Assembly (NCBI RefSeq): GCF_000213655.1
Contig: NC_015554.1
Location: forward strand, 3,224,001 to 3,288,000
Direction of reading: 5' to 3'
Origin: Alteromonas naphthalenivorans
GTDB lineage: Bacteria > Pseudomonadota > Gammaproteobacteria > Enterobacterales > Alteromonadaceae
DNA length: 64,000 bases
Part shown: piece after piece, positions 1 through 64,000 of the stretch
Layout of the letters: each line of letters starts with the position of its first letter
Numbering within the stretch: the first letter of the stretch is position 1
Notes under the pieces: generated by a model
What the model was told of the DNA's origin: nothing
Seen by the model: only the letters and a program-made list of their open reading frames with translations
The model's database searches: none
Made by a program: the position numbers and the translations under genes

Positions 1-108
1 ATGAAATGACATACCTAAAAATGCACCAATTGCATCTATTGTCTAAACGCGCTTTAAAATTAACCGTTCTATACTTCTTCTACTTTATTAGAAGTTAACG
101 GAGCCGTC

Positions 109-1407
109 CTGTTTGTATCCAGTTCACGATATAATAAGGAAGTTTCCTCACTCACGGACGAGAATAACAGCTTAGCGGCGACGCTAAATGCATTGAAAGA
201 TAACCTTGCTTACGCAGTGTATTCGGATAGAGGAGATTGTCTATACGCATCTTCTCAGTTCCTACAAATACTCGCGCGCCCATCGTCAGGTGATTATTCA
301 TTCAATCACAAAGATCTTCGTGTCCCTGGTGTTCAAAACGACAACGATTACCGTCTATTTTGGCAGTCATTATCAAACGGTGGATCTTACACGAATACCA
401 TTGCGATGAAAGCAGAGACAGGCGAGACAAAGTGGCTAAAAGCGAACTACGTTAATGTACTCAACGGCAGCAACTCTGAAATTCATGCTATTTATCATGA
501 TGTTACCGAACAAGAAAACGCTGTTTTCTCTGGTAAAGCAATTACCGACGCTCTGAATAAGTCGATGGCGGTTATCGAGTTTGAACCTGATGGCACCATT
601 GTTACTGCGAACGAAAACTTTACTGCGACCGTTAAGTACAGCCTTGATGAAATTAAAGGCAAGCACCACCGCATGTTCTGTAAAGACGATTTCTATCAGA
701 ATAACCCTCAGTTTTGGCAGTCCTTAGCAAACGGCCAATTTTCTTCGGGAACCTTTGAACGAATCAATGCTGATAGAGAAACGTTATGGCTTGAAGCTAC
801 GTACAACCCTGTGTTCGACGGTACGGGTAAAGTGGTTAAAGTTATAAAGTTTGCGTCTGATGTAACAGCGCAAGTTCAAGAAAAGCATGCTATTTCACAA
901 GCCGCCGAGCTTGCTGTATCTACTGCAGAAGAAACATCACAAATTGCCGCAGACGGTGCGTCATCGCTACAACGTAGTATTGATGTATTCCAAGTGGCAC
1001 TTGATGAAGTTGACCAAACCAACAAACTTATGCATGAACTTAGTGAGCAATCGCTTAAAATTGAAACTATTGTAACCACTATTAGCGGAATTGCCGATCA
1101 AACCAACCTACTGGCACTGAATGCTGCTATTGAAGCGGCCAGAGCTGGAGAACAAGGTCGTGGTTTCGCCGTGGTTGCGGATGAAGTTCGTCAACTTGCA
1201 CAGCGTACTAGTGATTCAACAGTAGAAATTGAATCAGTTGTAGCAGAAAACCGTAAGCTTGCGAATAAATCGACAAGCAAGATGGCGACTGTGAAAGACA
1301 ATGTTGACCTAAACAGTCAGCAAATCACCCAAGTACAAGGCGTGATGGATGAAATCCTTAAAGGTGCGACAAACGTATCGGAAACGGTTTCAGGCATACT
1401 TCGTTAA
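109..1407 (+). CDS. Soluble PAS-PAS methyl-accepting chemotaxis protein (start uncertain)
   Basis: Cytoplasmic chemoreceptor-like signal transducer expected to act on the CheA/CheW array. There is no membrane segment. It has two PAS modules (first and second hundred-odd residues), then a short MCP signalling domain with the conserved hairpin tip [20 protein letters not shown] followed by [15 protein letters not shown]. Family members of this soluble type are about 400-430 residues, which fits. The start is unclear: the first common start codon is TTG at 193, but the frame stays open upstream and encodes a plausible leading coiled coil ([16 protein letters not shown]). No ATG or GTG lies between the upstream stop at 61 and 193. 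A GGAG at 100-103 sits five bases before a CTG at 109, giving an N-terminus [11 protein letters not shown] that resembles relatives. I therefore favour a rare CTG start. The shorter form would be 193..1407. Confidence 0.8.
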
Positions 1408-1492
1408 TACAGAGTCATTTCTAATAAAGTAGTAAAACACAAAACGCTGTTGTCCCTGTATTTAGCCTAAAGCGAAACTCAGGTACAATGGC

Positions 1493-2101
1493 GTGATGTC
1501 GTATCCCGTCCCCGCTCAACAGATTGAAACTCTGTACGAGATTAAAAAAAGCAAGTTTATTGCCTTCGCCGCTTTCGCCGATAGCCGCGAAGCCGCTATG
1601 GCACATCTAGCAAATGTAAAGCAACAATACCCAGATGCTCGTCATCATTGCTGGGCGTATTTACTTGGCAATCCTCATTCCCCATCCAGCGCAGCAATGG
1701 CTGACGATGGCGAACCAAGTGGCACGGCCGGAAAACCTATCCTGAACGTTCTCCAGCACAAAGGTGTAGGCGATGTCATGGTGATTGTTACCCGCTACTT
1801 TGGTGGTATTAAGTTGGGCGCTGGTGGTTTAGTGCGAGCTTACTCAGCCTCGGCGCAGCAAGCGATGGAACAATTGCCAACGCGGGAAGAAGTGCGTCTT
1901 TATGATGTCTCTATTGATATAGACTTTAAGCACGAGCAATTTATCCGCCATTTATGCGAACAATTTTCGGGCAAGGTAGTGAATTGTAGCTATGCACAGC
2001 ACGTAACTGTTGATGTGCAATTACCAAGTCACACTATCGACGAGTTTCAAGAAAAAACTGCCGCCATGGCAATTGATTTTACACGCCCTGACAGCACCTA
2101 A
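1493..2101 (+). CDS. yigZ: YigZ/IMPACT family protein
   Basis: Member of the UPF0029/IMPACT family, 202 residues, close to the usual ~200. The N-terminal domain carries the family hallmarks KSKFIAFAA near residue 20, the DARHHCWAYLLG segment, DDGEPSGTAGKPIL, then VTRYFGGIKLGAGGLVRAYS; a C-terminal ferredoxin-like domain follows. The biochemical role is not settled; the eukaryotic relative IMPACT acts on the GCN2 translation-stress pathway. The start is GTG at 1493 with an ATG one codon later; both are possible because the ribosome site (AGG near 1481) is weak. The gene stands alone and ends before a strong hairpin terminator. Confidence 0.9.
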   Translation: MMSYPVPAQQIETLYEIKKSKFIAFAAFADSREAAMAHLANVKQQYPDARHHCWAYLLGNPHSPSSAAMADDGEPSGTAGKPILNVLQHKGVGDVMVIVTRYFGGIKLGAGGLVRAYSASAQQAMEQLPTREEVRLYDVSIDIDFKHEQFIRHLCEQFSGKVVNCSYAQHVTVDVQLPSHTIDEFQEKTAAMAIDFTRPDST

Positions 2102-2161
2102 AGAGTGTGGGTGTTCCCAGCTTTTTCTTACATTTATAACACGTAGTTGTGATAAGCATAA

Positions 2162-2184
2162 AAAAGCCCGCTTAGCGGGCTTTT
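2162..2184 (+). terminator. Rho-independent terminator after yigZ
   Basis: Ten-base arms AAAAGCCCGC and GCGGGCTTTT close a TTA loop, with the T-run in the 3' arm. It is symmetrical, so it could also act on the minus strand, where the convergent peroxiredoxin-like gene ends at 2258. Confidence 0.85.
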
Positions 2185-2257
2185 GGGTTCTAAAAGAATT
2201 ACTCAAACAGCAATTTTAGTCGCCGTCAAAGCTATTCATTAACGCTATCCATCAAGG

Positions 2258-2794
2258 CTATCCGCTAAAGGTGCCGCGAATGGGGTAATCATTTTCTGGA
2301 TCGCGAATAAATTCCAAACCTGAAACCAGCTGTTCTAAATCAGGGCGTACAAAAGGTGCATTCGCCAACTCACTGATTTGAATTGTGTTGTCTTGATTTA
2401 AAATAAACAAGGCAGGTTCAGCGAAATTGTGGTCGGTTTCCTTTTCGCTGCGAGGCACCGAGATGTATAAACCTAGCCCCTTCATATCTTCTTCACTTAA
2501 GCCCGAAGCAATAGGGAACGTAATTGATAGGTCTTCAAGGTGCTCTTTCAACTGAGATTGACTATCAGCAGATACCGCGATTAGATCAACGCCTAGCGCT
2601 AACAAACGCCCTTTGTAGTCTTCAAGCGCGTTTAAGTATTTGGTGCAGATTGGACAGTGCTTGCCACGATAAACGACCACCATTTTCCAATCACAGCCTT
2701 CACGTTTGTTGCTTAATGAAACAGCCTCACCCGTGCTCAGCGTTACTTGCACATCGGGAAATGAAGAATCAGGTTGTAGTTTTTGCGTATACAT
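2258..2794 (-). CDS. Peroxiredoxin-like (AhpC/TSA) family protein
   Basis: Thioredoxin-fold protein of 178 residues. After an N-terminal strand region, the active-site segment reads YRGKHCPICTKYL with a CXXC pair at Cys47 and Cys50. This matches the 'peroxiredoxin-like' AhpC/TSA subgroup rather than a classic 2-Cys Prx, which has TxxC. Downstream DLIAVSADSQSQLKEHL and FPIASGLS are typical of the fold. No signal peptide is seen, so it is probably cytosolic and reduces peroxides or acts as a thiol-disulfide enzyme. The start is well supported: GGAG lies seven bases upstream of the ATG on the minus strand. It is monocistronic. Confidence 0.85.
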   Translation of the reverse strand: MYTQKLQPDSSFPDVQVTLSTGEAVSLSNKREGCDWKMVVVYRGKHCPICTKYLNALEDYKGRLLALGVDLIAVSADSQSQLKEHLEDLSITFPIASGLSEEDMKGLGLYISVPRSEKETDHNFAEPALFILNQDNTIQISELANAPFVRPDLEQLVSGLEFIRDPENDYPIRGTFSG

Positions 2795-2931
2795 ACAGTC
2801 TCCTTAATTGCGTATTAGCTACATGAACCAATTACATTGGTAATATGAGTCATCAGTAGCGCTAACAATCCCGCTAGTGCTACCGATGCTACCTAATTAG
2901 TTCTACGCCTTAAGACTTGTAAAGATCGCTT

Positions 2932-4863
2932 TTACTCCACAAAGCCTTCATTGGCTCTTATGGTTAAAGGATGATAACCCGGTTTTGCTTCTTCAAACGC
3001 ACGTTTAGCAAATGCTTTGCCTTCTGGGGTTTTCGATAACTCGCGATACAGCGGTTTAACTAACTTGTTACGACCAATCTTAACAAGGTACTCGTACAAT
3101 CTGTCGTAGGCCGGTTTGTATTCATTTGCCACCGCTATCATCAACCAACTATGGGCTATTTCGTTATTTTGCGTGGTGGTTAACGAGAACGCCGCATCTA
3201 ATTCAGCTAATTGCTGCGCTGATAGTTCATTTGGCATATTGTTCAAGAAGTATAACCATTCGTGCACAGTCCATAGCTCGGTATCTATATTTACCGCTTC
3301 GACTTCACCGGCTAACCAGGCACTGCGAGTGGTATCGATTTTATCGAAGGCATCAGACACTGGCACAGGTGCCCCTTCAGGAATTCCAGGCTCGAATACC
3401 CACGTATCGATACGTGCTTTGCTCAACTTATCTGGGTATTGTGCCAATAAGGTTTCATCCAAATAGGCCAAAAACGTATCAGTGGTGATGCTCTTAAACG
3501 CAAAATCTTCAAAGTACTGCATTAAAAAAGCATCGAAATTCTTACGGCCAATTTTGTTTTCAATTTCACGTAAAAAGAGCGCGCCTTTCTCGTAAGGAAT
3601 ATTAGAGAAAACATCGTCTGGATTTCTTCCGCGAAGATCGATTGCTAAAATTTCATCTTCTTCGTTTAGGGCTTGTATGTCGTTTTGTAAATCTTGGTAC
3701 CCCAACACCGCTTCTTTTTTAAATCGCTCGTGGCCGTATATCATTTCCATAATACGGTAGGTTAAATAGGTGGTGAAACCTTCGTTTAACCACAGGTCAC
3801 GCCACGTGGCATTGGTCACCGTATTACCTGACCAGCTGTGCGCTAATTCATGCGCAATTAGTGACACTAAGCTTTTATCGCCAGCGATAACGGTAGGCGT
3901 AATAAACGATAAGCGTGGGTTTTCCATACCACCAAACGGGAAAGAAGGCGGTAAAATCAGTAAATCGTAACGATCCCATTGATACGGACCATAGGTTTTT
4001 TCTGTAACTTCTAACATGGCCTCGGTATCTTCAAACTCTTTCGCCGCGGCATCTAACACACTAGGTTCAGCATAAACGCCCGTGCGCTCGCCCATTGGCT
4101 TAAATTTCAAATCACCAATTGCCAATGCAATTAAGTAAGACGGTACAGGCTGCGGCATAGTAAACGAGTACTCACCATCACGAGCCGTAGTAGGATCGTT
4201 AGAAGCACTCATCACTGCCAATAAAGCTTCAGGTGTATGAATAGTGGCCGTGTAGGTTACCCGAACTTGTGGAGAGTCTTGCAGTGGAATAAAGCTTCTC
4301 GCATGCATAGCTTGGGCTTGGGTAAATAAGAAAGGATGTTGCTTTCCAGCGGTCTGCGCTGGGGTTAACCACTGTACACCCGACGCTTCAGGCGAGGTAG
4401 AATAAGCAATCGTTAGCTTGTCTGCACCTTCAGGCAATTCAACAGAAAGTGGCGTGCCAAGTTCAGGATCGGCGTCGCCCATATCAAAAGGCACGGCTTC
4501 ATCGTTAACGGTTACCGATGTAATATCCAGTGCACGGGTATCAAGAACAACCGTATTGAAGTTAGGCGCACTGCGCTCAACGGTTAATGTAGCACTGCCG
4601 GATAATTTTGACGTTTCAAAATCTGCCGTTAGGTCTAAATCTAAGTGGGTTACCCGTACTTCGGATGGGTTGGCGAATGAGTGGTAATCTTTACCCGCTT
4701 CTATTTCACTGATCACATCTACTTTAGATACTGCGCTCTCGGCAGCAATTTTGCTATCCGCGCTATCAGAAACCGTTGATGGTGTTGTAATTTCTTGTGA
4801 GGGTTGTTCGCTACACGCAAACAACATTGGCGCACAAATGGCTACCCAGCCTATATTCTTCAT
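2932..4863 (-). CDS. M1 family aminopeptidase, lipoprotein (LTA4H/ColAP type)
   Basis: Zinc aminopeptidase of about 643 residues that trims N-terminal amino acids from peptides. The N-terminus MKNIGWVAICAPMLFAC is a lipoprotein signal with lipobox LFAC, so the mature enzyme should be anchored in the envelope. Catalytic motifs are intact: FGGMENPRL exopeptidase motif, HELAH (His338, Glu339, His342) and NEGF (Glu361) as the third zinc ligand. The C-terminal ~150 residues form the helical domain seen in leukotriene A4 hydrolase-like aminopeptidases, as in the Colwellia cold-active enzyme. The longer frame would begin 33 bases upstream at 4896, but the ATG at 4863 is preceded by AGGAAG and begins the signal peptide, so it is preferred. 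Confidence 0.93.
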   Translation of the reverse strand: MKNIGWVAICAPMLFACSEQPSQEITTPSTVSDSADSKIAAESAVSKVDVISEIEAGKDYHSFANPSEVRVTHLDLDLTADFETSKLSGSATLTVERSAPNFNTVVLDTRALDITSVTVNDEAVPFDMGDADPELGTPLSVELPEGADKLTIAYSTSPEASGVQWLTPAQTAGKQHPFLFTQAQAMHARSFIPLQDSPQVRVTYTATIHTPEALLAVMSASNDPTTARDGEYSFTMPQPVPSYLIALAIGDLKFKPMGERTGVYAEPSVLDAAAKEFEDTEAMLEVTEKTYGPYQWDRYDLLILPPSFPFGGMENPRLSFITPTVIAGDKSLVSLIAHELAHSWSGNTVTNATWRDLWLNEGFTTYLTYRIMEMIYGHERFKKEAVLGYQDLQNDIQALNEEDEILAIDLRGRNPDDVFSNIPYEKGALFLREIENKIGRKNFDAFLMQYFEDFAFKSITTDTFLAYLDETLLAQYPDKLSKARIDTWVFEPGIPEGAPVPVSDAFDKIDTTRSAWLAGEVEAVNIDTELWTVHEWLYFLNNMPNELSAQQLAELDAAFSLTTTQNNEIAHSWLMIAVANEYKPAYDRLYEYLVKIGRNKLVKPLYRELSKTPEGKAFAKRAFEEAKPGYHPLTIRANEGFVE

Positions 4864-4929
4864 AATACTTCCTGTTATTTTTTCTGTCTTAATCATAATA
4901 ACAAAGAAGTAGCCTAATGCTTAAGTCCA

Positions 4930-4968
4930 AAACGACAAGCTACAACACCAAAAGTTAAATTGTCGTTT
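4930..4968 (-). repeat. Inverted repeat between ohr and the M1 peptidase gene
   Basis: Nine-base arms AAACGACAA (4930-4938) and TTGTCGTTT (4960-4968) are separated by 21 bases. On the minus strand the second arm runs into TTTTGG, so it may be a weak terminator for ohr. An operator for the peptidase gene is also possible. Confidence 0.4.
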
Positions 4969-5046
4969 ACCTCCTTCCCCACCTGTATATTGCAGTGTGA
5001 TTATTTAGTGAGGGAGGAGGTCAGGAAAAAGCGAATAGTAGGCGTT

Positions 5047-5475
5047 TTACGCTACTGAAATTTGCACATCAATATTGCCACGAGTGGCATTAGAGTATGG
5101 GCATACTTGGTGCGCTTTTGCCACTAGGCTCTCTGCTACAGATTTCTCCATATCGCCCAAGTCGACACTTAATTTTACTGCAATAGCAAAACCGACTTCG
5201 ATAGGTCCAATTGATACATCGCCAGTTACACTAATATCGCTGCCCAGTTTAACTTTTTCAGCCGCAGCGACATGCTTGAGCGCACCAATGAAACATGCTG
5301 AATAGCCAGCTGCAAACATTTGCTCTGGGTTAGTGCCACTGCCACCCGCGCCACCTAGTGCTTTTGGTGTTGAAAGAGTAACGTCTAAGCTTCCGTCGCT
5401 TGATTTTGCTGTACCTTCACGACCGCCTGTTGCCGTTGCTGTGCCGGTATAAACCACCTGTTGAAGTGTGTGCAT
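5047..5475 (-). CDS. ohr: Organic hydroperoxide resistance protein Ohr
   Basis: OsmC/Ohr-fold thiol peroxidase, 142 residues, the usual family length. It reduces organic hydroperoxides with lipoylated-protein or dithiol reductants. The two catalytic cysteines are visible: Cys61 in [12 protein letters not shown] and Cys125 in [14 protein letters not shown] glycine-rich N-terminal segment ([12 protein letters not shown]) is typical. No signal peptide is present, so it is cytosolic. The start is supported by AGAGGA about eight bases upstream. The gene is divergent from the MarR-type regulator at 5659, and the interval holds two copies of a palindrome, consistent with OhrR repression relieved by organic peroxides. 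Confidence 0.95.
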
Positions 5476-5511
5476 TGTATAAATCCTCTTTGGTCTTGCT
5501 CAAATTAAGTA

Positions 5512-5521
5512 TTCAATTGAA
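5512..5521. promoter_or_regulatory. Short palindrome near the ohr start
   Basis: TTCAATTGAA is a perfect ten-base palindrome 37-46 bases upstream of the ohr start codon. It differs from the two TGCATGCA palindromes nearby. It could be a promoter-proximal operator half or chance in AT-rich DNA. Confidence 0.3.
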
Positions 5522-5544
5522 CATAAGTGATGAATGAGAAATGC

Positions 5545-5570
5545 AATTTATTTTGCATGCAAAATAAATT
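5545..5570. promoter_or_regulatory. Putative OhrR operator 1
   Basis: A perfect 26-base palindrome centred between 5557 and 5558, with core TTTTGCATGCAAAA (5551-5564) and matching AT-rich flanks. It lies in the ohr/ohrR intergenic region, the position expected for autorepression by a MarR-family dimer. The binding protein is inferred from position. Confidence 0.75.
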
Positions 5571-5598
5571 AACACTAATGCGGCTTGTAGATCAAGTC

Positions 5599-5612
5599 TT
5601 TTGCATGCAAAA
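5599..5612. promoter_or_regulatory. Putative OhrR operator 2
   Basis: A second exact copy of TTTTGCATGCAAAA, centred 48 bases from the first palindrome and 47 bases before the ohrR ATG. Its flanks do not extend the symmetry, so it may be the weaker of the two sites. Confidence 0.72.
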
Positions 5613-5658
5613 TATTAATCATAATCTTTTTACTCTCTACATCCTTTCTGGAGCACGC

Positions 5659-6183
5659 ATGTCTGACAAAGCTAGGCTTGATGAATATACGCCCAACGAT
5701 TCAGGCGCTGAAGCGCTTTCATCAGAAGCACTTTCATCGGAAGCGCTTGGGCCCGACACACTTAAGTTAGAAAGTCAGTTGTGCCATCGTTTTTATACGC
5801 TATCTAATGCATTTACTCGCGCCTATCGTCCCCTACTGAAAAGCCTTGATATTACCTATCCACAGTACGTTGTGATGATGGCTTTGTGGGAACAGTCTAA
5901 TGTGACCATTGCCGAGCTACTCGATAAAACCGTGATAGACGGCGGCGCTATGACACTGATCCTTAAAAAGCTAGAACAAAAAGAATTATTGAGTGTGGTT
6001 AAAGATGAACATGATAAGCGTGTACGCCGCGTAGTGCTGTCGAAAGCAGGTGAAAACGCCAAGCTGAAAGCGCTTGATGTGCCTGCGCAAATGCTATGCA
6101 AACTAGATGGCATGTCGAAAACTGAAGCGAAGCAACTTGTTGTATTAATGGACAAACTACAAGGGTGCTTTAACGTTGATTGA
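5659..6183 (+). CDS. ohrR: MarR-family organic peroxide sensor OhrR
   Basis: Winged-helix MarR regulator of 174 residues. A variable N-terminal tail (with a repeated EALSSEAL segment) precedes the MarR domain: LCHRFYTLSNAFTRAYRPLLKSL, then the sensing helix LDITYPQYVVMMALWE, DNA-binding helices around TVIDGGAMTLILKKLEQKE, and the wing DEHDKRVRRVVLS. OhrR proteins sense with a cysteine near the N-terminus; the candidate is the Cys of QLCHRF. A longer frame begins at 5527, but it would put both palindromic operators inside the coding region. The ATG at 5659 has GGAG five bases upstream and is chosen. Divergent from ohr. Confidence 0.88.
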   Translation: MSDKARLDEYTPNDSGAEALSSEALSSEALGPDTLKLESQLCHRFYTLSNAFTRAYRPLLKSLDITYPQYVVMMALWEQSNVTIAELLDKTVIDGGAMTLILKKLEQKELLSVVKDEHDKRVRRVVLSKAGENAKLKALDVPAQMLCKLDGMSKTEAKQLVVLMDKLQGCFNVD

Positions 6184-6511
6184 AATGTATCTGGCTAAGA
6201 AAGGCGTAATGGACCAGTCACCGAAAAAAAGTCAGGTTCAATCTGGGCACTTGCAGCAATGACGCTCGCATTTATAGATTTTCCATGCCGATCATTTGCT
6301 GGCACGCCTTACTAGGCTACAAAAGTCAGTGGATGTATGGTACTAAAAACTCATTGCAACTGCTTTTTTAACCTACTCATGATATTGAAAAAAACGGCTG
6401 ATTTATCAGTCGTTTTTTTTGTTTCTTTACTATGCTTATAGTTGTCAAAATCCAAAAATATAAACGTTTGTCACAGTAATAAAGACCAGACTACGAAGCA
6501 GGTACTCATAA
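6184..6511. other. Intergenic region between ohrR and the porin locus
   Basis: No convincing gene in either strand over 328 bases. It holds the ohrR terminator (6388-6420) and, just upstream of the porin start, two TTGTCA half-sites (6442-6448 and 6468-6474). The second lies in a 13-base stretch identical to the first part of the ppk Pho box at 23538. Confidence 0.6.
6388..6420 (+). terminator. Rho-independent terminator
   Basis: ACGGCTGA and TATCAGTCGT arms (one G-T pair) close a short loop, followed by a run of eight T. It ends the ohrR transcript about 200 bases after the stop codon. Confidence 0.75.
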
Positions 6512-7758
6512 ATGATAAAAAAGCAGTTTTCTCTCATTGTGGTAATGATGAGCTTGCTGACAACTTTTAGCGTTTTAGCTGAACAAGACAAGCTAAAAGT
6601 AAGTGGGTTTGCCACGCTAGCTTCGGCAACCGCTGACACTCGTAATCATCAGTTTCGTACCGATCGTTCACAAGCGGAGATAGCTAAAAAGACGGTTTTG
6701 CCTTTAAACCTCTGAGTTTAATCGGCGTGCAGTTCGACTACAGTTTTTCACGGAACCTCGATTTTGTTGGGCAATTTGTTTATCGAGAGCAAGATGAACA
6801 AAACCTAGGCTCAATCACGCAGATGGCCTTTTTAAGATATGACATCACTCCTTCGTGGCAAGTCAGAGCCGGGAGACTCGCCGCCGATATCTTTCACTTT
6901 AGTGATACCAGAGACGTATCAATCGCCTACCCTTGGGTGAAAGTGCCTACAGAGGTTTATGGTATTGTCCCAGCCAGAAGTTTTGATGGGGCGGATATCA
7001 GCTACCTTAAACCCTACCGCGATTTTAACCTACTAATTAAAGCCTTCTGGGGCCAAGGAGAAAGTGACTTTACTAGAAATGATTATAGCCCGATAACCTT
7101 TAATGATTTGCGCTCAGTAGGCATTGAGTTTGTAGCATTTGATTGGAGCATTGCATTCAAACACACTCAAACCGAAGCAAAAAATGATAATGAAGACACC
7201 GCGCTCGTGGCGACGTCGGTTGCGCAACTGCAACCGTTTTGGAATGGTGCCACCACTTTTGCAGACTCATTGAGTTTACGCGGTGCAACTATCCAATACA
7301 CCTCTGTTTATCTAAATCGCTATCTTGGCGACTGGGAAATATCTGGCGAGCTATCACATATTGATTCTGACTCAATTGCATTAAGGCACTCTTTAAATGG
7401 ATTTGTGAATCTAAGTTACCTCTATGGTGCGCATACCTTCTACGCTTTATATTCATTTGCAACAGCAGACGCTTATTACCTTAGCCAAGAACAGCCAGGC
7501 TTTCCGATTAATGCAGGTACATCCGAATTAGCCACCTACGTGGAGGAAGTCGCCAGTACGTTGGCACATCATCAGCATTCATTCTCCTTAGGCTGGCGGT
7601 GGGACTTAAAAGAAAACCTCGCGTTTAAAGTACAACTTGAGCGAACCGATATAGAATCAAGAGGTAGCGGCCTGAGAGCCCGTGAGGGGCTAGTTGTTGA
7701 TGATGAAGATGATAACGTGGCGCATACCTTGTTTCTTGCTCTAAGTTATAGTTTTTAG
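6512..7758 (+). pseudogene. Outer-membrane porin, single frameshift
   Basis: Beta-barrel outer-membrane protein gene of about 415 codons, split into two frames. The first part (6512-6690) has a signal peptide (MIKKQFSLIVVMMSLLTTFSVLAEQ) and the start of a porin, VSGFATLASATADTRNHQF. The second (6691-7758) continues with DGFAFKPLSLIGVQFDYSFS and runs to a C-terminal LALSYSF, the aromatic ending of outer-membrane barrels. The frames join at an AAAAA run at 6686-6690: one extra A would restore a continuous protein. No complete X-XXY-YYZ slippery heptamer is present, so a real deletion or a sequencing error is more likely than recoding. It heads a set with the binding protein at 7767 and the cyclase at 8203. 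Confidence 0.85.
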
Positions 7759-7766
7759 GGGCTGAT

Positions 7767-8210
7767 ATGAAATTTTATAGCCCCGTCCCCCTCATCCTAA
7801 CTGCGCTGATAGCATTACACAGCGTCTCTTGCTTTGCATACACGTCAGAGAAGATTGTTGTGGTTACAAATCAGAAAAATGAGATGGAAGTACTGGATAA
7901 AAAAGGCTTAATTAATCTATTTATGGGCAAGTACTCTGCGTTTCCTAATGGTAAACAAGCGACGCCCATCGATATAGAAGTTGAGGCTAAACTTAAAGCA
8001 GAATTTTACCAGGCATTAGTCGGTTTACCCCCTGCTCGCGTGAATGCCTATTGGTCTAGGTTAAAATTTTCAGGCCGCGTTAAACCGCCTGAAATCGAAC
8101 TGACAATAGATGATGTTAAGCAGCGACTAGAAGAGGATGAGTCCGCCTTAGCTTATGTTTACGAGTCTTATGTTACCGACAAGATGAAGGTAGTGTATCG
8201 TTTTGATTAA
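7767..8210 (+). CDS. Small periplasmic phosphate-binding-like protein
   Basis: A 147-residue secreted protein with a signal peptide ending near SCFAYT. The mature part resembles the half-size PstS-like/PBP-like proteins often annotated as phosphate ABC transporter substrate-binding protein: EKIVVVTNQKNEMEVLDKKGLINLFMG, then PIDIEVEAKLKAEFYQALVGL and VNAYWSRLKFSGRVKPP. True PstS is about twice this length, so a transport role is doubtful. It follows the porin by eight bases, and its last bases overlap the start of the diguanylate cyclase at 8203. A sensor accessory role for that cyclase is a reasonable inference. Confidence 0.8.
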   Translation: MKFYSPVPLILTALIALHSVSCFAYTSEKIVVVTNQKNEMEVLDKKGLINLFMGKYSAFPNGKQATPIDIEVEAKLKAEFYQALVGLPPARVNAYWSRLKFSGRVKPPEIELTIDDVKQRLEEDESALAYVYESYVTDKMKVVYRFD

Positions 8211-9807
8211 TATTCGTGGTCTAGGTTTTCGTTTTGCACTTTTCTTGGTGGCTGCCGCCATGTTGGTAGTGATAACTACCGCAGAGTTTTTTTACCGCGC
8301 CACATACGAGAACGAGCTTGATGAAGCAAACCACGATATCGAAGAACTTTATCGAACAGTTGGTCCAACCGCGTCCATAGCGGCATTTTTAGAAGAAGAA
8401 GATTTAGCCAAAGAAGCGATAAATGGATTGGTTAAAAGTGACAAAATTCTCGCGGCGTCTATCAAAAGTGACGCTTTGTATTATCAGCTCAACGTTACCG
8501 ATGCGATTAACAAAAACATAGAACCTCGGGTATTTCTAGTCCGGCACCCTTTCATACCAGAAGAAACATTAGCTGAGGTCAATATATACCCAAACTTTGA
8601 CCATATCATTCATCAAGCCGAGAAAATAAGTAACGACAATAGTTATTCACTGTACGTAGAAGCGCTTGTTGTGGGTATTGTTGCCTTAGTCATTACTTAC
8701 TACATCATTATTTCCCCCATGCTTCGTGTGGGACGTTCACTACATGAAATTACCCCAGGCACAACGCAGCGTATTGCTGTGCCTGAATACCACACTGACA
8801 GTGAAATTGGTGCTTTTGTACATGATACCAATCAGCTGTTAAGCAAAGTCGAAGAGCAGTTCTCCCAAGAAAGGCAATTAAGAGAAGAAATTGAGTTTTT
8901 GGAAAAGCGCTTTAGGATGCTTTTTGAAAATGCGAAGTCAGCCACGGTGTTAATGACTGAAAGTGGAATAATTGAACTTAGAAATAAAGCTTTTATAGAT
9001 CTTGTTGTAAAAATTGGCCTTGAAGAGAAACAGGACTATGGGGAACTATTAGAAGAGTTATTTGAAAACCCTGCTTCAATAAAAGTCTCACTGCTAGAAG
9101 CTTTTTCCCGTAACGAGTTTGCCACGGGCGAATTTAAACTGAAGTCAGGGGTTAATAAAGCCGCCATTTGGGTTCAATTGATTGCCAGCCCGTTGATGAC
9201 TGAAGAGGGCGAGCGTTTTTATCAAATAACCTTCAATGATATTTCAACTCGAAAACGTGAACTGCAAAATCTGGCACTGCAAGCGGACTTCGACTCACTA
9301 ACCGGCATATACAATCGAAATGGTGGTGAAAAACTCATTGCTAAGTTGATGAATAAAGGCCATCACTTTGCACTCGCGCTAATCGACCTGAACGGCTTTA
9401 AAGCCGTAAATGATATTTTCGGTCACGATGCGGGCGATGAAGTACTTATCTTCGTATCTGAACAATTAAGAGACAAAATTCGTAAAGTTGATGTGGCAGT
9501 GCGCTGGGGAGGCGATGAATTTGTACTGCTTTTACAGGCCGAAGACGAAAAGGCGGTTGAAACAGTCATATCAAAGGTGAATAAAGGAATTAAGCAGCCG
9601 TTTTATTTTAATGATGATACCACCCCCACTGTTGTCTCTATGAGTGTGGGCGTTGCTTTTTACCCTCGCATGAGTCGCAACATGAATACCTTAATAAAGT
9701 TAGCAGATATCGCCATGTATAAAGCTAAGCAGAATAAGGTCGCGGCACCAGATGATTATCTGATGTTTGCCGAACCTGAAGGGTTAGATAGCAGCGACAA
9801 TCAGTAA
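8203..9807 (+). CDS. Membrane diguanylate cyclase with periplasmic sensor, HAMP-like, PAS and GGDEF domains
   Basis: Makes c-di-GMP from two GTP. Order: TM1 (about residues 5-25), periplasmic domain to ~145, TM2 (about 150-170), HAMP-like linker (IAVPEYHTDSEIGAFVHDTN), a PAS domain (about 235-345), then GGDEF (about 360-525). The catalytic motif WGGDEF is intact (Gly436-Phe440), and an RxxD inhibitory site, Arg427-Asp430, lies five residues before it, so product inhibition is expected. The start is TTG at 8203, overlapping the end of the upstream gene by eight bases; no ATG start is available nearby. The overlap suggests coupled translation with the binding protein, which may feed its periplasmic domain. 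Confidence 0.9.
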   Translation: MINIRGLGFRFALFLVAAAMLVVITTAEFFYRATYENELDEANHDIEELYRTVGPTASIAAFLEEEDLAKEAINGLVKSDKILAASIKSDALYYQLNVTDAINKNIEPRVFLVRHPFIPEETLAEVNIYPNFDHIIHQAEKISNDNSYSLYVEALVVGIVALVITYYIIISPMLRVGRSLHEITPGTTQRIAVPEYHTDSEIGAFVHDTNQLLSKVEEQFSQERQLREEIEFLEKRFRMLFENAKSATVLMTESGIIELRNKAFIDLVVKIGLEEKQDYGELLEELFENPASIKVSLLEAFSRNEFATGEFKLKSGVNKAAIWVQLIASPLMTEEGERFYQITFNDISTRKRELQNLALQADFDSLTGIYNRNGGEKLIAKLMNKGHHFALALIDLNGFKAVNDIFGHDAGDEVLIFVSEQLRDKIRKVDVAVRWGGDEFVLLLQAEDEKAVETVISKVNKGIKQPFYFNDDTTPTVVSMSVGVAFYPRMSRNMNTLIKLADIAMYKAKQNKVAAPDDYLMFAEPEGLDSSDNQ

Positions 9808-10181
9808 TAATATACCGACTTAAGTTTCTTACCTTACCCTCATTGATACTCCAGCCCACCAAATATCTGGCTCAAATGTTCACTTCAAATACCTAGCCTC
9901 AAAACTTAACCGAGACGCTACATTAAACACATTTACCGATTGTCATTCAAACGCACAAACGCAATGAAATAAGTGGCGAATATTTTTTAGTATCAAAGAT
10001 ACTTAAGATCACGTTTTCATTAACGTGCAATTTAAAATTGTAATACTCGCCGATTACGCATCTGTTATACTTGAGCGAACAAGTGTACGCTGAAAAGCGC
10101 ATGTGCTATGAAAATGATAAAACGCTTAGATGCAAAAAGTATTAGTTCGGCCGCTAGATGAAAGCAGAGTTGGAGGAAATC
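9808..10181. other. Intergenic region upstream of hemolysin III gene
   Basis: No gene is supported here. The only clear signal is an extended -10 element at 10063-10071. A short frame-aligned leader before 10182 lacks a ribosome site and is not called. Confidence 0.5.
10063..10071 (+). promoter_or_regulatory. Extended -10 promoter element for the hlyIII operon
   Basis: TGTTATACT matches the extended -10 pattern TGnTATAAT. No good -35 hexamer lies 16-18 bases upstream, which is tolerated in extended -10 promoters. It is about 110 bases before the start codon. Confidence 0.4.
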
Positions 10182-10817
10182 ATGACAAGCATTACGGCAA
10201 AAGCCTATTCTGTACTTGAAGAATGGCTTAATAGTATCAGTCACGGTGTTGGTTTTATTGCTGCCATTGTAGGCATGGTATTTCTGCTCTACCGTGCAGA
10301 TAACACACTAACCATTACTGCCGGTGCAATATACGGTGCTACGCTCATTCTTATGTTTTTGAGCTCTACCCTTTATCATGCAACATCACACCATAGGGCA
10401 AAGGGCTGGTTAAAGCTATTCGACCACAGCGCAATATATTTACTGATAGCAGGTACTTACACACCTTTATTATTAGTGTCTATTGGCGGCGTGCTTGGTA
10501 TTACCATGACGGCGGTAATTTGGTGTTTAGCAATAGGTGGCGTTGCCTTTAAACTTGTTGCTAAGCACCGCTTTCCCAAAGTATCCGTAATGACTTACCT
10601 ATTGATGGGATGGATTGCCATTGGGCTTATTTACCCGTTGTATGTTGCGCTACCAGGGGCGGGTTTGTGGTTACTGGTCGCGGGTGGTTTGTGCTTTAGC
10701 CTTGGGGTATGTTTTTATGTGGCGAAAAAGGTAAAATACACTCATGCTATTTGGCATGTGTTCGTATTAGGCGGGTGCAGCTGCCATTATTTCTCAATAT
10801 ATTATTATGTGGTATGA
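10182..10817 (+). CDS. yqfA: Hemolysin III family (PAQR-like) membrane protein
   Basis: Seven-helix inner-membrane protein of the HlyIII/PAQR family, 211 residues from the chosen start. Family signatures are visible: EEWLNSISHGVGFIAA at the first helix, SSTLYHATSHH, KLFDHSAIYLLIAGTYTPLLL, and HAIWHVFVLGG near the C-terminus; these histidines and the aspartate form the metal site in the family. Cellular role is unsettled. The frame opens at 10158, but the ATG at 10182 has GGAGG six bases upstream and begins the conserved region. Its stop codon overlaps the next gene's start in an ATGA, implying translational coupling. Confidence 0.92.
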   Translation: MTSITAKAYSVLEEWLNSISHGVGFIAAIVGMVFLLYRADNTLTITAGAIYGATLILMFLSSTLYHATSHHRAKGWLKLFDHSAIYLLIAGTYTPLLLVSIGGVLGITMTAVIWCLAIGGVAFKLVAKHRFPKVSVMTYLLMGWIAIGLIYPLYVALPGAGLWLLVAGGLCFSLGVCFYVAKKVKYTHAIWHVFVLGGCSCHYFSIYYYVV

Positions 10818-11329
10818 ATAAAAACGAATCACCATCTGTATCTCAAGGTACAAATAGCCAAATCTCTCTTGCGTGGTTTTCACTTATCGCTGGCAAAATC
10901 TGTCTGGGGCAAAAACCGACATCAGACACCTATGCAAGATTAAAAGGGTTGGGTGTGACTCACCTTGCTACGGTACAAACTGGAGAGGAAGACGCCCCTA
11001 TTATTCGCGATGGTGCTAAAGCAGCCGGGTTAGAATGGATATGGCTGCCTTTTTTACACCCTTCAGCAGATTCACCTACCGATGATGTTCACTTGCATCA
11101 ATATCTGCACGAACTGTCGCAGATGCTAACTGAAGGCGCCAGTGTGTACTTACACTGTTATGGTTCACAGCATCGCTGTAGCTTACTGTTTTATGCCTTA
11201 TGTCATTATTGCCGCGTGCCTTCAAACAGTGCATACAGTGCATTACATAGCTTTGGGGCAAGTTCGGCGAATGGGTTGTCGCGGGGCGAACTACAATGGG
11301 CAGCAGAACTCGGTCATACCGCCCCTTAG
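10814..11329 (+). CDS. Dual-specificity/tyrosine phosphatase-like protein
   Basis: A 171-residue protein with a phosphatase P-loop, HCYGSQHR, at residues 114-121; this fits the HCX5R signature, with Cys115 as nucleophile and Arg121 binding phosphate. Upstream, LGVTHLATVQTGEED and GLEWIWLPFLHPSADS resemble the order seen in small cysteine-phosphatase folds, where an Asp in this area serves as general acid. The residue after the P-loop Arg is Cys rather than the usual Ser/Thr, so activity is not certain. The ATG overlaps the stop of the hemolysin III gene (ATGA). A frame opening at 10709 inside that gene is ignored because it lacks a ribosome site. Substrate unknown. Confidence 0.72.
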   Translation: MNKNESPSVSQGTNSQISLAWFSLIAGKICLGQKPTSDTYARLKGLGVTHLATVQTGEEDAPIIRDGAKAAGLEWIWLPFLHPSADSPTDDVHLHQYLHELSQMLTEGASVYLHCYGSQHRCSLLFYALCHYCRVPSNSAYSALHSFGASSANGLSRGELQWAAELGHTAP

Positions 11330-11353
11330 TTAGCGCTGGTTGTGAAAGTACAG

Positions 11354-12265
11354 CTAGAATGTATAAATAGTAGCGCTGGTTAATAGCGCTTCGGCGTCAA
11401 TCCGCTCTTGCACGCACGCTTTTATATTCGCTTTGCTAAACACATAAATTCGGTCGTGTTTGTTGTTATCATCGCCGTATTCAAAGTCTTTTAATATCAT
11501 GCTGACGTGCTCTCCTTCAGGTAACCCCCGAAGTCCTGCGCCAAATCGGCAAAATGTGCTACCAATGCTGGCTTCAAAATTAGCCAAAAATGAACGATAG
11601 GCTTGCTGACGACTTTCTTTTTGCTTAGCTAGTTTCGCTTGCCGCTCACCTTCTAATTGACGCACCTCTTCTTCGAGCTCTGCTGACTGTGCACTTATAG
11701 ACGCTAAAGACGATTCAAGTTCCTGCATTTCTTTTTCAAGCGCTTCTTTTCTATCGTCATCAGCTTGTCTTAACTCAAAAGACATATCGCGCTTGCGGCG
11801 TTCTAGCTCGCGAGTTTCCCACGCTAATTCTCTAGAGCGAGAGCGGATATCACGAATTTGATCATTGTTATCTTCAAAAACCTCGGCAATTCGACGGCTT
11901 GCTTCGCCTGCGAAATCTTCCCATTCACGGCTTAGCTCAAAAACAATACCACCACCTTCTGGAGCAACCGGCGCTGCTGGAGGGGTTGGCATTCCTTCCA
12001 CCATAGTTTCTATATCGTGGATCCAATCAGCACTTTTACCGCGTACAGACACAGTGAACACTGCCCCCTGCCCCGCTAGATAGCTGCTTTCTAGTCGCGA
12101 TACTCGCCACCCTTTTGGGTTGGCGTTTTGGCGAAAAGCGGTATTCATAACGCCCGACATAATTTCCAATTCATCTGACAAAGACGCATAAGAAGTGGCA
12201 TTACTTTGGGCAAAGGTTAACGTACTAATACTGGTTAGTAAGCAAAGAGATAATAGTCTTTTCAT
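11354..12265 (-). CDS. Secreted coiled-coil protein of the ECF-sigma operon, unknown function
   Basis: Not recognised as a named family. It has 303 residues, a signal peptide (MKRLLSLCLLTSISTLTFAQ), an N-terminal globular part, a Pro/Ala-rich linker (TPPAAPVAPEGGG), then a long charged coiled coil at about 120-215 (heptads around RDIRSRSRELAWETRELERR), and a C-terminal domain with one Cys in STFCRFGAGL and another in IKACVQERID. It is the third gene of the sigma/anti-sigma operon, starting 16 bases after the anti-sigma stop. Periplasmic location is inferred. A role in sensing envelope stress upstream of the sigma factor is plausible but unproven. Confidence 0.7.
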   Translation of the reverse strand: MKRLLSLCLLTSISTLTFAQSNATSYASLSDELEIMSGVMNTAFRQNANPKGWRVSRLESSYLAGQGAVFTVSVRGKSADWIHDIETMVEGMPTPPAAPVAPEGGGIVFELSREWEDFAGEASRRIAEVFEDNNDQIRDIRSRSRELAWETRELERRKRDMSFELRQADDDRKEALEKEMQELESSLASISAQSAELEEEVRQLEGERQAKLAKQKESRQQAYRSFLANFEASIGSTFCRFGAGLRGLPEGEHVSMILKDFEYGDDNNKHDRIYVFSKANIKACVQERIDAEALLTSATIYTF

Positions 12266-12281
12266 AAGGGCTACCTATTGG

Positions 12282-12992
12282 TTATTCGTCTTTCAAAGAC
12301 ACTGAGTTCGAGTTGGGAAGCACAGCGCTATACCCCATACCTATGCCATCAATTTCATCTTGTAATTTACTGAACTGACGGGCGTAAAATCGCTGATCAT
12401 CAATGCGCTGATCGTTAATAAATTGAAGTAACTCAGCAAAGTCTTGCTTACGAGCCTCTCGACTAGAGGTCAATAAATACTGAGTGAGTTCGGCACTCGT
12501 TTGTTGTTGCTGTGCTGCAAGTGATTGTGCATATTCTTTAAACAACACTTGATTCGCTTCTTGGTACATTTCCCGCTGCTGTTTTACTTGCACACGTACT
12601 TGTTCTTCAACCAAGCTCGATAGCTGCTCGGCATCTACATTGCTTGGTGTTTGGGCTGTTAATAACTTCCCATTATCTTTATTGGGCAGACCCGTAAATA
12701 CCAATACAATGGCAACCGCAGATAGTGCACAAGCCAGTGCGGGGAAGCCTTGCCACTGAAACCAACTCGATTTATTTTTTGCTGAAAATAGCTGTGTTTT
12801 ATTCCAATCAGGTACTGGGGGTGCAACAAAATCACTGGCACTGCCTGCCAGGACACTGGCATTATCAGCCGCCGCGGCAAATACGCTATCTTGTGCGTAT
12901 TTTTTAGAAAATATAGCTTTCTGTTCTTGGGTAAGGCTGTTATTTACCCACGCGATAATCAATGCTTCATTGGTATGGTCAGGTTGATTCAT
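12282..12992 (-). CDS. Putative transmembrane anti-sigma factor
   Basis: A 236-residue single-pass membrane protein. The N-terminal ~70 residues (DHTNEALIIAWVNNSLTQEQ) look like a short anti-sigma domain in the cytoplasm. A membrane helix lies at about 80-98 (PALACALSAVAIVLVFTGL). The periplasmic part is Gln-rich and helical (VRVQVKQQREMYQEANQVLF). Family assignment rests mainly on context: its start codon directly abuts the stop of the ECF sigma gene, the usual order for sigma and cognate anti-sigma. A zinc-binding HxxxCxxC motif is absent, so it is not a ZAS-type anti-sigma. Confidence 0.7.
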   Translation of the reverse strand: MNQPDHTNEALIIAWVNNSLTQEQKAIFSKKYAQDSVFAAAADNASVLAGSASDFVAPPVPDWNKTQLFSAKNKSSWFQWQGFPALACALSAVAIVLVFTGLPNKDNGKLLTAQTPSNVDAEQLSSLVEEQVRVQVKQQREMYQEANQVLFKEYAQSLAAQQQQTSAELTQYLLTSSREARKQDFAELLQFINDQRIDDQRFYARQFSKLQDEIDGIGMGYSAVLPNSNSVSLKDE

Positions 12993-13523
12993 TTATTCCA
13001 ACTCCAACTTTAATTTGGTTAGTGCGCTATACAAACGCGACTTGGCGGTATTAACCGAAATATCCATTTGCTCAGCAATTTCTTCAAAAGTGAACTGTCC
13101 AAAAAATTTCAGCTCCACCACAGCTTTTTGCGCCAAGGGCAAAGCTTGCATAGCTTGCGTTACCGCCCGACTCTGACGGTCGCTAGTAAGCTGCATTTCA
13201 GGACATGATGTTTCACATAAAGGCGCTGGAATATCATCAATATCGGTAAACGCTTTTCGTTTTCGGTACAGCTCCATACATCGACAATGGGCTATTCGAT
13301 ACAGCCAGCTTTTAAATGTGCCGTCGCCGCGATAGTTCGCTAGGCTTCGATAAACCGAGACAAAAATATCCTGCATCAAATCTGAGGCGTCATGGCTATT
13401 TCCGGTCATGCGGATACCGTATTGGTACATGGCCGTTTCATAGCGCGAAATAAGCGTGAACCAGGCTTTTCTGTTGCCCTTTAATGCTTGGTGTACGAGC
13501 TTTTCATCCCGTTTTGTGAACAC
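12993..13523 (-). CDS. ECF-type RNA polymerase sigma-70 factor
   Basis: Extracytoplasmic-function sigma factor of 176 residues, normal for the class. Region 2 is clear (HDASDLMQDIFVSVYRSLAN, then GTFKSWLYRIAHCRCMELYR). Region 4 carries the helix-turn-helix (LPLAQKAVVELKFFGQFTFEEI, then ISVNTAKSRLYSALTKL). The start is GTG at 13523 with GGGGA about five bases upstream; no better ATG exists. It is first in a three-gene operon with a putative membrane anti-sigma factor (no gap) and a secreted coiled-coil protein. The likely logic is envelope signal, anti-sigma release, and regulon activation including this operon. The regulon is not deducible here. Confidence 0.92.
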   Translation of the reverse strand: MFTKRDEKLVHQALKGNRKAWFTLISRYETAMYQYGIRMTGNSHDASDLMQDIFVSVYRSLANYRGDGTFKSWLYRIAHCRCMELYRKRKAFTDIDDIPAPLCETSCPEMQLTSDRQSRAVTQAMQALPLAQKAVVELKFFGQFTFEEIAEQMDISVNTAKSRLYSALTKLKLELE

Positions 13524-13581
13524 TGCGTTCCCCGCGATATAGGTGTTTTTTATATTTCCTACTCATAGAGTCGAGGCAGTG

Positions 13582-13608
13582 GGCGAAAAAGTTTGAAACT
13601 TTTTCGCC
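13582..13608 (-). repeat. Perfect hairpin after oxyR
   Basis: Thirteen-base arms (GGCGAAAAAGTTT and its complement) around a single G. It lies eight bases after the oxyR stop and about 60 bases before the sigma factor start. No T-run follows on the minus strand, although T5 is inside the stem. It may be a weak terminator or mRNA-stabilising hairpin separating oxyR from the sigma operon. Confidence 0.6.
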
Positions 13609-13615
13609 AAAAACG

Positions 13616-14524
13616 TTATTTAAGGGTGGGAACAGGGAGAAGAGGAGAGATGATTTCGCCAATACGACGAAACAATTGCATACGCGTGGTGCCTGAACGC
13701 CACACTAAACCTATTTCTCTAAAGCCTTGCTCTTCGGCAGCAAAACTTTTTAAGTTGGTATGTGACAAAATAGATTGGTTAATGGCAAGTTCGGGTAAGA
13801 AGGTATAACCCATTTTACTGTTTGCTAACTGAACCAAAGTGTACAAGCTGCTGGCGGCTACAGAGCTTATTTGGTCGCTGTGCTGAAGGTTACATGCACT
13901 AACCGCGTGGCCAGTCATACAATGCTCTTGTTGCAGTAAGAAAATACTCTTCTTGGGTAAAGAAGAAATATCGACAGGATCGGGCAATTTGTCAGCCATT
14001 TCTTCATGGGCCACAAGATGGAAAGGGTCGTGCCCCAGTACCATTTGCTTACACCCTGGCGTTTCCATCGGTAACGCTAAAATAAGTAAGTCTAAACGCC
14101 CATCTATTAATTGCTGAAGTAGCTTTTCCGTAGTGTCTTCTTGCATCTCTACGTTGATGTCAGGCAAGAAGGCGTTAAATGCGCCCAGCATGCCTTCAAA
14201 CAAAAATGGCGCGATGGTGGGAATGACACCTAGCTTCAGTGTACCCCGTTGCCAATTTCCTGCATTTTGTGCGTATTCCACCAGCTCACCGGCTTCTTGC
14301 AGCAGCAACTTGCTTCGTTCAACAATATCTAACCCCAATGAAGTAAACACAAAGGTCTTGTGTTCCCGCTCCAGCAACTGGCTACCAAAATGTTCTTCTA
14401 GGTTTTGAATTGCCGTGCTCAATGTAGATTGGCTTACATTACAGCGCTGGGCAGCGCGGTGAAAATGCTGCTCTTGATATAGGGTAACTAGGTAATGTAA
14501 GTGTTTGAGATTAGGCCACTTCAT
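13616..14524 (-). CDS. oxyR: LysR-type hydrogen peroxide sensor OxyR
   Basis: LysR-family activator of 302 residues. The N-terminal winged helix-turn-helix is at about 1-60 (RAAQRCNVSQSTLSTAIQNL), followed by the substrate-binding-like sensor domain. The decisive point is the redox pair: Cys202 and Cys211 in the segment EHCMTGHAVSAC, spaced exactly as Cys199/Cys208 of E. coli OxyR. The start ATG gives the canonical LysR N-terminus (PNLKHLHYLVTLYQEQHF). It is divergent from the Usp gene at 14725. OxyR activates catalase, peroxiredoxin and iron-storage genes elsewhere in related genomes. Confidence 0.94.
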   Translation of the reverse strand: MKWPNLKHLHYLVTLYQEQHFHRAAQRCNVSQSTLSTAIQNLEEHFGSQLLEREHKTFVFTSLGLDIVERSKLLLQEAGELVEYAQNAGNWQRGTLKLGVIPTIAPFLFEGMLGAFNAFLPDINVEMQEDTTEKLLQQLIDGRLDLLILALPMETPGCKQMVLGHDPFHLVAHEEMADKLPDPVDISSLPKKSIFLLQQEHCMTGHAVSACNLQHSDQISSVAASSLYTLVQLANSKMGYTFLPELAINQSILSHTNLKSFAAEEQGFREIGLVWRSGTTRMQLFRRIGEIISPLLPVPTLK

Positions 14525-14629
14525 AACGACTCTTTACTGATTAGAAAATTAGGTTTTAATCTAGCACAAAGATTACAAAATACCCAATAAGAATACGGTT
14601 ATGACCCTTTTATGAAATCGCTCTTGGTT

Positions 14630-14643
14630 ATGATGTAAATCAT
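14630..14643. promoter_or_regulatory. FNR/Anr-like binding site upstream of the Usp gene
   Basis: ATGATGTAAATCAT is a perfect TGAT-N4-ATCA dyad, matching the FNR core (TTGAT-N4-ATCAA) at four of five positions in each half. It lies 82-95 bases before the Usp start. Universal stress genes are frequent FNR/Anr targets, so anaerobic induction is plausible. Confidence 0.6.
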
Positions 14644-14724
14644 GCTTTCAAGGTAGCAAGCGCGCAAATCAAGCGTTAGGATGAGGTATAAGAACGTATA
14701 GCGCCTCAATAGCTAAGGATTTCT

Positions 14725-15723
14725 ATGGACAGTCATTTTACTAATATTTTATGTGTACTCAGTGACTCACATCGCCAAGACGATGTGGTGGCTCAGGCCA
14801 TTCATATTGCAAAAAGCAATCAAGCATCACTAACCATTATGCTTACCTTAGAAGCCCTGCCCCCTAATGCAAATATGGTAATGGAGTCATTTGCTTATAT
14901 CGACTCACACCAATCTATGGAGTCTCAGGCAAGAAATTGGCTTACCGAGCAGGAAGAAACCTGGTCGAAAGAGTACCCCCTGCAAACCGTGGTTAAAATT
15001 GGACACCCGCTGATTGATATTGTAACCGGCGTGCTAAGACACCATTACGACTTGGTTATTAAACGAAGCGAAGAAGGTTTTTTAGACCGTCTATTTGGCG
15101 GGTTAGATATTCGCCTATTTCGTAAATGCCCCTGCCCGGTTTGGGTATTAAGTAAGAAAAACCGTAGCCAATATAAAAACGTGGTGGCGGCACTCGATTT
15201 AAATTATCACTACCCTAAACACGAAATCTCAGTTCGCAAAAAGCTAAATTTAGATATATTACGCCATGCTGCCCGCATCGCCATGTTGGAGTTTGCACAG
15301 CTTCATATTGTGCATGTTTTTGATGCAGTCCCGGAGAACATCGTTCGGGATGGTTTTATTAGCGTAGATAACGACCAAATGGAAACCGATCTTGCAAAAA
15401 TTCATGACGAAAGAGAGCAAGCCCTCGAGTCGCTATTAAGCGAATTAGAAAGTGAACTAGCCCCTGATATTATCGACTTCTTGCAACCTGAAAAGCATAT
15501 TGTGCATGGTTATCCTCGTAGAGAGATAGCGGCTACCACAAAATCACTCAATACTGATGTTATTGTGATGGGTACCGTGGCCCGTATTGGCGTTCCAGGC
15601 TTTATTATGGGCGGTACGGCAGAGGAGACTATTCAACAACTTAACTGTGCGGTGGTAGGCATTAAACCCGAGGGATTTGACTCCCCCATCAAACTTGATA
15701 AATCTGAACAGGTTGAAGAGTAG
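14725..15723 (+). CDS. Tandem universal stress protein (UspE-like)
   Basis: Two Usp domains in one 332-residue chain. The first (about 1-150) begins FTNILCVLSDSHRQDDVV. The second (about 155-315) ends in the nucleotide-binding glycine motif VMGTVARIGVPGFIMGGTAE, the G-2X-G-9X-G region followed by a Ser/Thr-like position. The first domain has a degenerate version (RSEEGFLDRLFGG). This resembles E. coli UspE in length and layout. Such proteins aid survival under stress and oxygen limitation; binding partners are unknown. It is monocistronic, with an FNR-like dyad in its promoter and a strong bidirectional terminator after it. Confidence 0.88.
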   Translation: MDSHFTNILCVLSDSHRQDDVVAQAIHIAKSNQASLTIMLTLEALPPNANMVMESFAYIDSHQSMESQARNWLTEQEETWSKEYPLQTVVKIGHPLIDIVTGVLRHHYDLVIKRSEEGFLDRLFGGLDIRLFRKCPCPVWVLSKKNRSQYKNVVAALDLNYHYPKHEISVRKKLNLDILRHAARIAMLEFAQLHIVHVFDAVPENIVRDGFISVDNDQMETDLAKIHDEREQALESLLSELESELAPDIIDFLQPEKHIVHGYPRREIAATTKSLNTDVIVMGTVARIGVPGFIMGGTAEETIQQLNCAVVGIKPEGFDSPIKLDKSEQVEE

Positions 15724-15773
15724 CGAATACAAAAAGAGCGGACTTCCGCGCTATTCAAATATACGCGTTATAA

Positions 15774-15808
15774 AAAACAAAAACCGCGTTAAACGCGGTT
15801 TTTGTTTT
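15774..15808. terminator. Bidirectional terminator between the Usp gene and pit
   Basis: A GC core (CCGCGT / ACGCGG) extends into A-tract and T-tract arms on both sides. It sits between convergent genes and should stop both transcripts. Confidence 0.85.
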
Positions 15809-15825
15809 CAAATCTTAATAGGCTA

Positions 15826-17094
15826 TTAAACGCCGAAAGCTGCCTTCAGTGCGAAGAAGAAAATAATGGAAAGTATTGCGCCTGCAGGCAGGGTAACAAT
15901 CCACGACACCACGATATTTCTAACAATACCAAGATTAAGTGCCGATACGCCTCGAGCCAAACCTACACCTAATACCGCGCCTACTAGGGTTTGCGTGGTA
16001 GAAATAGGTAAGCCAGTACCTGATGCTATTACAACCGTAGTAGCTGCTGCTAATTCAGCGGCAAAGCCACGACTTGGCGTAAGGTGAGTAATACCTTGGC
16101 CGATAGTTTTAATAACGCGATGACCGAATATAGCTAAACCAAGCACAATACCCAAACCACCAAGCGGTAAAATCCACCACGCTAGGTTGGCACTGGCATT
16201 AATTTCACCGCCAGAAGTCACCACACTCACTACCGCAGCCAAAGGCCCAATAGCGTTAGCAACATCATTTGAACCATGCGCAAATGCCATACAACAGGCA
16301 GTAACAACCATGAGTAAGGCGAACACTTTTTCCACATTGGCAGCTTGTAAATCAGCGTCTTCTGAACCGCTGAACTTCATGCGACCAATAAACCACTTAC
16401 CAATTATGGCTAATATAATAGCGATAATCACAGCCAATATATAACCGTTCACGGCGCTCATTTCTAAGCCTACGTGTTTAAGCCCTTTTTTAATGGTAAC
16501 TAGCGACATAATGAAGCCTGCTAGTGCCATATAGAACGGAACGTAACGCTTGGCATTTTCAAACGGAGATTTGGTTTCAAAGATAAGTTTATGGGCACTC
16601 ATGAAAATGAGGTATGCAATAATGCCCGAAATAGCTGGCGTCACTACCCAACTACCAACAATGCCGCCTACTTTGCCCCATGCTACCGCGTCCATACTAA
16701 CGCCAGTTGCGGTAAAACCGATAATAGCGCCAATAATAGAATGCGTAGTAGATACAGGCCATCCTAGCCAAGATGCAAAGGCTAACCATATACCTGCTGC
16801 AAACAGAGACGAAATCATACCGAGTACGAGGTACTCAGGAATAGCAGAAAAATACTCTGGATCAATAATACCCTTGCGAATGGTAGAGGTTACTTCCCCA
16901 CCCGCTAAGTATGCTCCGGCGAACTCAAAAATCATGGCAATAACAATTGCCTGTTTTATTGTTAACGCTTTAGAACCAACAGATGTTCCCATTGCATTGG
17001 CGACGTCATTTGCACCAATACCCCAAGCCATAATGAAGCCGACACCGGCAGCAAGGAGAATAAGAATGAGACCATAACTCTCGAAAAATTCCAC
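15826..17094 (-). CDS. Inorganic phosphate transporter, PiT family
   Basis: Low-affinity, ion-coupled phosphate permease of 422 residues with about ten membrane helices. The family's inverted-repeat signatures are both present: MAWGIGANDVANAMGTSVG near residue 25 and FAHGSNDVANAIGPLAA near 270, plus GWPVSTTHSIIGAIIGF and GLPISTTQTLVGAVLG. The start is GTG at 17094 with AGGAG about nine bases upstream. It lies downstream of phoU in the same direction, but a 289-base gap suggests a separate promoter. It belongs to the local phosphate cluster with pst and ppk/ppx. Confidence 0.93.
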   Translation of the reverse strand: MEFFESYGLILILLAAGVGFIMAWGIGANDVANAMGTSVGSKALTIKQAIVIAMIFEFAGAYLAGGEVTSTIRKGIIDPEYFSAIPEYLVLGMISSLFAAGIWLAFASWLGWPVSTTHSIIGAIIGFTATGVSMDAVAWGKVGGIVGSWVVTPAISGIIAYLIFMSAHKLIFETKSPFENAKRYVPFYMALAGFIMSLVTIKKGLKHVGLEMSAVNGYILAVIIAIILAIIGKWFIGRMKFSGSEDADLQAANVEKVFALLMVVTACCMAFAHGSNDVANAIGPLAAVVSVVTSGGEINASANLAWWILPLGGLGIVLGLAIFGHRVIKTIGQGITHLTPSRGFAAELAAATTVVIASGTGLPISTTQTLVGAVLGVGLARGVSALNLGIVRNIVVSWIVTLPAGAILSIIFFFALKAAFGV

Positions 17095-17383
17095 GGATAA
17101 CCGCTCCTGATCTTTACGCGATTTAAGCTAGCTACTGCCACATCACCCGACAAATGTGCGGCTATGACGTAGACAAAAATGATAGTTACACGGCAAAACG
17201 ATTCTTAGCAAAGGCTTAGATTATTTTTTGCACGAATTATACTTTGCTGCGGCGCATGATAGCGTAATCGTCTGCAGAGCCATAGTGAAAATCTACGAAA
17301 AAACAGAAAACGCAACGGAATTAAATTCATACGATGATAATTTGGGCAAGTGTTGCGGTTTTGTGACAGTTTTTGAGCATTTT

Positions 17384-18100
17384 TTAACTCAAATCTTCTA
17401 ACTTTTGATGAATGTTTTCTAGCGGCGTATGCCTTACATCCGTCCCCCTGGTTAAATAAACTACGTATTCGCACACGTTTTTACACCTATCTCCAATCCG
17501 CTCTAAGGAACGCATGGCCCACAACACGTCTAGCCAGTCTTGCATATCTTCTGTGGTTTTTTCCATTTCTGTGGTGGTGTAGGTAAGCAGGCGTTTATAT
17601 TCGCTGTCTATTCGGTTGTCTTGTTTATACACCGCCAAGGCTGCACTTTCATCCTGACGCGCAAACGCATCGAACGTACCCCGCATCATCGCCGCTACAC
17701 GTTCGCCGATTAACAACATGCTGCTTTTAATAGTGTCAGAGCTGGGTAATTTATTACGGGTGACCAGCTTAGCGATACGTTCTATTTCGTCGCCCATTCT
17801 TTCAATGTCGGTGATGGCTTTAGAAATGGTCATGATTAAGCGCAGATCGCTTGCCGTAGGATGGCGCTTGGCGATAATTCGAATACATTCTTCATCTATC
17901 TGGATTTCCATAGAGTTAATCTTAAGGTCATTCAACACCACTTTTTCTGCCAAGCCAGGGTGGTTTAATTTAAGCGCTTTTAAGGTATCTAATAATTGCT
18001 GTTCTACTTCGCCGCCCATGGTTAATACCGAGTTTCTTAAATTTTCCAACTCAATATTAAAGGTTCCGGAAATATGGGTATTCAGTGCAACCTGACGCAT
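17384..18100 (-). CDS. phoU: Phosphate signalling protein PhoU
   Basis: Two tandem three-helix PhoU domains in 238 residues. Conserved helices are evident: MGGEVEQQLLDTLKAL, DLRLIMTISKAITDIERMGDE and, in the second repeat, LDVLWAMRSLERIGDRCKNV. The (E/D)xxxD metal-binding motifs are retained. PhoU represses PhoR/PhoB when phosphate is ample and tempers Pst activity. It is the last gene of pstC-pstA-pstB-phoU, 36 bases after pstB, with its own AGGAG eight bases before the ATG. Confidence 0.95.
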   Translation of the reverse strand: MRQVALNTHISGTFNIELENLRNSVLTMGGEVEQQLLDTLKALKLNHPGLAEKVVLNDLKINSMEIQIDEECIRIIAKRHPTASDLRLIMTISKAITDIERMGDEIERIAKLVTRNKLPSSDTIKSSMLLIGERVAAMMRGTFDAFARQDESAALAVYKQDNRIDSEYKRLLTYTTTEMEKTTEDMQDWLDVLWAMRSLERIGDRCKNVCEYVVYLTRGTDVRHTPLENIHQKLEDLS

Positions 18101-18136
18101 TGTATGGCTCCTATTCGCAACTGCTGATTTTGTTAA

Positions 18137-18943
18137 TTAGCCGTAGCGGCCAGTAATATAATCTTCAGTCTGTTTCTTCTCTGGCATAGTGAATAGCGAA
18201 TCGCTGTCTGCATATTCAACCAATCGCCCTTGATGAAAGAACGCCGTGTAATCTGAAACTCGAGAGGCTTGCTGCATATTGTGGGTAACAATCACGATGG
18301 TACAACGCTTCTTAAGCTCAGCCATCAACTCCTCAATAAATAAGGTCGTTAATGGGTCTAGCGCTGAGGTAGGCTCGTCTAACAACAAAATATCAGGTTT
18401 GAGTGCTAGCGCTCTGGCAATAACAAGGCGCTGTTGCTGACCACCGGATAATGCATTTGCCGACTCAAACAACCTGTCTTTAACTTCATCCCATAACGCT
18501 GCTTCTTTTAATGCGCTTTCTACCGCATCGTCAAGGTGGCGACGAGTTTTAATGCCTTGCAGACGAAGCCCGTAACAAACGTTATCGTAAATACTCATGG
18601 GAAAAGGATTAGGCCGCTGGAATACCATACCTACTTGGGTACGCAGGCGCGACACGTTCACCTTTTTACTATTGATGTTGCGACCACCAATATTAATTTC
18701 ACCCTCGTATTTGCAGCCATCGTACAAATCGTTAAGCCTATTGAAGCAATTAACCAAGGTAGATTTCCCGCACCCACTTTGCCCGATTAATGCGGTGATT
18801 TTGTTTTTTGGAATACGCATAGAAATGTCGTTAAGCACATGCTTATTTCCAAACCATAAATTAAGGTTACGCACATCGATAGCCGTGGTGTCATCAGTGA
18901 TGTCAGCCACGTTGAGCGTATTGCGTTCAAACAACTTCAGCAT
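18137..18943 (-). CDS. pstB: Phosphate ABC transporter ATP-binding protein PstB
   Basis: ATPase of the high-affinity phosphate importer, 268 residues. The motifs are complete: Walker [11 protein letters not shown]-loop [17 protein letters not shown] (the PstB-specific form), signature LSGGQQQR, Walker [14 protein letters not shown] and the switch His in IVIVTHNM. The N-terminus has about 25 residues more than E. coli PstB. It follows pstA by eight bases. Confidence 0.97.
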
Positions 18944-18951
18944 GTAAAAGG

Positions 18952-20526
18952 TTACCCTTGTAAATAGCGCTTTCTTAACCGCGTTCTTAGTATAACTGCC
19001 AGCACATTCAATACAAATACCACTAATAGCAGTAGCAAGCAGGCGGCAAACATCATTGAAGAATTCTTCGCATCAGTATGACTATGAAAAGCGCCATCAT
19101 AAATAAGTACGCCCAAATGCATGAATTGCCGGTCTAAATGCAGATACGGAAATTCTCCATCTATAGGTAGCGTAGGAGCAAATTTCACCGCGCCAACCAG
19201 CATTAGGGGCGCGACTTCGCCTGCCGCCCTAGCGATTGCCAATATGACGCCTGTCATTATTCCGGGTGACGCAATGGGAAGAATGGTTTTAGCGATAGTT
19301 TCTACCTTAGTGGCGCCAAGGGCATAACTTCCCCGTTTTAACCCTTCTGGTACCCGCCGCAAGCCTTCTTCGGTGGCAACAATAACAACTGGCAAGGTTA
19401 AGATAGCCATGGTTAAACTTGCCCAGAACACACCTGGGGTTCCCATAGTGGGCGCTGGCAATTTATCAGCAAAGAAAAGTGCATCTATATTGCCGCCCAA
19501 GGTATAAACAAAAAAGCCTAAACCAAAAACCCCATAAACAATGGAAGGTACGCCTGCCATATTGCTAACGCTTATTCTTATGGCGGTGGTAAACGGCGTA
19601 TCAGGAGCGTATTCACTTAAATAAATAGCCGCAAGTACGCCAAAAGGCGTCACTATAATGGTCATCAAAAATACCATTAGCACGGTGCCAAATAGTGCGG
19701 GATATACCCCGCCAGACGTATTCGCCTGTTTCGGAGAATCAGTAAGGAAGGTAGCAATACGACTAAATGCCACCTGCCATTTTTCAAAATAGCTAAGCTG
19801 GCTTACATAATCGACGCTTTTAATTTCCGACACCCGAATAGCGTACGCTTGCGCATTGGCAAAAGTAACGCTGAGTTCGTACTCGTCTCGCTCTTCCTCC
19901 AAATGAATAACTTCATGCTGCCAACGTTCAAACTGAGTCTCTAAACGTTCTCTTGCCGGTGCATTTTGATCAACACCTTTGCTATCTAATGATGCCAAAG
20001 ATTCGTGAATGGGCGATAGTCGCTCGCTCCTAATTTTTTCGATTTGAGCACTAAGTGCCGATACTCTGTTTTGAATATCTGAAAACAGCGACAAGTCTTC
20101 CCGTCGGCTGTCTGGTGTGGATAAAAACTCTGGCTGTCCCAAAACAAAGCGACCATCTTTTGTTTTTATTTCGGCACTACCGTAGGCAAGTTCTTTGTTA
20201 ATAATATCCGTACTGGCCAACTGCATTTGTGAGCCGTAAGGGCTTTGCTCGTCAGCAAAGTGAACTTGATATATTTGCTCTTCTTCATCAGCCATATAAA
20301 GCTGAGCGAACATTTTATGTTCGGTTTTAGCACTTTCATTGGCTCCGGTGACCTTATAAGTCACATCATAAATGGGCTCTGGCCAAAAATACGCACCACC
20401 ACGAAAGGTAATAAGGAACAACACACTCACCAAAGCAATTAACAGCAAGCTAGTAAAAAACGCCGTTAACGATATCACTAGCGACTGGCGATGAACGGCG
20501 TTAAAGCCATTGAACATATTATTCAT
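18952..20526 (-). CDS. pstA: Phosphate ABC transporter permease PstA, long form
   Basis: Permease of about 524 residues, far longer than E. coli PstA (~300). A first membrane helix near 20-43 is followed by about 230 residues of extracytoplasmic sequence with a coiled-coil stretch ([17 protein letters not shown]). The usual permease domain then follows, with the cytoplasmic EAA loop around [20 protein letters not shown]. Long PstA/PstC variants are common in marine gammaproteobacteria. The ATG at 20526 is preferred over an upstream start at 20568; it overlaps the pstC stop by eight bases, indicating coupling. Confidence 0.92.
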
Positions 20527-22702
20527 AATAAGATCTACTGCGTAAGCGTTGACGAGTAAATTCAGCAATCGTATTTACAACAAACGTGAAAACAAACAGT
20601 ATGCCAGCGGTAAAGAACAGAATTTGATAATGCGCAGATGACACATCTGCTTCGGGTAATTCTATGGCTAAGTTGGCCGTTAATGCCCGTAAGCCCTCAA
20701 TTAAGCCCCAGCTAGATATTGGGGTATTTCCCGTCACCATAAGCACAATCATGGTTTCCCCGAACGCGCGACCAAAACCCAGCATAATCGCCGCCATAAT
20801 GCCCGGAAACGCGACATGCAGCACTATATATTTAAGGGTTTGAAGACGCGTGGCGCCCAACGCAAATGATGCATGCTTTAACTCATCGGGCACGCCCCCA
20901 ATGGCATCTTCAGCAATAGAGTAAATACTCGGTGAAATTGCCACACCTAAGGCTATCGCCACCACTATTGTCGTTTTTCCTATAGGGCTATCAGACTCAG
21001 CGGCTAGCATGTCAAAACCATCTACATTAATTAAGCTAAAGAACCACTCTGGCGCCCATACCACACTTATGAAACCCAATATGAATACGCCAAGTAAGGC
21101 AAATCCCAATTCAGCACCGCGTCGAAGTTTAGCCGGTAGGCGGTCGGCAACAGGGCGCTGAACAAAGGCCACGGCAATGAGTACAAATGGAACAACAATA
21201 AGAAAAAAAGCAAAAGAGAATAGAAACTGTTCGGCCATGGGGGCAAGCCAAATGGCCGCGATAAAACCAATAAGCACACTGGGAACAGCTTCTAACATTT
21301 CGATGGCGGGCTTTAGCGCATGACGAAGTCGTTCTTTAGCAAAAAAAGCGGTGTATATCGCTGCACCTATTGCTACGGGTATGGCAATAAATAAAGCCAG
21401 TAGCGACGCTTTCAAGCTACCTATAATTAACGGCGTAAGGCTAAACTTGGCCTCTTGGAAATCGGTGGCGTTTGTGGTTTGCCACACCGTATCTGCTTCG
21501 GTATATCCCTCATAATGTTGCGGCGCAAATAGCGATCGCCACGTAGTAATACCGCTTAAATTATTCGCCCGCCAAATGTAAATAGAATCATCGTTATAAC
21601 CGTAAAGACGGTTGCCAAACCAAGAGATAGATTGCATGGGCTCTGGTAAATCAATTGTCGTAACCACTTCACCTGATACTCGGTTTATAAATAAAAGGCG
21701 TCGTTTATCGGTAAGCGCTGCCACCACATTAATACTGGCATGCTCTTTTATATCAATTAGCCGTTCGTCCGCGTTCAAAAGGAACTGGTAGGTTTCAATG
21801 AAATCGAGCGTGTTCGCATCGCGATGTAATACCCAGCGGGTAACTTGGTTAGTGCCATCCTGTAAGAAAAACGTTCTGTCTTTCTCTAAAGATAAAATAG
21901 CAATGTCATTACGGCTGAGTTTCTCAAAAGACGCTAACAGTGAGAGCTGTGATTCATCCTCGAAAAGACGTGAAAGGAACAAGTGTGCTTCTTTTTCTAC
22001 CAACATCATTTGTGCACCAGGCAACAAATGTATTTTATCAACATTGGCAAAGAACTTATCAATCATTTGCGTGGGGTTAAGCTGGTTCACCCAGCGAATA
22101 AAAGTACCCGATGGTGTATGTAGCGCTATTGCCGCCCACTTAGATGAAAATGCAAATTGCCAAGACGTAGTTTGTGACCAATACTCGCCCGGTAAAGCAA
22201 AAGATATTGTAGAGGACACAAGGCTTGAGGGTTGAGCTAAAGGATCTGAATTATTCGCAATTAATACACTTCGATACGCTAACGATCTGACGGGCACCAC
22301 CCGAACTTGCCCGCCAGCAGAAATATCCACAATTGCATTTTCGCCCATTAAAGAGGTCGTCGCCAATTGATGATCACAAGGGCGAATGTAGTCGTGATGC
22401 TTAGCGAAATCGTGACGTTTGTAGCCATATAAGCTTAAACGGCAATCTTCACCGTTAGTTACCACTAATTGACCGCCAAGCAAATCTCCAGCGCTTTCTA
22501 CTTGGCTACCTTCGGGTAATGCAAGCTGGTGCTCTTTCTCAATATTAGGCACTAACGCCAGAGGTAAAGCCTGACTAACAAGGTGCGAAATTAAGATAAC
22601 CAGCGTCAGCAATACCAACCCACCAAAGCCGGTGACGATATATCGCCCCCACTTATCATTGCGCTGGCGTTTTTTATTGATGCTATCGCTGTAGGAAGTC
22701 AT
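20519..22702 (-). CDS. pstC: Phosphate ABC transporter permease PstC, long form
   Basis: Permease of 727 residues. After TM1 (about 24-46) there is an unusually large extracytoplasmic domain of about 370 residues with repeated beta-strand segments that could form a propeller-like fold. The canonical permease region starts near residue 430 (PLIIGSLKASLLALFIAIPVA), with the EAA loop VPDELKHASFALGATRLQTL. First gene of the pst operon; pstS is absent from the window. A set of TTACAC(TG) repeats precedes it instead of an obvious Pho box. Confidence 0.92.
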   Translation of the reverse strand: MTSYSDSINKKRQRNDKWGRYIVTGFGGLVLLTLVILISHLVSQALPLALVPNIEKEHQLALPEGSQVESAGDLLGGQLVVTNGEDCRLSLYGYKRHDFAKHHDYIRPCDHQLATTSLMGENAIVDISAGGQVRVVPVRSLAYRSVLIANNSDPLAQPSSLVSSTISFALPGEYWSQTTSWQFAFSSKWAAIALHTPSGTFIRWVNQLNPTQMIDKFFANVDKIHLLPGAQMMLVEKEAHLFLSRLFEDESQLSLLASFEKLSRNDIAILSLEKDRTFFLQDGTNQVTRWVLHRDANTLDFIETYQFLLNADERLIDIKEHASINVVAALTDKRRLLFINRVSGEVVTTIDLPEPMQSISWFGNRLYGYNDDSIYIWRANNLSGITTWRSLFAPQHYEGYTEADTVWQTTNATDFQEAKFSLTPLIIGSLKASLLALFIAIPVAIGAAIYTAFFAKERLRHALKPAIEMLEAVPSVLIGFIAAIWLAPMAEQFLFSFAFFLIVVPFVLIAVAFVQRPVADRLPAKLRRGAELGFALLGVFILGFISVVWAPEWFFSLINVDGFDMLAAESDSPIGKTTIVVAIALGVAISPSIYSIAEDAIGGVPDELKHASFALGATRLQTLKYIVLHVAFPGIMAAIMLGFGRAFGETMIVLMVTGNTPISSWGLIEGLRALTANLAIELPEADVSSAHYQILFFTAGILFVFTFVVNTIAEFTRQRLRSRSYYE

Positions 22703-22724
22703 TCTTATTTAATAATATTATCAG

Positions 22725-22752
22725 GTGTAAATTACACTGGTGAGCAGTGTAA
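22725..22752. promoter_or_regulatory. Overlapping dyads upstream of pstC
   Basis: TTACACTG (22732-22739) and CAGTGTAA (22745-22752) are perfect inverted arms around a five-base spacer. A second dyad, GTGTAA-A-TTACAC, overlaps it at 22725-22737. Together there are three half-sites 23-50 bases before the pstC start. This looks like an operator, but it does not match the Pho-box repeat; the binding protein is unknown. Confidence 0.5.
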
Positions 22753-22952
22753 GTTTTGTTATGCTAATAGCAAGCGAAAACTTTTGGATTAGTTCCGGCG
22801 AATAACGCCTAAAGTATGCAGCCTCAAACACTGTTGTTATCAAGGTTTATTAACAATACTAACCAGTAGCGCTTTTACAGTGTGGCTTATGGTATTACCG
22901 TAAAACCACAGTAGCAAACGTATTTCTACAGATTCTGGAATAGGAGTTTCTC

Positions 22953-23459
22953 ATGCAATCGCTCATTATTAGTATTATGGGTAAAGACAAGCCTGGTTTG
23001 GTTGATACGCTAGCTAAGTGCATCTACAAGCACAAAGGTAATTGGCAAGGCTCTAGCTTTGCACATATGGCAGGCATGTTTACCGGCTTTGTTGAAGTAC
23101 ACGTCCCAGCTGACGAAAACGAAAAACTTGTCGACGCGCTAAATGCCATTTCCGATTTATCGGTCCAGTCTGTGGCAGTGAATACATCACCCAATTCATT
23201 AACCAATCAACTTACCGTTGATGTGATGGGCAACGACAAAGCCGGCATAGTGCAAGAGTTAACCTCGGTGCTAAACCAATTTAACCTGAACATTCTTAAC
23301 TTTTCATCACGCTGCGAGAGCGCACCTAACTGGGGAAGTTTAATATTCAAAGCCAATGCCGTTATTGCGGTACCTGAAGGGTTTGATGACGATGCGTTAC
23401 AAGACGCCCTTGAATCGTTGTCGAACGACTTGGTAGTGGATATACAGGCCAAGCAATAA
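22953..23459 (+). CDS. GcvR-like double-ACT-domain regulator
   Basis: A 168-residue protein of two ACT domains: residues 1-75 (LIISIMGKDKPGLVDTLAKC) and 90-165 (LTVDVMGNDKAGIVQELTSV). The architecture matches the glycine cleavage system transcriptional repressor GcvR, which lacks DNA-binding ability and works through a partner protein. Each domain has the G-D/N-K-xG ligand loop. It starts at ATG 22953 with AGGAG upstream. It sits alone between pstC (divergent) and ppk. A direct role in glycine control is inferred from family only. Confidence 0.82.
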   Translation: MQSLIISIMGKDKPGLVDTLAKCIYKHKGNWQGSSFAHMAGMFTGFVEVHVPADENEKLVDALNAISDLSVQSVAVNTSPNSLTNQLTVDVMGNDKAGIVQELTSVLNQFNLNILNFSSRCESAPNWGSLIFKANAVIAVPEGFDDDALQDALESLSNDLVVDIQAKQ

Positions 23460-23537
23460 GGCCCTAGCGACACAGAAAGGTTTCAAATCACCTCGTTGAG
23501 GTAAAGGACTACGAATTAACCCTATTATATCTAAGGG

Positions 23538-23555
23538 TTGTCACAGTAATGTCAT
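23538..23555 (+). promoter_or_regulatory. Pho box upstream of ppk1
   Basis: TTGTCAC, four bases (AGTA), then ATGTCAT: the 7-4-7 direct-repeat layout of PhoB sites, close to CTGTCAT-N4-CTGTCAC. A third ATGTCAG half-site follows at 23562-23568 with six-base spacing. It lies about 50 bases before the ppk1 ATG. PhoB control of ppk is known in gammaproteobacteria. Confidence 0.75.
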
Positions 23556-23605
23556 TGACTGATGTCAGTCTTTGGCCATTTTAAGAAGTGAAAAAACGAT
23601 AAATT

Positions 23606-25687
23606 ATGGATAACCCAGAACTATATTATCCCAAAGAACTTAGCTGGTTAGCATTTAATGAAAGGGTTTTGCAGGAAGCTGCAGATAAGAACAACCCTGT
23701 AGTAGAACGTATTCGTTTTTTAGGTATTTACTCCAACAACCTTGACGAATTTTATCGTGTTCGTGCTGCTGACGTAAAACGCCAAATAACCATTGCCCAA
23801 AATGATGGCAACGAAGAAGAAGCGGAAAAGCAAACCGCGCTAATGGCGATTATTCAGCAAAAGGTTGTTCAGCTTTCCGACAAGTTCGACCATATTCATA
23901 AAGACGTTTTAAAAGCGCTCGCGCGATACAATATTCATATTCTGCAAAAGCATGAATTAAACGAGTATCAAAAGCAGTGGGTACGTAACTTCTTCGTCAA
24001 TAAGGTGCTTCGCCATATAGCCCCTATCATTATTGACAAGAAAATGGACTTGTTAAGCCGTTTAAATGGCACATCTGTTTATTTGTATGTCGCGCTGCGC
24101 CGTAAAGACCGCAACACGCGCTATGCGGTTATTCAGGTGCCTACGTCTGAAATGTCTCGCTTTATGCTTATTCCGCCGGAAAAGAGTCGAAAGAAAAAGC
24201 ATATTATTATGCTCGATGACATGATTCAGCTTAGCTTGGAAGACATTTTCCGCGGCTTTGTTAAATTTGACGAAGTCGAGTCATTTTCATTCAAGATGAC
24301 CCGAGACGCCGAATACTCTATCAATGACGAGATTGACGAAAGTTATGTAGAAAAAATGTCTGAGAGCATGAAACAGCGCTTAATTGCCGAGCCTGTTCGG
24401 GTTATTTACGACAACGATATGCCTGAAGATATGATGCAGGATTTACGTAAGCGTTTACGTATAACAAAACTCGATACCATGCATGCTGCAGGGCACTATC
24501 GTAACTTTAAAGATTTCATTGGCTTTCCAAACGTGGGCCGCGAATATTTAGAGCATGCTCCGCTGCCGGCTATCGACAGCAATGCTTTTTCCAAATTTAA
24601 TACGGTATTCGATGCCATTACCGCCCACGATATTCTACTGTATTACCCATATCACCGATTCTTACATGTTACCGAATTTGTCCGCCAAGCAGCATTCGAC
24701 CCTAGCGTAAAATCTATTCGCATTAATATTTATCGTGTGGCCAGTAACTCTCGCATTATCAACTCGCTCATTGATGCCGTTGATAACGGTAAAAAGGTGA
24801 CCGTAGTGGTAGAACTGCGCGCTCGCTTTGATGAAGAGGCCAACATTGAATGGTCTAAACGCATGACCGATGCGGGTATTCGCGTAGTGCTCGGCGTGCC
24901 AACCTTAAAAATTCACTCGAAGCTTTGCGTGATCACCCGCGAAGAACGTGGCGCGATGATTAACTATGCGCATTTTGGTACGGGTAACTTCAACGAAAAA
25001 ACCGCAAAAATCTATACCGATTACAGTTTATTCACTCGAAACCAAGAATTGGCCAATGAAGCGGTGGCAGTATTTGACCTTATTCAATACCCTTTCCGCC
25101 GGTATAAATTTCAGCATTTGCAGATTTCACCGTTAAACGCGAGAACCCGAATTCAGTCACTTATTCGTCAAGAAATTCAGCATTTAAAAGAAGGCCGTCC
25201 TGCGCAAATTACCTTTAAGATTAATAACCTTGTTGATAAGGAATTAATGGATGATTTGTATCGGGCCAGTCAAGCAGGGGTGAAAATTCGCGGTATTGTT
25301 CGCGGGATGTGTTCCATAATACCTGGCTTAAAAGGTATTAGCGAAAACATTGAAATCATCTCTATTGTCGATAGGTTCTTAGAGCACCCTAGGGTGATGG
25401 TATTTGAAGGCGGCGGTGAGAGAAAAGTGTTTATTTCTTCTGCTGACTGGATGACCCGCAATATGGACAACCGCATAGAAGTAGGCTGCCCTATTTACGA
25501 TAAAAACCTGCAACAGCGCATTGTCGATATTATGGATATACAATTCCGTGATACGCTTAAAGCGAGAGTGATTGACAAGGAACAAAGCAACAAGTACGTT
25601 GCTCGAGGCAATCGCAAGAAATTACGTTCACAAATAGAGATTTACGACTATCTTGTGAAAGAAGAAGAAAAAGAAGCAGGAAAATAA
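23606..25687 (+). CDS. ppk1: Polyphosphate kinase 1
   Basis: Reversibly polymerises the gamma-phosphate of ATP into polyphosphate, 693 residues, the family length. N-terminal signature YPKELSWLAFNERVLQEA; middle PPK domain; catalytic region with LKIHSKLCVITR, where His437 corresponds to the autophosphorylated His435 of E. coli Ppk; later HFGTGNFNEKTAKIYTDYSL and the C-terminal RFLEHPRVMVF/SADWMTRNMDNRIEV. The ribosome site is weak. Preceded by a Pho box and followed after eight bases by ppx, forming the ppk-ppx operon. Confidence 0.97.
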   Translation: MDNPELYYPKELSWLAFNERVLQEAADKNNPVVERIRFLGIYSNNLDEFYRVRAADVKRQITIAQNDGNEEEAEKQTALMAIIQQKVVQLSDKFDHIHKDVLKALARYNIHILQKHELNEYQKQWVRNFFVNKVLRHIAPIIIDKKMDLLSRLNGTSVYLYVALRRKDRNTRYAVIQVPTSEMSRFMLIPPEKSRKKKHIIMLDDMIQLSLEDIFRGFVKFDEVESFSFKMTRDAEYSINDEIDESYVEKMSESMKQRLIAEPVRVIYDNDMPEDMMQDLRKRLRITKLDTMHAAGHYRNFKDFIGFPNVGREYLEHAPLPAIDSNAFSKFNTVFDAITAHDILLYYPYHRFLHVTEFVRQAAFDPSVKSIRINIYRVASNSRIINSLIDAVDNGKKVTVVVELRARFDEEANIEWSKRMTDAGIRVVLGVPTLKIHSKLCVITREERGAMINYAHFGTGNFNEKTAKIYTDYSLFTRNQELANEAVAVFDLIQYPFRRYKFQHLQISPLNARTRIQSLIRQEIQHLKEGRPAQITFKINNLVDKELMDDLYRASQAGVKIRGIVRGMCSIIPGLKGISENIEIISIVDRFLEHPRVMVFEGGGERKVFISSADWMTRNMDNRIEVGCPIYDKNLQQRIVDIMDIQFRDTLKARVIDKEQSNKYVARGNRKKLRSQIEIYDYLVKEEEKEAGK

Positions 25688-25695
25688 AACCTTAA

Positions 25696-25725
25696 ATGAC
25701 TCAGCATGAAATGACTCAGCATGAA
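25696..25725 (+). repeat. 15-base tandem duplication at the ppx start
   Basis: ATGACTCAGCATGAA occurs twice head to tail with no gap or mismatch. Each copy supplies an in-frame ATG. Confidence 0.9.
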
Positions 25726-27240
25726 TCCGTTTTTGATACCGTTGAAAGCCGTGAGGTTAATAAAGTAGCCGCGTTAGATATTGGCTCGAATAGCTTTCAC
25801 CTTGTGGTAGCGCGTATTGTTGCTGGGTCTGTCCAAATTCTGCATCGCGTTAAACAAAAAGTAAGGTTAGCTGAGGGGTTGGACGACGACAATATTTTGT
25901 CTGATGAAGCCATGGAACGTGGTTTAAAGATGCTACGTATTGTGGCTGAAAGTCTACGCGGTTTCGAACCCGACTCGGTTCGTATTGTGGCCACACACAC
26001 TCTGCGCAAAGCCAAAAACGCCCACCACTTCATTAATGCCGCGAAAGATATTCTGCCCTACCCTGTAGAAGTAATTTCAGGCGTGGAGGAAGCCCGCCTG
26101 ATTTACTCTGGCGTAGCACATACTAACCATGCTGATGGACAGCAGTTAGTGGTGGATATCGGTGGGGGCTCAACAGAATTTGTGATTGGCGAGGGCTTCA
26201 ACCCGCTTATTTGCCGTAGTTTGCAAATGGGCTGTGTTAGCTACACTAAGCGATTCTTCCCAGACGGGTCATTAAAAAACAAATCTTTTGAGCTGGCCAT
26301 TACTGCGGCTGAACAAGAGCTGGAATTTATTCAAGATAAGTACCGCAAGCTGGGTTGGGTACAATGTGTTGGTACGTCGGGCACAATTCGCTCGTTGTTC
26401 ACTTTATGCCAACAAGATAGACCCAACGACCACGATATACCCGTTACGCTCAAGAGTCTGCGTAACTTAATGAAGCAGTTTATTAGTGCAGGTCATATCG
26501 ACAAACTTAACTACCCTGATTTAACCGAAGACAGACGCGTGGTTATTGCCGGCGGTTTGGCTATATTAGTGGCAGTATTTAAAGCGCTAGAAATAGACAC
26601 TTTGGTTTATTCCCCTGCCGCATTACGCGAAGGCGTGATTTACCAGATGGAAGATGAGCTGCATCATGCCGATATACGCGGCAGAACAGCTAGCAGCTTA
26701 GCTACCCGCTACGATGTTGATACCGCGCAAGCTACGCTTGTGCTTAACACGTCACTTAACCTCTTTAGCCATGCTGAAAAAGCCTGGAAGCTTAAACACC
26801 ACGACTTTAAAAGCATGTTGGGTTGGGCGGCGTTGTTGCATGAAGTGGGCATTCAAATTAACTCGCGCGGTGTGCAGCGCCACAGTGCCTATATTCTCGC
26901 TAACGTAGATATGCCTGGGTTTACGCAAGAACAACAAGAATTATTGGCCACCCTAGTACGTTTTCATAGAAAGAAAGTGCGGGCTAACGATTTTCCCAAC
27001 TTTAACTTGTACGATTTAGCGGCCGTTAAAAAGCTTATCGCTTTATTACGTATTGGCGCGTTGCTCAATATCAAACGCCAAGAAGGCTTCTTGCCGGATA
27101 TAGAGATTGATGCAGATAAGAACGGCTTAAGCCTTACTTTTCCTAAAGATTGGTTGGAAGAAAAACCAATTTTGGCAGCAGACTTGGTTCGAGAAAGTGC
27201 GTATTGGAAGGCGCTAGACTTAACCCTTTCTATTAAATAA
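25696..27240 (+). CDS. ppx: Exopolyphosphatase Ppx/GppA
   Basis: Releases phosphate from polyphosphate ends, 514 residues. ASKHA-fold ATPase-like core: ALDIGSNSFHLVVARI (phosphate loop), VVDIGGGSTEFVIG, and GTSGTIRSL, then an HD-like C-terminal domain (LGWAALLHEVGIQINSRGVQ). The first 30 bases of the gene are a perfect tandem duplication, giving MTQHEMTQHES and two in-frame ATGs at 25696 and 25711; either may be used. Directly downstream of ppk1, so synthesis and degradation are co-transcribed. Confidence 0.95.
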   Translation: MTQHEMTQHESVFDTVESREVNKVAALDIGSNSFHLVVARIVAGSVQILHRVKQKVRLAEGLDDDNILSDEAMERGLKMLRIVAESLRGFEPDSVRIVATHTLRKAKNAHHFINAAKDILPYPVEVISGVEEARLIYSGVAHTNHADGQQLVVDIGGGSTEFVIGEGFNPLICRSLQMGCVSYTKRFFPDGSLKNKSFELAITAAEQELEFIQDKYRKLGWVQCVGTSGTIRSLFTLCQQDRPNDHDIPVTLKSLRNLMKQFISAGHIDKLNYPDLTEDRRVVIAGGLAILVAVFKALEIDTLVYSPAALREGVIYQMEDELHHADIRGRTASSLATRYDVDTAQATLVLNTSLNLFSHAEKAWKLKHHDFKSMLGWAALLHEVGIQINSRGVQRHSAYILANVDMPGFTQEQQELLATLVRFHRKKVRANDFPNFNLYDLAAVKKLIALLRIGALLNIKRQEGFLPDIEIDADKNGLSLTFPKDWLEEKPILAADLVRESAYWKALDLTLSIK

Positions 27241-27259
27241 GCCGGTTAGTGAGCAACAG

Positions 27260-27285
27260 AAAAGGGAGCATTAATGCTCCCTTTT
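27260..27285 (+). terminator. Terminator after ppx
   Basis: AAAAGGGAGCAT and ATGCTCCCTTTT arms around a short TA-centred loop, ending in T5. Stops the ppk-ppx transcript. Confidence 0.85.
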
Positions 27286-27330
27286 TACGTTTTTATGTCA
27301 ACGTATTTTAGGACGGGACATAATTAATAA

Positions 27331-27359
27331 AAAAGGGGCGCTTACAAGCGCCCCCTTTT
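27331..27359 (-). terminator. Terminator after fba
   Basis: AAAAGGGGCGCTT and AAGCGCCCC arms around ACA. On the minus strand the hairpin runs into TTTTTTATT, so it ends the tkt-epd-pgk-fba transcript. It is 12 bases after the fba stop. Confidence 0.88.
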
Positions 27360-27371
27360 AAACAATAAAAC

Positions 27372-28271
27372 TTATGCTTTTGAAGCTTGGTAAATGCCTT
27401 CAATCGCTCCATCTAATGTAGCTGCAAACTCGTCATCAGACTGTTTGTCAGAAACACCTTCAGTTAGCGCTCTTGAGAAACTTGCGATAATACCTTGGTT
27501 TTCTGAAAGCTTCGCATTAGCTTCTTCACGGTTGTAACCGCCAGATAATGCTACCACTTTAAGTACACGAGGATGATCAACAAGCTCTTTATAGAAGTTA
27601 GCTTCATTAGGCAGTGTAAGCTTTAACATCACTTCTTGGCCTTCGTTCAACAAATTAAGCTGAGTTAGAATTTCAAGTTTAAGCAGTGCTTCTGCTTCCG
27701 CTTTTTGAGGGCTATGAATATCTACTTCTGGTTCAATGATAGGCACTAAACCTGCTGCGATAATTTGCTTACCCACTTCAAACTGCTGCTCTACCACATC
27801 TTTGATACCTTGATGATTTGCCAGTTTAACCACTGAACGCATCTTGGTACCAAAAACATCTTGAGCAACGGCTTTCGCCAGTAACGCATCTAGACCAACA
27901 ATCGGCTTCATTACCTGTACACCGTTGCTCTCTTCAACAAGCCCTTTATCCACTTTCAAGAAAGGAATAACGCGCTTCTTCTGCCACAAGTAATGCGCAG
28001 TAGACATACCTTCAATTTCACGGTCTAGGGTATTTTCAAATAAAATAGCGCCTAAAACCCGCTCGCCACTGAAAGGGGTGCTGGTGATAATACGTGTACG
28101 CATTTGGTGAACAAGGTTAAACATTTCTTCGTCAGAACTGTATTCTGACTCTTCAATGCCGTATAAACGTAGCGCTTTTGGTGTACTACCGCCGCTTTGA
28201 TCTAAAGCTGCAATAAAACCAACCTGCGTTTTAAGTTTATCTAGCATGGCCTGCTGTGCTTGTGATGCCAT
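27372..28271 (-). CDS. fba: Fructose-bisphosphate aldolase, class I
   Basis: Cleaves fructose-1,6-bisphosphate to triose phosphates by a Schiff-base mechanism. The 299-residue sequence fits the short bacterial class I aldolases: [18 protein letters not shown] near the N-terminus, [39 protein letters not shown], and VMLKLTLP with the candidate Schiff-base lysine. No zinc-site histidine pattern of class II FbaA is present. Last of the tkt-epd-pgk-fba set; E. coli has class II at this spot. Confidence 0.93.
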
Positions 28272-28393
28272 TGCAACACTCCTTTTTTATAATACTGCTC
28301 TAAGAACAGGTGTAGGGTTTATCGTTATATGCCGACGTACTTCAATGTATCGCCGGCGAAAATCGGAATCGATTTTTTAGTAGTCTGCTAATT

Positions 28394-29569
28394 TTATTTG
28401 TTTTTTTCTTCTAGCATGGCTACTGCAGGTAATGTTTTGCCTTCTAAAAACTCTAGAAACGCACCACCACCTGTAGAGATATAAGATATCTTATCAGCGA
28501 TTTCATATTTATCTACTGCTGCCAGTGTATCACCACCACCTGCAATTGAGAACGCATCGCTATCAGCAATAGCCTCAGCTAACGCCTTTGTACCTGCACT
28601 GAACTGTTCAAATTCAAATACACCTACAGGACCATTCCACACAATCGTACCCGCATTTTTGATAATGCTCTCAAGGGCTTTTGATGAATCGGGGCCGATA
28701 TCAAAAATCATGTCGTCGTCAGCTACATCACTAACGGCTTTAAGCGTTGCTTCTGTATTTTCATCGAAAGCTTTGCCCACTACCACATCGGTAGGCACTG
28801 GAATGTTTCCACCATTCGCAACGGCATCGCTCATTAGTTGCTTCGCCTGCTCGGTTAAATCCATTTCAACCAACGATTTACCTACGTTATGGCCTTGTGC
28901 GGCAATAAACGTATTGGCAATACCGCCGCCAACAATAAGTTGGTCAACTTTTTCGGCTAAGGTTTTAAGTACGGTAAGCTTAGTAGATACCTTAGACCCG
29001 CCTACAATGGCTACCATTGGACGTTTAGGGTTATCTAGGGCTTTGCCTAGTGCGTCCAATTCAGCAGCAAGAAGTGGGCCTGCACACGCTTTAGTAGCAA
29101 ATTTTGCCACACCATGTGTAGACGCTTGTGCGCGGTGAGCGGTACCAAATGCGTCCATCACGAAAATATCGCATAGGGCTGCATATTGCTTTGATAGGGT
29201 TTCGTCGTCGCTTTTCTCGCCTTCGTTAAAGCGTACGTTTTCTAGAATAACCAAAGAACCTGGTGCAACATCAACACCGTTCAAATAATCTTTTTCTAAG
29301 GTTACCGGTACGTCTAACGCGTCGTTCAAATAATTCACAACAGGCTGAAGAGAGAATTCTTCCGCTGGTTCACCTTCTGTAGGGCGGCCTAAATGCGACA
29401 TTATCATTACCGCAGCACCAGCATCTAGCGCCGCTTTAATAGTAGGAATGGAAGCTTTAATACGCGCATCAGAGGTAACTACGCCACCTTTTACAGGCAC
29501 GTTTAAATCTTGTCTAATTAATACGCGCTGACCGTTTAAGGCCAAATCACTCATACTTGGAATTGCCAT
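28394..29569 (-). CDS. pgk: Phosphoglycerate kinase
   Basis: Transfers phosphate between 1,3-bisphosphoglycerate and ADP, 391 residues, standard bacterial length. Motifs: [38 protein letters not shown], the hinge [34 protein letters not shown] and the nucleotide-binding GGGDTLAAV. Cytosolic glycolysis and gluconeogenesis. Sits 77 bases after epd and 122 bases before fba in one transcriptional direction. Confidence 0.98.
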
Positions 29570-29646
29570 TGTCTTTCCCTTGTTAATCGAATAACTGTGA
29601 AAGCTGCCAAGGCTGGCGCTACCAACCTTGGCAGCAAAATTCTTAA

Positions 29647-30657
29647 TTAGCTTACGTCATACATTGCTTGCGCAGTGTCGAGCATTCTGTTTGCAAAACC
29701 CCATTCGTTGTCACACCACACCAGTGTTTTTACCAGCTGCTTATGACTTACGCGGGTTTGCGTACCATCCACAATACAAGAGTGAGGATCGTGATTGAAA
29801 TCAACAGAAACTAACGGCTCTTCAGTGTAATCTAAAATACCCTGTAATCGCCCTGCTTTCACTCGCTTCAGTGCTTGATTGACATCCGCAATAGTCACTT
29901 GCGTACCTAAGGTTACACTTAAATCCATTGCAGTTACATTAATGGTTGGCACCCTTACCGCAATAGCTTCAAATTTACCTGCAAATTTAGGCAAAATACG
30001 CTCAATTCCCGCCGCTAACCGTGTGTCTACTGGAATAATAGACTGACTGGCTGCGCGAGTACGGCGTAAATCTGGGTGGTAAGCATCAATTACTTGCTGG
30101 TCGTGCATAGAAGCGTGAATAGTGGTAATCGTGCCGCTTTCAACCCCAAAGGCCGCGTCAAGCGCTTGAATAACCGGCACGATACAGTTAGTAGTGCACG
30201 ACCCGTTAGACACCAACTTATGCTCCGCTTTCAGCGTGTCATCGTTAGTACCAAAAATGATAGTGTTGTCTAAATCTGGCGAGCCTGGCGAGGAAAAAAG
30301 TACCTTTTCTGCGCCTGCATTAATATGTGCCTGCCCCGATACTCTGTCATCAAACTTACCTGTGCATTCCAGCACAATATCTACCCCTATTTCACGCCAA
30401 GGCAGTAAATTGATATCTGGCTGTGCCAACAAGCGAATAGCATCGCCTGCCACGTTCAGTGTGTTGTTTTCTAGTGTCACATCAAAACCGAACCGCCCGT
30501 GGGCGGTATCGTATTTTAATAAGTGAGCTATACCTTCTGGCTCGGCGACATCATTAATCGCAACCACATTAAAGTGGCTATTGCGCCCGCTTTCATAAAG
30601 CGCACGCAATACATTGCGACCAATACGACCAAACCCGTTTATGGCAATGTTTACCAT
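29647..30657 (-). CDS. epd: Erythrose-4-phosphate dehydrogenase
   Basis: GAPDH-family enzyme that oxidises erythrose-4-phosphate to 4-phosphoerythronate for pyridoxal phosphate synthesis. 336 residues, NAD fold [20 protein letters not shown], catalytic SNGSCTTNC, then the Epd-typical segments [20 protein letters not shown] and [20 protein letters not shown], which closely follow E. coli Epd. A role as the glycolytic GAPDH cannot be fully excluded, but the residues favour Epd. Lies 17 bases after tkt and upstream of pgk, the classical epd-pgk-fba order. Confidence 0.93.
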
Positions 30658-30674
30658 AGACTGCGGTGACCTCG

Positions 30675-32669
30675 TTAGCTAAGAGACAATGCTGCCTCTA
30701 CCACTGCTTCAGTAGTAATATTGAAATGTTTGAACAAGTCACCCGCTGGTGCTGATTCACCGAACGTATCCATCCCAATGATGGCGCCGTTGAAACCTAC
30801 GTACTTGTACCAGCTTTCTTTCGATAACGCTTCAACTGCAACACGCTTAGTTACGCTAGAAGGCAATACGCTTTCACGGTAATCCGCGGATTGACGATCG
30901 AACACGTCGGTAGAAGGCATAGAAACTACGCGAACCGCTTTACCATCTGCACTTAGTTTATCTGCTGCTTCAACAGCAAGTTGAACTTCAGACCCTGTAG
31001 CAATAAAGATGTATTCAGGCGTGCCTGCACAATCTTTAAGCACATAACCACCTTTGGCAACGTCAGCAACTTGCTGTTCATTACGTTCTTGCTGTGGCAA
31101 ACCTTGGCGAGTGAAGATCAACGTTGAAGGACCATCGTTGCGCTCAATCGCGAACTTCCATGCAATAGCAGATTCAACCTGGTCACATGGGCGCCAGTTG
31201 TCTAGATTTGGTGTAGCACGCAGTGCCACTACTTGTTCTACCGGCTGGTGCGTTGGGCCATCTTCACCCAAACCAATTGAATCGTGGGTGTATACGAAAA
31301 TAGCAGGTTGCTTCATAAGCGCCGCCATACGTACCGCGTTACGTGCGTATTCCATAAACATTAGGAATGTAGCACCGTACGCTTTAAAACCACCATGAAG
31401 GGTAATACCGTTCATCATGGCCGACATACCGAACTCACGTACACCGTAATAAATGTAGTTACCCGATGCATCAGTGGCTTCAACGCCTTTACTGCCATCC
31501 CAAATGGTTAGGTTTGAACCGGCTAAGTCGGCAGAGCCGCCTAGAAGTTCTGGTAACAAAGGACCAAATGCATTTAATGCATTTTGTGATGCTTTACGTG
31601 ATGCAATGTTCTGTGGGTTAGCTTGCAAATCAGCAATGATTTTATCCGCTTTATCACTGAAATCTGCTGGCAACTCACCGTTCACACGGCGTTTAAATTC
31701 TGCGGCAAGCTCAGGGTAAGCACTTTCATATGCTGCGAAGGCGTCGTTCCACGCACTTTCAGCTTCGCCACCTTTGCCTTTTGCATCCCATCCTGCGTAG
31801 ATATCATCAGGAATTTCGAACGCGCCATGCTTCCATCCTAGCTTTTCGCGGGTAGATATAATTTCGTCATCACCTAATGGTGCACCGTGACAAGACTCAG
31901 TGCCTTCTTTGTTTGGTGAACCGAAACCAATTACGGTTTTACAGCAAATTAGCGTAGGCTGAGCGCTGTTCGATTTAGCTTGTTCAATAGCGGCTTTAAT
32001 TTGTTCAGCGTCATGACCGTCAACACCTTCAATCACTTCCCAGCCGTAGCTTTTAAAGCGTGCTGGTGTGTCGTCGGTAAACCAACCTTCTACTTCACCA
32101 TCAATTGAAATGCCGTTGTCATCCCAGAAACCAATAAGTTTGCCCAGGCCTAATGTGCCCGCTAGTGAACAGGTTTCATGAGAAATACCTTCCATCAGGC
32201 AGCCATCGCCCATGAAAGTGTAGGTGTAGTGATCGACAATATCATGACCATCACGGTTAAACTGCGCCGCTAATACTTTTTCAGCTAGCGCCATACCTAC
32301 TGCGTTACTAACGCCTTGACCAAGTGGGCCAGTGGTAGTTTCAACACCCGGTGCATACCCATATTCAGGGTGACCCGGTGTTTTAGAATGAAGCTGACGG
32401 AAGTTCTTAAGCTCTTCAATAGGCAGTTCATAGCCTGAAAGATGAAGCAAAGAGTACAACAGCATAGAGCCGTGACCGTTTGAAAGCACAAAGCGGTCTC
32501 TGTTTGCCCAAGACGGGTTTGCCGGGTTGTGTGATAGAAAATCACCCCATAGTACCTCGGCAATATCGGCCATCCCCATAGGGGCGCCTGGGTGACCAGA
32601 TTTGGCCTGTTGAACAGCATCCATGCTTAAAGCACGGATGGCATTGGCAAGTTCACGACGAGAGGGCAT
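30675..32669 (-). CDS. tkt: Transketolase
   Basis: Thiamine diphosphate enzyme of the pentose phosphate pathway, 664 residues. N-terminal ThDP domain with [36 protein letters not shown], the ThDP motif [13 protein letters not shown]; pyrimidine domain with [17 protein letters not shown] and [20 protein letters not shown]-terminal domain from about 540. It supplies erythrose-4-phosphate, the substrate of Epd encoded next. First gene of the cluster, divergent from metK across 388 bases. Confidence 0.98.
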
Positions 32670-33057
32670 GTTGTCTCCTGGTTTATTTTGTAGCTGAATT
32701 TCGCTAAGGGAACACTGTGGGCAAAATCCCTTTGTTCAACCTTAAAGCGCTGCTTTGCTGTATATCGTAATGTGGGCGTTATTCTTACCCATGCCACCAT
32801 TCAGTTCAATGGCTTTTCATTGCCATTACCGAAAGTTGGCTAAAATAATGAATATTCTCATCATTCCTTCACCAGCCAATGTCGCTTCATTAGGAAAGCG
32901 TGGCTAACTTTACTCAATTATCTATAAAAGTGATCCACGACTGTCAACAAATCGTAACGAAAGGACTTTTAGACGTCTAGAAGTAAAGACTGGTATTTAT
33001 ACCTTGTTTTAGTACAATACTCACCTATTTTGAACAATAAACGCTTATGGAGCATGT
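32670..33057. other. Divergent tkt/metK promoter region
   Basis: No gene is supported. For metK, a -10 candidate TACAAT lies at 33013-33018, with a weak -35 region overlapped by four tandem MetJ-like boxes (32963-32994). GGAG at 33049-33052 is the metK ribosome site. The tkt side shows no motif I can name. Confidence 0.6.
32963..32994 (+). promoter_or_regulatory. MetJ operator (four tandem met boxes) upstream of metK
   Basis: Four contiguous 8-mers: GGACTTTT (5 of 8 matches), AGACGTCT (8 of 8, the exact MetJ consensus), AGAAGTAA (5 of 8) and AGACTGGT (5 of 8). MetJ binds arrays of at least two such boxes with S-adenosylmethionine as corepressor. The array ends 18 bases before the likely -10, so it would block RNA polymerase. 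Confidence 0.8.
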
Positions 33058-34203
33058 ATGGCCACGCATTTATTCACCTCCGAGTCTGTGTCTGAAGGAC
33101 ACCCGGACAAAATCGCCGATCAAATTTCAGATGCGGTTCTAGATGCTATTCTAGAACAAGATCCTCGTGCCCGCGTGGCTTGCGAAACTTACGTTAAAAC
33201 CGGAATGGTATTAGTTGGTGGTGAAGTCACTACCTCTGCGTGGGTTGATATTGAAGAAATCACACGTAAAACGGTAAGAGACATAGGCTATGTACACTCT
33301 GATATGGGTTTCGATGCTGATTCTTGTGCAGTATTAAACGCCATTGGCAAACAGTCGCCAGATATCAACCAAGGTGTTGATCGCGAGAGCTTAGAAGAAC
33401 AAGGTGCAGGCGACCAAGGTCTTATGTTCGGTTACGCCAGTGACGAAACTGACGTATTAATGCCAGCGCCTATTACTTATTCTCACCGCTTAGTACAAAA
33501 ACAAGCTAAAGTGAGAAAATCTGGCAAGCTAGACTTTTTGCGCCCAGATGCGAAAAGCCAAATTACCTTTAAGTACGAAAACCACAAGCCTGTAGGCATC
33601 GATGCCGTAGTACTTTCTACTCAGCATTGTGACTCAGTTTCTACTGCGCAAGTACGCGAAGCAGTAATGGAAGAAATTATCAAGCCTGTGCTACCTAGCG
33701 AATGGCTTGATAGCAATACCCAATTCCACATCAACCCTACTGGTCGCTTTGTTATTGGCGGACCTGTTGGTGATTGTGGTCTAACTGGACGTAAAATCAT
33801 TGTAGATACCTACGGTGGTATGGCCCGTCACGGTGGTGGCGCTTTCTCAGGTAAAGATCCTTCAAAAGTAGACAGAAGCGCGGCATACGCAGGCCGTTAT
33901 GTTGCTAAAAACATTGTTGCTGCTGGGCTCGCTAAGCGCTGTGAAATTCAAGTGTCTTACGCCATTGGAGTTGCCGAGCCAACATCTATCAGTATAGATA
34001 CCTTCGGTACTGGTGTGGTTGACGAGAAAACGCTAGTAGCCTTGGTTCGTGAACATTTCGATTTACGCCCTTATGGCTTAATCAAAATGCTTGATTTAGA
34101 ACGTGCTATTTACCTACCTACTGCTGCTTATGGTCACTTCGGTCGCGAAGCCTTCCCGTGGGAAGCCACTGATAAAGCTGAAGCACTACGTTCATCAGTA
34201 TAG
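33058..34203 (+). CDS. metK: S-adenosylmethionine synthetase
   Basis: Makes S-adenosylmethionine from methionine and ATP; 381 residues, as in E. coli. Signature motifs: [20 protein letters not shown], the P-loop-like [32 protein letters not shown]. Two ATGs lie close together (33054, 33058); GGAG five bases before 33058 and the frame fix the start. Repressed by MetJ according to the operator upstream, giving feedback by its product. Confidence 0.98.
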
Positions 34204-34251
34204 TTTGCTCAGCGGTATAGTTTGCGCTAGGCTGTTGAAAGCTTAAAACAG

Positions 34252-34286
34252 AAAAAGGGTCGCTTCATAATGAAGCGACCCTTTTT
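34252..34286 (+). terminator. Terminator after metK
   Basis: Sixteen-base arms beginning AAAAAGGGTCGC close a TAA loop and end in T5. Symmetrical A and T tracts make it able to serve the convergent CYTH gene too. Confidence 0.88.
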
Positions 34287-34343
34287 AATTTCAGGCTATT
34301 ATCTTGCTATAGCTTGGCGATAGCGTGGTTATATTTTGGCTAT

Positions 34344-34871
34344 CTATATGGAACCTGCATTAATGGAGACACTTTTCGTACTCCCACTCGCTATGACCAT
34401 ATCAGGCAAGCCAAATCGCGCTAACGCAACATTTTGAAATTCTTTCTTATGGGTCACTTCCGTTTCCGCAAAATCTGGCGGCAAAAATTGTCGACTACTC
34501 ATTTCGCTGTCAAATTCAACTTCCACCATTTTTAAAGGTGCTAAGTTACCGGTAAAAATATCTATCACCAGTTGAGCTCCAAAAAAGTCGATACGATATC
34601 GCTGTTTTTCCACCCGCATATTTTGGGTTAAAGGCCATAAATCAGCGAATTGCTCAGAATCCAACGTAATTCGCGTGTCTCTGCGTTTAAGGCCGATACC
34701 TTGTTTAACGGCCATGGTGTAATTACCACCTTCATCCCTAATTCTAATATGCTTATCCGGCTCGGTAGCTAAGTAACCTTGTCTTATTGCAACAGGCTTT
34801 CGTGTATCTAACAAACCTTCTGGCACATAACTTACTAAAAACTTTCGTTCAAATTCCCATTCCGTTTGCAT
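34344..34871 (-). CDS. CYTH domain protein (triphosphate tunnel metalloenzyme)
   Basis: A single CYTH domain of 175 residues. The signature EFERKF (ExExK) is at the N-terminus, followed by paired basic and acidic strands typical of the tunnel: KHIRIRDEGGNYTMAVKQG, RRDTRITL, EKQRYRIDFFGAQLVIDIF and KMVEVEFDSE. Family members hydrolyse inorganic triphosphate or, less often, act as adenylate cyclases; the short single-domain form suggests a triphosphatase. The frame starts with GTG at 34874, but the ATG at 34871 has GGAGG six bases upstream. The 318 bases up to 35189 contain no recognisable gene. Confidence 0.88.
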   Translation of the reverse strand: MQTEWEFERKFLVSYVPEGLLDTRKPVAIRQGYLATEPDKHIRIRDEGGNYTMAVKQGIGLKRRDTRITLDSEQFADLWPLTQNMRVEKQRYRIDFFGAQLVIDIFTGNLAPLKMVEVEFDSEMSSRQFLPPDFAETEVTHKKEFQNVALARFGLPDMVIASGSTKSVSINAGSI

Positions 34872-35189
34872 CACTCACCTCCGGCCAAGTTCCCTATTTG
34901 AAAGTACTGCTTTGCCTACTAAATTGAAGTAAGTCTTACTACTACCCTTTAAAAGTTAGTTCACAATAGAAATATGTAACAAGTTTATTTTTAACCTTTT
35001 AGATAAAAGGCTACACTTACTATTCAGCACTTATTTTTTGTTACCGTTTTGTGTCATATTTTTAAGTTAGAGATCGGCATATAGCGCGAACAAAACACCC
35101 TTGTGGTTATGAAGCTACCACCTACATTTATAATAATCGGTAGTCATAAGAACAAGTTTACGCTGTCTCACTCAACTAGGAATTTATCC

Positions 35190-35690
35190 ATGAAAACTTA
35201 CCCAACTTGCGTGGTTTGTTTAATATTGCTTGCCTCATTGAGTGCCGCTTACAGCGAGGCCGCTGATTGGGATGTTTCTGATTGGGATGCTTCTGATTGG
35301 AATGGCTACTACGGCCCTATCGTGTTCAAAAGTGAAAAAATAGCAAAGTGGAAGATTAAAAGCCGCTTTAATGAAACACGCCTTGAATCCATACCTGGCT
35401 ACGATAATCATTTTAATGCTAGCAAAAATAGCCAACTATCAATTCGCGCTCACCGTGCGTTAACGCTACTTTTCGAACAACAAATATATGCCTCGTTTAA
35501 TACGAGCCACTCACCTTTGCAGTACTATCCTGAATGGCGCTATATACCTGAAGACTTAGGCACTTTTACTCGACTGGGTTGGTTAGTTGGTGACGAGAGT
35601 GGTTTAAATATGGCGTTGGAATTTGAACATCGAGAAGTAGGAGATAAAGAAAATAATGCGCTTACGTTAGGTGTTCAATACTTTTTCTAA
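35190..35690 (+). CDS. Small secreted, possibly outer-membrane, protein
   Basis: Not a family I recognise. From the ATG at 35190 (AGGA ten bases upstream) it has 166 residues with a signal peptide (MKTYPTCVVCLILLASLSAA). Right after the cleavage region is a short repeat, DWDVSDWDASDWN, then strand-like segments ending in NALTLGVQYFF, an aromatic terminus that suggests outer-membrane insertion. The open frame extends up to 35103, but those residues lack a ribosome site and precede the signal peptide. It is convergent with the exonuclease gene at 35718. Confidence 0.65.
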   Translation: MKTYPTCVVCLILLASLSAAYSEAADWDVSDWDASDWNGYYGPIVFKSEKIAKWKIKSRFNETRLESIPGYDNHFNASKNSQLSIRAHRALTLLFEQQIYASFNTSHSPLQYYPEWRYIPEDLGTFTRLGWLVGDESGLNMALEFEHREVGDKENNALTLGVQYFF

Positions 35691-35717
35691 TACATGAACG
35701 CCCCCTTAAAGCGGGTT

Positions 35718-36248
35718 CTAATTTTTGTGTTTTGCCGCTTCTACCTGATTACGGGTTTCAACATACGTACTTTGAATAACTTTTGCATCGGTACTTGCTC
35801 GATGACGTCGAGCGTCGCTTTGCGATTCAATATTTGATTTAACGTCGTGCCAAAGCGCCATTTGAGGTTCGCTTAAAACATACTCTAATGCACGACATGA
35901 AAAAGACATTTGAACCGAGGCTGCTGCAAAAAGCTTAATGAGCCAAGGGTTATCTACCACCCATCCGTCAGTATACACAATGGTATTACTTAAAAAGGCA
36001 TTAAGCTCGTGACACACTTTGACCGGACAAACTCCGTAAGTGTTCAACATGGCTCTGGTGATGCCATGCAAAGACTCTGCTTCTTGATCCCAATGAACCC
36101 AACTATCAAAAGGACGAATAAGCTTGCACCATTTTGCACCATCATAGCGCACTATACCTATTTCAATAGGATAACTACGGGCACCAAACCCACTGGCTTC
36201 CAAATCAATAATGGAAGGGGGATAATTTCTCTGCAAGCTAACTCCCAT
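35718..36248 (-). CDS. DEDD-type 3'-5' exonuclease domain protein
   Basis: RNase T/DnaQ-like exonuclease of 176 residues. Catalytic motifs: Exo I as DLEASGFG (Asp-x-Glu) near residue 15, Exo II around YTDGWVVDNPWL, Exo III as HRASTDAKVIQSTY, where His and Asp complete the DEDDh set. The extent is little more than the catalytic fold. The substrate is unknown; it may act in DNA or RNA trimming. It stands alone and is read toward the gene at 35190. Confidence 0.85.
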   Translation of the reverse strand: MGVSLQRNYPPSIIDLEASGFGARSYPIEIGIVRYDGAKWCKLIRPFDSWVHWDQEAESLHGITRAMLNTYGVCPVKVCHELNAFLSNTIVYTDGWVVDNPWLIKLFAAASVQMSFSCRALEYVLSEPQMALWHDVKSNIESQSDARRHRASTDAKVIQSTYVETRNQVEAAKHKN

Positions 36249-36461
36249 CTACGCTGGCGTAAAACACGCCTTGCCTTCTTTAAACCTAATAAACGAACTC
36301 ATAAAGCGCAAACGGAATTGAAAATCATACTTCTGTTGTATAATTAAAAAACAAACCGACACTTCATCTACTTTGTTAATAGTAGAATCGTGCCAGTTTG
36401 TATCATTTTAACATCAACGCACGGGCTGAACATAAAGTGATAGCCCGCTTTTAGGTAGGGA

Positions 36462-37610
36462 TTACTCAGCCACTGCCAAGTTGAGAATTTGCTCACTCAC
36501 TTCTGGGGTAATGGCTCCCGTTTCACCGAGTGAAAGCATTTTGTTTCCTTTCAGCTTTTCTACCACAGCATTAACGGCACTTTGCTTGTCGCCTTCATGC
36601 TCAGTAAGCTGGGTAGCGACTTCAAGACTCTGGTAGAAGGCTTCGATAGCGTCGATAGTTCGAAGCGCAATATCATCGCTCTCTTCTAGACCAAATACGT
36701 TTTGACCCATCTGTGATAGCTTTGCTGACTTAGTGTCAAGTTGAACCCGTAGTAGTGACGGCTGGACAATCGCTAATGAACGAGCATGATCTACGCCATA
36801 CAGTGCCGTGAGTTCGTGGCCAATCATATGGGTAGCCCAATCTTGCGCAACACCTGAACCGATAAGGCCATTTAGTGCTTGGTTTGCTGACCACATAAGG
36901 TTAGCGCGCCATGCATCATCTTTGTTATCAATTTTTCCGCCAAGTTGAATTAAGGTTTTCAGCAAGGTTTCAGCGTAGCCGTCTTGAACCGGCGCATTTT
37001 GTGGAAAGGTTAAGTACTGCTCGCAAACGTGAACAAAGGCATCCACTAAACCGTTAACCACTTGTCGATGCGGAAGGCTTTTTATTACATCGGGGTCTAA
37101 TACCGCAAATTGCGGATAAACTAACGGGGACATAAACGCCAGCTTTTGCTTGGTTGCTTTCTTACTTATAACAGAACCGCCGTTCGATTCAGAACCTGTT
37201 GCTGGTAAGGTTAGAATGGCACCGATAGGTAGCGCGTTATCAACGGTATGCTTGCCCGTTAGAATATCCCAGCCCTCACCCTCATATACGGCGCTTGCCG
37301 CCACATATTTTGCGCCATCAATAACACTTCCCCCGCCTACTGCAAGAATATAGTCAACGCCTGTTTCTTTAATCAGTGCAACCGCTTTGTCTAGTGTTTC
37401 AATGGTTGGGTTTGGCTCAACGCCACCAAAAGATTCCCAGTTGTAGCCATCTAGCGCGTTCTCTACTTGCTCATAAACACCATTTTTTTTGATGGAACCG
37501 CCACCAAATAACACTAAAACGTGGCTGTCCTTTGGGATTAGGGTGTTGATTGAGCCAATTTGTCCTTGGCCAAATTGGATCCGAGTTGGGTTGCTGAATG
37601 AAAATTTCAT
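36462..37610 (-). CDS. yqhD: NADPH-dependent aldehyde reductase, iron-containing ADH family (YqhD)
   Basis: A 382-residue type III alcohol dehydrogenase very like E. coli YqhD: NPTRIQFGQGQIGSI, VLVLFGGGSIKKNGVYEQV, FGGVEPNPTIETLDKAV, GGGSVIDGAKYVAA, TLPATGSESNGGSVISK and QDWATHMIGHELTALYGVDH with the metal-binding histidines. It reduces short-chain and lipid-peroxidation aldehydes such as glyoxal. The frame opens at 37730, but the ATG at 37610 begins the conserved sequence and has GGAAAG upstream. Divergent from an AraC-family gene at 37653, the same pairing as yqhC/yqhD. Confidence 0.93.
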   Translation of the reverse strand: MKFSFSNPTRIQFGQGQIGSINTLIPKDSHVLVLFGGGSIKKNGVYEQVENALDGYNWESFGGVEPNPTIETLDKAVALIKETGVDYILAVGGGSVIDGAKYVAASAVYEGEGWDILTGKHTVDNALPIGAILTLPATGSESNGGSVISKKATKQKLAFMSPLVYPQFAVLDPDVIKSLPHRQVVNGLVDAFVHVCEQYLTFPQNAPVQDGYAETLLKTLIQLGGKIDNKDDAWRANLMWSANQALNGLIGSGVAQDWATHMIGHELTALYGVDHARSLAIVQPSLLRVQLDTKSAKLSQMGQNVFGLEESDDIALRTIDAIEAFYQSLEVATQLTEHEGDKQSAVNAVVEKLKGNKMLSLGETGAITPEVSEQILNLAVAE

Positions 37611-37652
37611 GGTCTTTCCTCTGTCATTACATGCCTGTGTTAATGCATAATA

Positions 37653-38609
37653 GTGCCATTTAGTGTAAACAAACCGTCTATTTCTGGAAAAAATTTGCCT
37701 ATTTCTACAAACAACCCAGGCTCTACTCATAATTTGGCTTTTTTAAGTCAAATTCTGAAACAGTTTTTACACGCAAAAGGTAAATCAGCGCTTAGTGGTG
37801 TGAGCAAGACGGATATAGATGGCGTACGAGTTTTTCGCGATCCTTATGGCAGCCCTAAGCAGCCATTACTTTATCAGTCTGGCATTATTATCATGCTACA
37901 AGGCACTAAACGTTTGTATGTTGATAATCGTGAAATCGAATACAAAAAAGGCGATTACATTGTTTTCGGTGTGCCCTTGCCTGCTCAATGTGCAGCCACC
38001 TTAGATGATGACGATTGCATATTAGGTTTAGTCATTGATATTCCCGCGTCGTTGCTTGTAGAGCTTTCACAATGGCGTGACGACAAGGCCAAAAATAGCC
38101 CCGCTCCTATTTTTACAGTAAGTCAGCAGTCATTAGATGCAAACATAACCGATGCAACACGCAGACTACTTCAAGCATTAACTCACAGTAATAGTGCCAA
38201 AGCATTGGGTGCAGGTTTTGTGCGAGAAATTGTATATTACATCCTTAATGGCCCTGCCGGTCATGTTCTTTGCGGCCTTACCGACAATGGGCATTATGCG
38301 AGAATCGCCCAAGCTTTGCGGACCATTCATGATGAGTATTCCTCTGTGTTAAACGTAGACTCACTTGCCGCTAGTGCTAACATGAGTGTTTCTGGTTTCC
38401 ACCGCGCATTTCGGGATGTAGTAATGGATTCACCCGTTCAATATATAAAAAAATTTAGACTATCTAAAGCCAGGGAGTTAATCGCATTAGGTTATCGAGT
38501 GGGAGACGCTGCCGAAGCGGTGGGTTATAACAGCTTATCTCAATTCTCTAGAGAGTTTAAACGCTACTACCAATTCACTCCTGTACAAGACCGTCAATCT
38601 GCTCATTAA
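37653..38609 (+). CDS. AraC-family regulator (YqhC-like), start uncertain
   Basis: AraC/XylS regulator of up to 318 residues. The N-terminal cupin-like sensing domain resembles AraC_N (DPYGSPKQPLLYQSGIIIML), and the C-terminal double helix-turn-helix is clear (VDSLAASANMSVSGFHRAFR, then VGDAAEAVGYNSLSQFSREF). It is probably the activator of divergent yqhD in response to aldehydes. The GTG at 37653 leaves only 42 bases between the genes and puts a 21-base-phased direct repeat (37676-37711) inside the coding region. A TTG at 37734 is in frame and would leave the repeat intergenic; I consider the later start plausible. Confidence 0.87.
   Translation: MPFSVNKPSISGKNLPISTNNPGSTHNLAFLSQILKQFLHAKGKSALSGVSKTDIDGVRVFRDPYGSPKQPLLYQSGIIIMLQGTKRLYVDNREIEYKKGDYIVFGVPLPAQCAATLDDDDCILGLVIDIPASLLVELSQWRDDKAKNSPAPIFTVSQQSLDANITDATRRLLQALTHSNSAKALGAGFVREIVYYILNGPAGHVLCGLTDNGHYARIAQALRTIHDEYSSVLNVDSLAASANMSVSGFHRAFRDVVMDSPVQYIKKFRLSKARELIALGYRVGDAAEAVGYNSLSQFSREFKRYYQFTPVQDRQSAH
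37676..37711. promoter_or_regulatory. Phased direct repeat between yqhD and its AraC regulator
   Basis: Two 15-base units match at 12 positions, both holding CTATTTCT (37678-37685 and 37699-37706). Their spacing of 21 bases is two helical turns, as in AraC half-sites. It lies 66-101 bases upstream of yqhD. Confidence 0.6.
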
Positions 38610-38784
38610 TTGCCGTACTATAAATAACTTAACGCTGTTCTTCAGCTGACAAAACCTTGCTAAAAGTGCGGTTTATTCATGGCTAATAATTAAACAAAGA
38701 TAGACGAAAGAATAATGTTTGGAAGGTAAAACTAACCAATTAATGCTATACAATTACTAGCCTTACCATCAACTTCAAGATTTT

Positions 38785-39960
38785 ATGCGCTTACGTTTCA
38801 CATTTTGGTTCTTAACGTTAATGACATTAAGTTTTCACTCTAACGGCAGTGAGGCGTCGACACCACTTTATATTGGTATAGATGCAGACTTTTCGGCTGT
38901 CGCTGTGGACGGTGGTGTAGCCATTAAACGAGGCGTTGAACTTGCTGTAGATGAAATTAATAAAAAAGGGGGATTGCTAGGCCGCCCCCTTAATATCATT
39001 TTAAAAGATCATAGAGGCAACCCTGCTCGGGGCATTCATAATATTGAACAGCTCGCCACCAATGGCGACTTAATTGCGGTAATAGGAGGTGTGCATACGC
39101 CTGTTGCGTTAGCCGAGCTTGAGTCTATTCACCAACTTAACTTGCTATATCTCGTGCCTTGGGCAGCAGGTACACAAGTGGTTGACAACCAATATGCTCC
39201 TAACAATGTATTTCGCGTATCAGTTCGTGATGCAGAGGCGGGAAAAGTACTTATTCAGCATGCTGCTTCTCGCGGTATTAAACGTGTAGCGCTGGTTTTA
39301 GAGCGTACTGGGTGGGGTCGTTCTAACGAGGCATCGCTCACCTTAGCCGCTGCCGAAATGGGGATTACCATTACGACTACTCGCTGGATTAACTGGCAGC
39401 AGAAAAAATTTGAAGAAGATATATCTGCTATCAAATCAGACAAAGCAGAAGCCATCATTTTGGTTGCCAACGCACCTGAAGGGGCAGTAGTCGTAAACGA
39501 ATTAGCAGCACAAAACCTCACAGCTTTACCTGTAATTTCCCATTGGGGCATTGCTTCGGGCAATTTTATAGAGCGTTTGAACGTTGAGCCCGACTTACTT
39601 AATTTGTCAGTATTACAAACCTTCCACTTTGATCATCAAAAACATACAAAAGCCCAACAATTGTTAGAAGCTTATCATAGTAAGTATGGGCTCGTAGACC
39701 CTAAATCTATCCCAGCTGTAACAGGCATTGCGCACGCTTATGATTTAGTTAACATGCTAGCTAAAGCCGTGGCAAAAGCAGGCAGTCATGATGTAAATGC
39801 GCTACGAAATTCACTAGAAGACTTGGGGAGTTTTGAAGGTGTAATCAAAACTTATGACCCAGCATTTACACCCACACAGCATGACGCATTAATGGCTAAG
39901 GACTATTTTATGGCTTCATTTGATAAAAAAGGTAACTTGGTCGTTCTGGAAAATCAGTAA
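38785..39960 (+). CDS. Periplasmic substrate-binding protein, Leu/Ile/Val-BP family
   Basis: A 391-residue type I periplasmic binding protein with a signal peptide ending near NGSEAS. Fold signatures: LYIGIDADFSAV, AIKRGVELAVDEINKKGGLLG, LIAVIGGVHTPVALAELESI, and RGIKRVALVLERTGWG. The family binds amino acids, urea or amides; the ligand is not evident. No transporter permease or ATPase is next to it. Instead the stop codon overlaps the start of a hybrid histidine kinase (TAATG), so a receptor role like LuxP with LuxQ is the better inference. Confidence 0.9.
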   Translation: MRLRFTFWFLTLMTLSFHSNGSEASTPLYIGIDADFSAVAVDGGVAIKRGVELAVDEINKKGGLLGRPLNIILKDHRGNPARGIHNIEQLATNGDLIAVIGGVHTPVALAELESIHQLNLLYLVPWAAGTQVVDNQYAPNNVFRVSVRDAEAGKVLIQHAASRGIKRVALVLERTGWGRSNEASLTLAAAEMGITITTTRWINWQQKKFEEDISAIKSDKAEAIILVANAPEGAVVVNELAAQNLTALPVISHWGIASGNFIERLNVEPDLLNLSVLQTFHFDHQKHTKAQQLLEAYHSKYGLVDPKSIPAVTGIAHAYDLVNMLAKAVAKAGSHDVNALRNSLEDLGSFEGVIKTYDPAFTPTQHDALMAKDYFMASFDKKGNLVVLENQ

Positions 39961-42830
39961 TGCAATTTCAGCCACCACCGCTTAGAAAGCGCTTATTAAC
40001 CAGCATGCTACCCCGTTTGTTCGGGTTGATTTTAGTTGTTGCGTTAATGCTTTTTGCGTTTGCCTTCTTTTTTGCCAAGCAGCAGATCGAAACGGTACAA
40101 CAACAGTCTATTGAAGGCTTAAAACAAGACCTTTCTTTTATCGTTAATGATACCACTCGACAATTATCTGACCTTGCATCTAACGATATCATTATTAATT
40201 CTCTGGTAGATTTAGAGCAGCGTGATAATTATCTTCCCATGTTCTTTAGGTCGTTAAAGTTAACCCAAACCCGTAATGTGGAGTTTGCGTTGTACGACTT
40301 TTCCGGCGAAATGGTTATTCAGAAAAACTGGAGTCATTCTATTTCTGAAAAACTGGATACTGCGTGGCAACAAAAAACACTAGGCGCGTCTCTTTCATTT
40401 TCTTCAATCTCTCACAATGGCGTGCTTTTTTCTGTCCCAGTACTTTTAGGTGGTGCAGCAGAAGGTGCGCTGGTTATGTATGTAGAGAGCCTTCAAGACT
40501 TGCTAGCCCCCTACCCAAGGCTAACTAACCAGATTGTTACTGAACAAAATGGCGTAGTACTTTTCAGTAGTGAGCCGGAATTTATTATTCCCGGTACATC
40601 GTTTAGTGATGTCGACACCATGGGCTATGTGTTGCAAGACTCGCGCTATCAAAACTTAACCCTGTATAGCATTAAACCTATCGGCAATGCTCTGAAAGGC
40701 TTGTATTGGTTGGCGCTACTCATGCTGGCCATTATTGTAGGTATTATCTTAGTTAATTTTCACATGATTCGAACCACTGCACTACTTGCAGAGAACACCT
40801 TATCAGCCCTTTATAAAGATATAGTTAACCGTATTAAAGATACCGACTCACAAGAGTCAGTGATTGTAGAAGAGGCTAGAGAATTAGCCAATATTCGCAG
40901 TGCATTTGATACCTTAATTTCTGACCTTGCGGAAATGTCTTTATCGAACGAACAGTTTTCTAATGTTATTGATTCGATGGGAGATATGCTCTTAGTGGTA
41001 GATGAAAACCATCGCGTGATGTTAAGCAACAAACGGTTCGATGCTTTTTGTGAAGATCAATACGGAGAGCGTGAAGGTACGGTTAAGTACATACTCAATA
41101 AGCTCATTAATAAACCTTCTGGAGAGTTAAAACATTTCTCGGTAGAAGACGGATTGGAAAAGCATATTAAATGGACCAATACGCCGCTTGAAGATGCTAA
41201 CCATAACATCAGAGGCGCTATATTCGTAGGGGTCGACTATAGCACTCAGCGTTCGCTAGAAAGTCATGTGCAAATTCTTAATCACGCCATGGATGAAGCC
41301 ACGGTCTCTATTGTTATTGCGGATATAAAGCGTACGGGTCAACCAATTATCTATGTTAACAATGCGTTCAATCGCCTTACTGGTTACAATAAAGAAGATA
41401 TTATTGGTAGAAATTGCAGGTTTATGCAAGGTGAAGGTACTGATAGCAATACCACCGCACTAATACGCAGCGCTATCGCTAAGCGCGAGCCAATTGAAAC
41501 CACCATTCTTAATTACCGTAAAGACGGTGCCTCTTTTTATAACAAACTCATCCTCACGCCAGTAAAGTCTGACGGCGAAGTCACACACTACATTGGCTTT
41601 CAACAGGATGTTACGCAGCAACGCCAAGCAGAGCGCTATTTACAAGACGCGAAGCAAAAGGCGGAAGAGTCAGCGCATATGAAATCTGGCTTCCTTGCCA
41701 GTATGAGCCATGAAATACGTACGCCTATTCACGGTATTTCTGGCGTACTTCAGTTGCTCACGAATTCACCATTAAACGACGAGCAAAAACATTACCTCTC
41801 ACTTGCTACGTTCAGCATTCAAGGTCTACTGCACATTGTTAATGACATTCTTGATTTTTCTAAGATTGAGGCCGGGCAACTTCAAATTGATGATCAACCT
41901 TTCGATTTGCTAGAAACCCTTGAAAGCTTGCAGTCGCAATACGCTATTTTATGTCAAGAAAAGGGACTACGTCTGCATTTTCATTTTAACCTACAAGGCT
42001 TTCACGTAGTCATTGGAGACTCTGTTCGTTTCCGGCAGATTTTGTCTAACTTGATTGGTAACGCGGTTAAATTCACTGAGAAAGGTGAAATTGACGTAAC
42101 TACCACCTTAGAACATACCAACGACGACAAGCTTCGCTTAACCTGCGCAGTAAAAGATTCAGGGATAGGCATCGCGAAAGACAAACAAGCAGGAATTTTT
42201 GATGTATTTACCCAAGAAGACCTATCTACAACCCGCAAATTTGGCGGCACGGGCCTTGGGCTTTCTATCAGTAAACAGTTGTGTGAGCTTATGGATGGTG
42301 AAATTCATTTAGAAAGTGAGAAAGGTGAAGGAAGTACATTCACTTTCAATATCATGCTAAAAGAAGGTGATGACAGCTTAGTTACACTCCAAGGAAGTAA
42401 AACCCATAACCACAATACGGTAACTCAAAAACGTAAAATTCTCATCGTTGAAGATAACGACATCAATCAGGTCATTGTGAAGCAGCACTTAAGTGCCCAC
42501 AAAACCTTGAGTGCGAAATCGGGTATAGAAGCATTAGAAGCCCTAAAGAAAATGAAAGTGACTTTTGATTTAATATTGATGGACTGCCAAATGCCCGACA
42601 TGGATGGTTTTGAAGCAACTCGCCGTATTCGACGCGGTGAAGCCGGCGAGCGATATGTTAATGCCCCCATCATTGCACTTACAGCGAACGCCATGAAAGG
42701 TGATAAAGAAGACTGTTTTAACGCTGGCATGAACGACTATTTGAGTAAACCCTTCGATGTTCAAGACCTATTAGAAAAAGTAGATTACTGGGCTGAAAAA
42801 AACGCGGTAGCCAAACTTCAGCTTAGCTGA
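39960..42830 (+). CDS. Hybrid sensor histidine kinase with periplasmic sensor, PAS and LOV domains
   Basis: A 956-residue membrane kinase. Order: TM1 (18-39), periplasmic domain (about 40-247), TM2 (248-271), PAS (about 320-435), LOV (about 437-555), HisKA with MSHEIRTPIHG (His584), HATPase (NLIGNAVKFTEKGE, DSGIGIAKD, GGTGLGLSISK) and a receiver (VEDNDIN; phospho-acceptor Asp875 in LMDCQMPDMDG; Lys in YLSKPFD). The LOV motif GRNCRFMQ has the photoactive Cys486, and the flavin contacts NYRKDGASFYN and YIGFQQD are conserved, so a working blue-light sensor is likely. There is no Hpt domain, so phosphotransfer must go to another protein. Translationally coupled to the binding protein upstream. 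Confidence 0.93.
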   Translation: MQFQPPPLRKRLLTSMLPRLFGLILVVALMLFAFAFFFAKQQIETVQQQSIEGLKQDLSFIVNDTTRQLSDLASNDIIINSLVDLEQRDNYLPMFFRSLKLTQTRNVEFALYDFSGEMVIQKNWSHSISEKLDTAWQQKTLGASLSFSSISHNGVLFSVPVLLGGAAEGALVMYVESLQDLLAPYPRLTNQIVTEQNGVVLFSSEPEFIIPGTSFSDVDTMGYVLQDSRYQNLTLYSIKPIGNALKGLYWLALLMLAIIVGIILVNFHMIRTTALLAENTLSALYKDIVNRIKDTDSQESVIVEEARELANIRSAFDTLISDLAEMSLSNEQFSNVIDSMGDMLLVVDENHRVMLSNKRFDAFCEDQYGEREGTVKYILNKLINKPSGELKHFSVEDGLEKHIKWTNTPLEDANHNIRGAIFVGVDYSTQRSLESHVQILNHAMDEATVSIVIADIKRTGQPIIYVNNAFNRLTGYNKEDIIGRNCRFMQGEGTDSNTTALIRSAIAKREPIETTILNYRKDGASFYNKLILTPVKSDGEVTHYIGFQQDVTQQRQAERYLQDAKQKAEESAHMKSGFLASMSHEIRTPIHGISGVLQLLTNSPLNDEQKHYLSLATFSIQGLLHIVNDILDFSKIEAGQLQIDDQPFDLLETLESLQSQYAILCQEKGLRLHFHFNLQGFHVVIGDSVRFRQILSNLIGNAVKFTEKGEIDVTTTLEHTNDDKLRLTCAVKDSGIGIAKDKQAGIFDVFTQEDLSTTRKFGGTGLGLSISKQLCELMDGEIHLESEKGEGSTFTFNIMLKEGDDSLVTLQGSKTHNHNTVTQKRKILIVEDNDINQVIVKQHLSAHKTLSAKSGIEALEALKKMKVTFDLILMDCQMPDMDGFEATRRIRRGEAGERYVNAPIIALTANAMKGDKEDCFNAGMNDYLSKPFDVQDLLEKVDYWAEKNAVAKLQLS

Positions 42831-43025
42831 TTCATCAATCCTGTTACCCCACAAACACTATGCACTTTGAATAGGGTAGATTTGTCGTCTATCCTATTTA
42901 TAACCATCAATAAATTTACTTTTCAATAGTAAATACCGTTAAGCAGCAATGGCTTAATATCATGACTAAAAGAACCCTTGGTAAACATGACGCACACCCG
43001 TGAAATTACAACCGGCCAATAAGAC

Positions 43026-44876
43026 ATGTTGGCAGTAAGATACCGTCGACGCTATAGGCTCTGTCAGATTTTAACTATATTAGGGGTACTTTTCCTATTT
43101 GCGTTAGGGATTTTTAGCGTCGTCGACGGCGCATATGTCTTAGGCACCATATTAATCGTTAACGCTCTGGTCGGCCTGCTAAACCTTTATCTCTTAAAAC
43201 GTACAGGTAATATTGAGCGCGCTGCTACGATCCTAAGTGGTATTCTTTTCTTCTTATCAATGAGCTTAATAATTACAGGTGGTAAGGATAATACTGGAGT
43301 ACTGTGGGTTTACCCAATTGGGGCCATCAACCTTTTCATCAATCGTTTTTGGCCTGCGGTGTTTTGGTTTGGGGCTTTCAATATTGCCAGTGGACTGCTG
43401 CTGTTTACGCCCCTTTCAACTTTAATGATCGCTAGCTATTCATTCGTTGAGGCAGTTCGCTTCATTCTAACGATGCTGGCACTAAATTCTATCTGTCTAG
43501 CCGCCTTGCGATCTGAAGAACAAGCCTATCAAACGATTATGCAACTTCATGCTGATGATATCCGGCAGATGGCTTTTTACGATACGCTGACCGGCCTTCC
43601 CAATCGCTGGAGCTTCAAAACTAATCTAGAACGCCTGCTAGCCCGAGCAGGGAAAGATAAACAACGCATTGGCTTACTGTATATTGACCTAGACAACTTT
43701 AAGCAAGTTAATGACCAATACGGCCATGAAGCAGGCGACCGACTATTGCTTGAATTCAGTGAACGGCTTTGGGAAGAAATACGTCCCACCGACCAACTGT
43801 TGAAGCCAGAAGCAGAAAGTTTGGCAAGACTCGCTGGCGATGAGTTTGTTGTGCTACTTCCTAACATTAAAGAGCCGCTCGATGCCAGTGTTGTCGCAAC
43901 ACGCATACTGAATATCTTCGATGGTGGTTTCGAAGTCGATGACGTGACGCATATGATTTATGCCAGTATTGGCATTGCCGTGTATCCCGATGACGCTACC
44001 GAGCCCTCTATGTTACTTCATCATGCAGATGCGGCTATGTATGACGCCAAAGACAACGGCCGTAATTGCTTTAGGTTTTTCACTCAGAAAATTGCCGATA
44101 CAATGCACCAACGACAACAGATTGAAAGAGGGTTACGACAGGCGTTAAGTGAAGAGCATTTCTCTTTGGTTTATATGCCTATATTCGACTGTAAAGACAA
44201 CACCATCGCAGCCGTAGAAGTACTGCTTCGCTGTCAAAGCCCTGAACTAGAAGGGTTTGGCCCAGACCACTTTATACCGGTTGCGGAAGCTACCGGCTAT
44301 ATCAAAGAAATTGATTTATGGGTGCTGGACAATGCCTTGCAGGCGCTAGTTATCTTGCAACAAAAACATCACTTTAAGGGACAGATGTGTATAAATATCT
44401 CTGGAGTAGAGCTGCACAATGAAGCCTTTCCCGTACAGCTTAAGGACCTATTGGAACGCTATAAGATTACCCCTGATAGTGTAGAGCTTGAAATCACTGA
44501 AACCGCATTTGTGGCTGATGACGCAATTGGCTTAGCAACGCTAAAAGCACTAAATGAGCTAGGAGTATCTTTAGCATTGGATGACTTTGGAACAGGCTAC
44601 ACCGCTTTTAGTCAACTGATACATTACCCAGCTGACTGTCTTAAAATTGACCGCTCATTTGTTAATGATCTTTTTTCAGAACGAGAAGCACGCAGCAAGA
44701 TGGTGATGGTTATTCAAAGCTTGGCTAAGCTATATGACCTTCGCGTCATTGCCGAAGGCGTTGAAACCGAAGCTCAGATGAATTATCTACGGGAAAACGG
44801 TTGTGATTGGGCGCAGGGATACTATTTATCTCGCCCGCTGCCTTGGGACAACTTAGTTAAATTATTGAGCGAATGA
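43026..44876 (+). CDS. GGDEF-EAL protein with N-terminal membrane domain
   Basis: A 616-residue c-di-GMP enzyme. About six membrane helices fill residues 10-165. The GGDEF domain (about 185-350) has AGDEF at 270-274, an allowed variant of GGDEF. The EAL domain (about 370-610) has EVLLR at Glu398 in place of EALLR, and intact LALDDFGTGYTAF and IAEGVETEAQ, so phosphodiesterase activity is likely. Whether the cyclase half is active is uncertain because no RxxD I-site precedes it. It follows the LOV kinase by 195 bases on the same strand and may be an output of that pathway, but separate transcription is possible. Confidence 0.9.
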   Translation: MLAVRYRRRYRLCQILTILGVLFLFALGIFSVVDGAYVLGTILIVNALVGLLNLYLLKRTGNIERAATILSGILFFLSMSLIITGGKDNTGVLWVYPIGAINLFINRFWPAVFWFGAFNIASGLLLFTPLSTLMIASYSFVEAVRFILTMLALNSICLAALRSEEQAYQTIMQLHADDIRQMAFYDTLTGLPNRWSFKTNLERLLARAGKDKQRIGLLYIDLDNFKQVNDQYGHEAGDRLLLEFSERLWEEIRPTDQLLKPEAESLARLAGDEFVVLLPNIKEPLDASVVATRILNIFDGGFEVDDVTHMIYASIGIAVYPDDATEPSMLLHHADAAMYDAKDNGRNCFRFFTQKIADTMHQRQQIERGLRQALSEEHFSLVYMPIFDCKDNTIAAVEVLLRCQSPELEGFGPDHFIPVAEATGYIKEIDLWVLDNALQALVILQQKHHFKGQMCINISGVELHNEAFPVQLKDLLERYKITPDSVELEITETAFVADDAIGLATLKALNELGVSLALDDFGTGYTAFSQLIHYPADCLKIDRSFVNDLFSEREARSKMVMVIQSLAKLYDLRVIAEGVETEAQMNYLRENGCDWAQGYYLSRPLPWDNLVKLLSE

Positions 44877-44885
44877 TGAAATGGC

Positions 44886-44907
44886 AAGTGAAGCAGACGC
44901 TTCACTT
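44886..44907. repeat. Hairpin between the GGDEF-EAL gene and rnpB
   Basis: AAGTGAAGC and GCTTCACTT are perfect arms around a four-base loop. It lies between the convergent 3' ends of the protein gene and rnpB. T-runs are lacking, so it is only a possible terminator. Confidence 0.5.
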
Positions 44908-44919
44908 ACTCAAAAGAAA

Positions 44920-45269
44920 GGTGGAGTTGGCCGATAAGCCGGGTTCTGTCGTGGGCAACCATTCCTCTAGATCAGCAATTACTCACTGATTCAAGCAACC
45001 TACCCGATCCCCATGCGGGCCACACGTTAAGGGATCCTATTTGGTCTTGCTCCGGGTGGAGTTTACCTTGCCACAACCTGTTACCAGGTGTGCGGTGCGC
45101 TCTTACCGCACCCTTTCAGCCTTACCGGCCATTACTGGCTTAGGCGGTCTTCTCTCTGCTGCACTTGTCGTCGGCTCGCGCCGCCCAGACGTTATCTGGC
45201 ACCCTGCCCTTTGGAGCCCGGACTTTCCTCCCCTTTCTTACGAAAGCGGCGATTGCCTGGCCAACTCCG
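44920..45269 (-). ncRNA. rnpB: RNase P RNA (M1 RNA)
   Basis: Catalytic RNA that matures tRNA 5' ends, class A. On the minus strand it opens with GGAGTTGGCCAGGCAATCGC and the conserved GAGGAAAGTCCGGGCTCC, and ends with CCGGCTTATCGGCCAACTCC; the first and last ten or so bases pair as helix P1. The conserved 3' region containing AGAACCCGGCTTATCGG is intact. Length about 350 bases. A TAGAAT -10 on the minus strand (45276-45281) puts transcription start near 45269. The 3' end is set to the base of P1 and may be off by a few bases. Confidence 0.96.
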
Positions 45270-45321
45270 CGGCGCATTCTACATGAAGATGCCTCATATA
45301 GCGACAACCACATGTGAGCTT

Positions 45322-46782
45322 TTAGGTATCACCATAAAAGCATGTTTCAACCGTGTTCTTATCAAGTAGTTTTGTTATGACAAAAACCTGATCTTCTGCT
45401 CGTAATACTGTGCTTCCTTTGGGGATAAGCGTACTTTCACCACGGGCGACTAACGCCACAACGGTATCTTCGGGTAACCCCAACTCTGAAATATATTTCC
45501 CGGTGGAAATTGACCTAGCGTGAAGTACTATTTCAATGAGCTCCCGTTTGTCTTTAGCCACTTTAACAATTTCTAGCGTGTTCGATTCGCCTCTGGGGTT
45601 TTCTAGCACCAACCTCAATTTGCGCGCGGCAAAGGGTAAACTTGCCCCTTGCAGTAAGGCTGAAATCATCACAATGAAGAACACCACGTTAAAAATAAGC
45701 TCGGCGCTGGGTAATTCAAAAATGAGTGGAAAAATTGCCAGAATAATAGGCACAGACCCACGAAGTCCTACCCAAGAAATAAGCACTGAAGCTTTAAATG
45801 AGAACCGACTGAGCAATAACAAAGGCATTGCCACGAGCGGCCGGGCCACAAAAATAAGTACTACCGCAATCAATAAGCCTTCTTTCCAAGTATGTAGAAG
45901 CTCAGAAGGGGTAACCAACAAGCCCAAAATAACGAACATCGCTATTTGGCTTAACCAAGCCAAGCCATCAATGAATACAAAGGTATTTCGTTGATAGGAA
46001 AATCGGCTATTACCCACAATTACGCCGGTAATAAAAGTCGCCAAAAATCCGCTACCATTTAAATTCGAGGCTAAACCAAAGGCCAAAACCCCGAATAACA
46101 TAACAAACACTGGATACAAACCAATCGCCATAAGCGTTACGCGCCTAAACAGCGCAACCGCTAGGCCACCTACCACAGCACCTGTAATGGCTCCCACGCC
46201 CATTTGACTAACAAACAATATGGCTAACTCTGTTGCCTTAGTACTGCTGTCTTGAATTAGGGTAATTAGTCCGATTGTGAGAAAAATAGCCATAGGATCG
46301 TTTGATGCGCTCTCAAGCTCTAACGTCGCTTTTATCCTAGAGGGGATAGTAATGCCCGCATTGCGCATTACAGAGAAGACAGCTGCGGCGTCAGTAGACC
46401 CTACGATTGCGCCAAGAAGCAGACCAAGATAGAGCGGCAAATCTAAAATATACATAGCTGCCACGCCCGTTATGGCGGCTGTACCTACCACACCAAATGA
46501 TGCCAGTAATGCGGCGGGTTTCCACGCCCGTTTTATAGACTTCTTTGAAGTTTGAAGGCCGCCATCGAACAGGATAAGTATAAGTGCAAAGGTACCAATG
46601 GAATGGGCAGCATCGGCATTATCAAAAGAAATGCGACCGATACCATCTTCACCGGCCAGCATGCCCACACCTAAAAAGAGGACCAATACCGGCACGCCAA
46701 AACGGGGGGACAGTTTGCTGACCAACACGCCAAATATCGCTAACAAAGCACTGAGTAGAATGATTTGGTCTACAGCAAACAC
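45322..46782 (-). CDS. Potassium/proton antiporter, CPA1 family (NhaP2/CvrA type)
   Basis: Inner-membrane cation/proton antiporter of 486 residues. About twelve membrane helices precede a cytoplasmic TrkA_C (RCK-C) domain at about 400-480 (ISELGLPEDTVVALVARGES, LRAEDQVFVIT). The ion-binding region is conserved: LFDGGLQTSKKSIKRAW, GAIVGSTDAAAVFSVMR and LELESASNDPMAIFLT with the paired polar-Asp site. The C-terminal domain is typical of NhaP2/CvrA proteins, which export potassium. Ion specificity cannot be told from the sequence alone. It is read toward rnpB and has a short 52-base gap to it. Confidence 0.9.
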   Translation of the reverse strand: MFAVDQIILLSALLAIFGVLVSKLSPRFGVPVLVLFLGVGMLAGEDGIGRISFDNADAAHSIGTFALILILFDGGLQTSKKSIKRAWKPAALLASFGVVGTAAITGVAAMYILDLPLYLGLLLGAIVGSTDAAAVFSVMRNAGITIPSRIKATLELESASNDPMAIFLTIGLITLIQDSSTKATELAILFVSQMGVGAITGAVVGGLAVALFRRVTLMAIGLYPVFVMLFGVLAFGLASNLNGSGFLATFITGVIVGNSRFSYQRNTFVFIDGLAWLSQIAMFVILGLLVTPSELLHTWKEGLLIAVVLIFVARPLVAMPLLLLSRFSFKASVLISWVGLRGSVPIILAIFPLIFELPSAELIFNVVFFIVMISALLQGASLPFAARKLRLVLENPRGESNTLEIVKVAKDKRELIEIVLHARSISTGKYISELGLPEDTVVALVARGESTLIPKGSTVLRAEDQVFVITKLLDKNTVETCFYGDT

Positions 46783-46872
46783 ACGTTATCTCCCTTTAAC
46801 TTAGTAATAACAGTATACAGATGAAATGAGTAAAGCGGTATTTCACCGCTCCACCAATTTCGATTTGAGCGG

Positions 46873-49473
46873 TTAAGGTATATGTGCCAGCGACGCTTTC
46901 ACCTCCTCAGAAGTAGGACGAAGTTGAGCCTTCCCTTTTTGCTCTCTACGTTTACCCAGCATGTGAAGTAACGATGAAGTAATAAACAAGGTCGATGAGG
47001 TGCCAATAACCACTGCAAATACCATGGGTACGGCAAAACTGCTAACTGCATCTCCCCCTACTAGCGCCATCGGTAGCAAAGCAAGCAGTGTGGTTAGCGA
47101 GGTAAATACCGTTCTGCTTAGCGTGCTATTTACCGCTTCGTTGATAATATCGGCCAGGGAACGCTCTGGACTAATGCGCAGCAACTCTCTTACGCGGTCT
47201 AACACTACCACTTTATCGTTAATTGAGTATCCTATTAAGGCCAGTAGCGCGGCCACTGCGGTAAGATTAAATTCAATACCGGTTAAGGCAATAAACCCAA
47301 TGGTTTTAGTTAAATCAAGTAGCACGGTAAGTAAGGCGGCGGTAGCAAAATGCGCTTCAAACTGAAACCACAAATAGGCCAACATTCCACCACCAGCAAT
47401 AAGCAAAGCTAGAATAGACAAGTCGGCAAAGCCATCACTTACTTTCGGGCCTACAACATCAACCTTGTTGAATATCACGGTACTGTCGGCGTCTTGTATC
47501 ACCTGTTTTAGCGCTTCGATATTACTACCTTGCGTGGCTACGGTACTGGATCCGGCATTAGCTTCTGCAATAGGTACAGTGTTCGATTGTTCTGATACGG
47601 GCGCACGCAATAAGTACTGATTTTCGGCGCCATATTCTTGAATAGCAATGTCTTCAAAATGGTGTTGTTTTAGCACTGTGCGCAATTGTTCAGTAGAAAG
47701 TTGAGGCGCAGAAATTTCCATCATGGTACCGCCGGTGAAGTCTACCCCGTATTGCAAGCCAGGTTTAAAGAAGAACGCCATGGAACACAGGGTTAATATC
47801 AGTGAAACACTCAAAGCTATCTTTTTAGATTTTAGAAAGTTAAACGGCCCTAATTTATCCGCCATGGTTAACAATGGCGAAGATAAATTGATTGGCTCTC
47901 TTTGATGCTTTCTTGTTGCTCGCTGCATAAGCAACTTAGTAAGCGCCACCGAAGTAAACAGTGAAGTTATCAAGCCTATTGCAATAGTGACGGCAAAACC
48001 TTTCACTGGTCCACTACCAAAAACAAACAATAAGCTAACGGCAATAAGGGTTGTGAAGTTTGAATCAACAATAGTACCAAACGCCTTATCAAAACCAATT
48101 TTCAGGGCACTACCTGCTGGCCTGCCTTTTTTCGTTTCCTCACGAATACGTTCGTTAATGAGGATATTTGCATCTACCGCCATGCCCATAGTGAGTATCA
48201 GCCCAGCAATACCAGGCAGAGTAAGTGTGGCGCCAAACAACGTAAGCACACCAAATACCAGCGCCATATTCACCGTAAGCGCAACACTCGCAATTGCGCC
48301 CCAGCGACCGTAAATACCCACCATAAAGACTAAAACGCCCAGCGCCCCCGCAATGCCACTTTTTACGCCGGTTTCAATAGCATCGCTACCTAAATCCGGC
48401 CCTACAGTGCGCTCTTCAATAATATGCAGCGGTACAGGTAATGCGCCTGTACGTAGCATCAGTGCCACGTCCTGCGCTTCGCTCATGGTAAAGCTACCGG
48501 TAATCTCGCCTCTGCCCCCAGGAATAACGCTATTGATAACCGGCGCCGTGACGACCGTGTCATCTAGCACTACCGCTAGCACGCGACCAATATTGTTTTT
48601 AGTCATGGTAGCGAATTGTCGAGCGCCATCGTTATCTAAACGAAACGTCACCACGGGTTGGCTGGTTTCAGGGCTAAACACTGCTGCTGCGTCGGTAATA
48701 TGTTCACCTTCTAGCGCAACATGCTTTTCAAGTAAGTACTGCCTGCCGTTAATGTCAGCCCGAGTAAAGCTCTCGCTATTTTTCACCTGCGTTTGCCAGT
48801 GAAAACGCATTTGCGCTGTAGTACCGAGTAAGGCTTTTACACTTGCTGGGTCTGAAATACCGGGCATTTGCACTAAAATAGCATCGCTACCTTGGCGGGT
48901 TACACTTGGCTCTGTGAGGCCAGTCTCGTCAAGTCGCTTGCGAACCACTTCAAGGCTGCGATTAATGGCATCTTTTACTACCGCTGCTTGATACTTCTCA
49001 GTAAGGGTAAGGTCAATCACATTCCCTTTTTGGCTAATACCTTTTGGAGCAGTGCCCTGCTGCGTTATGCCCTGCTTCGTTATAAGTAGCGCGCTACTAC
49101 CATCAGATTGCAGCGACACTTCCTTTGCCCGCTGTTTAACTTTGTAGAGGTCATCTGGGTTCGAAAGCGTAAATTGGACTGCCAACGCGTGTTTGGAAGT
49201 ATGTTTAACATAGCGAATGTTTTGCTCTCTTAAGTCACTAAAAAGCGCAGAGGAGTAGGTATCTAACTGCCGAGCAAACAACGCATCAGTATCGGCTTCT
49301 AATAATAAATGTGAGCCACCTTGTAAATCTAAACCAAGCGAAAGCGTGTGTTGGCTGTACCACTGCGGTACATGCTGCTTAAGTGAATCGGGCAACATAT
49401 TGGGGGCGGCGCTAAGTAAGCCTAGTAAAATAACCAGCGCATACACTAGGCCACGAAATGAAAATCGTGTCAT
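46873..49473 (-). CDS. secDF: Fused protein-export subunit SecDF
   Basis: One 866-residue chain carries SecD (about 1-520) and SecF (about 550-850). SecD part: TM1, LGLDLQGGSHLLLEAD, periplasmic P1 domain with VRKRLDETGLTEPSVTRQG, then GLILTMGMAVDANILINERI. SecF part: YGVDFTGGTMMEISAP and LIGYSINDKVVVLDRVREL. Each half has six membrane helices; the complex uses proton flow to pull secreted proteins out of SecYEG. The linker near residues 130-150 holds a short QGxxxxG repeat. No yajC is adjacent. Gammaproteobacteria usually have separate secD and secF, so this is probably an additional paralogue. AGGA precedes the ATG. Confidence 0.92.
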   Translation of the reverse strand: MTRFSFRGLVYALVILLGLLSAAPNMLPDSLKQHVPQWYSQHTLSLGLDLQGGSHLLLEADTDALFARQLDTYSSALFSDLREQNIRYVKHTSKHALAVQFTLSNPDDLYKVKQRAKEVSLQSDGSSALLITKQGITQQGTAPKGISQKGNVIDLTLTEKYQAAVVKDAINRSLEVVRKRLDETGLTEPSVTRQGSDAILVQMPGISDPASVKALLGTTAQMRFHWQTQVKNSESFTRADINGRQYLLEKHVALEGEHITDAAAVFSPETSQPVVTFRLDNDGARQFATMTKNNIGRVLAVVLDDTVVTAPVINSVIPGGRGEITGSFTMSEAQDVALMLRTGALPVPLHIIEERTVGPDLGSDAIETGVKSGIAGALGVLVFMVGIYGRWGAIASVALTVNMALVFGVLTLFGATLTLPGIAGLILTMGMAVDANILINERIREETKKGRPAGSALKIGFDKAFGTIVDSNFTTLIAVSLLFVFGSGPVKGFAVTIAIGLITSLFTSVALTKLLMQRATRKHQREPINLSSPLLTMADKLGPFNFLKSKKIALSVSLILTLCSMAFFFKPGLQYGVDFTGGTMMEISAPQLSTEQLRTVLKQHHFEDIAIQEYGAENQYLLRAPVSEQSNTVPIAEANAGSSTVATQGSNIEALKQVIQDADSTVIFNKVDVVGPKVSDGFADLSILALLIAGGGMLAYLWFQFEAHFATAALLTVLLDLTKTIGFIALTGIEFNLTAVAALLALIGYSINDKVVVLDRVRELLRISPERSLADIINEAVNSTLSRTVFTSLTTLLALLPMALVGGDAVSSFAVPMVFAVVIGTSSTLFITSSLLHMLGKRREQKGKAQLRPTSEEVKASLAHIP

Positions 49474-49542
49474 AAAAATCCTGCAATAAACCTTTAAAAA
49501 ATGAGAAGCACTGCAAGTGCAGCGCGTGATATCAGTAAGGTA

Positions 49543-49950
49543 TTACAGGGAAGAAGGTGGGCCGCGATTCGATATGCCCTTCCAATAAAAGGCAATATAT
49601 TCAAAGGGACTGCTAAAGATAGCATTCGAGAAATCGACGAGAGCTAAATGATTTTGATATCCAAAGAGAAGTAGATGTTCATCTGAATTATCTAAATCGG
49701 CATCTTGCTGTTGACTGTGCTGGGCAAACCCAAAGCGTGTAGCAACAGAAAGGCCGAAGTCGGAAAAGGATATCTGCGGGGTTTGCTCATTAAAAGATGC
49801 GGTATCGTTTGCACAATAGGCTGAAAATGGCGCGCTGAACACAAGCACCGACACCACAATAGAAAATACCCACGCGTAAACTGAAGACGCGTAGTTTTTC
49901 TGAGAAGGTGAATGATCGTCATTGTGACGTTCAGGCATAAAACGATGCAT
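49543..49950 (-). CDS. Small secreted protein of unknown function
   Basis: Unrecognised 135-residue protein. A cytoplasmic leader of about 22 residues precedes a signal-like helix (YAWVFSIVVSVLVFSAPFSA) with a cleavage-type AYCAN. The mature part is acidic (DADLDNSDEHLLL) and ends NRGPPSSL; several small DUF2946-like envelope proteins end in a similar R-x-PP motif, a weak hint only. The ribosome site is poor; a second ATG at 49938 is possible. It lies 69 bases before secDF on the same strand and may be co-transcribed with it. Confidence 0.5.
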   Translation of the reverse strand: MHRFMPERHNDDHSPSQKNYASSVYAWVFSIVVSVLVFSAPFSAYCANDTASFNEQTPQISFSDFGLSVATRFGFAQHSQQQDADLDNSDEHLLLFGYQNHLALVDFSNAIFSSPFEYIAFYWKGISNRGPPSSL

Positions 49951-50232
49951 AAGGGCGGTAGTGATAACTTTCTATTATTCCGTTGCGCTGTATATGGGTA
50001 CGAAATAGTGAAAAGCAAATAACGGGCATAAATAATGGGGGGCAGTTTTACTTAATAGGAAAATTCCCAGCCGATAATACGAGCCCTCATCATCCCTCGA
50101 CAAAAATGTGCAAATGAAGTCGACCAACCTTGATCCATACAAAAATCTCCTCTAGACAAGTTAAAAAATATTAATCTCTTTGGCGACTACTTCGGTACAA
50201 ATTATCTCAACAGGCAGAACAAGGAGAATTTC

Positions 50233-50661
50233 ATGTCATCAACATCAACAGTCTTATCAGAATTATGTCATTTGGATTTTGACGCCCTAGCGGCTTATGA
50301 GGCCTCTCTTGAACGTATTGAAGATGCAAGTCTTAAAGACACTATCGCCACGTTCAGAGACGATCATAAAGCTCATATCGACGCTCTTAACACCATGTTG
50401 GTTCAAAGAGGTGAAGATAAAGTTACCGAGGCTGACTTTAAGAAAGTGCTAACCAAAGGCAAAGTGGTGATAGCTGGGCTTATTAATGACAAAGCTATCT
50501 TAAAAGCGATGGTAGTGAACGAAGAAGTTACCACCAAAGCTTATGAAAAAGCCTTAGATCATGATGGCTTTTCTGCAGCAGAGCGAGTCGCAATTGAAGG
50601 GCATTGGGCCGATGAAAAGCGTCACAAGCATTGGTTTTCTGAAGCGGCGAAACGCGAATAA
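50233..50661 (+). CDS. Ferritin-like DUF2383/PA2169-family protein
   Basis: A 142-residue four-helix bundle. Helix 1 LCHLDFDALAAYEASLERI, helix 2 TIATFRDDHKAHIDALNTML, helix 3 around VVNEEVTTKAYEKALDH, helix 4 GHWADEKRHKHWFSEAA. Glu and His residues recur at spacings expected for a di-iron or related metal site. Family members are linked to stress tolerance but have no established reaction. AAGGAG lies upstream of the ATG. It ends before a hairpin terminator and is probably monocistronic. Confidence 0.85.
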   Translation: MSSTSTVLSELCHLDFDALAAYEASLERIEDASLKDTIATFRDDHKAHIDALNTMLVQRGEDKVTEADFKKVLTKGKVVIAGLINDKAILKAMVVNEEVTTKAYEKALDHDGFSAAERVAIEGHWADEKRHKHWFSEAAKRE

Positions 50662-50672
50662 ATAAATTAATG

Positions 50673-50709
50673 GGGTCAGTGTAAGTTAAACCTAAAAGCA
50701 CACTGACCC
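50673..50709 (+). terminator. Terminator after the DUF2383 gene
   Basis: GGGTCAGTGT and ACACTGACCC pair perfectly around a 17-base loop and are followed by TTTT. The loop is longer than usual, but the stem is strong and sits 12 bases after the stop codon. Confidence 0.65.
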
Positions 50710-50744
50710 TTTTCGTTGTCAACAGCCACGTGAAGGAATACATC

Positions 50745-51269
50745 ATGTTTAGCGCCATCCCTACCCTAGATTTACTGCTAAAAGGCTTACTGTTAACCAC
50801 CATGGGGATGTTCTGGGTGGTGCTGCTGGTACGCGTGAATGGGTTGCGTTCCTTTTCTAAAATGACCAATTTTGATTTTGTGATGACAGTAGCAGTAGGT
50901 TCATTGCTAGCAAGTGCGTCTCAAACTAATAGTTGGAGCGCGTTTTTTCAGGCAATGATTGCTATGGCAGCATTGTTCTTAGTGCAGTTCGTCACTGCCC
51001 GATTGCGCAGACGTTCCGATAAAATTGAAGCACTTATGCAGAATACCCCTGTTATATTGATGCGCGACGGTGAAATTATCGATTCTGCGCTAGCCGAAAC
51101 GCGGGTCGCCCGTAGCGATCTCATGGCAAAGCTTCGAGAGGCGAACGTGCTTAACATGCAGCAAGTGAGAGCGGTAGTACTGGAAACCACCGGCGACATT
51201 TCTGTGCTTCACGGCAACCATTGTGCAGATGACATGCTAGAAGGCACTAAAACTATTGGTCATCGATGA
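50745..51269 (+). CDS. DUF421 (YetF-like) membrane protein
   Basis: A 174-residue protein with three N-terminal membrane helices (to about residue 85) and a small C-terminal cytoplasmic domain. Family marks: LLVRVNGLRSFSKMTNFDFV and VAVGSLLASA, then NTPVILMRDGEIID and DLMAKLREANVLNMQQVRAVVLE. YetF-type proteins have no defined biochemical role. The ATG at 50745 has GGAA at good spacing; a GTG at 50730 is in frame but less likely. It is convergent with the AraC-type gene at 51298, only 28 bases away. Confidence 0.88.
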   Translation: MFSAIPTLDLLLKGLLLTTMGMFWVVLLVRVNGLRSFSKMTNFDFVMTVAVGSLLASASQTNSWSAFFQAMIAMAALFLVQFVTARLRRRSDKIEALMQNTPVILMRDGEIIDSALAETRVARSDLMAKLREANVLNMQQVRAVVLETTGDISVLHGNHCADDMLEGTKTIGHR

Positions 51270-51297
51270 TTCTTAGTGTAAATCTGAACTGCTGTTT

Positions 51298-52497
51298 TTA
51301 TAGGATTGGCACACTACAATTCATTGTGCTTCCCTGCTTTCTATATTCATTTGGCATTTGCCCTGAAATAGCTTTAAACACCCGATTGAATGTTGCTAAG
51401 GACGAGAACCCACTCTCCAATACTATTACCAAAATGCTCCATTGCTGGCATTCGTTGCTTCGTAATAATTGCTTAGCGTGTTTTACCCTGAACTGATTTA
51501 CGAAAAGGTTGAAGTTGGCAGTAGCAAAATAGCCTCTGATGACCTTGCTTACTTTGTATTCCGACGTGTTCAACGCTTGCGCTAAATGAGCAATTTTTAA
51601 GTTTGGCTGCAGGAATATTTGTTCTTGATGAATTAACCTATTTATTCCTTTCACTATAGACATATCAATGGCTTCATCTTGTTGTATTGCACCGCCCTCA
51701 CTGCAAGTGCTAGTGAGACAAGAAGAATCAGACATGCCGCCATTTAATGATTGACTAGCTGTGTCAGCGTTAACTTGATTTCGTGGTTCATTCTGTTGTT
51801 GTTTTTTTATTTGGCCGCTAAGTCGAACACTCATTTTTTGCGCGTGAACCACGTACTGAATAGCGCCAAGAATTAGCATTGCCGAAGAACATATTAACCA
51901 GGGTGCGTAATATTCAATTTCTGAGGGCGTGAATAGAAACTTAGGTAATATTGAAGAATTAAATAAGCCTAGGAAAAAGGCAGTGGCAAAAACAATCGAC
52001 TGGCGCTTTTGTGTGGTATTTTTGTTCTCGAACCCGCGTAGAGCTTCCCAAAAAGACAACGCTAAAATGCTTGATGAAAGCAAAGTCGTAATTTCATTCA
52101 TTCCCTGTTTAAGTTTAAGCATCTGTGCTTGGTTTAGCAGGTGTGGAATATCGCTCGATACTACTAAGTGCCACGTTTGATTAAATATCACTAATCCTGC
52201 AATCACAAATGCGACTGCAAAGTGCCTACGACTTAAGGGGTTGTGTTCTCGAAATAACGTTCTTGCAATTAACCAAACCACATTGCATGTCGCACAGGTT
52301 GCTAGCCCAATAACATATTGATATACACCAAGGGTGTCAGCACTCAATTTCTGCGTGGCCATCATACAAAGCGATGCACTAAATATGGCAACTAAATAGT
52401 TTACCGATTGCTTATCTTTTTTAAGTGCATGAGTAAGCATTGTGCTCAAACTACAGCACACTAAAAGGTAATAAGGTAACTCGTTATGCCATGCCAC
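51298..52497 (-). CDS. Membrane-anchored AraC-family regulator
   Basis: A 399-residue protein with about seven membrane helices in the first ~225 residues, a polar linker (KKQQQNEPRNQVNADTA), then a C-terminal AraC helix-turn-helix pair (LKIAHLAQALNTSEYKVSKV and WSILVIVLESGFSSLATFNR). This layout is that of transmembrane one-component regulators. Ligand unknown. Its upstream region faces a DUF2306 membrane protein at 53961, from which it is now separated by an IS3 insertion. Control of that gene is an inference from divergent orientation. Confidence 0.85.
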   Translation of the reverse strand: MAWHNELPYYLLVCCSLSTMLTHALKKDKQSVNYLVAIFSASLCMMATQKLSADTLGVYQYVIGLATCATCNVVWLIARTLFREHNPLSRRHFAVAFVIAGLVIFNQTWHLVVSSDIPHLLNQAQMLKLKQGMNEITTLLSSSILALSFWEALRGFENKNTTQKRQSIVFATAFFLGLFNSSILPKFLFTPSEIEYYAPWLICSSAMLILGAIQYVVHAQKMSVRLSGQIKKQQQNEPRNQVNADTASQSLNGGMSDSSCLTSTCSEGGAIQQDEAIDMSIVKGINRLIHQEQIFLQPNLKIAHLAQALNTSEYKVSKVIRGYFATANFNLFVNQFRVKHAKQLLRSNECQQWSILVIVLESGFSSLATFNRVFKAISGQMPNEYRKQGSTMNCSVPIL

Positions 52498-52636
52498 AGG
52501 GGTTCTACGCCTTAATATATAGCTCTGCCCTCAGTGTAAGAAGAATCACCGCCAAGCACAAAAGAACTTTGTTAAGGAGTATGTCAAAAGCCCCAACTTA
52601 AGGTATTCATTTTTCGAATTTGAGAAGAATGAGCCC

Positions 52637-52672
52637 TGACGTGGTCAACCAAAATCACACAACCCAGTTAAG
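52637..52672 (+). repeat. IS3 terminal inverted repeat, left
   Basis: Starts TGACGTGGTCAACC and ends CCCAGTTAAG. It matches the right end in most positions with one gap, and the orfB stop codon lies inside it. Confidence 0.9.
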
Positions 52673-53495
52673 CCGCTTTTTGTAAGTTAGCCATGTCAGC
52701 CTCATATTGATTTGGACTCTTGTAATCCAGATATGAGTGCATTCGCTGACTGTTATAAAACATAGTGATGTATTGCAGAATATCCTGCTGGGCAGCACGG
52801 CGACTCTGGTAGTGACGCCACTGCACTCGCTCTTGTTTCAATGTGCCGAAGAAGCTTTCTACGACGGCATTGTCCCAACAATCACCTTTCCTGCTCATGC
52901 TACCTGTTACCTTGTATTGCGTCAGTAACTGTCTAAATTGTCGGCTTGCGTATTGAGAGCCGCGATCCGAATGATGTATCAGGCCCACTTTAGGTTTACG
53001 TTGCCACAAAGCCATCGTTAAGGCATCACACACAAGCTGGGCATTCATCCGCGATGCCATACTCCAGCCCACGATTTTTCGTGAGAATAAGTCAATCACT
53101 ACGGCCAGATACAGCCAGCCTTCTTGCGTCCAGATGTAGGTAATGTCAGAGACATACGCCTGGTCTGGCTTTTGAGCATCAAAGTCGCGTGACAGCACGT
53201 TATCGAAGACAGGTTGCTGATGGTCGCTGTTAGTCGTGACTTTGTATTTTCTACGTCGTCTGACGCTCACTCCAGCTTCTTTCATCAAGGCTCTCGTTCG
53301 CTGTTTTCCAACCGGATAACCAAGCGAATTCAACGCGCGTTTCATACGTCTTACGCCATAGGTAAAGTCACTGGCATCTGCTACTTTCTGTACCCACTCA
53401 ATTAACTCATCATGTTGCGGATCCGGTTCAATGTGTTCCTTGCGTCGCACGGCACTATAGTAATTACAGCGACTGACACCAAGAATCTCGCACAT
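52668..53495 (-). CDS. IS3 transposase OrfB, DDE integrase core
   Basis: Catalytic part of the transposase, 275 residues from the first internal start. The rve integrase domain has the DDE residues in [22 protein letters not shown] and [18 protein letters not shown]. It is normally made as an OrfAB fusion: the frame is open back to an AAAAAAG heptamer at 53576-53582, where a -1 shift from orfA joins the two. The N-terminal HTH_21-like segment ([15 protein letters not shown]) is present. Confidence 0.95.
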
Positions 53496-53542
53496 CAGGC
53501 TAATCGGCCAGGTCTTCTTATGTTGGGTGATGAAACCGTATT

Positions 53543-53836
53543 TTACTTGGTTTCTTTGGCAAAGAAGACCGTTGCCTTTTTTAAGATCTCTTTCTCCATT
53601 TTCAGGCGCTTATTCTCTGCTCGCAGTTGGCGAATTTCTTCCTGCTCGGGCGTCAACTTACCATTGCCACGAAATGCGTGAGCCCCTTCTGATTCTTGCT
53701 CTTTAAGCCAGCGGCCTAACATATTGGCACTGATACCAAGACTGCGAGCAGCCTCAGTAATCTTGTAATTTTGTTCTGTAACCAGACTCACCGCATCCAG
53801 TTTGAATTCTTTCGAGTAGCTTTTTCGGGTTTTCAT
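53543..53836 (-). CDS. IS3 transposase OrfA, helix-turn-helix
   Basis: A 97-residue DNA-binding subunit: helix-turn-helix ([40 protein letters not shown]) and a leucine-zipper-like C-terminus ([20 protein letters not shown]). The ATG at 53836 has GGAG five bases upstream. Frameshifting at AAAAAAG near the 3' end makes the OrfAB transposase. Confidence 0.95.
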
Positions 53837-53862
53837 ATACACTCCAGTTGAGATAATTATCT

Positions 53863-53897
53863 CTTAACTGGGTGTGTGAATCTATTGGAGCACGTCA
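53863..53897 (-). repeat. IS3 terminal inverted repeat, right
   Basis: On the minus strand it begins TGACGTGCTCCAAT and ends CCCAGTTAAG, mirroring the left end. Confidence 0.9.
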
Positions 53898-53960
53898 CCC
53901 TTATTTTCTATACGATAGAGGGACATTAGAGGGCAAAGCATTTATTCAAGAGGCAAAGAT

Positions 53961-54863
53961 ATGTTGGCGAAAAGTACCTTAGCACCGGTTTCTCTTAAAC
54001 CTGACCCCCCAACTCCCGATCCACTAACACCCACTACTGCGACACCCACTAGCTTATCAGCCGCATCGAAACTTTATGAGGCGAGTCAGAAAATAGCATT
54101 TTCTTGTTTGCTCATCGCACAAGCTTTTTTTGTTAGTTATCTGATTGCAGGCTATGGCTTTACAGTTGTGACTGTTGGAGTATCTCAATGGAATCGCTTT
54201 AATAGCACGGCCTATGTTGCGGGCGACTCACTTGGCAATGGGATGTACGCCGCGCATGTTTTATTGGCGATAGTAATGATTATTGGCGGAAGCTTGCAGC
54301 TAGTACCAGCCATTAGGCGTAACTATAAAACGTTTCACAAATACAATGGCCGGCTTTTTGTCACCCTTGCGTGCAGTATCTCGCTAGCGGGCATGTATCT
54401 CCTGTTATCTCGGGGTACCGTTGGGAATCCTTTACTACATGGGTTAACGGCTTTTTCAGGCGTGATGGTGATTGTAAGTAGTTTCTTTGCGATTCGTGCC
54501 ATAAGAAACGCTAACGTGACGCTACATCAAAGGTGGGCGCTACATTTGTTTTTAGCCGCCAATGGCGTGCTCTTTTTTAGGTTATTCATATTCGCTTGGA
54601 TGACACTTTTTGGCACTCTTGGCATTAATACTGCCGACTTTACTGGCCCTGCCGTAATAAGTGTCAGTGTGCTGTCTTACGTAGCCCCTCATATTATTGC
54701 GCAGTTAATTTGGGTGGTTAAAGTGACTGCTACTGGCAATACCAATCGAGTATCCCTACTCAAAAACCTAATAAGCGTAACGCTGCTTGTTGTCTCTGCT
54801 GTGTTTATTATTGGTCTTTTTGGCTTAACATTAGGGAGTTGGTATCCCGCCGTTGTCGCGTAG
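53961..54863 (+). CDS. DUF2306 membrane protein
   Basis: A 300-residue polytopic membrane protein with about seven helices after a proline/threonine-rich N-terminal tail of about 35 residues. DUF2306 features: a long extracytoplasmic loop after TM1, GMYAAHVLLAIVMIIGGSLQ, then KTFHKYNGRLFVTLACSISL and TLHQRWALHLFLAANGVLFF, with histidines on helix ends that could bind heme or metal. No activity is known. The gene's promoter region was split from the divergent AraC-type gene by the IS3 element 63 bases upstream, and a T-rich stretch of the element end now precedes it. Confidence 0.82.
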   Translation: MLAKSTLAPVSLKPDPPTPDPLTPTTATPTSLSAASKLYEASQKIAFSCLLIAQAFFVSYLIAGYGFTVVTVGVSQWNRFNSTAYVAGDSLGNGMYAAHVLLAIVMIIGGSLQLVPAIRRNYKTFHKYNGRLFVTLACSISLAGMYLLLSRGTVGNPLLHGLTAFSGVMVIVSSFFAIRAIRNANVTLHQRWALHLFLAANGVLFFRLFIFAWMTLFGTLGINTADFTGPAVISVSVLSYVAPHIIAQLIWVVKVTATGNTNRVSLLKNLISVTLLVVSAVFIIGLFGLTLGSWYPAVVA

Positions 54864-54920
54864 TTTTCATCTTAAAATCAGTCCGAGCCATTTATACTTT
54901 TGCCAAGTCTATCCAAACGA

Positions 54921-54947
54921 AAAAGCCCTCAATCATAGAGGGCTTTT
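54921..54947 (+). terminator. Terminator after the DUF2306 gene
   Basis: AAAAGCCCTC and GAGGGCTTTT arms around a seven-base loop, with T4 in the 3' arm. Confidence 0.85.
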
Positions 54948-55131
54948 AAAGAGTCGATCGTTGAACATCTAGTGTTCATCGTAAATTAGTTGTTTAATGC
55001 GATCCCATTAAATCAATGTGTTCAGAGTATCGTGTTTTTAGCGAAGTTTTTTAACAAAAAGAAAAATAGCTAATCTTTTTACTGCATTCTACATAGCAGT
55101 CTTAGTTTTTTTCGTGGATGCCCTATCTGTA

Positions 55132-55611
55132 TCAATATCTCTCATCCTTAACGAGTGAAGCGCCATCCCCACCTGCAATTTTCAAAATTTCACAAACTAA
55201 GCGAAAGTGTTTACTGGATATCCCTTCAACAATAAAACCGTTACTATGCTCGTTCATAGATCGAATCTCTGTAAACTTATCCCAATCGTTCTGCATTGAG
55301 ATAATGTCATTAACCTCGTGATGCTTTACGCAGTTATTCTCGATGTAGATACGGACATAATCTTTTACTTGATCCCACTCTTCCTTTGCATTACAAAATT
55401 GAAGCTTGAGATTTTTTTGCTCTTGGAGTGATACAAAAGAGTCAATTGGATCTCTATCATTTGCATACTCCTCAATCCAACGATCCATAAATTCAGGATC
55501 ACTTGGACAACCACCATAAGATTCACAAAAATCTGAATAGTCACTCATAAATCGTAAACTCTCTGTTTTTGCTGGTGTATCCATTGTAGCCGTGTCTATA
55601 AAGGTAACCAC
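55132..55611 (-). CDS. Hypothetical protein, AT-rich region
   Basis: A 159-residue acidic, probably cytosolic protein I do not recognise. There is no signal peptide or membrane segment. Four Cys and several Trp are spread through it (DFCESYGGCPSDPEFMDRW, LQFCNAKEEWDQVKDYVRI), and the C-terminal part (GISSKHFRLVCEILKIAG) looks helical. The start is unsure: GTG at 55611, ATG at 55584 or ATG at 55548; the last has a GAGAG upstream. Flanking intergenic stretches of 184 and 280 bases are AT-rich and show no other gene. Confidence 0.5.
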   Translation of the reverse strand: MVTFIDTATMDTPAKTESLRFMSDYSDFCESYGGCPSDPEFMDRWIEEYANDRDPIDSFVSLQEQKNLKLQFCNAKEEWDQVKDYVRIYIENNCVKHHEVNDIISMQNDWDKFTEIRSMNEHSNGFIVEGISSKHFRLVCEILKIAGGDGASLVKDERY

Positions 55612-55891
55612 CTATGTAAGCTACGGCCACCTTATCTGTGCCAATATTGGCTACGTAAGTAGTATATCCTGTGTCTATATCTCTTTTATAGATTGTTCCC
55701 CATACCTCAATGAGTATAAGAAAGAGAAATGTGATTTGTAGTTTGAAAAATTACCAATATTGTGAATGCTATCTTTATTCCTAATTTCATGTAATTCCCT
55801 TATAAATTTTCTTGCGCTTCCAATCAATCGATTTACTATTGCGATTTATCAAGAAGAGAGCACTTCTAATTGAGACAAAAATAACCATGTA

Positions 55892-56800
55892 TCAAAACTG
55901 TGACTTATTGATATTTTTGGTTCTTAAGTTGCCGTTAGTCACTCGATACAGGGTAAGAGTATATCCAGTTACCTGATATCCCGTGTCTTCAAACCTAAAT
56001 AAACTATCGGCTTTGCTATAACCAGTATTGGGACCAAATAAATGTTCGTAGCCATACCACTTTTCACCAGATGCATATTTAATGTGATAGGAGCCGAGTG
56101 GAACTTTTAATTCAATGTTTCTTCCACCTTTTACGTAAACATCTAAGACGTCTTGCCCTGTATTTGCATTGACAAGTTTTACGAGATAGTCACTGCCTGG
56201 ACTTGTGTCTATGCTCAATGGTGCAAGGCTTGATGCTGAAGTCCACTTTCTAACACTTCCATTGCTAGGTGAGGTTAATTCTGGTTGCTCAAATACAACT
56301 TCAGGCTGCTTTTCTACTTTCTTAGTCTCATTCGCATCTATAAAAAACCAAGCAATCACAACTATTAACGCAAGAGGTAATAGGCGGAGGGCGAATTCCA
56401 AGAGGCCTGCGAGTACCCCTTTCAAAAGTTGAATCACCAAATCCACACACCACATGAATAACTTCATTAGAAAATTGACTAAAAAATTGTCTGAGTATTT
56501 CTTTTCATGAGCTGGTGTAGGTTGATTGGACGGAGCTTTATGAGGAGATTCTTTTGAGTAATCAGTAGCTATATTGTCCTTCCAGTGCTCGGAATTATTT
56601 AAACAAAATTCTGCTCTCAAAGATCCGATATCTTCCAAAGTTCTATGGATTTTATCGTAAGAGCGCTTCCTATTTTCATTGAGTAGGACTTCACTAGCAT
56701 CAATTCTTAGAGCGCTATCATTACACAACCTGATTGCAGTACTTATTTCATTGGTCGATGCACTTTCTGAAACACCAAGTCTTTTATATAAATCACGCAT
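55892..56800 (-). CDS. Membrane protein with degenerate J-like N-terminus
   Basis: About 302 residues. The N-terminus MRDLYKRLGVSESASTNEI and the later LNENRKRSYDKIHRTLEDIG follow the start and end of a J domain, but the middle loop with the HPD motif is missing, so it should not stimulate Hsp70. A hydrophobic stretch at about 115-165 could form two helices, the second (LLPLALIVVIAWFFIDA) a clear membrane anchor. The remaining ~135 residues form a soluble beta-rich domain (GRNIELKVPLGSYHIKYASG) of unknown type. The start at 56800 overlaps the stop of the TerB/J gene by eight bases. A longer frame to 56824 is less likely. Confidence 0.68.
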   Translation of the reverse strand: MRDLYKRLGVSESASTNEISTAIRLCNDSALRIDASEVLLNENRKRSYDKIHRTLEDIGSLRAEFCLNNSEHWKDNIATDYSKESPHKAPSNQPTPAHEKKYSDNFLVNFLMKLFMWCVDLVIQLLKGVLAGLLEFALRLLPLALIVVIAWFFIDANETKKVEKQPEVVFEQPELTSPSNGSVRKWTSASSLAPLSIDTSPGSDYLVKLVNANTGQDVLDVYVKGGRNIELKVPLGSYHIKYASGEKWYGYEHLFGPNTGYSKADSLFRFEDTGYQVTGYTLTLYRVTNGNLRTKNINKSQF

Positions 56801-57494
56801 AAGCCACCAAATAATCATAAGCATCTTTGATGCGCTGGAAATTTATCTTAGCTGCTTCTTTTGCCTCATCCCCTAGAGTAGAAAACTTATCAGGATGATG
56901 AATTTGCGCTAACCTTCTATAGGCTTTTTTGATTTCATACATCGATGCACCTTTTCGTACTCCCAATATCGACATTGCTTCGTCTTCCTTGCTCAGGTTG
57001 TGAGACTTACTTTGATTCTTCGACTCAGATGACCTAGAAGTCCAGTATGTCGCATAGCTAGGATCGCTATAGTCAGGTAGAGGCCTACCTGTATATTCAG
57101 TGAAAACTTCACTTAGTGACAATTTACTTATCTGAAGTAGGTCAGCGAGAAAACGTAAAATATGATTTTCAGACGGGAGTAGATATCCGTCGGCAATAGA
57201 CATTTGAATCGCCATTTCGAGAAATAATTTTCCCTTTTCTCCAGTAAAGTGTTGTTTAATAACTTGCGAGGCTAGCCTAATAGCATAGGTATTTCGGCTT
57301 TTTATGAGGTCCAAAAGAGGTTCAAGCGAAGAGCCACTTTTGGAAGCTGCGGCGATCTGATTTAACTGTTCAAGTTCTGACTTGTCTAGATTTTCGTCAC
57401 TGAGCGCTATCCAGCTCAGAATCAGTAAAACAGAAGTACCGAGAGGGTTTTTACTTTCTCTCAATATTTTTTGGAAATCTGCCGATTGAGGCAT
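56793..57494 (-). CDS. TerB-like plus C-terminal J-domain co-chaperone
   Basis: A 233-residue protein with a DjlA-like layout but no membrane anchor. Residues about 15-135 form a helical TerB-type domain (LILSWIALSDENLDKSELEQ, FLEMAIQMSIADGYLLPSE with the acidic metal-type motif). A Ser-rich linker leads to a J domain at about 172-233 (MSILGVRKGASMYEIKKAYR) with the HPD motif at 200-202, so it should recruit a DnaK-family Hsp70. Translationally coupled to the membrane protein downstream by an eight-base overlap. Target unknown. Confidence 0.82.
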   Translation of the reverse strand: MPQSADFQKILRESKNPLGTSVLLILSWIALSDENLDKSELEQLNQIAAASKSGSSLEPLLDLIKSRNTYAIRLASQVIKQHFTGEKGKLFLEMAIQMSIADGYLLPSENHILRFLADLLQISKLSLSEVFTEYTGRPLPDYSDPSYATYWTSRSSESKNQSKSHNLSKEDEAMSILGVRKGASMYEIKKAYRRLAQIHHPDKFSTLGDEAKEAAKINFQRIKDAYDYLVAYA

Positions 57495-57613
57495 TATTGA
57501 TAAGTCCTTTTATACAATACTCGCCTTTATTAAAACATAGATATCAGTAATTTAACACTGTACAAGATAAGCTCACGGGTTTCTCGAACAAGAAAAAGTC
57601 TTTTACTTGACCG

Positions 57614-57751
57614 TTACTGAAACATAGGTAATGTCACTTTTTTCACAGGCGTGTTTCTAATGCCCTTTTTCTGCACCGTTATTTCAAAATCGCCCGACAT
57701 TAACTGTAACTGTTCAAACCCCGTAAGCTCACGTTCTACCGCACACCCTAG
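57614..57751 (-). pseudogene. 3' remnant of an unidentified gene
   Basis: Minus-strand frame without a usable start encodes GCAVERELTGFEQLQLMSG and ends VKKVTLPMFQ before a stop. The composition looks like real protein, unlike the flanking frames, and stops occur directly upstream (57752-57754). It is probably the end of a gene whose 5' part was deleted. Family not identified. Confidence 0.4.
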
Positions 57752-57910
57752 TTATGCTCATTGAGGGGATGCTTCAAGCTGAAATTAATACGGCTAGCAA
57801 CCAACCATATTCTGATAGCAATTTTCTGAAAATAACTTTTCTAAGTGGATGCAATGAGGCAGGTATATTTGATGAACCATAAAATAATTAAGATCATCAC
57901 TTTACATTAA

Positions 57911-57934
57911 AAAGCCCACTTCAGAGTGGGCTTT
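57911..57934 (-). terminator. Terminator after the YebC-family gene
   Basis: AAAGCCCACT and AGTGGGCTTT arms around a four-base loop; on the minus strand it continues into TTTTTAATG. Confidence 0.85.
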
Positions 57935-57969
57935 AGCTATTCTTTAAACATCTTATTTACTGTGAACAC

Positions 57970-58692
57970 TTAGTTCGGTGTTATACCGTTATGGTAAACA
58001 TCTTGTACGTCATCGCAGTCGTTCAGCATGTCCATGAATTTTTCAAACATCGGCATGTCTTCTTCGCTGATTTCTGATTCCGTTTGCGGGATCCAGCTCA
58101 TCTCTTCTGCGTCAAAGCTAATATCTGGGTAAGCTTCAGTAAGCGCAGTTTTAACTTGGAAGTACTCAGTATGCGGTGCATAAACGGTAATTTTTCCGTC
58201 TTCGCCTTCCACTTCAGTCACATCAACATCCGCTTCCATTAAGACTTCCAAAATAGCGTCTTCATCGTCGCCATCAAACTGGAATACCGCTTGATGATCG
58301 AACATGTGCGAAACCGCACCTTGAGCGCCGAGCTTTGCATTAGTCTTAGTAAAACAGTTACGTACTTCAGTAATGGTTCTGTTGGCGTTATCAGAAAGGC
58401 AATCCACAATTACCATGCAGTTGCCTGGGCCAAAGCCTTCATAACGCATTGGTTGGAAGTCTTCACCTGCGCCACCAGCTGCTTTATCAATCGCTTTATC
58501 GATAACATGACCAGGAACTTGGTCTTTTTTCGCTTTTTCCATTAAGCGACGAAGCGACAAGTTAGTATCTGGATCGGCGCCGCCGTTTTTAGCGCACACG
58601 TAAATTTCTTTACCGTACTTAGAATACACTTTAGTTTTCGCGCCAGCGGTCTTGGCCATGGCGGCTTTTCTTACTTCGAATGCTCTTCCCAT
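57970..58692 (-). CDS. YebC/PmpR family regulator (YeeN-like)
   Basis: TACO1/YebC-family protein of 240 residues, standard length. N-terminal [19 protein letters not shown], then [56 protein letters not shown], and the C-terminal [11 protein letters not shown]. The [10 protein letters not shown] start is closer to E. coli YeeN than YebC. Family members were described as DNA-binding regulators and more recently as ribosome-associated factors that ease translation of proline-rich stretches; which applies here is unknown. Monocistronic with its own terminator. Confidence 0.92.
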
Positions 58693-58812
58693 CTTAAGAT
58701 TCTCTTTTTTACAAATGGAGTTCTGCCATCAGTAGCAGAAAAAATTGGGCAAATTCTACCGATTTTATGCCCAACAATACAGTGCCACGGGCACTCTCGC
58801 TGTTTTTATTGG

Positions 58813-59910
58813 TTAAGGTAAGTGCTCAGTAGCTAAGTATTCGTGCGATTGCATTTCGCTCAAACGACTTAAACAGCGTCTAAATTCAAAGTTTAGCAGC
58901 CCCTCTGAGTACAAATTTTCCATCGCTACTTCGGCAGAAATAATCAGCTTTACATGACGTTCGTAAAATTCATCCACCATGGCAATAAAGCGGCGTGCCA
59001 CGTCATCATTGTGTTGCCCCATCACCTTCACATTGGCCAATAGCACCGAATGGTAACAACGACTTAGCTCTATATAGTCGCTTTGGCTTCGCGGCCCACC
59101 ACATAGTGCATTAAACTCTATCATTAACACACCATCGGCATCTCTAAGCGTGTCTATTTGCCTATTATTAACTTCGATCGTTTCGTTTTCAGAACCCGCT
59201 TCAGGCGCCAACTGAGCAAAGTAGCTATGCAAATTCTTAATCGCTTCACCATCTAATGGATAATGATAAATTTCTGCTTGTTCAAGGGTTCGAAGACGAT
59301 AGTCCACACCGCTATCTACGTTTATTACTCGCGTATTCTGATTGATTAAATCGATCGCAGGTAAAAAGCGTGCTCGCTGAAGGCCATTTTTGTACAAGTC
59401 ATCCGGTACAATATTTGATGTCGCCACTAACACAATGCCATAACCGAAAAGTTCTTCCATTAGCGTGCCTAAAATCATGGCATCGGTAATGTCCGATACA
59501 AAAAACTCATCGAAACAAATCACCTTGGTTTCTTTCGCTAACTTGGCAGCAATCGTTTTTAATGGGTCTTGTGCGTTTGTAAGCTGCTTAAGCTCGTCAT
59601 GAATTCGGTGCATAAACCGGTGAAAGTGTACTCGCATTTTATTTTCGAACGGCAGGCAGTCGTAAAAGGTATCTACCAAGTAGGTTTTCCCTCTGCCTAC
59701 GCCGCCATAAAAATAAATGCCTTGAATGCCTGCGTTCTTTTGACCTTTACCAAACGCCGACTTAAGTTTTACCCGCCAGGTATGCTTTCTCTCTGGCTGG
59801 GTTAACTCGTCGAACAAACGTTGTAATTCTTTAACTGCATTTTCTTGTGCTGCATCGTACTGAAACTCAGGCGACGTCAAATCTGCTTGATATTTTTCCC
59901 ATGGCGTCAT
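58813..59910 (-). CDS. zapE: Cell division ATPase ZapE
   Basis: AFG1-like AAA ATPase, 365 residues. Walker A GGVGRGKT at 69-76, Walker B VICFDEFFVSD, sensor segment VLVATSNIVPDDLYKNGLQR, arginine region RARFLPAIDLI. The N-terminus TPWEKYQADL matches E. coli ZapE. It associates with the Z ring and destabilises FtsZ bundles during late constriction or low oxygen. Divergent from zapG across 263 bases, the same arrangement as in E. coli. Confidence 0.95.
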   Translation of the reverse strand: MTPWEKYQADLTSPEFQYDAAQENAVKELQRLFDELTQPERKHTWRVKLKSAFGKGQKNAGIQGIYFYGGVGRGKTYLVDTFYDCLPFENKMRVHFHRFMHRIHDELKQLTNAQDPLKTIAAKLAKETKVICFDEFFVSDITDAMILGTLMEELFGYGIVLVATSNIVPDDLYKNGLQRARFLPAIDLINQNTRVINVDSGVDYRLRTLEQAEIYHYPLDGEAIKNLHSYFAQLAPEAGSENETIEVNNRQIDTLRDADGVLMIEFNALCGGPRSQSDYIELSRCYHSVLLANVKVMGQHNDDVARRFIAMVDEFYERHVKLIISAEVAMENLYSEGLLNFEFRRCLSRLSEMQSHEYLATEHLP

Positions 59911-60173
59911 CGCCTATTCCACTCCCGCAAAATGTCAATAGTGGCCGTGGCTGCACCGACCTGCTTGAAATTATCAATTATGACCTTAATTTTAATGGAA
60001 ATCACGGTAGAATCGCACCTAGTTAATTTGCATAGCTCGTATAAACACAATTAATGCGATCTCTATGCGCTTTTCATACCGGCTCTTGCTATATTCAAGT
60101 AATGGTCGAATGCATTAAGTAGCACGTATCAAGGTGTACTTAATGTGAGTAGTACGTTAATTCGGAGAATAGA

Positions 60174-60611
60174 ATGGAACTGTTAGTGTCTCTTGCTTTA
60201 CTAGTGGTGGGTTTAATCATTGGCTTTTTTATAGGTCGTTTTGTACAAACCAAAACGGGCGGGAATAGTGCGGCTCAAACTGAGCAACAAGTGAAAGAGA
60301 TATTAGCTCAGCAAGCTCAACATCATATTCATCAAACTCGTCAAAGCCTTGAAGGTATTGAAAGTCAGTGCGAAACACTGAAGCAACAAATTGAAGAATA
60401 CGAAGCATTGCTCACGCAAAGCAGTGACGATGAAGACGCTAAAGTCCCCTTCTATGGTGAACAAGCGACGTCTTACCTTCGCAACAATTTAAAAAGTTCT
60501 GAAAAGTCTAAAGTGAATAAAGTTTCCGACACCCAACCAAAAGATTTCGCAAATTCAGGGTCGGGGCTATTTGTCGGCGGTTCTGAGCAATCTACCGCAG
60601 ACAAATCATAA
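60174..60611 (+). CDS. zapG: ZapG/YhcB (DUF1043) inner-membrane division protein
   Basis: A 145-residue protein with one N-terminal membrane helix (LLVSLALLVVGLIIGFFIGR), a coiled coil at about 40-85 (HQTRQSLEGIESQCETLKQQ) and a polar tail with PFYGEQATSYLRNN, a family-typical motif. YhcB links cell division, envelope growth and rod shape in E. coli. GGAG precedes the ATG at good distance. It lies directly upstream of degQ on the same strand, 80 bases apart. Confidence 0.93.
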   Translation: MELLVSLALLVVGLIIGFFIGRFVQTKTGGNSAAQTEQQVKEILAQQAQHHIHQTRQSLEGIESQCETLKQQIEEYEALLTQSSDDEDAKVPFYGEQATSYLRNNLKSSEKSKVNKVSDTQPKDFANSGSGLFVGGSEQSTADKS

Positions 60612-60615
60612 TTTA

Positions 60616-60645
60616 GGAACTTTTTCAGTTATTTCAGAGTCTTTA
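60616..60645 (+). promoter_or_regulatory. Putative sigma-E-type promoter of degQ
   Basis: GGAACTT at 60616-60622 is the RpoE -35 consensus. Sixteen bases later comes GTCTTTA (60639-60645), a fair match to the RpoE -10. The start of transcription would be about 40 bases before the degQ ATG. Confidence 0.6.
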
Positions 60646-60691
60646 GTTAAATGATTCAATATCGCAATAACCTGAAGGAGTATAAGCGAGC

Positions 60692-62059
60692 ATGAAAGTG
60701 TCTTTTCGTCAGTATATCGTGGCGTCTGCAGTATTAGTAAGTTCTCTTGGCTTTAGCGTGAACTCTTATGCGGCATTGCCGTTCTTTTCAGATAAAAAGG
60801 ATGAGGTGCCCTCTCTAGCGCCCATGCTAGAAGAAGCGACCCCTGCGGTGGTGAGTATTGCTGTTGAGGGAACGCAAACTTCTCGTCAGCAAGTGCCAGA
60901 AATGTTTCAGTATTTTTTCGGCGCACCGCAAGAACAGGTTCAAGAGCGACCGTTTAGGGGCCTTGGCTCTGGTGTTATTATTGATGCGGATAAAGGCTAT
61001 GTGGTAACGAACAACCACGTTGTCGATAATGCCGATGAAATTACTGTCAAGCTTACCGATGGCCGTGAGTTTAAAGCGAAAAAACTTGGCTCTGATGAGC
61101 AAAGTGATATTGCATTGTTAAAAATCGATTCCGATAACCTCACTGCATTACCATTGGCTGATTCAGATGCACTACGAGTGGGTGATTTTGTGGTCGCTAT
61201 TGGTAATCCCTTTGGTCTTTCACAAACGGTTACCTCGGGTATTGTGAGTGCATTAGGACGCTCTGGTTTAAACATTGGAGGTTATGAAGATTTCATTCAA
61301 ACCGACGCTGCGATTAACCGTGGAAACTCTGGTGGGGCTTTAGTTAGTTTGCGCGGCGAACTTGTTGGTATTAATACCGCTATTTTCGGTCCTAACGGCG
61401 GTAATGTGGGAATTGGCTTCGCTATTCCTAGTAACATGATGAAAAGCTTAGTCGATCAAATTGCTGAGTACGGTGAAGTTCGACGTGGCTTATTAGGTAT
61501 ACTAGGCAGTGACATAGACGCTGGTCTTGCAGAAGCCATGAACGCTGATGTTAATATTGGAGCATTTGTAAGCGAAGTAACCCCAGACTCCGCTGCTGAC
61601 AAAGCAGGTATCAAAGCGGGTGATATCATTACCGGTATTAATGGTAGAAACTTGCATAGCTTCCAAGAGTTGAGAGCTAAAATCTCTAGCATGGGAGCAG
61701 GTGCAGAAGTTGAACTTACCATTATGCGTAAAGGTAAGGAAATGAATATGGATGTGGTACTTGGCGATGCTACACAATCAACCATCACGGCTGCACAAAT
61801 TCACCCTGCATTGGAAGGGGCGACCTTAACGAATGGCACTGATGAAGCAGGTAATGCGGGCGTGGTGATTTCTGAACTGGCTAAAGGCAGCCCCGCCGCA
61901 CGTATTGGCTTGAAGCCAGATGATATCGTGATGGGCGTGAACCGCCTACGCACGCCATCTGTGGCTGAGTTTAGAGACGCGTTAGATAAAGCAAAAGGGG
62001 TGATTGCCCTTAATGTTAAACGCGGTAACTCTACGCTTTACTTATTGATTCGTCAGTAG
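60692..62059 (+). CDS. degQ: Periplasmic serine protease DegQ (Do/HtrA family)
   Basis: HtrA protease-chaperone of 455 residues. A signal peptide ends near SYAALP. The trypsin-like domain has the full triad His109 (TNNHVV), Asp139 (SDIALLKID) and Ser213 (RGNSGGALV). Two PDZ domains follow (about 255-345 and 365-455). The LA loop region is short (FGAPQEQVQERPF), favouring DegQ over DegP. It degrades or refolds misfolded envelope proteins. It sits between zapG and degS as in E. coli, with an RpoE-like promoter and a terminator of its own. Confidence 0.95.
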   Translation: MKVSFRQYIVASAVLVSSLGFSVNSYAALPFFSDKKDEVPSLAPMLEEATPAVVSIAVEGTQTSRQQVPEMFQYFFGAPQEQVQERPFRGLGSGVIIDADKGYVVTNNHVVDNADEITVKLTDGREFKAKKLGSDEQSDIALLKIDSDNLTALPLADSDALRVGDFVVAIGNPFGLSQTVTSGIVSALGRSGLNIGGYEDFIQTDAAINRGNSGGALVSLRGELVGINTAIFGPNGGNVGIGFAIPSNMMKSLVDQIAEYGEVRRGLLGILGSDIDAGLAEAMNADVNIGAFVSEVTPDSAADKAGIKAGDIITGINGRNLHSFQELRAKISSMGAGAEVELTIMRKGKEMNMDVVLGDATQSTITAAQIHPALEGATLTNGTDEAGNAGVVISELAKGSPAARIGLKPDDIVMGVNRLRTPSVAEFRDALDKAKGVIALNVKRGNSTLYLLIRQ

Positions 62060-62079
62060 TTGTAGCAAACTTATGCATT

Positions 62080-62107
62080 AAAACAGCGCCCATAGGCGCT
62101 GTTTTTT
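62080..62107 (+). terminator. Terminator after degQ
   Basis: AAAACAGCGCC and GGCGCTGTTTT arms around CATA, then T7. It separates degQ from degS transcription. Confidence 0.88.
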
Positions 62108-62304
62108 TGTGCGTAATTTAGTGAAAGTGTGGGTTTGTCGTAAAATGCTTATACCCAATCGGATTAAAGACGACAGATTGACGGATAAGGTGATATCCTT
62201 TAACTTAATCAAATAAAAAATACCATTAACACATAGCCTTATTTTGCCATCTATTTTGGCTCAAATTTGTGGGCTGAAGTGCTTTGGCATTAAAAACAAC
62301 GTAA

Positions 62305-63384
62305 GTGTGGCTTGTGACTGGCAGCTCGATAGTTAATTTCATCATAAAATCAATATTCCTTGGAACAATAGTAGCCTTGCTTCTGTTGTTTTTACTGCCG
62401 GATTTACGTCAAGGTAGCGGCCTGACACAAGGACTTTTCACTGAGCCCTCTGTGAGTGCTAGCCGTGAGAGCTATTTTGCCCCCTTAAGCCGCTCTGCCC
62501 CTGCTGTAGTGAATATTTATAGTGTCAGTATCGAGAACGACACTGGGTTGTTTCGTAATCAGCCTAGAGAGCGCGCCAGTTTAGGTTCAGGCGTAATCAT
62601 GACCGAAAACGGCTACATTCTTACCTGTCACCATGTGGTAGAAAATGCTGATAGTATTTATGTTGCAGTACAAGACGGAAGAATTCTGGAAGCACAAATA
62701 GTTGGTAACGATCCCCTTACCGATTTAGCAGTATTGAAAGTTACTGCAGACAACTTACACATTATTCCCCAAGTTTCTGAGCCAGATATTCATGTAGGTG
62801 ATGTGGTAATGGCTATCGGTAACCCCTTCGATTTAGGTCAAACGATTACTCAAGGTATTGTGAGCCGCGCTGGACGCAACGGTCTATCTAACTACGTTGA
62901 TTTCATTCAAACCGATGCCGTGCTGAACCAAGGTAATTCGGGCGGTGCACTGGTTGATAGCAACGGTATATTGCTGGGTATTACCAACGCAAATTTCCAG
63001 GTACGTGATTCTCGTAATCGTGTTCGGAATGTAGATGGTATTAACTTCGCGGTACCATACGAACTCGCTAAGCGAGTGATGGACAAAATTATCAATAACG
63101 GCCGTGTTATTCGTGGTCAACTAGGATTTATTGGTGGTGAGTACCGAAATCGCCCTGGAATTGAAGTTACAGCGGTGGCTAACGGTAGCGCTGCTGATGA
63201 AGCTGGCTTGCAACCAGGTGACATTATATTAGCCATTGACGGCATCCGGTTAGAAAGTGCATCTAAAACGTTAGACATGATTGCAGAAACTGCGCCTGGT
63301 ACTACTTTAGAGCTTGAAATTAGCCGTGGTGGTAACCCGCTTACTATTAACGCTTTAGTTGCTGAGCTGCGTGCCCAAGAATAA
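62305..63384 (+). CDS. degS: Site-1 protease DegS
   Basis: Membrane-anchored HtrA protease of 359 residues. One N-terminal helix (about 10-32), then the protease domain with His110, Asp140 and Ser212 (QGNSGGALV), then one PDZ domain (about 255-350). This single-PDZ, anchored form cuts the anti-sigma factor RseA when outer-membrane protein C-termini bind the PDZ, releasing sigma E. The start is GTG at 62305 or GTG at 62314; both lack a strong ribosome site. The neighbour degQ shows an RpoE-type promoter, consistent with a shared pathway. Confidence 0.93.
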   Translation: MWLVTGSSIVNFIIKSIFLGTIVALLLLFLLPDLRQGSGLTQGLFTEPSVSASRESYFAPLSRSAPAVVNIYSVSIENDTGLFRNQPRERASLGSGVIMTENGYILTCHHVVENADSIYVAVQDGRILEAQIVGNDPLTDLAVLKVTADNLHIIPQVSEPDIHVGDVVMAIGNPFDLGQTITQGIVSRAGRNGLSNYVDFIQTDAVLNQGNSGGALVDSNGILLGITNANFQVRDSRNRVRNVDGINFAVPYELAKRVMDKIINNGRVIRGQLGFIGGEYRNRPGIEVTAVANGSAADEAGLQPGDIILAIDGIRLESASKTLDMIAETAPGTTLELEISRGGNPLTINALVAELRAQE

Positions 63385-63436
63385 ATCGCTGTAGCGCAAG
63401 CCTACGCTTACAAGCAAAAGCTTTTGTATCAAGCAC

Positions 63437-63477
63437 AAAAAAGCGCCTTATGATAAATAATCATAAGGCGCTTTTTT
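63437..63477. terminator. Bidirectional terminator between degS and murA
   Basis: AAAAAAGCGCCTTATGA and its complement close a seven-base loop, with A6 and T6 at the outer ends. It lies between convergent genes. Confidence 0.9.
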
Positions 63478-63497
63478 ATGAGCCGTTAATTAGCGCT

Positions 63498-64000
<503 letters not shown>

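What the first reader, a model, noticed from the sequence alone, without database searches (positions are those of the whole stretch)
39960..42830. Hybrid histidine kinase that appears to sense both blue light and a periplasmic ligand
Seen: the LOV motif GRNCRFMQ with Cys486, the flavin contacts NYRKDGASFYN and YIGFQQD, a periplasmic domain between two membrane helices, and an SBP gene whose stop overlaps the kinase start (TAATG). Known: photoactive LOV domains need that Cys; LuxP/LuxQ shows an SBP can gate a hybrid kinase. Inference: one kinase integrates blue light with a small-molecule signal. I know of no described SBP-LOV kinase pair, but I cannot search.
Basis: partly seen in the sequence, partly recalled or inferred. 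Interest (0 to 1): 0.75.

Follow-up and report, generated by a model that had tools for sequence, protein, structure and literature searches.

The report
Light-sensing kinase paired with binding protein
A marine bacterium carries a membrane signalling protein that appears built to sense blue light inside the cell and, through a partner binding protein, a small molecule outside it; relatives keep the pair, and some have lost only the light-sensing site, so the two inputs could be told apart by experiment.

Summary
Window 39960-42830 encodes a 956-aa hybrid kinase (two membrane helices around a dCache-like domain, PAS-like region, Cys-LOV, HisKA, HATPase, receiver). Its ATG overlaps the stop of a LIV-type binding-protein gene (38785-39960). 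The pairing is conserved: 40 of 59 genus genomes have both genes, adjacent in all 40, and 19 have neither. All 62 named relatives of the binding protein lie within 1.4 kb of a dCache and/or kinase gene. LOV chemistry is not universal: 27 of 40 genus kinases keep the Cys and the Asn/Asn/Gln contacts; 13 have lost the Cys while keeping SBP, dCache, kinase and receiver. Trees place these losses among LOV-bearing rows, at least twice. In the genus this kinase holds every Cys-LOV found (E up to 1e-14): 0 of 55 other LOV-like domains has the Cys. The LOV-to-His linker is 34 residues in 40 of 40. Best reading: a binding-protein-coupled membrane kinase with blue light as a second, dispensable input. 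Light response, binding-protein contact, ligand and target are untested, and a co-evolution test was inconclusive. Both parts are known kinds; ten open-access literature searches showed me no description of the combination.

The parts
38785..39960 (+). LIV-type periplasmic substrate-binding protein gene (391 aa, Peripla_BP_6, apparent N-terminal signal sequence); no BPD_transp_2 permease gene near
   Evidence: signal sequence read by eye
39960..42830 (+). membrane hybrid histidine kinase, 956 aa; ATG overlaps the SBP stop (TAATG)
40020..40697 (+). transmembrane helix 1 plus dCache-like periplasmic domain (about residues 21-246)
   Evidence: hydropathy; model mc2a93afe4279 (pLDDT 86.4) and fold matches; dCache_1 in 27 of 42 aligned sequences, not in the window protein itself
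40698..40784 (+). transmembrane helix 2 (about residues 247-275)
   Evidence: hydropathy, model
40932..41255 (+). non-LOV PAS-like region (about residues 325-432)
   Evidence: alignment and position; Pfam calls no domain here in the window protein; PAS_8/PAS_3 in some relatives
41262..41645 (+). LOV domain: C486, N485, R487, Q490, N518, N528, Q548
41607..41711 (+). 34-residue linker from DVT Asp550 to phospho-acceptor His584
   Evidence: 34 residues in 40 of 40 genus kinases
41682..42359 (+). HisKA (575-639) and HATPase_c (686-800)
42438..42782 (+). C-terminal receiver domain (827-941)

Best explanation
The two overlapping genes form one sensory unit. The secreted binding protein captures an unknown small molecule and acts on the dCache-like periplasmic domain of the kinase (inferred by analogy with LuxP-LuxQ). 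That signal passes through membrane helix 2 and a PAS-like relay into the LOV domain. The LOV domain binds flavin and forms a Cys486 adduct in blue light (inferred from residue conservation). Both inputs then feed the same 34-residue linker, taken to be a coiled coil, into His584, so light tunes the kinase/phosphatase balance set by the ligand. Phosphate goes from His584 to the C-terminal receiver, then presumably to a separate Hpt and response regulator, which I did not look for genome-wide. Shown: anatomy, gene pairing, residue conservation, constant linker length, repeated loss of the LOV site with the rest kept. Inferred: flavin binding, photochemistry, SBP contact, direction of response, integration, ligand, target.
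Against: 13 of 40 genus kinases persist without the LOV site. The LOV+/LOV- difference in identity shrinks in closer pairs (70-80%: 70.2 against 59.5, n=134 and 8; over 80%: 82.4 against 81.5, n=99 and 3). SBP-dCache partial correlation 0.52 (60 rows, bootstrap 0.13-0.69) became -0.05 in 33 genus rows with metK controlled. Of nine more distant SBP loci (32-36% identity) read, three (L115, L146, L147) have no kinase match downstream. The window's periplasmic domain gives no Pfam hit and no significant PDB sequence match. No conserved output gene: the GGDEF-EAL gene downstream occurs in 6 of 40. No light, ligand or binding measurement exists here.
Confidence: 0.6

Rival explanations
1. The SBP-coupled kinase is the working system and the LOV domain mainly serves as a structural or redox relay; blue light is a minor or vestigial input.
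For: LOV chemistry lost at least twice with the rest kept; holding the 13 losses as one clade is rejected, p-AU 1.96e-5. LOV proteins can signal by flavin photoreduction without the Cys (PMC4682037, passages).
Against: The 27 LOV+ genus rows all keep the Cys with both Asn and the Gln although their kinase cores differ by up to 40-50%, which a mere spacer would not need.
Confidence: 0.17
2. The dCache domain binds its ligand directly, as many dCache sensors do; the SBP acts beside it (scavenger, ligand carrier or independent product of the same operon), not as an activating partner.
For: Close folds include directly liganded dCache sensors, such as Tlp3 with leucine and DctB with malonate or succinate. 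Within-genus co-variation test negative.
Against: Strict co-occurrence and adjacency in 40 genus genomes, and 62 named loci that reach Alpha- and Betaproteobacteria and outputs as different as cyclase and kinase, argue for a functional unit.
Confidence: 0.18
3. The SBP is an ABC-transport component that merely shares a transcript with the kinase.
For: Nearest solved relatives are largely transport-type SBPs.
Against: The genome's only two BPD_transp_2 matches sit with the other Peripla_BP_6 gene, 1.38 Mb away. ABC ATPases were not searched.
Confidence: 0.05

Closest known systems
LuxP-LuxQ (autoinducer-2 sensor)
   Same: An SBP with a membrane hybrid kinase whose periplasmic domain has a tandem PAS/dCache-type fold; LuxQ in complex with LuxP is among the fold matches.
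   Different: The SBP is Peripla_BP_6 and no LuxP chain is among 48 profile hits. NCBIfam LuxQ model 369 bits against a cut-off of 1200, over residues 532-944 only. LuxQ has no LOV domain (recalled).
TorT-TorS, XylFII-LytS and AioX-AioS
   Same: A binding protein acts on a sensor kinase (PMC6321045 and PMC5908839, passages; for AioX the paper says 'is thought to').
   Different: No photoreceptor domain is mentioned in the passages read.
LOV histidine kinases (LovK, Brucella LOV-HK, EL346; engineered YF1)
   Same: Cys-LOV joined by a helical linker to a kinase core; YF1 aligns across LOV and kinase, E 7.6e-45.
   Different: LOV kinases are described as mostly soluble and cytosolic (PMC6798134, passages); this one spans the membrane and has a dCache-like sensor and a paired SBP. 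Linker 34 residues, against 36 counted by eye for YF1 in the alignment.
BvgS
   Same: Periplasmic Venus-flytrap sensing plus a cytoplasmic PAS with DIT/DVT motif before the kinase (PMC13322254, passage).
   Different: The flytrap domains are part of the same chain; the PAS is not described there as LOV.

Membership tests
LOV photoreceptor domain | PAS/LOV core | tested here: met
   PAS_9 1.6e-20; LOV structures to about 1e-30
LOV photoreceptor domain | adduct Cys in the GxNCRFLQ motif | tested here: met
   C486 in IGRNCRFMQ; 27 of 40 genus kinases
LOV photoreceptor domain | flavin-contact Asn, Asn, Gln (and Arg, Gln) | tested here: met
   N518, N528, Q548, R487, Q490; role of these positions recalled
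LOV photoreceptor domain | flavin binding and blue-light photocycle | not testable with these tools
   needs purified protein
SBP-coupled sensor kinase | conserved adjacency of SBP and kinase genes | tested here: met
   40 of 40 genus genomes with the kinase; 62 of 62 named SBP loci beside dCache and/or kinase; 3 of 9 distant SBP loci (32-36%) without kinase match
SBP-coupled sensor kinase | periplasmic sensor domain between two membrane helices | tested here: met
SBP-coupled sensor kinase | physical SBP-sensor complex | not testable with these tools
LuxP-LuxQ | LuxP-family binding protein | tested here: inconclusive
   no LuxP chain among 48 profile hits at E up to 0.01; SBP is Peripla_BP_6
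LuxP-LuxQ | full-length LuxQ model score | tested here: not met
   NCBIfam LuxQ_Vibrio 369.2 bits, cut-off 1200, residues 532-944 only
soluble LOV histidine kinase | no membrane helices | tested here: not met
   two hydrophobic helices
dCache_1 sensor domain | Pfam dCache_1 match or dCache fold | tested here: met
ABC-transport SBP | cognate permease genes in the operon | tested here: not met
   both BPD_transp_2 matches of the genome lie at 4.64 Mb with the other SBP

The most novel reading that the evidence does not exclude
A widespread proteobacterial SBP-dCache sensor module was given a LOV domain, mainly in marine gammaproteobacteria, making a true two-input receptor in which blue light gates the response to one extracellular compound. 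In the Alteromonas genus set it is the only Cys-LOV found, and the light input has been switched off at least twice by decay of the flavin site while the chemical input and linker register stayed unchanged: a natural experiment in losing one input of a dual sensor.
Probability: 0.5. Interest if true: 0.75.

Novelty: new variant of a known kind. Interest (0 to 1): 0.6.

Why it matters
LOV kinases are studied mostly as soluble, light-driven proteins and SBP-gated kinases as chemical receptors. Here one conserved gene pair appears to carry both. Orthologues with and without the light site share the SBP, the linker length and the kinase core, so light and ligand inputs could be compared in related natural proteins, and the way two inputs meet in one linker becomes directly testable. 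It would also give heterotrophic marine bacteria a way to make the response to a dissolved compound depend on light.

Tried and rejected
Natural SBP-kinase fusion: one search reported a 1373-aa open frame for the SBP of G301, but the locus holds two separate ORFs with a 3-nt gap; rejected.

Downstream GGDEF-EAL gene as conserved output: found in 6 of 40 (window plus 5 relatives); rejected as part of the system.

Co-evolution of SBP and dCache: partial correlation 0.52 in 60 rows (1594 of 1770 row pairs usable; bootstrap 0.13-0.69), but -0.05 in 33 genus rows with metK as control; treated as inconclusive.

All Cys-less kinases as one clade: rejected on the kinase tree without PAS/LOV/receiver columns (62 rows, p-AU 1.96e-5). 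The SBP tree (78 rows) asks for three changes in that class, the kinase tree two; I claim at least two. Both are quick searches with long branches flagged in the outputs.

Rows dropped: the SBP tree left out the SBP loci without a partner match or with only a weak one (L115, L146-L150, L152), L192, L194 and second copies of the same genomes. The kinase tree also left out L134 and L135 (late start, split frame) and all but 4 of 18 no-LOV rows; the correlation further left out L207 and L211. Linker length could not be read in L136 and L137. Of 18 distant SBP hits outside the genus (32-36% identity) I fetched 8, plus G083.

Ligand: nearest folds bind 3-hydroxybenzoate, branched-chain amino acids, other aromatic acids, urea or amides; too broad to name one. 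BLUF, cryptochrome and rhodopsin genes were not searched.

Habitat: some LOV-minus species names suggest sediment, saltern or deep-sea isolates, but this is recall and was not tested.

Literature: ten searches showed no title or abstract start describing an SBP-LOV kinase pair; I saw listings (15 of 39 papers: 7 of 8) and then passages of 12 papers, none in full. Most subscription papers are missing, and the 2016 census of LOV architectures was not held, so absence from print is not shown.
Full report
What is there. The window lies in a 4.97-Mb single-contig genome; its nearest named relatives are Alteromonas. ORF 39960-42830 (+) codes for 956 residues and begins on the last base of the stop codon of ORF 38785-39960 (TAATG). 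The first gene is a Peripla_BP_6 binding protein (3.2e-44). The second is a hybrid kinase with PAS_9 at 460-553, HisKA 575-639, HATPase 686-800 and receiver 827-941. Hydropathy gives two membrane helices, near 12-43 and 244-276, and one weak window inside the domain between them. The LOV motif is IGRNCRFMQ with Cys486; N518, N528, Q548, R487 and Q490 are all present. YtvA, other LOV proteins and the engineered LOV kinase YF1 align over this part.

Is the pair conserved? In 59 genus genomes the kinase (N-terminal part plus LOV, E up to 1e-40) occurs in 40 and the SBP (E up to 1e-60) in 40. They are the same 40; 19 have neither. In all 39 relatives that I read, SBP and kinase are adjacent and co-directional: 4-nt overlap in 7, the TAATG type overlap in 21, gaps of 0 to 7 nt in 11. 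metK lies upstream within the fetched stretch in 32 of 39, with a piece of it in 3 more, so the locus is in one place. Among 62 named loci found with an SBP alignment (a pattern scan, so a selected set), 62 of 62 have a dCache and/or kinase gene within 1.4 kb downstream: 60 with a kinase match, 59 with a dCache match. L191 has a diguanylate cyclase instead, and L192 ends at the contig edge. Named loci overlap the genus set, so the counts must not be added. Of nine more distant SBP loci (32-36% identity), three (L115, L146, L147) have no kinase match downstream, four have weak ones (24-28% identity) and two have a LOV kinase.

Is the LOV site conserved? In the genus set 27 of 40 kinases keep the Cys, and all 27 also keep Q490, N518, N528 and Q548 (R487 is Lys or Ala in 3). 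In the other 13 the Cys is gone, N518 in 13 of 13, Q490 in 12 of 13, Q548 in 11 of 13 and N528 in 8 of 13. SBP, dCache, kinase and receiver remain. Outside the genus, 12 of 12 loci of the family search with SBP identity 45% or more keep the Cys, 10 of them with N518, N528 and Q548. Among the 62 named loci 33 keep the Cys, 31 with all three contacts. Of 15 loci whose record titles I take as alphaproteobacterial, 1 (L207) has a Cys-LOV; one of the 15 is cut by its contig end. A more distant SBP (32-35% identity) in two genomes (L151, L153) also precedes a kinase with a Cys-LOV.

Loss, not absence. On the SBP tree (78 rows) and on a kinase tree built without PAS, LOV and receiver columns (62 rows) the 13 LOV-minus rows sit among LOV-bearing rows. 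Holding them as one clade is rejected (p-AU 1.96e-5), so the site was lost at least twice. At 50-60% kinase-core identity, LOV-region identity averages 55.3% between LOV-plus rows (74 pairs), 32.5% between LOV-minus rows (25 pairs) and 39.0% across (331 pairs). The PAS-like and dCache regions show no such difference (31.8 and 32.4; 33.9 and 34.6). In closer pairs the gap narrows: 61.3 against 42.5 at 60-70%, 70.2 against 59.5 at 70-80% (8 LOV-minus pairs), 82.4 against 81.5 above 80% (3 LOV-minus pairs) (all). Pairs are not independent. The LOV region thus looks specially constrained where the Cys is kept.

The only Cys-LOV. A search of the 59 genus genomes with the LOV domain (E up to 1e-14) gave 95 matches: the 40 pair members and 55 other LOV-like domains. 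I read 54 of the 55 and the window genome's own: 0 of 55 has the Cys. So Cys-LOV in this genus set was found only in the SBP-linked kinase, and genomes that lost it there show none elsewhere at this threshold. In the window's genome four other matches reach E 1e-4; the three that align over the motif lack the Cys, and the fourth aligned only poorly in my check. Other photoreceptor classes were not searched.

Coupling geometry. From the Asp of the DVT motif to the phospho-acceptor His is 34 residues in 40 of 40 genus kinases, LOV-plus and LOV-minus alike. In 17 further rows 15 could be read: 34 in 11, 41 in 3, 20 in 1. All equal 6 modulo 7. Heptad-periodic linkers are the known mark of coiled-coil relay in LOV kinases, and in YF1 adding one residue inverts the light response (PMC6798134, passages). 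YF1 counts 36 by the same measure (by eye), so the sign of the light response cannot be read off.

Mechanism. The most likely reading is a two-input receptor: SBP with ligand acts on dCache, blue light on LOV, and both act through the same linker on the HisKA helix; output leaves through the receiver to an unidentified Hpt and regulator. The anatomy, pairing, constraint and losses are shown. SBP contact, photochemistry and integration are inferred. Against it stand the 13 LOV-minus orthologues, the direct ligand binding of many dCache domains, and a co-variation test that was positive in a broad set but not within the genus.

Known or new. SBP-gated kinases (LuxQ, TorS, LytS; PMC6321045, passages) and LOV kinases (mostly soluble; PMC6798134, passages) are established. 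Ten searches of the open-access library showed no title or abstract start for an SBP-LOV kinase pair, and the passages that I read in 12 papers did not mention one; subscription papers are mostly missing. I rate it a new variant of a known kind.

Noticed in passing
L191:5974-9071: A gammaproteobacterial MAG pairs the same SBP family with a HAMP-PAS-GGDEF diguanylate cyclase whose N-terminal part matches the dCache region, instead of a kinase, so the sensor pair can drive different outputs.
   Followed up: partly
L210:4867-9525: A Methylobacter MAG has a 743-aa protein that looks like a membrane-anchored TRAP-type (DctP-like, by eye) binding domain fused to the LIV-type SBP, directly before a kinase with a receiver match.
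   Followed up: no
L151:4701-9252 and L153:4003-8543: A more distant SBP (32-35% identity) precedes a PAS-LOV kinase with the Cys and two receivers (dCache_1 matched in L153 only); possibly a second SBP-LOV lineage.
   Followed up: partly
L217 (window genome C1:350322-350612) and L224-L277: The genus has many LOV-like PAS domains with Pro, Gly or Val at the Cys position, in two common forms (GETPRIFQ and KGKKPGSFLQ); their function is unknown.
   Followed up: partly
window 35103-35690: A small protein with a possible signal sequence is kept on the same strand a few genes upstream of the SBP in 36 of 39 relatives; function unknown, not searched.
   Followed up: no
window 43026-44876: GGDEF-EAL membrane protein 196 bases downstream of the kinase, found only in the window and its 5 closest relatives (6 of 40).
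   Followed up: yes
window 36462-38609: Iron-type alcohol dehydrogenase and divergent AraC regulator lie between the conserved metK neighbourhood and the SBP in the window and a minority of relatives (ADH in 9, AraC in 7 of 39).
   Followed up: partly
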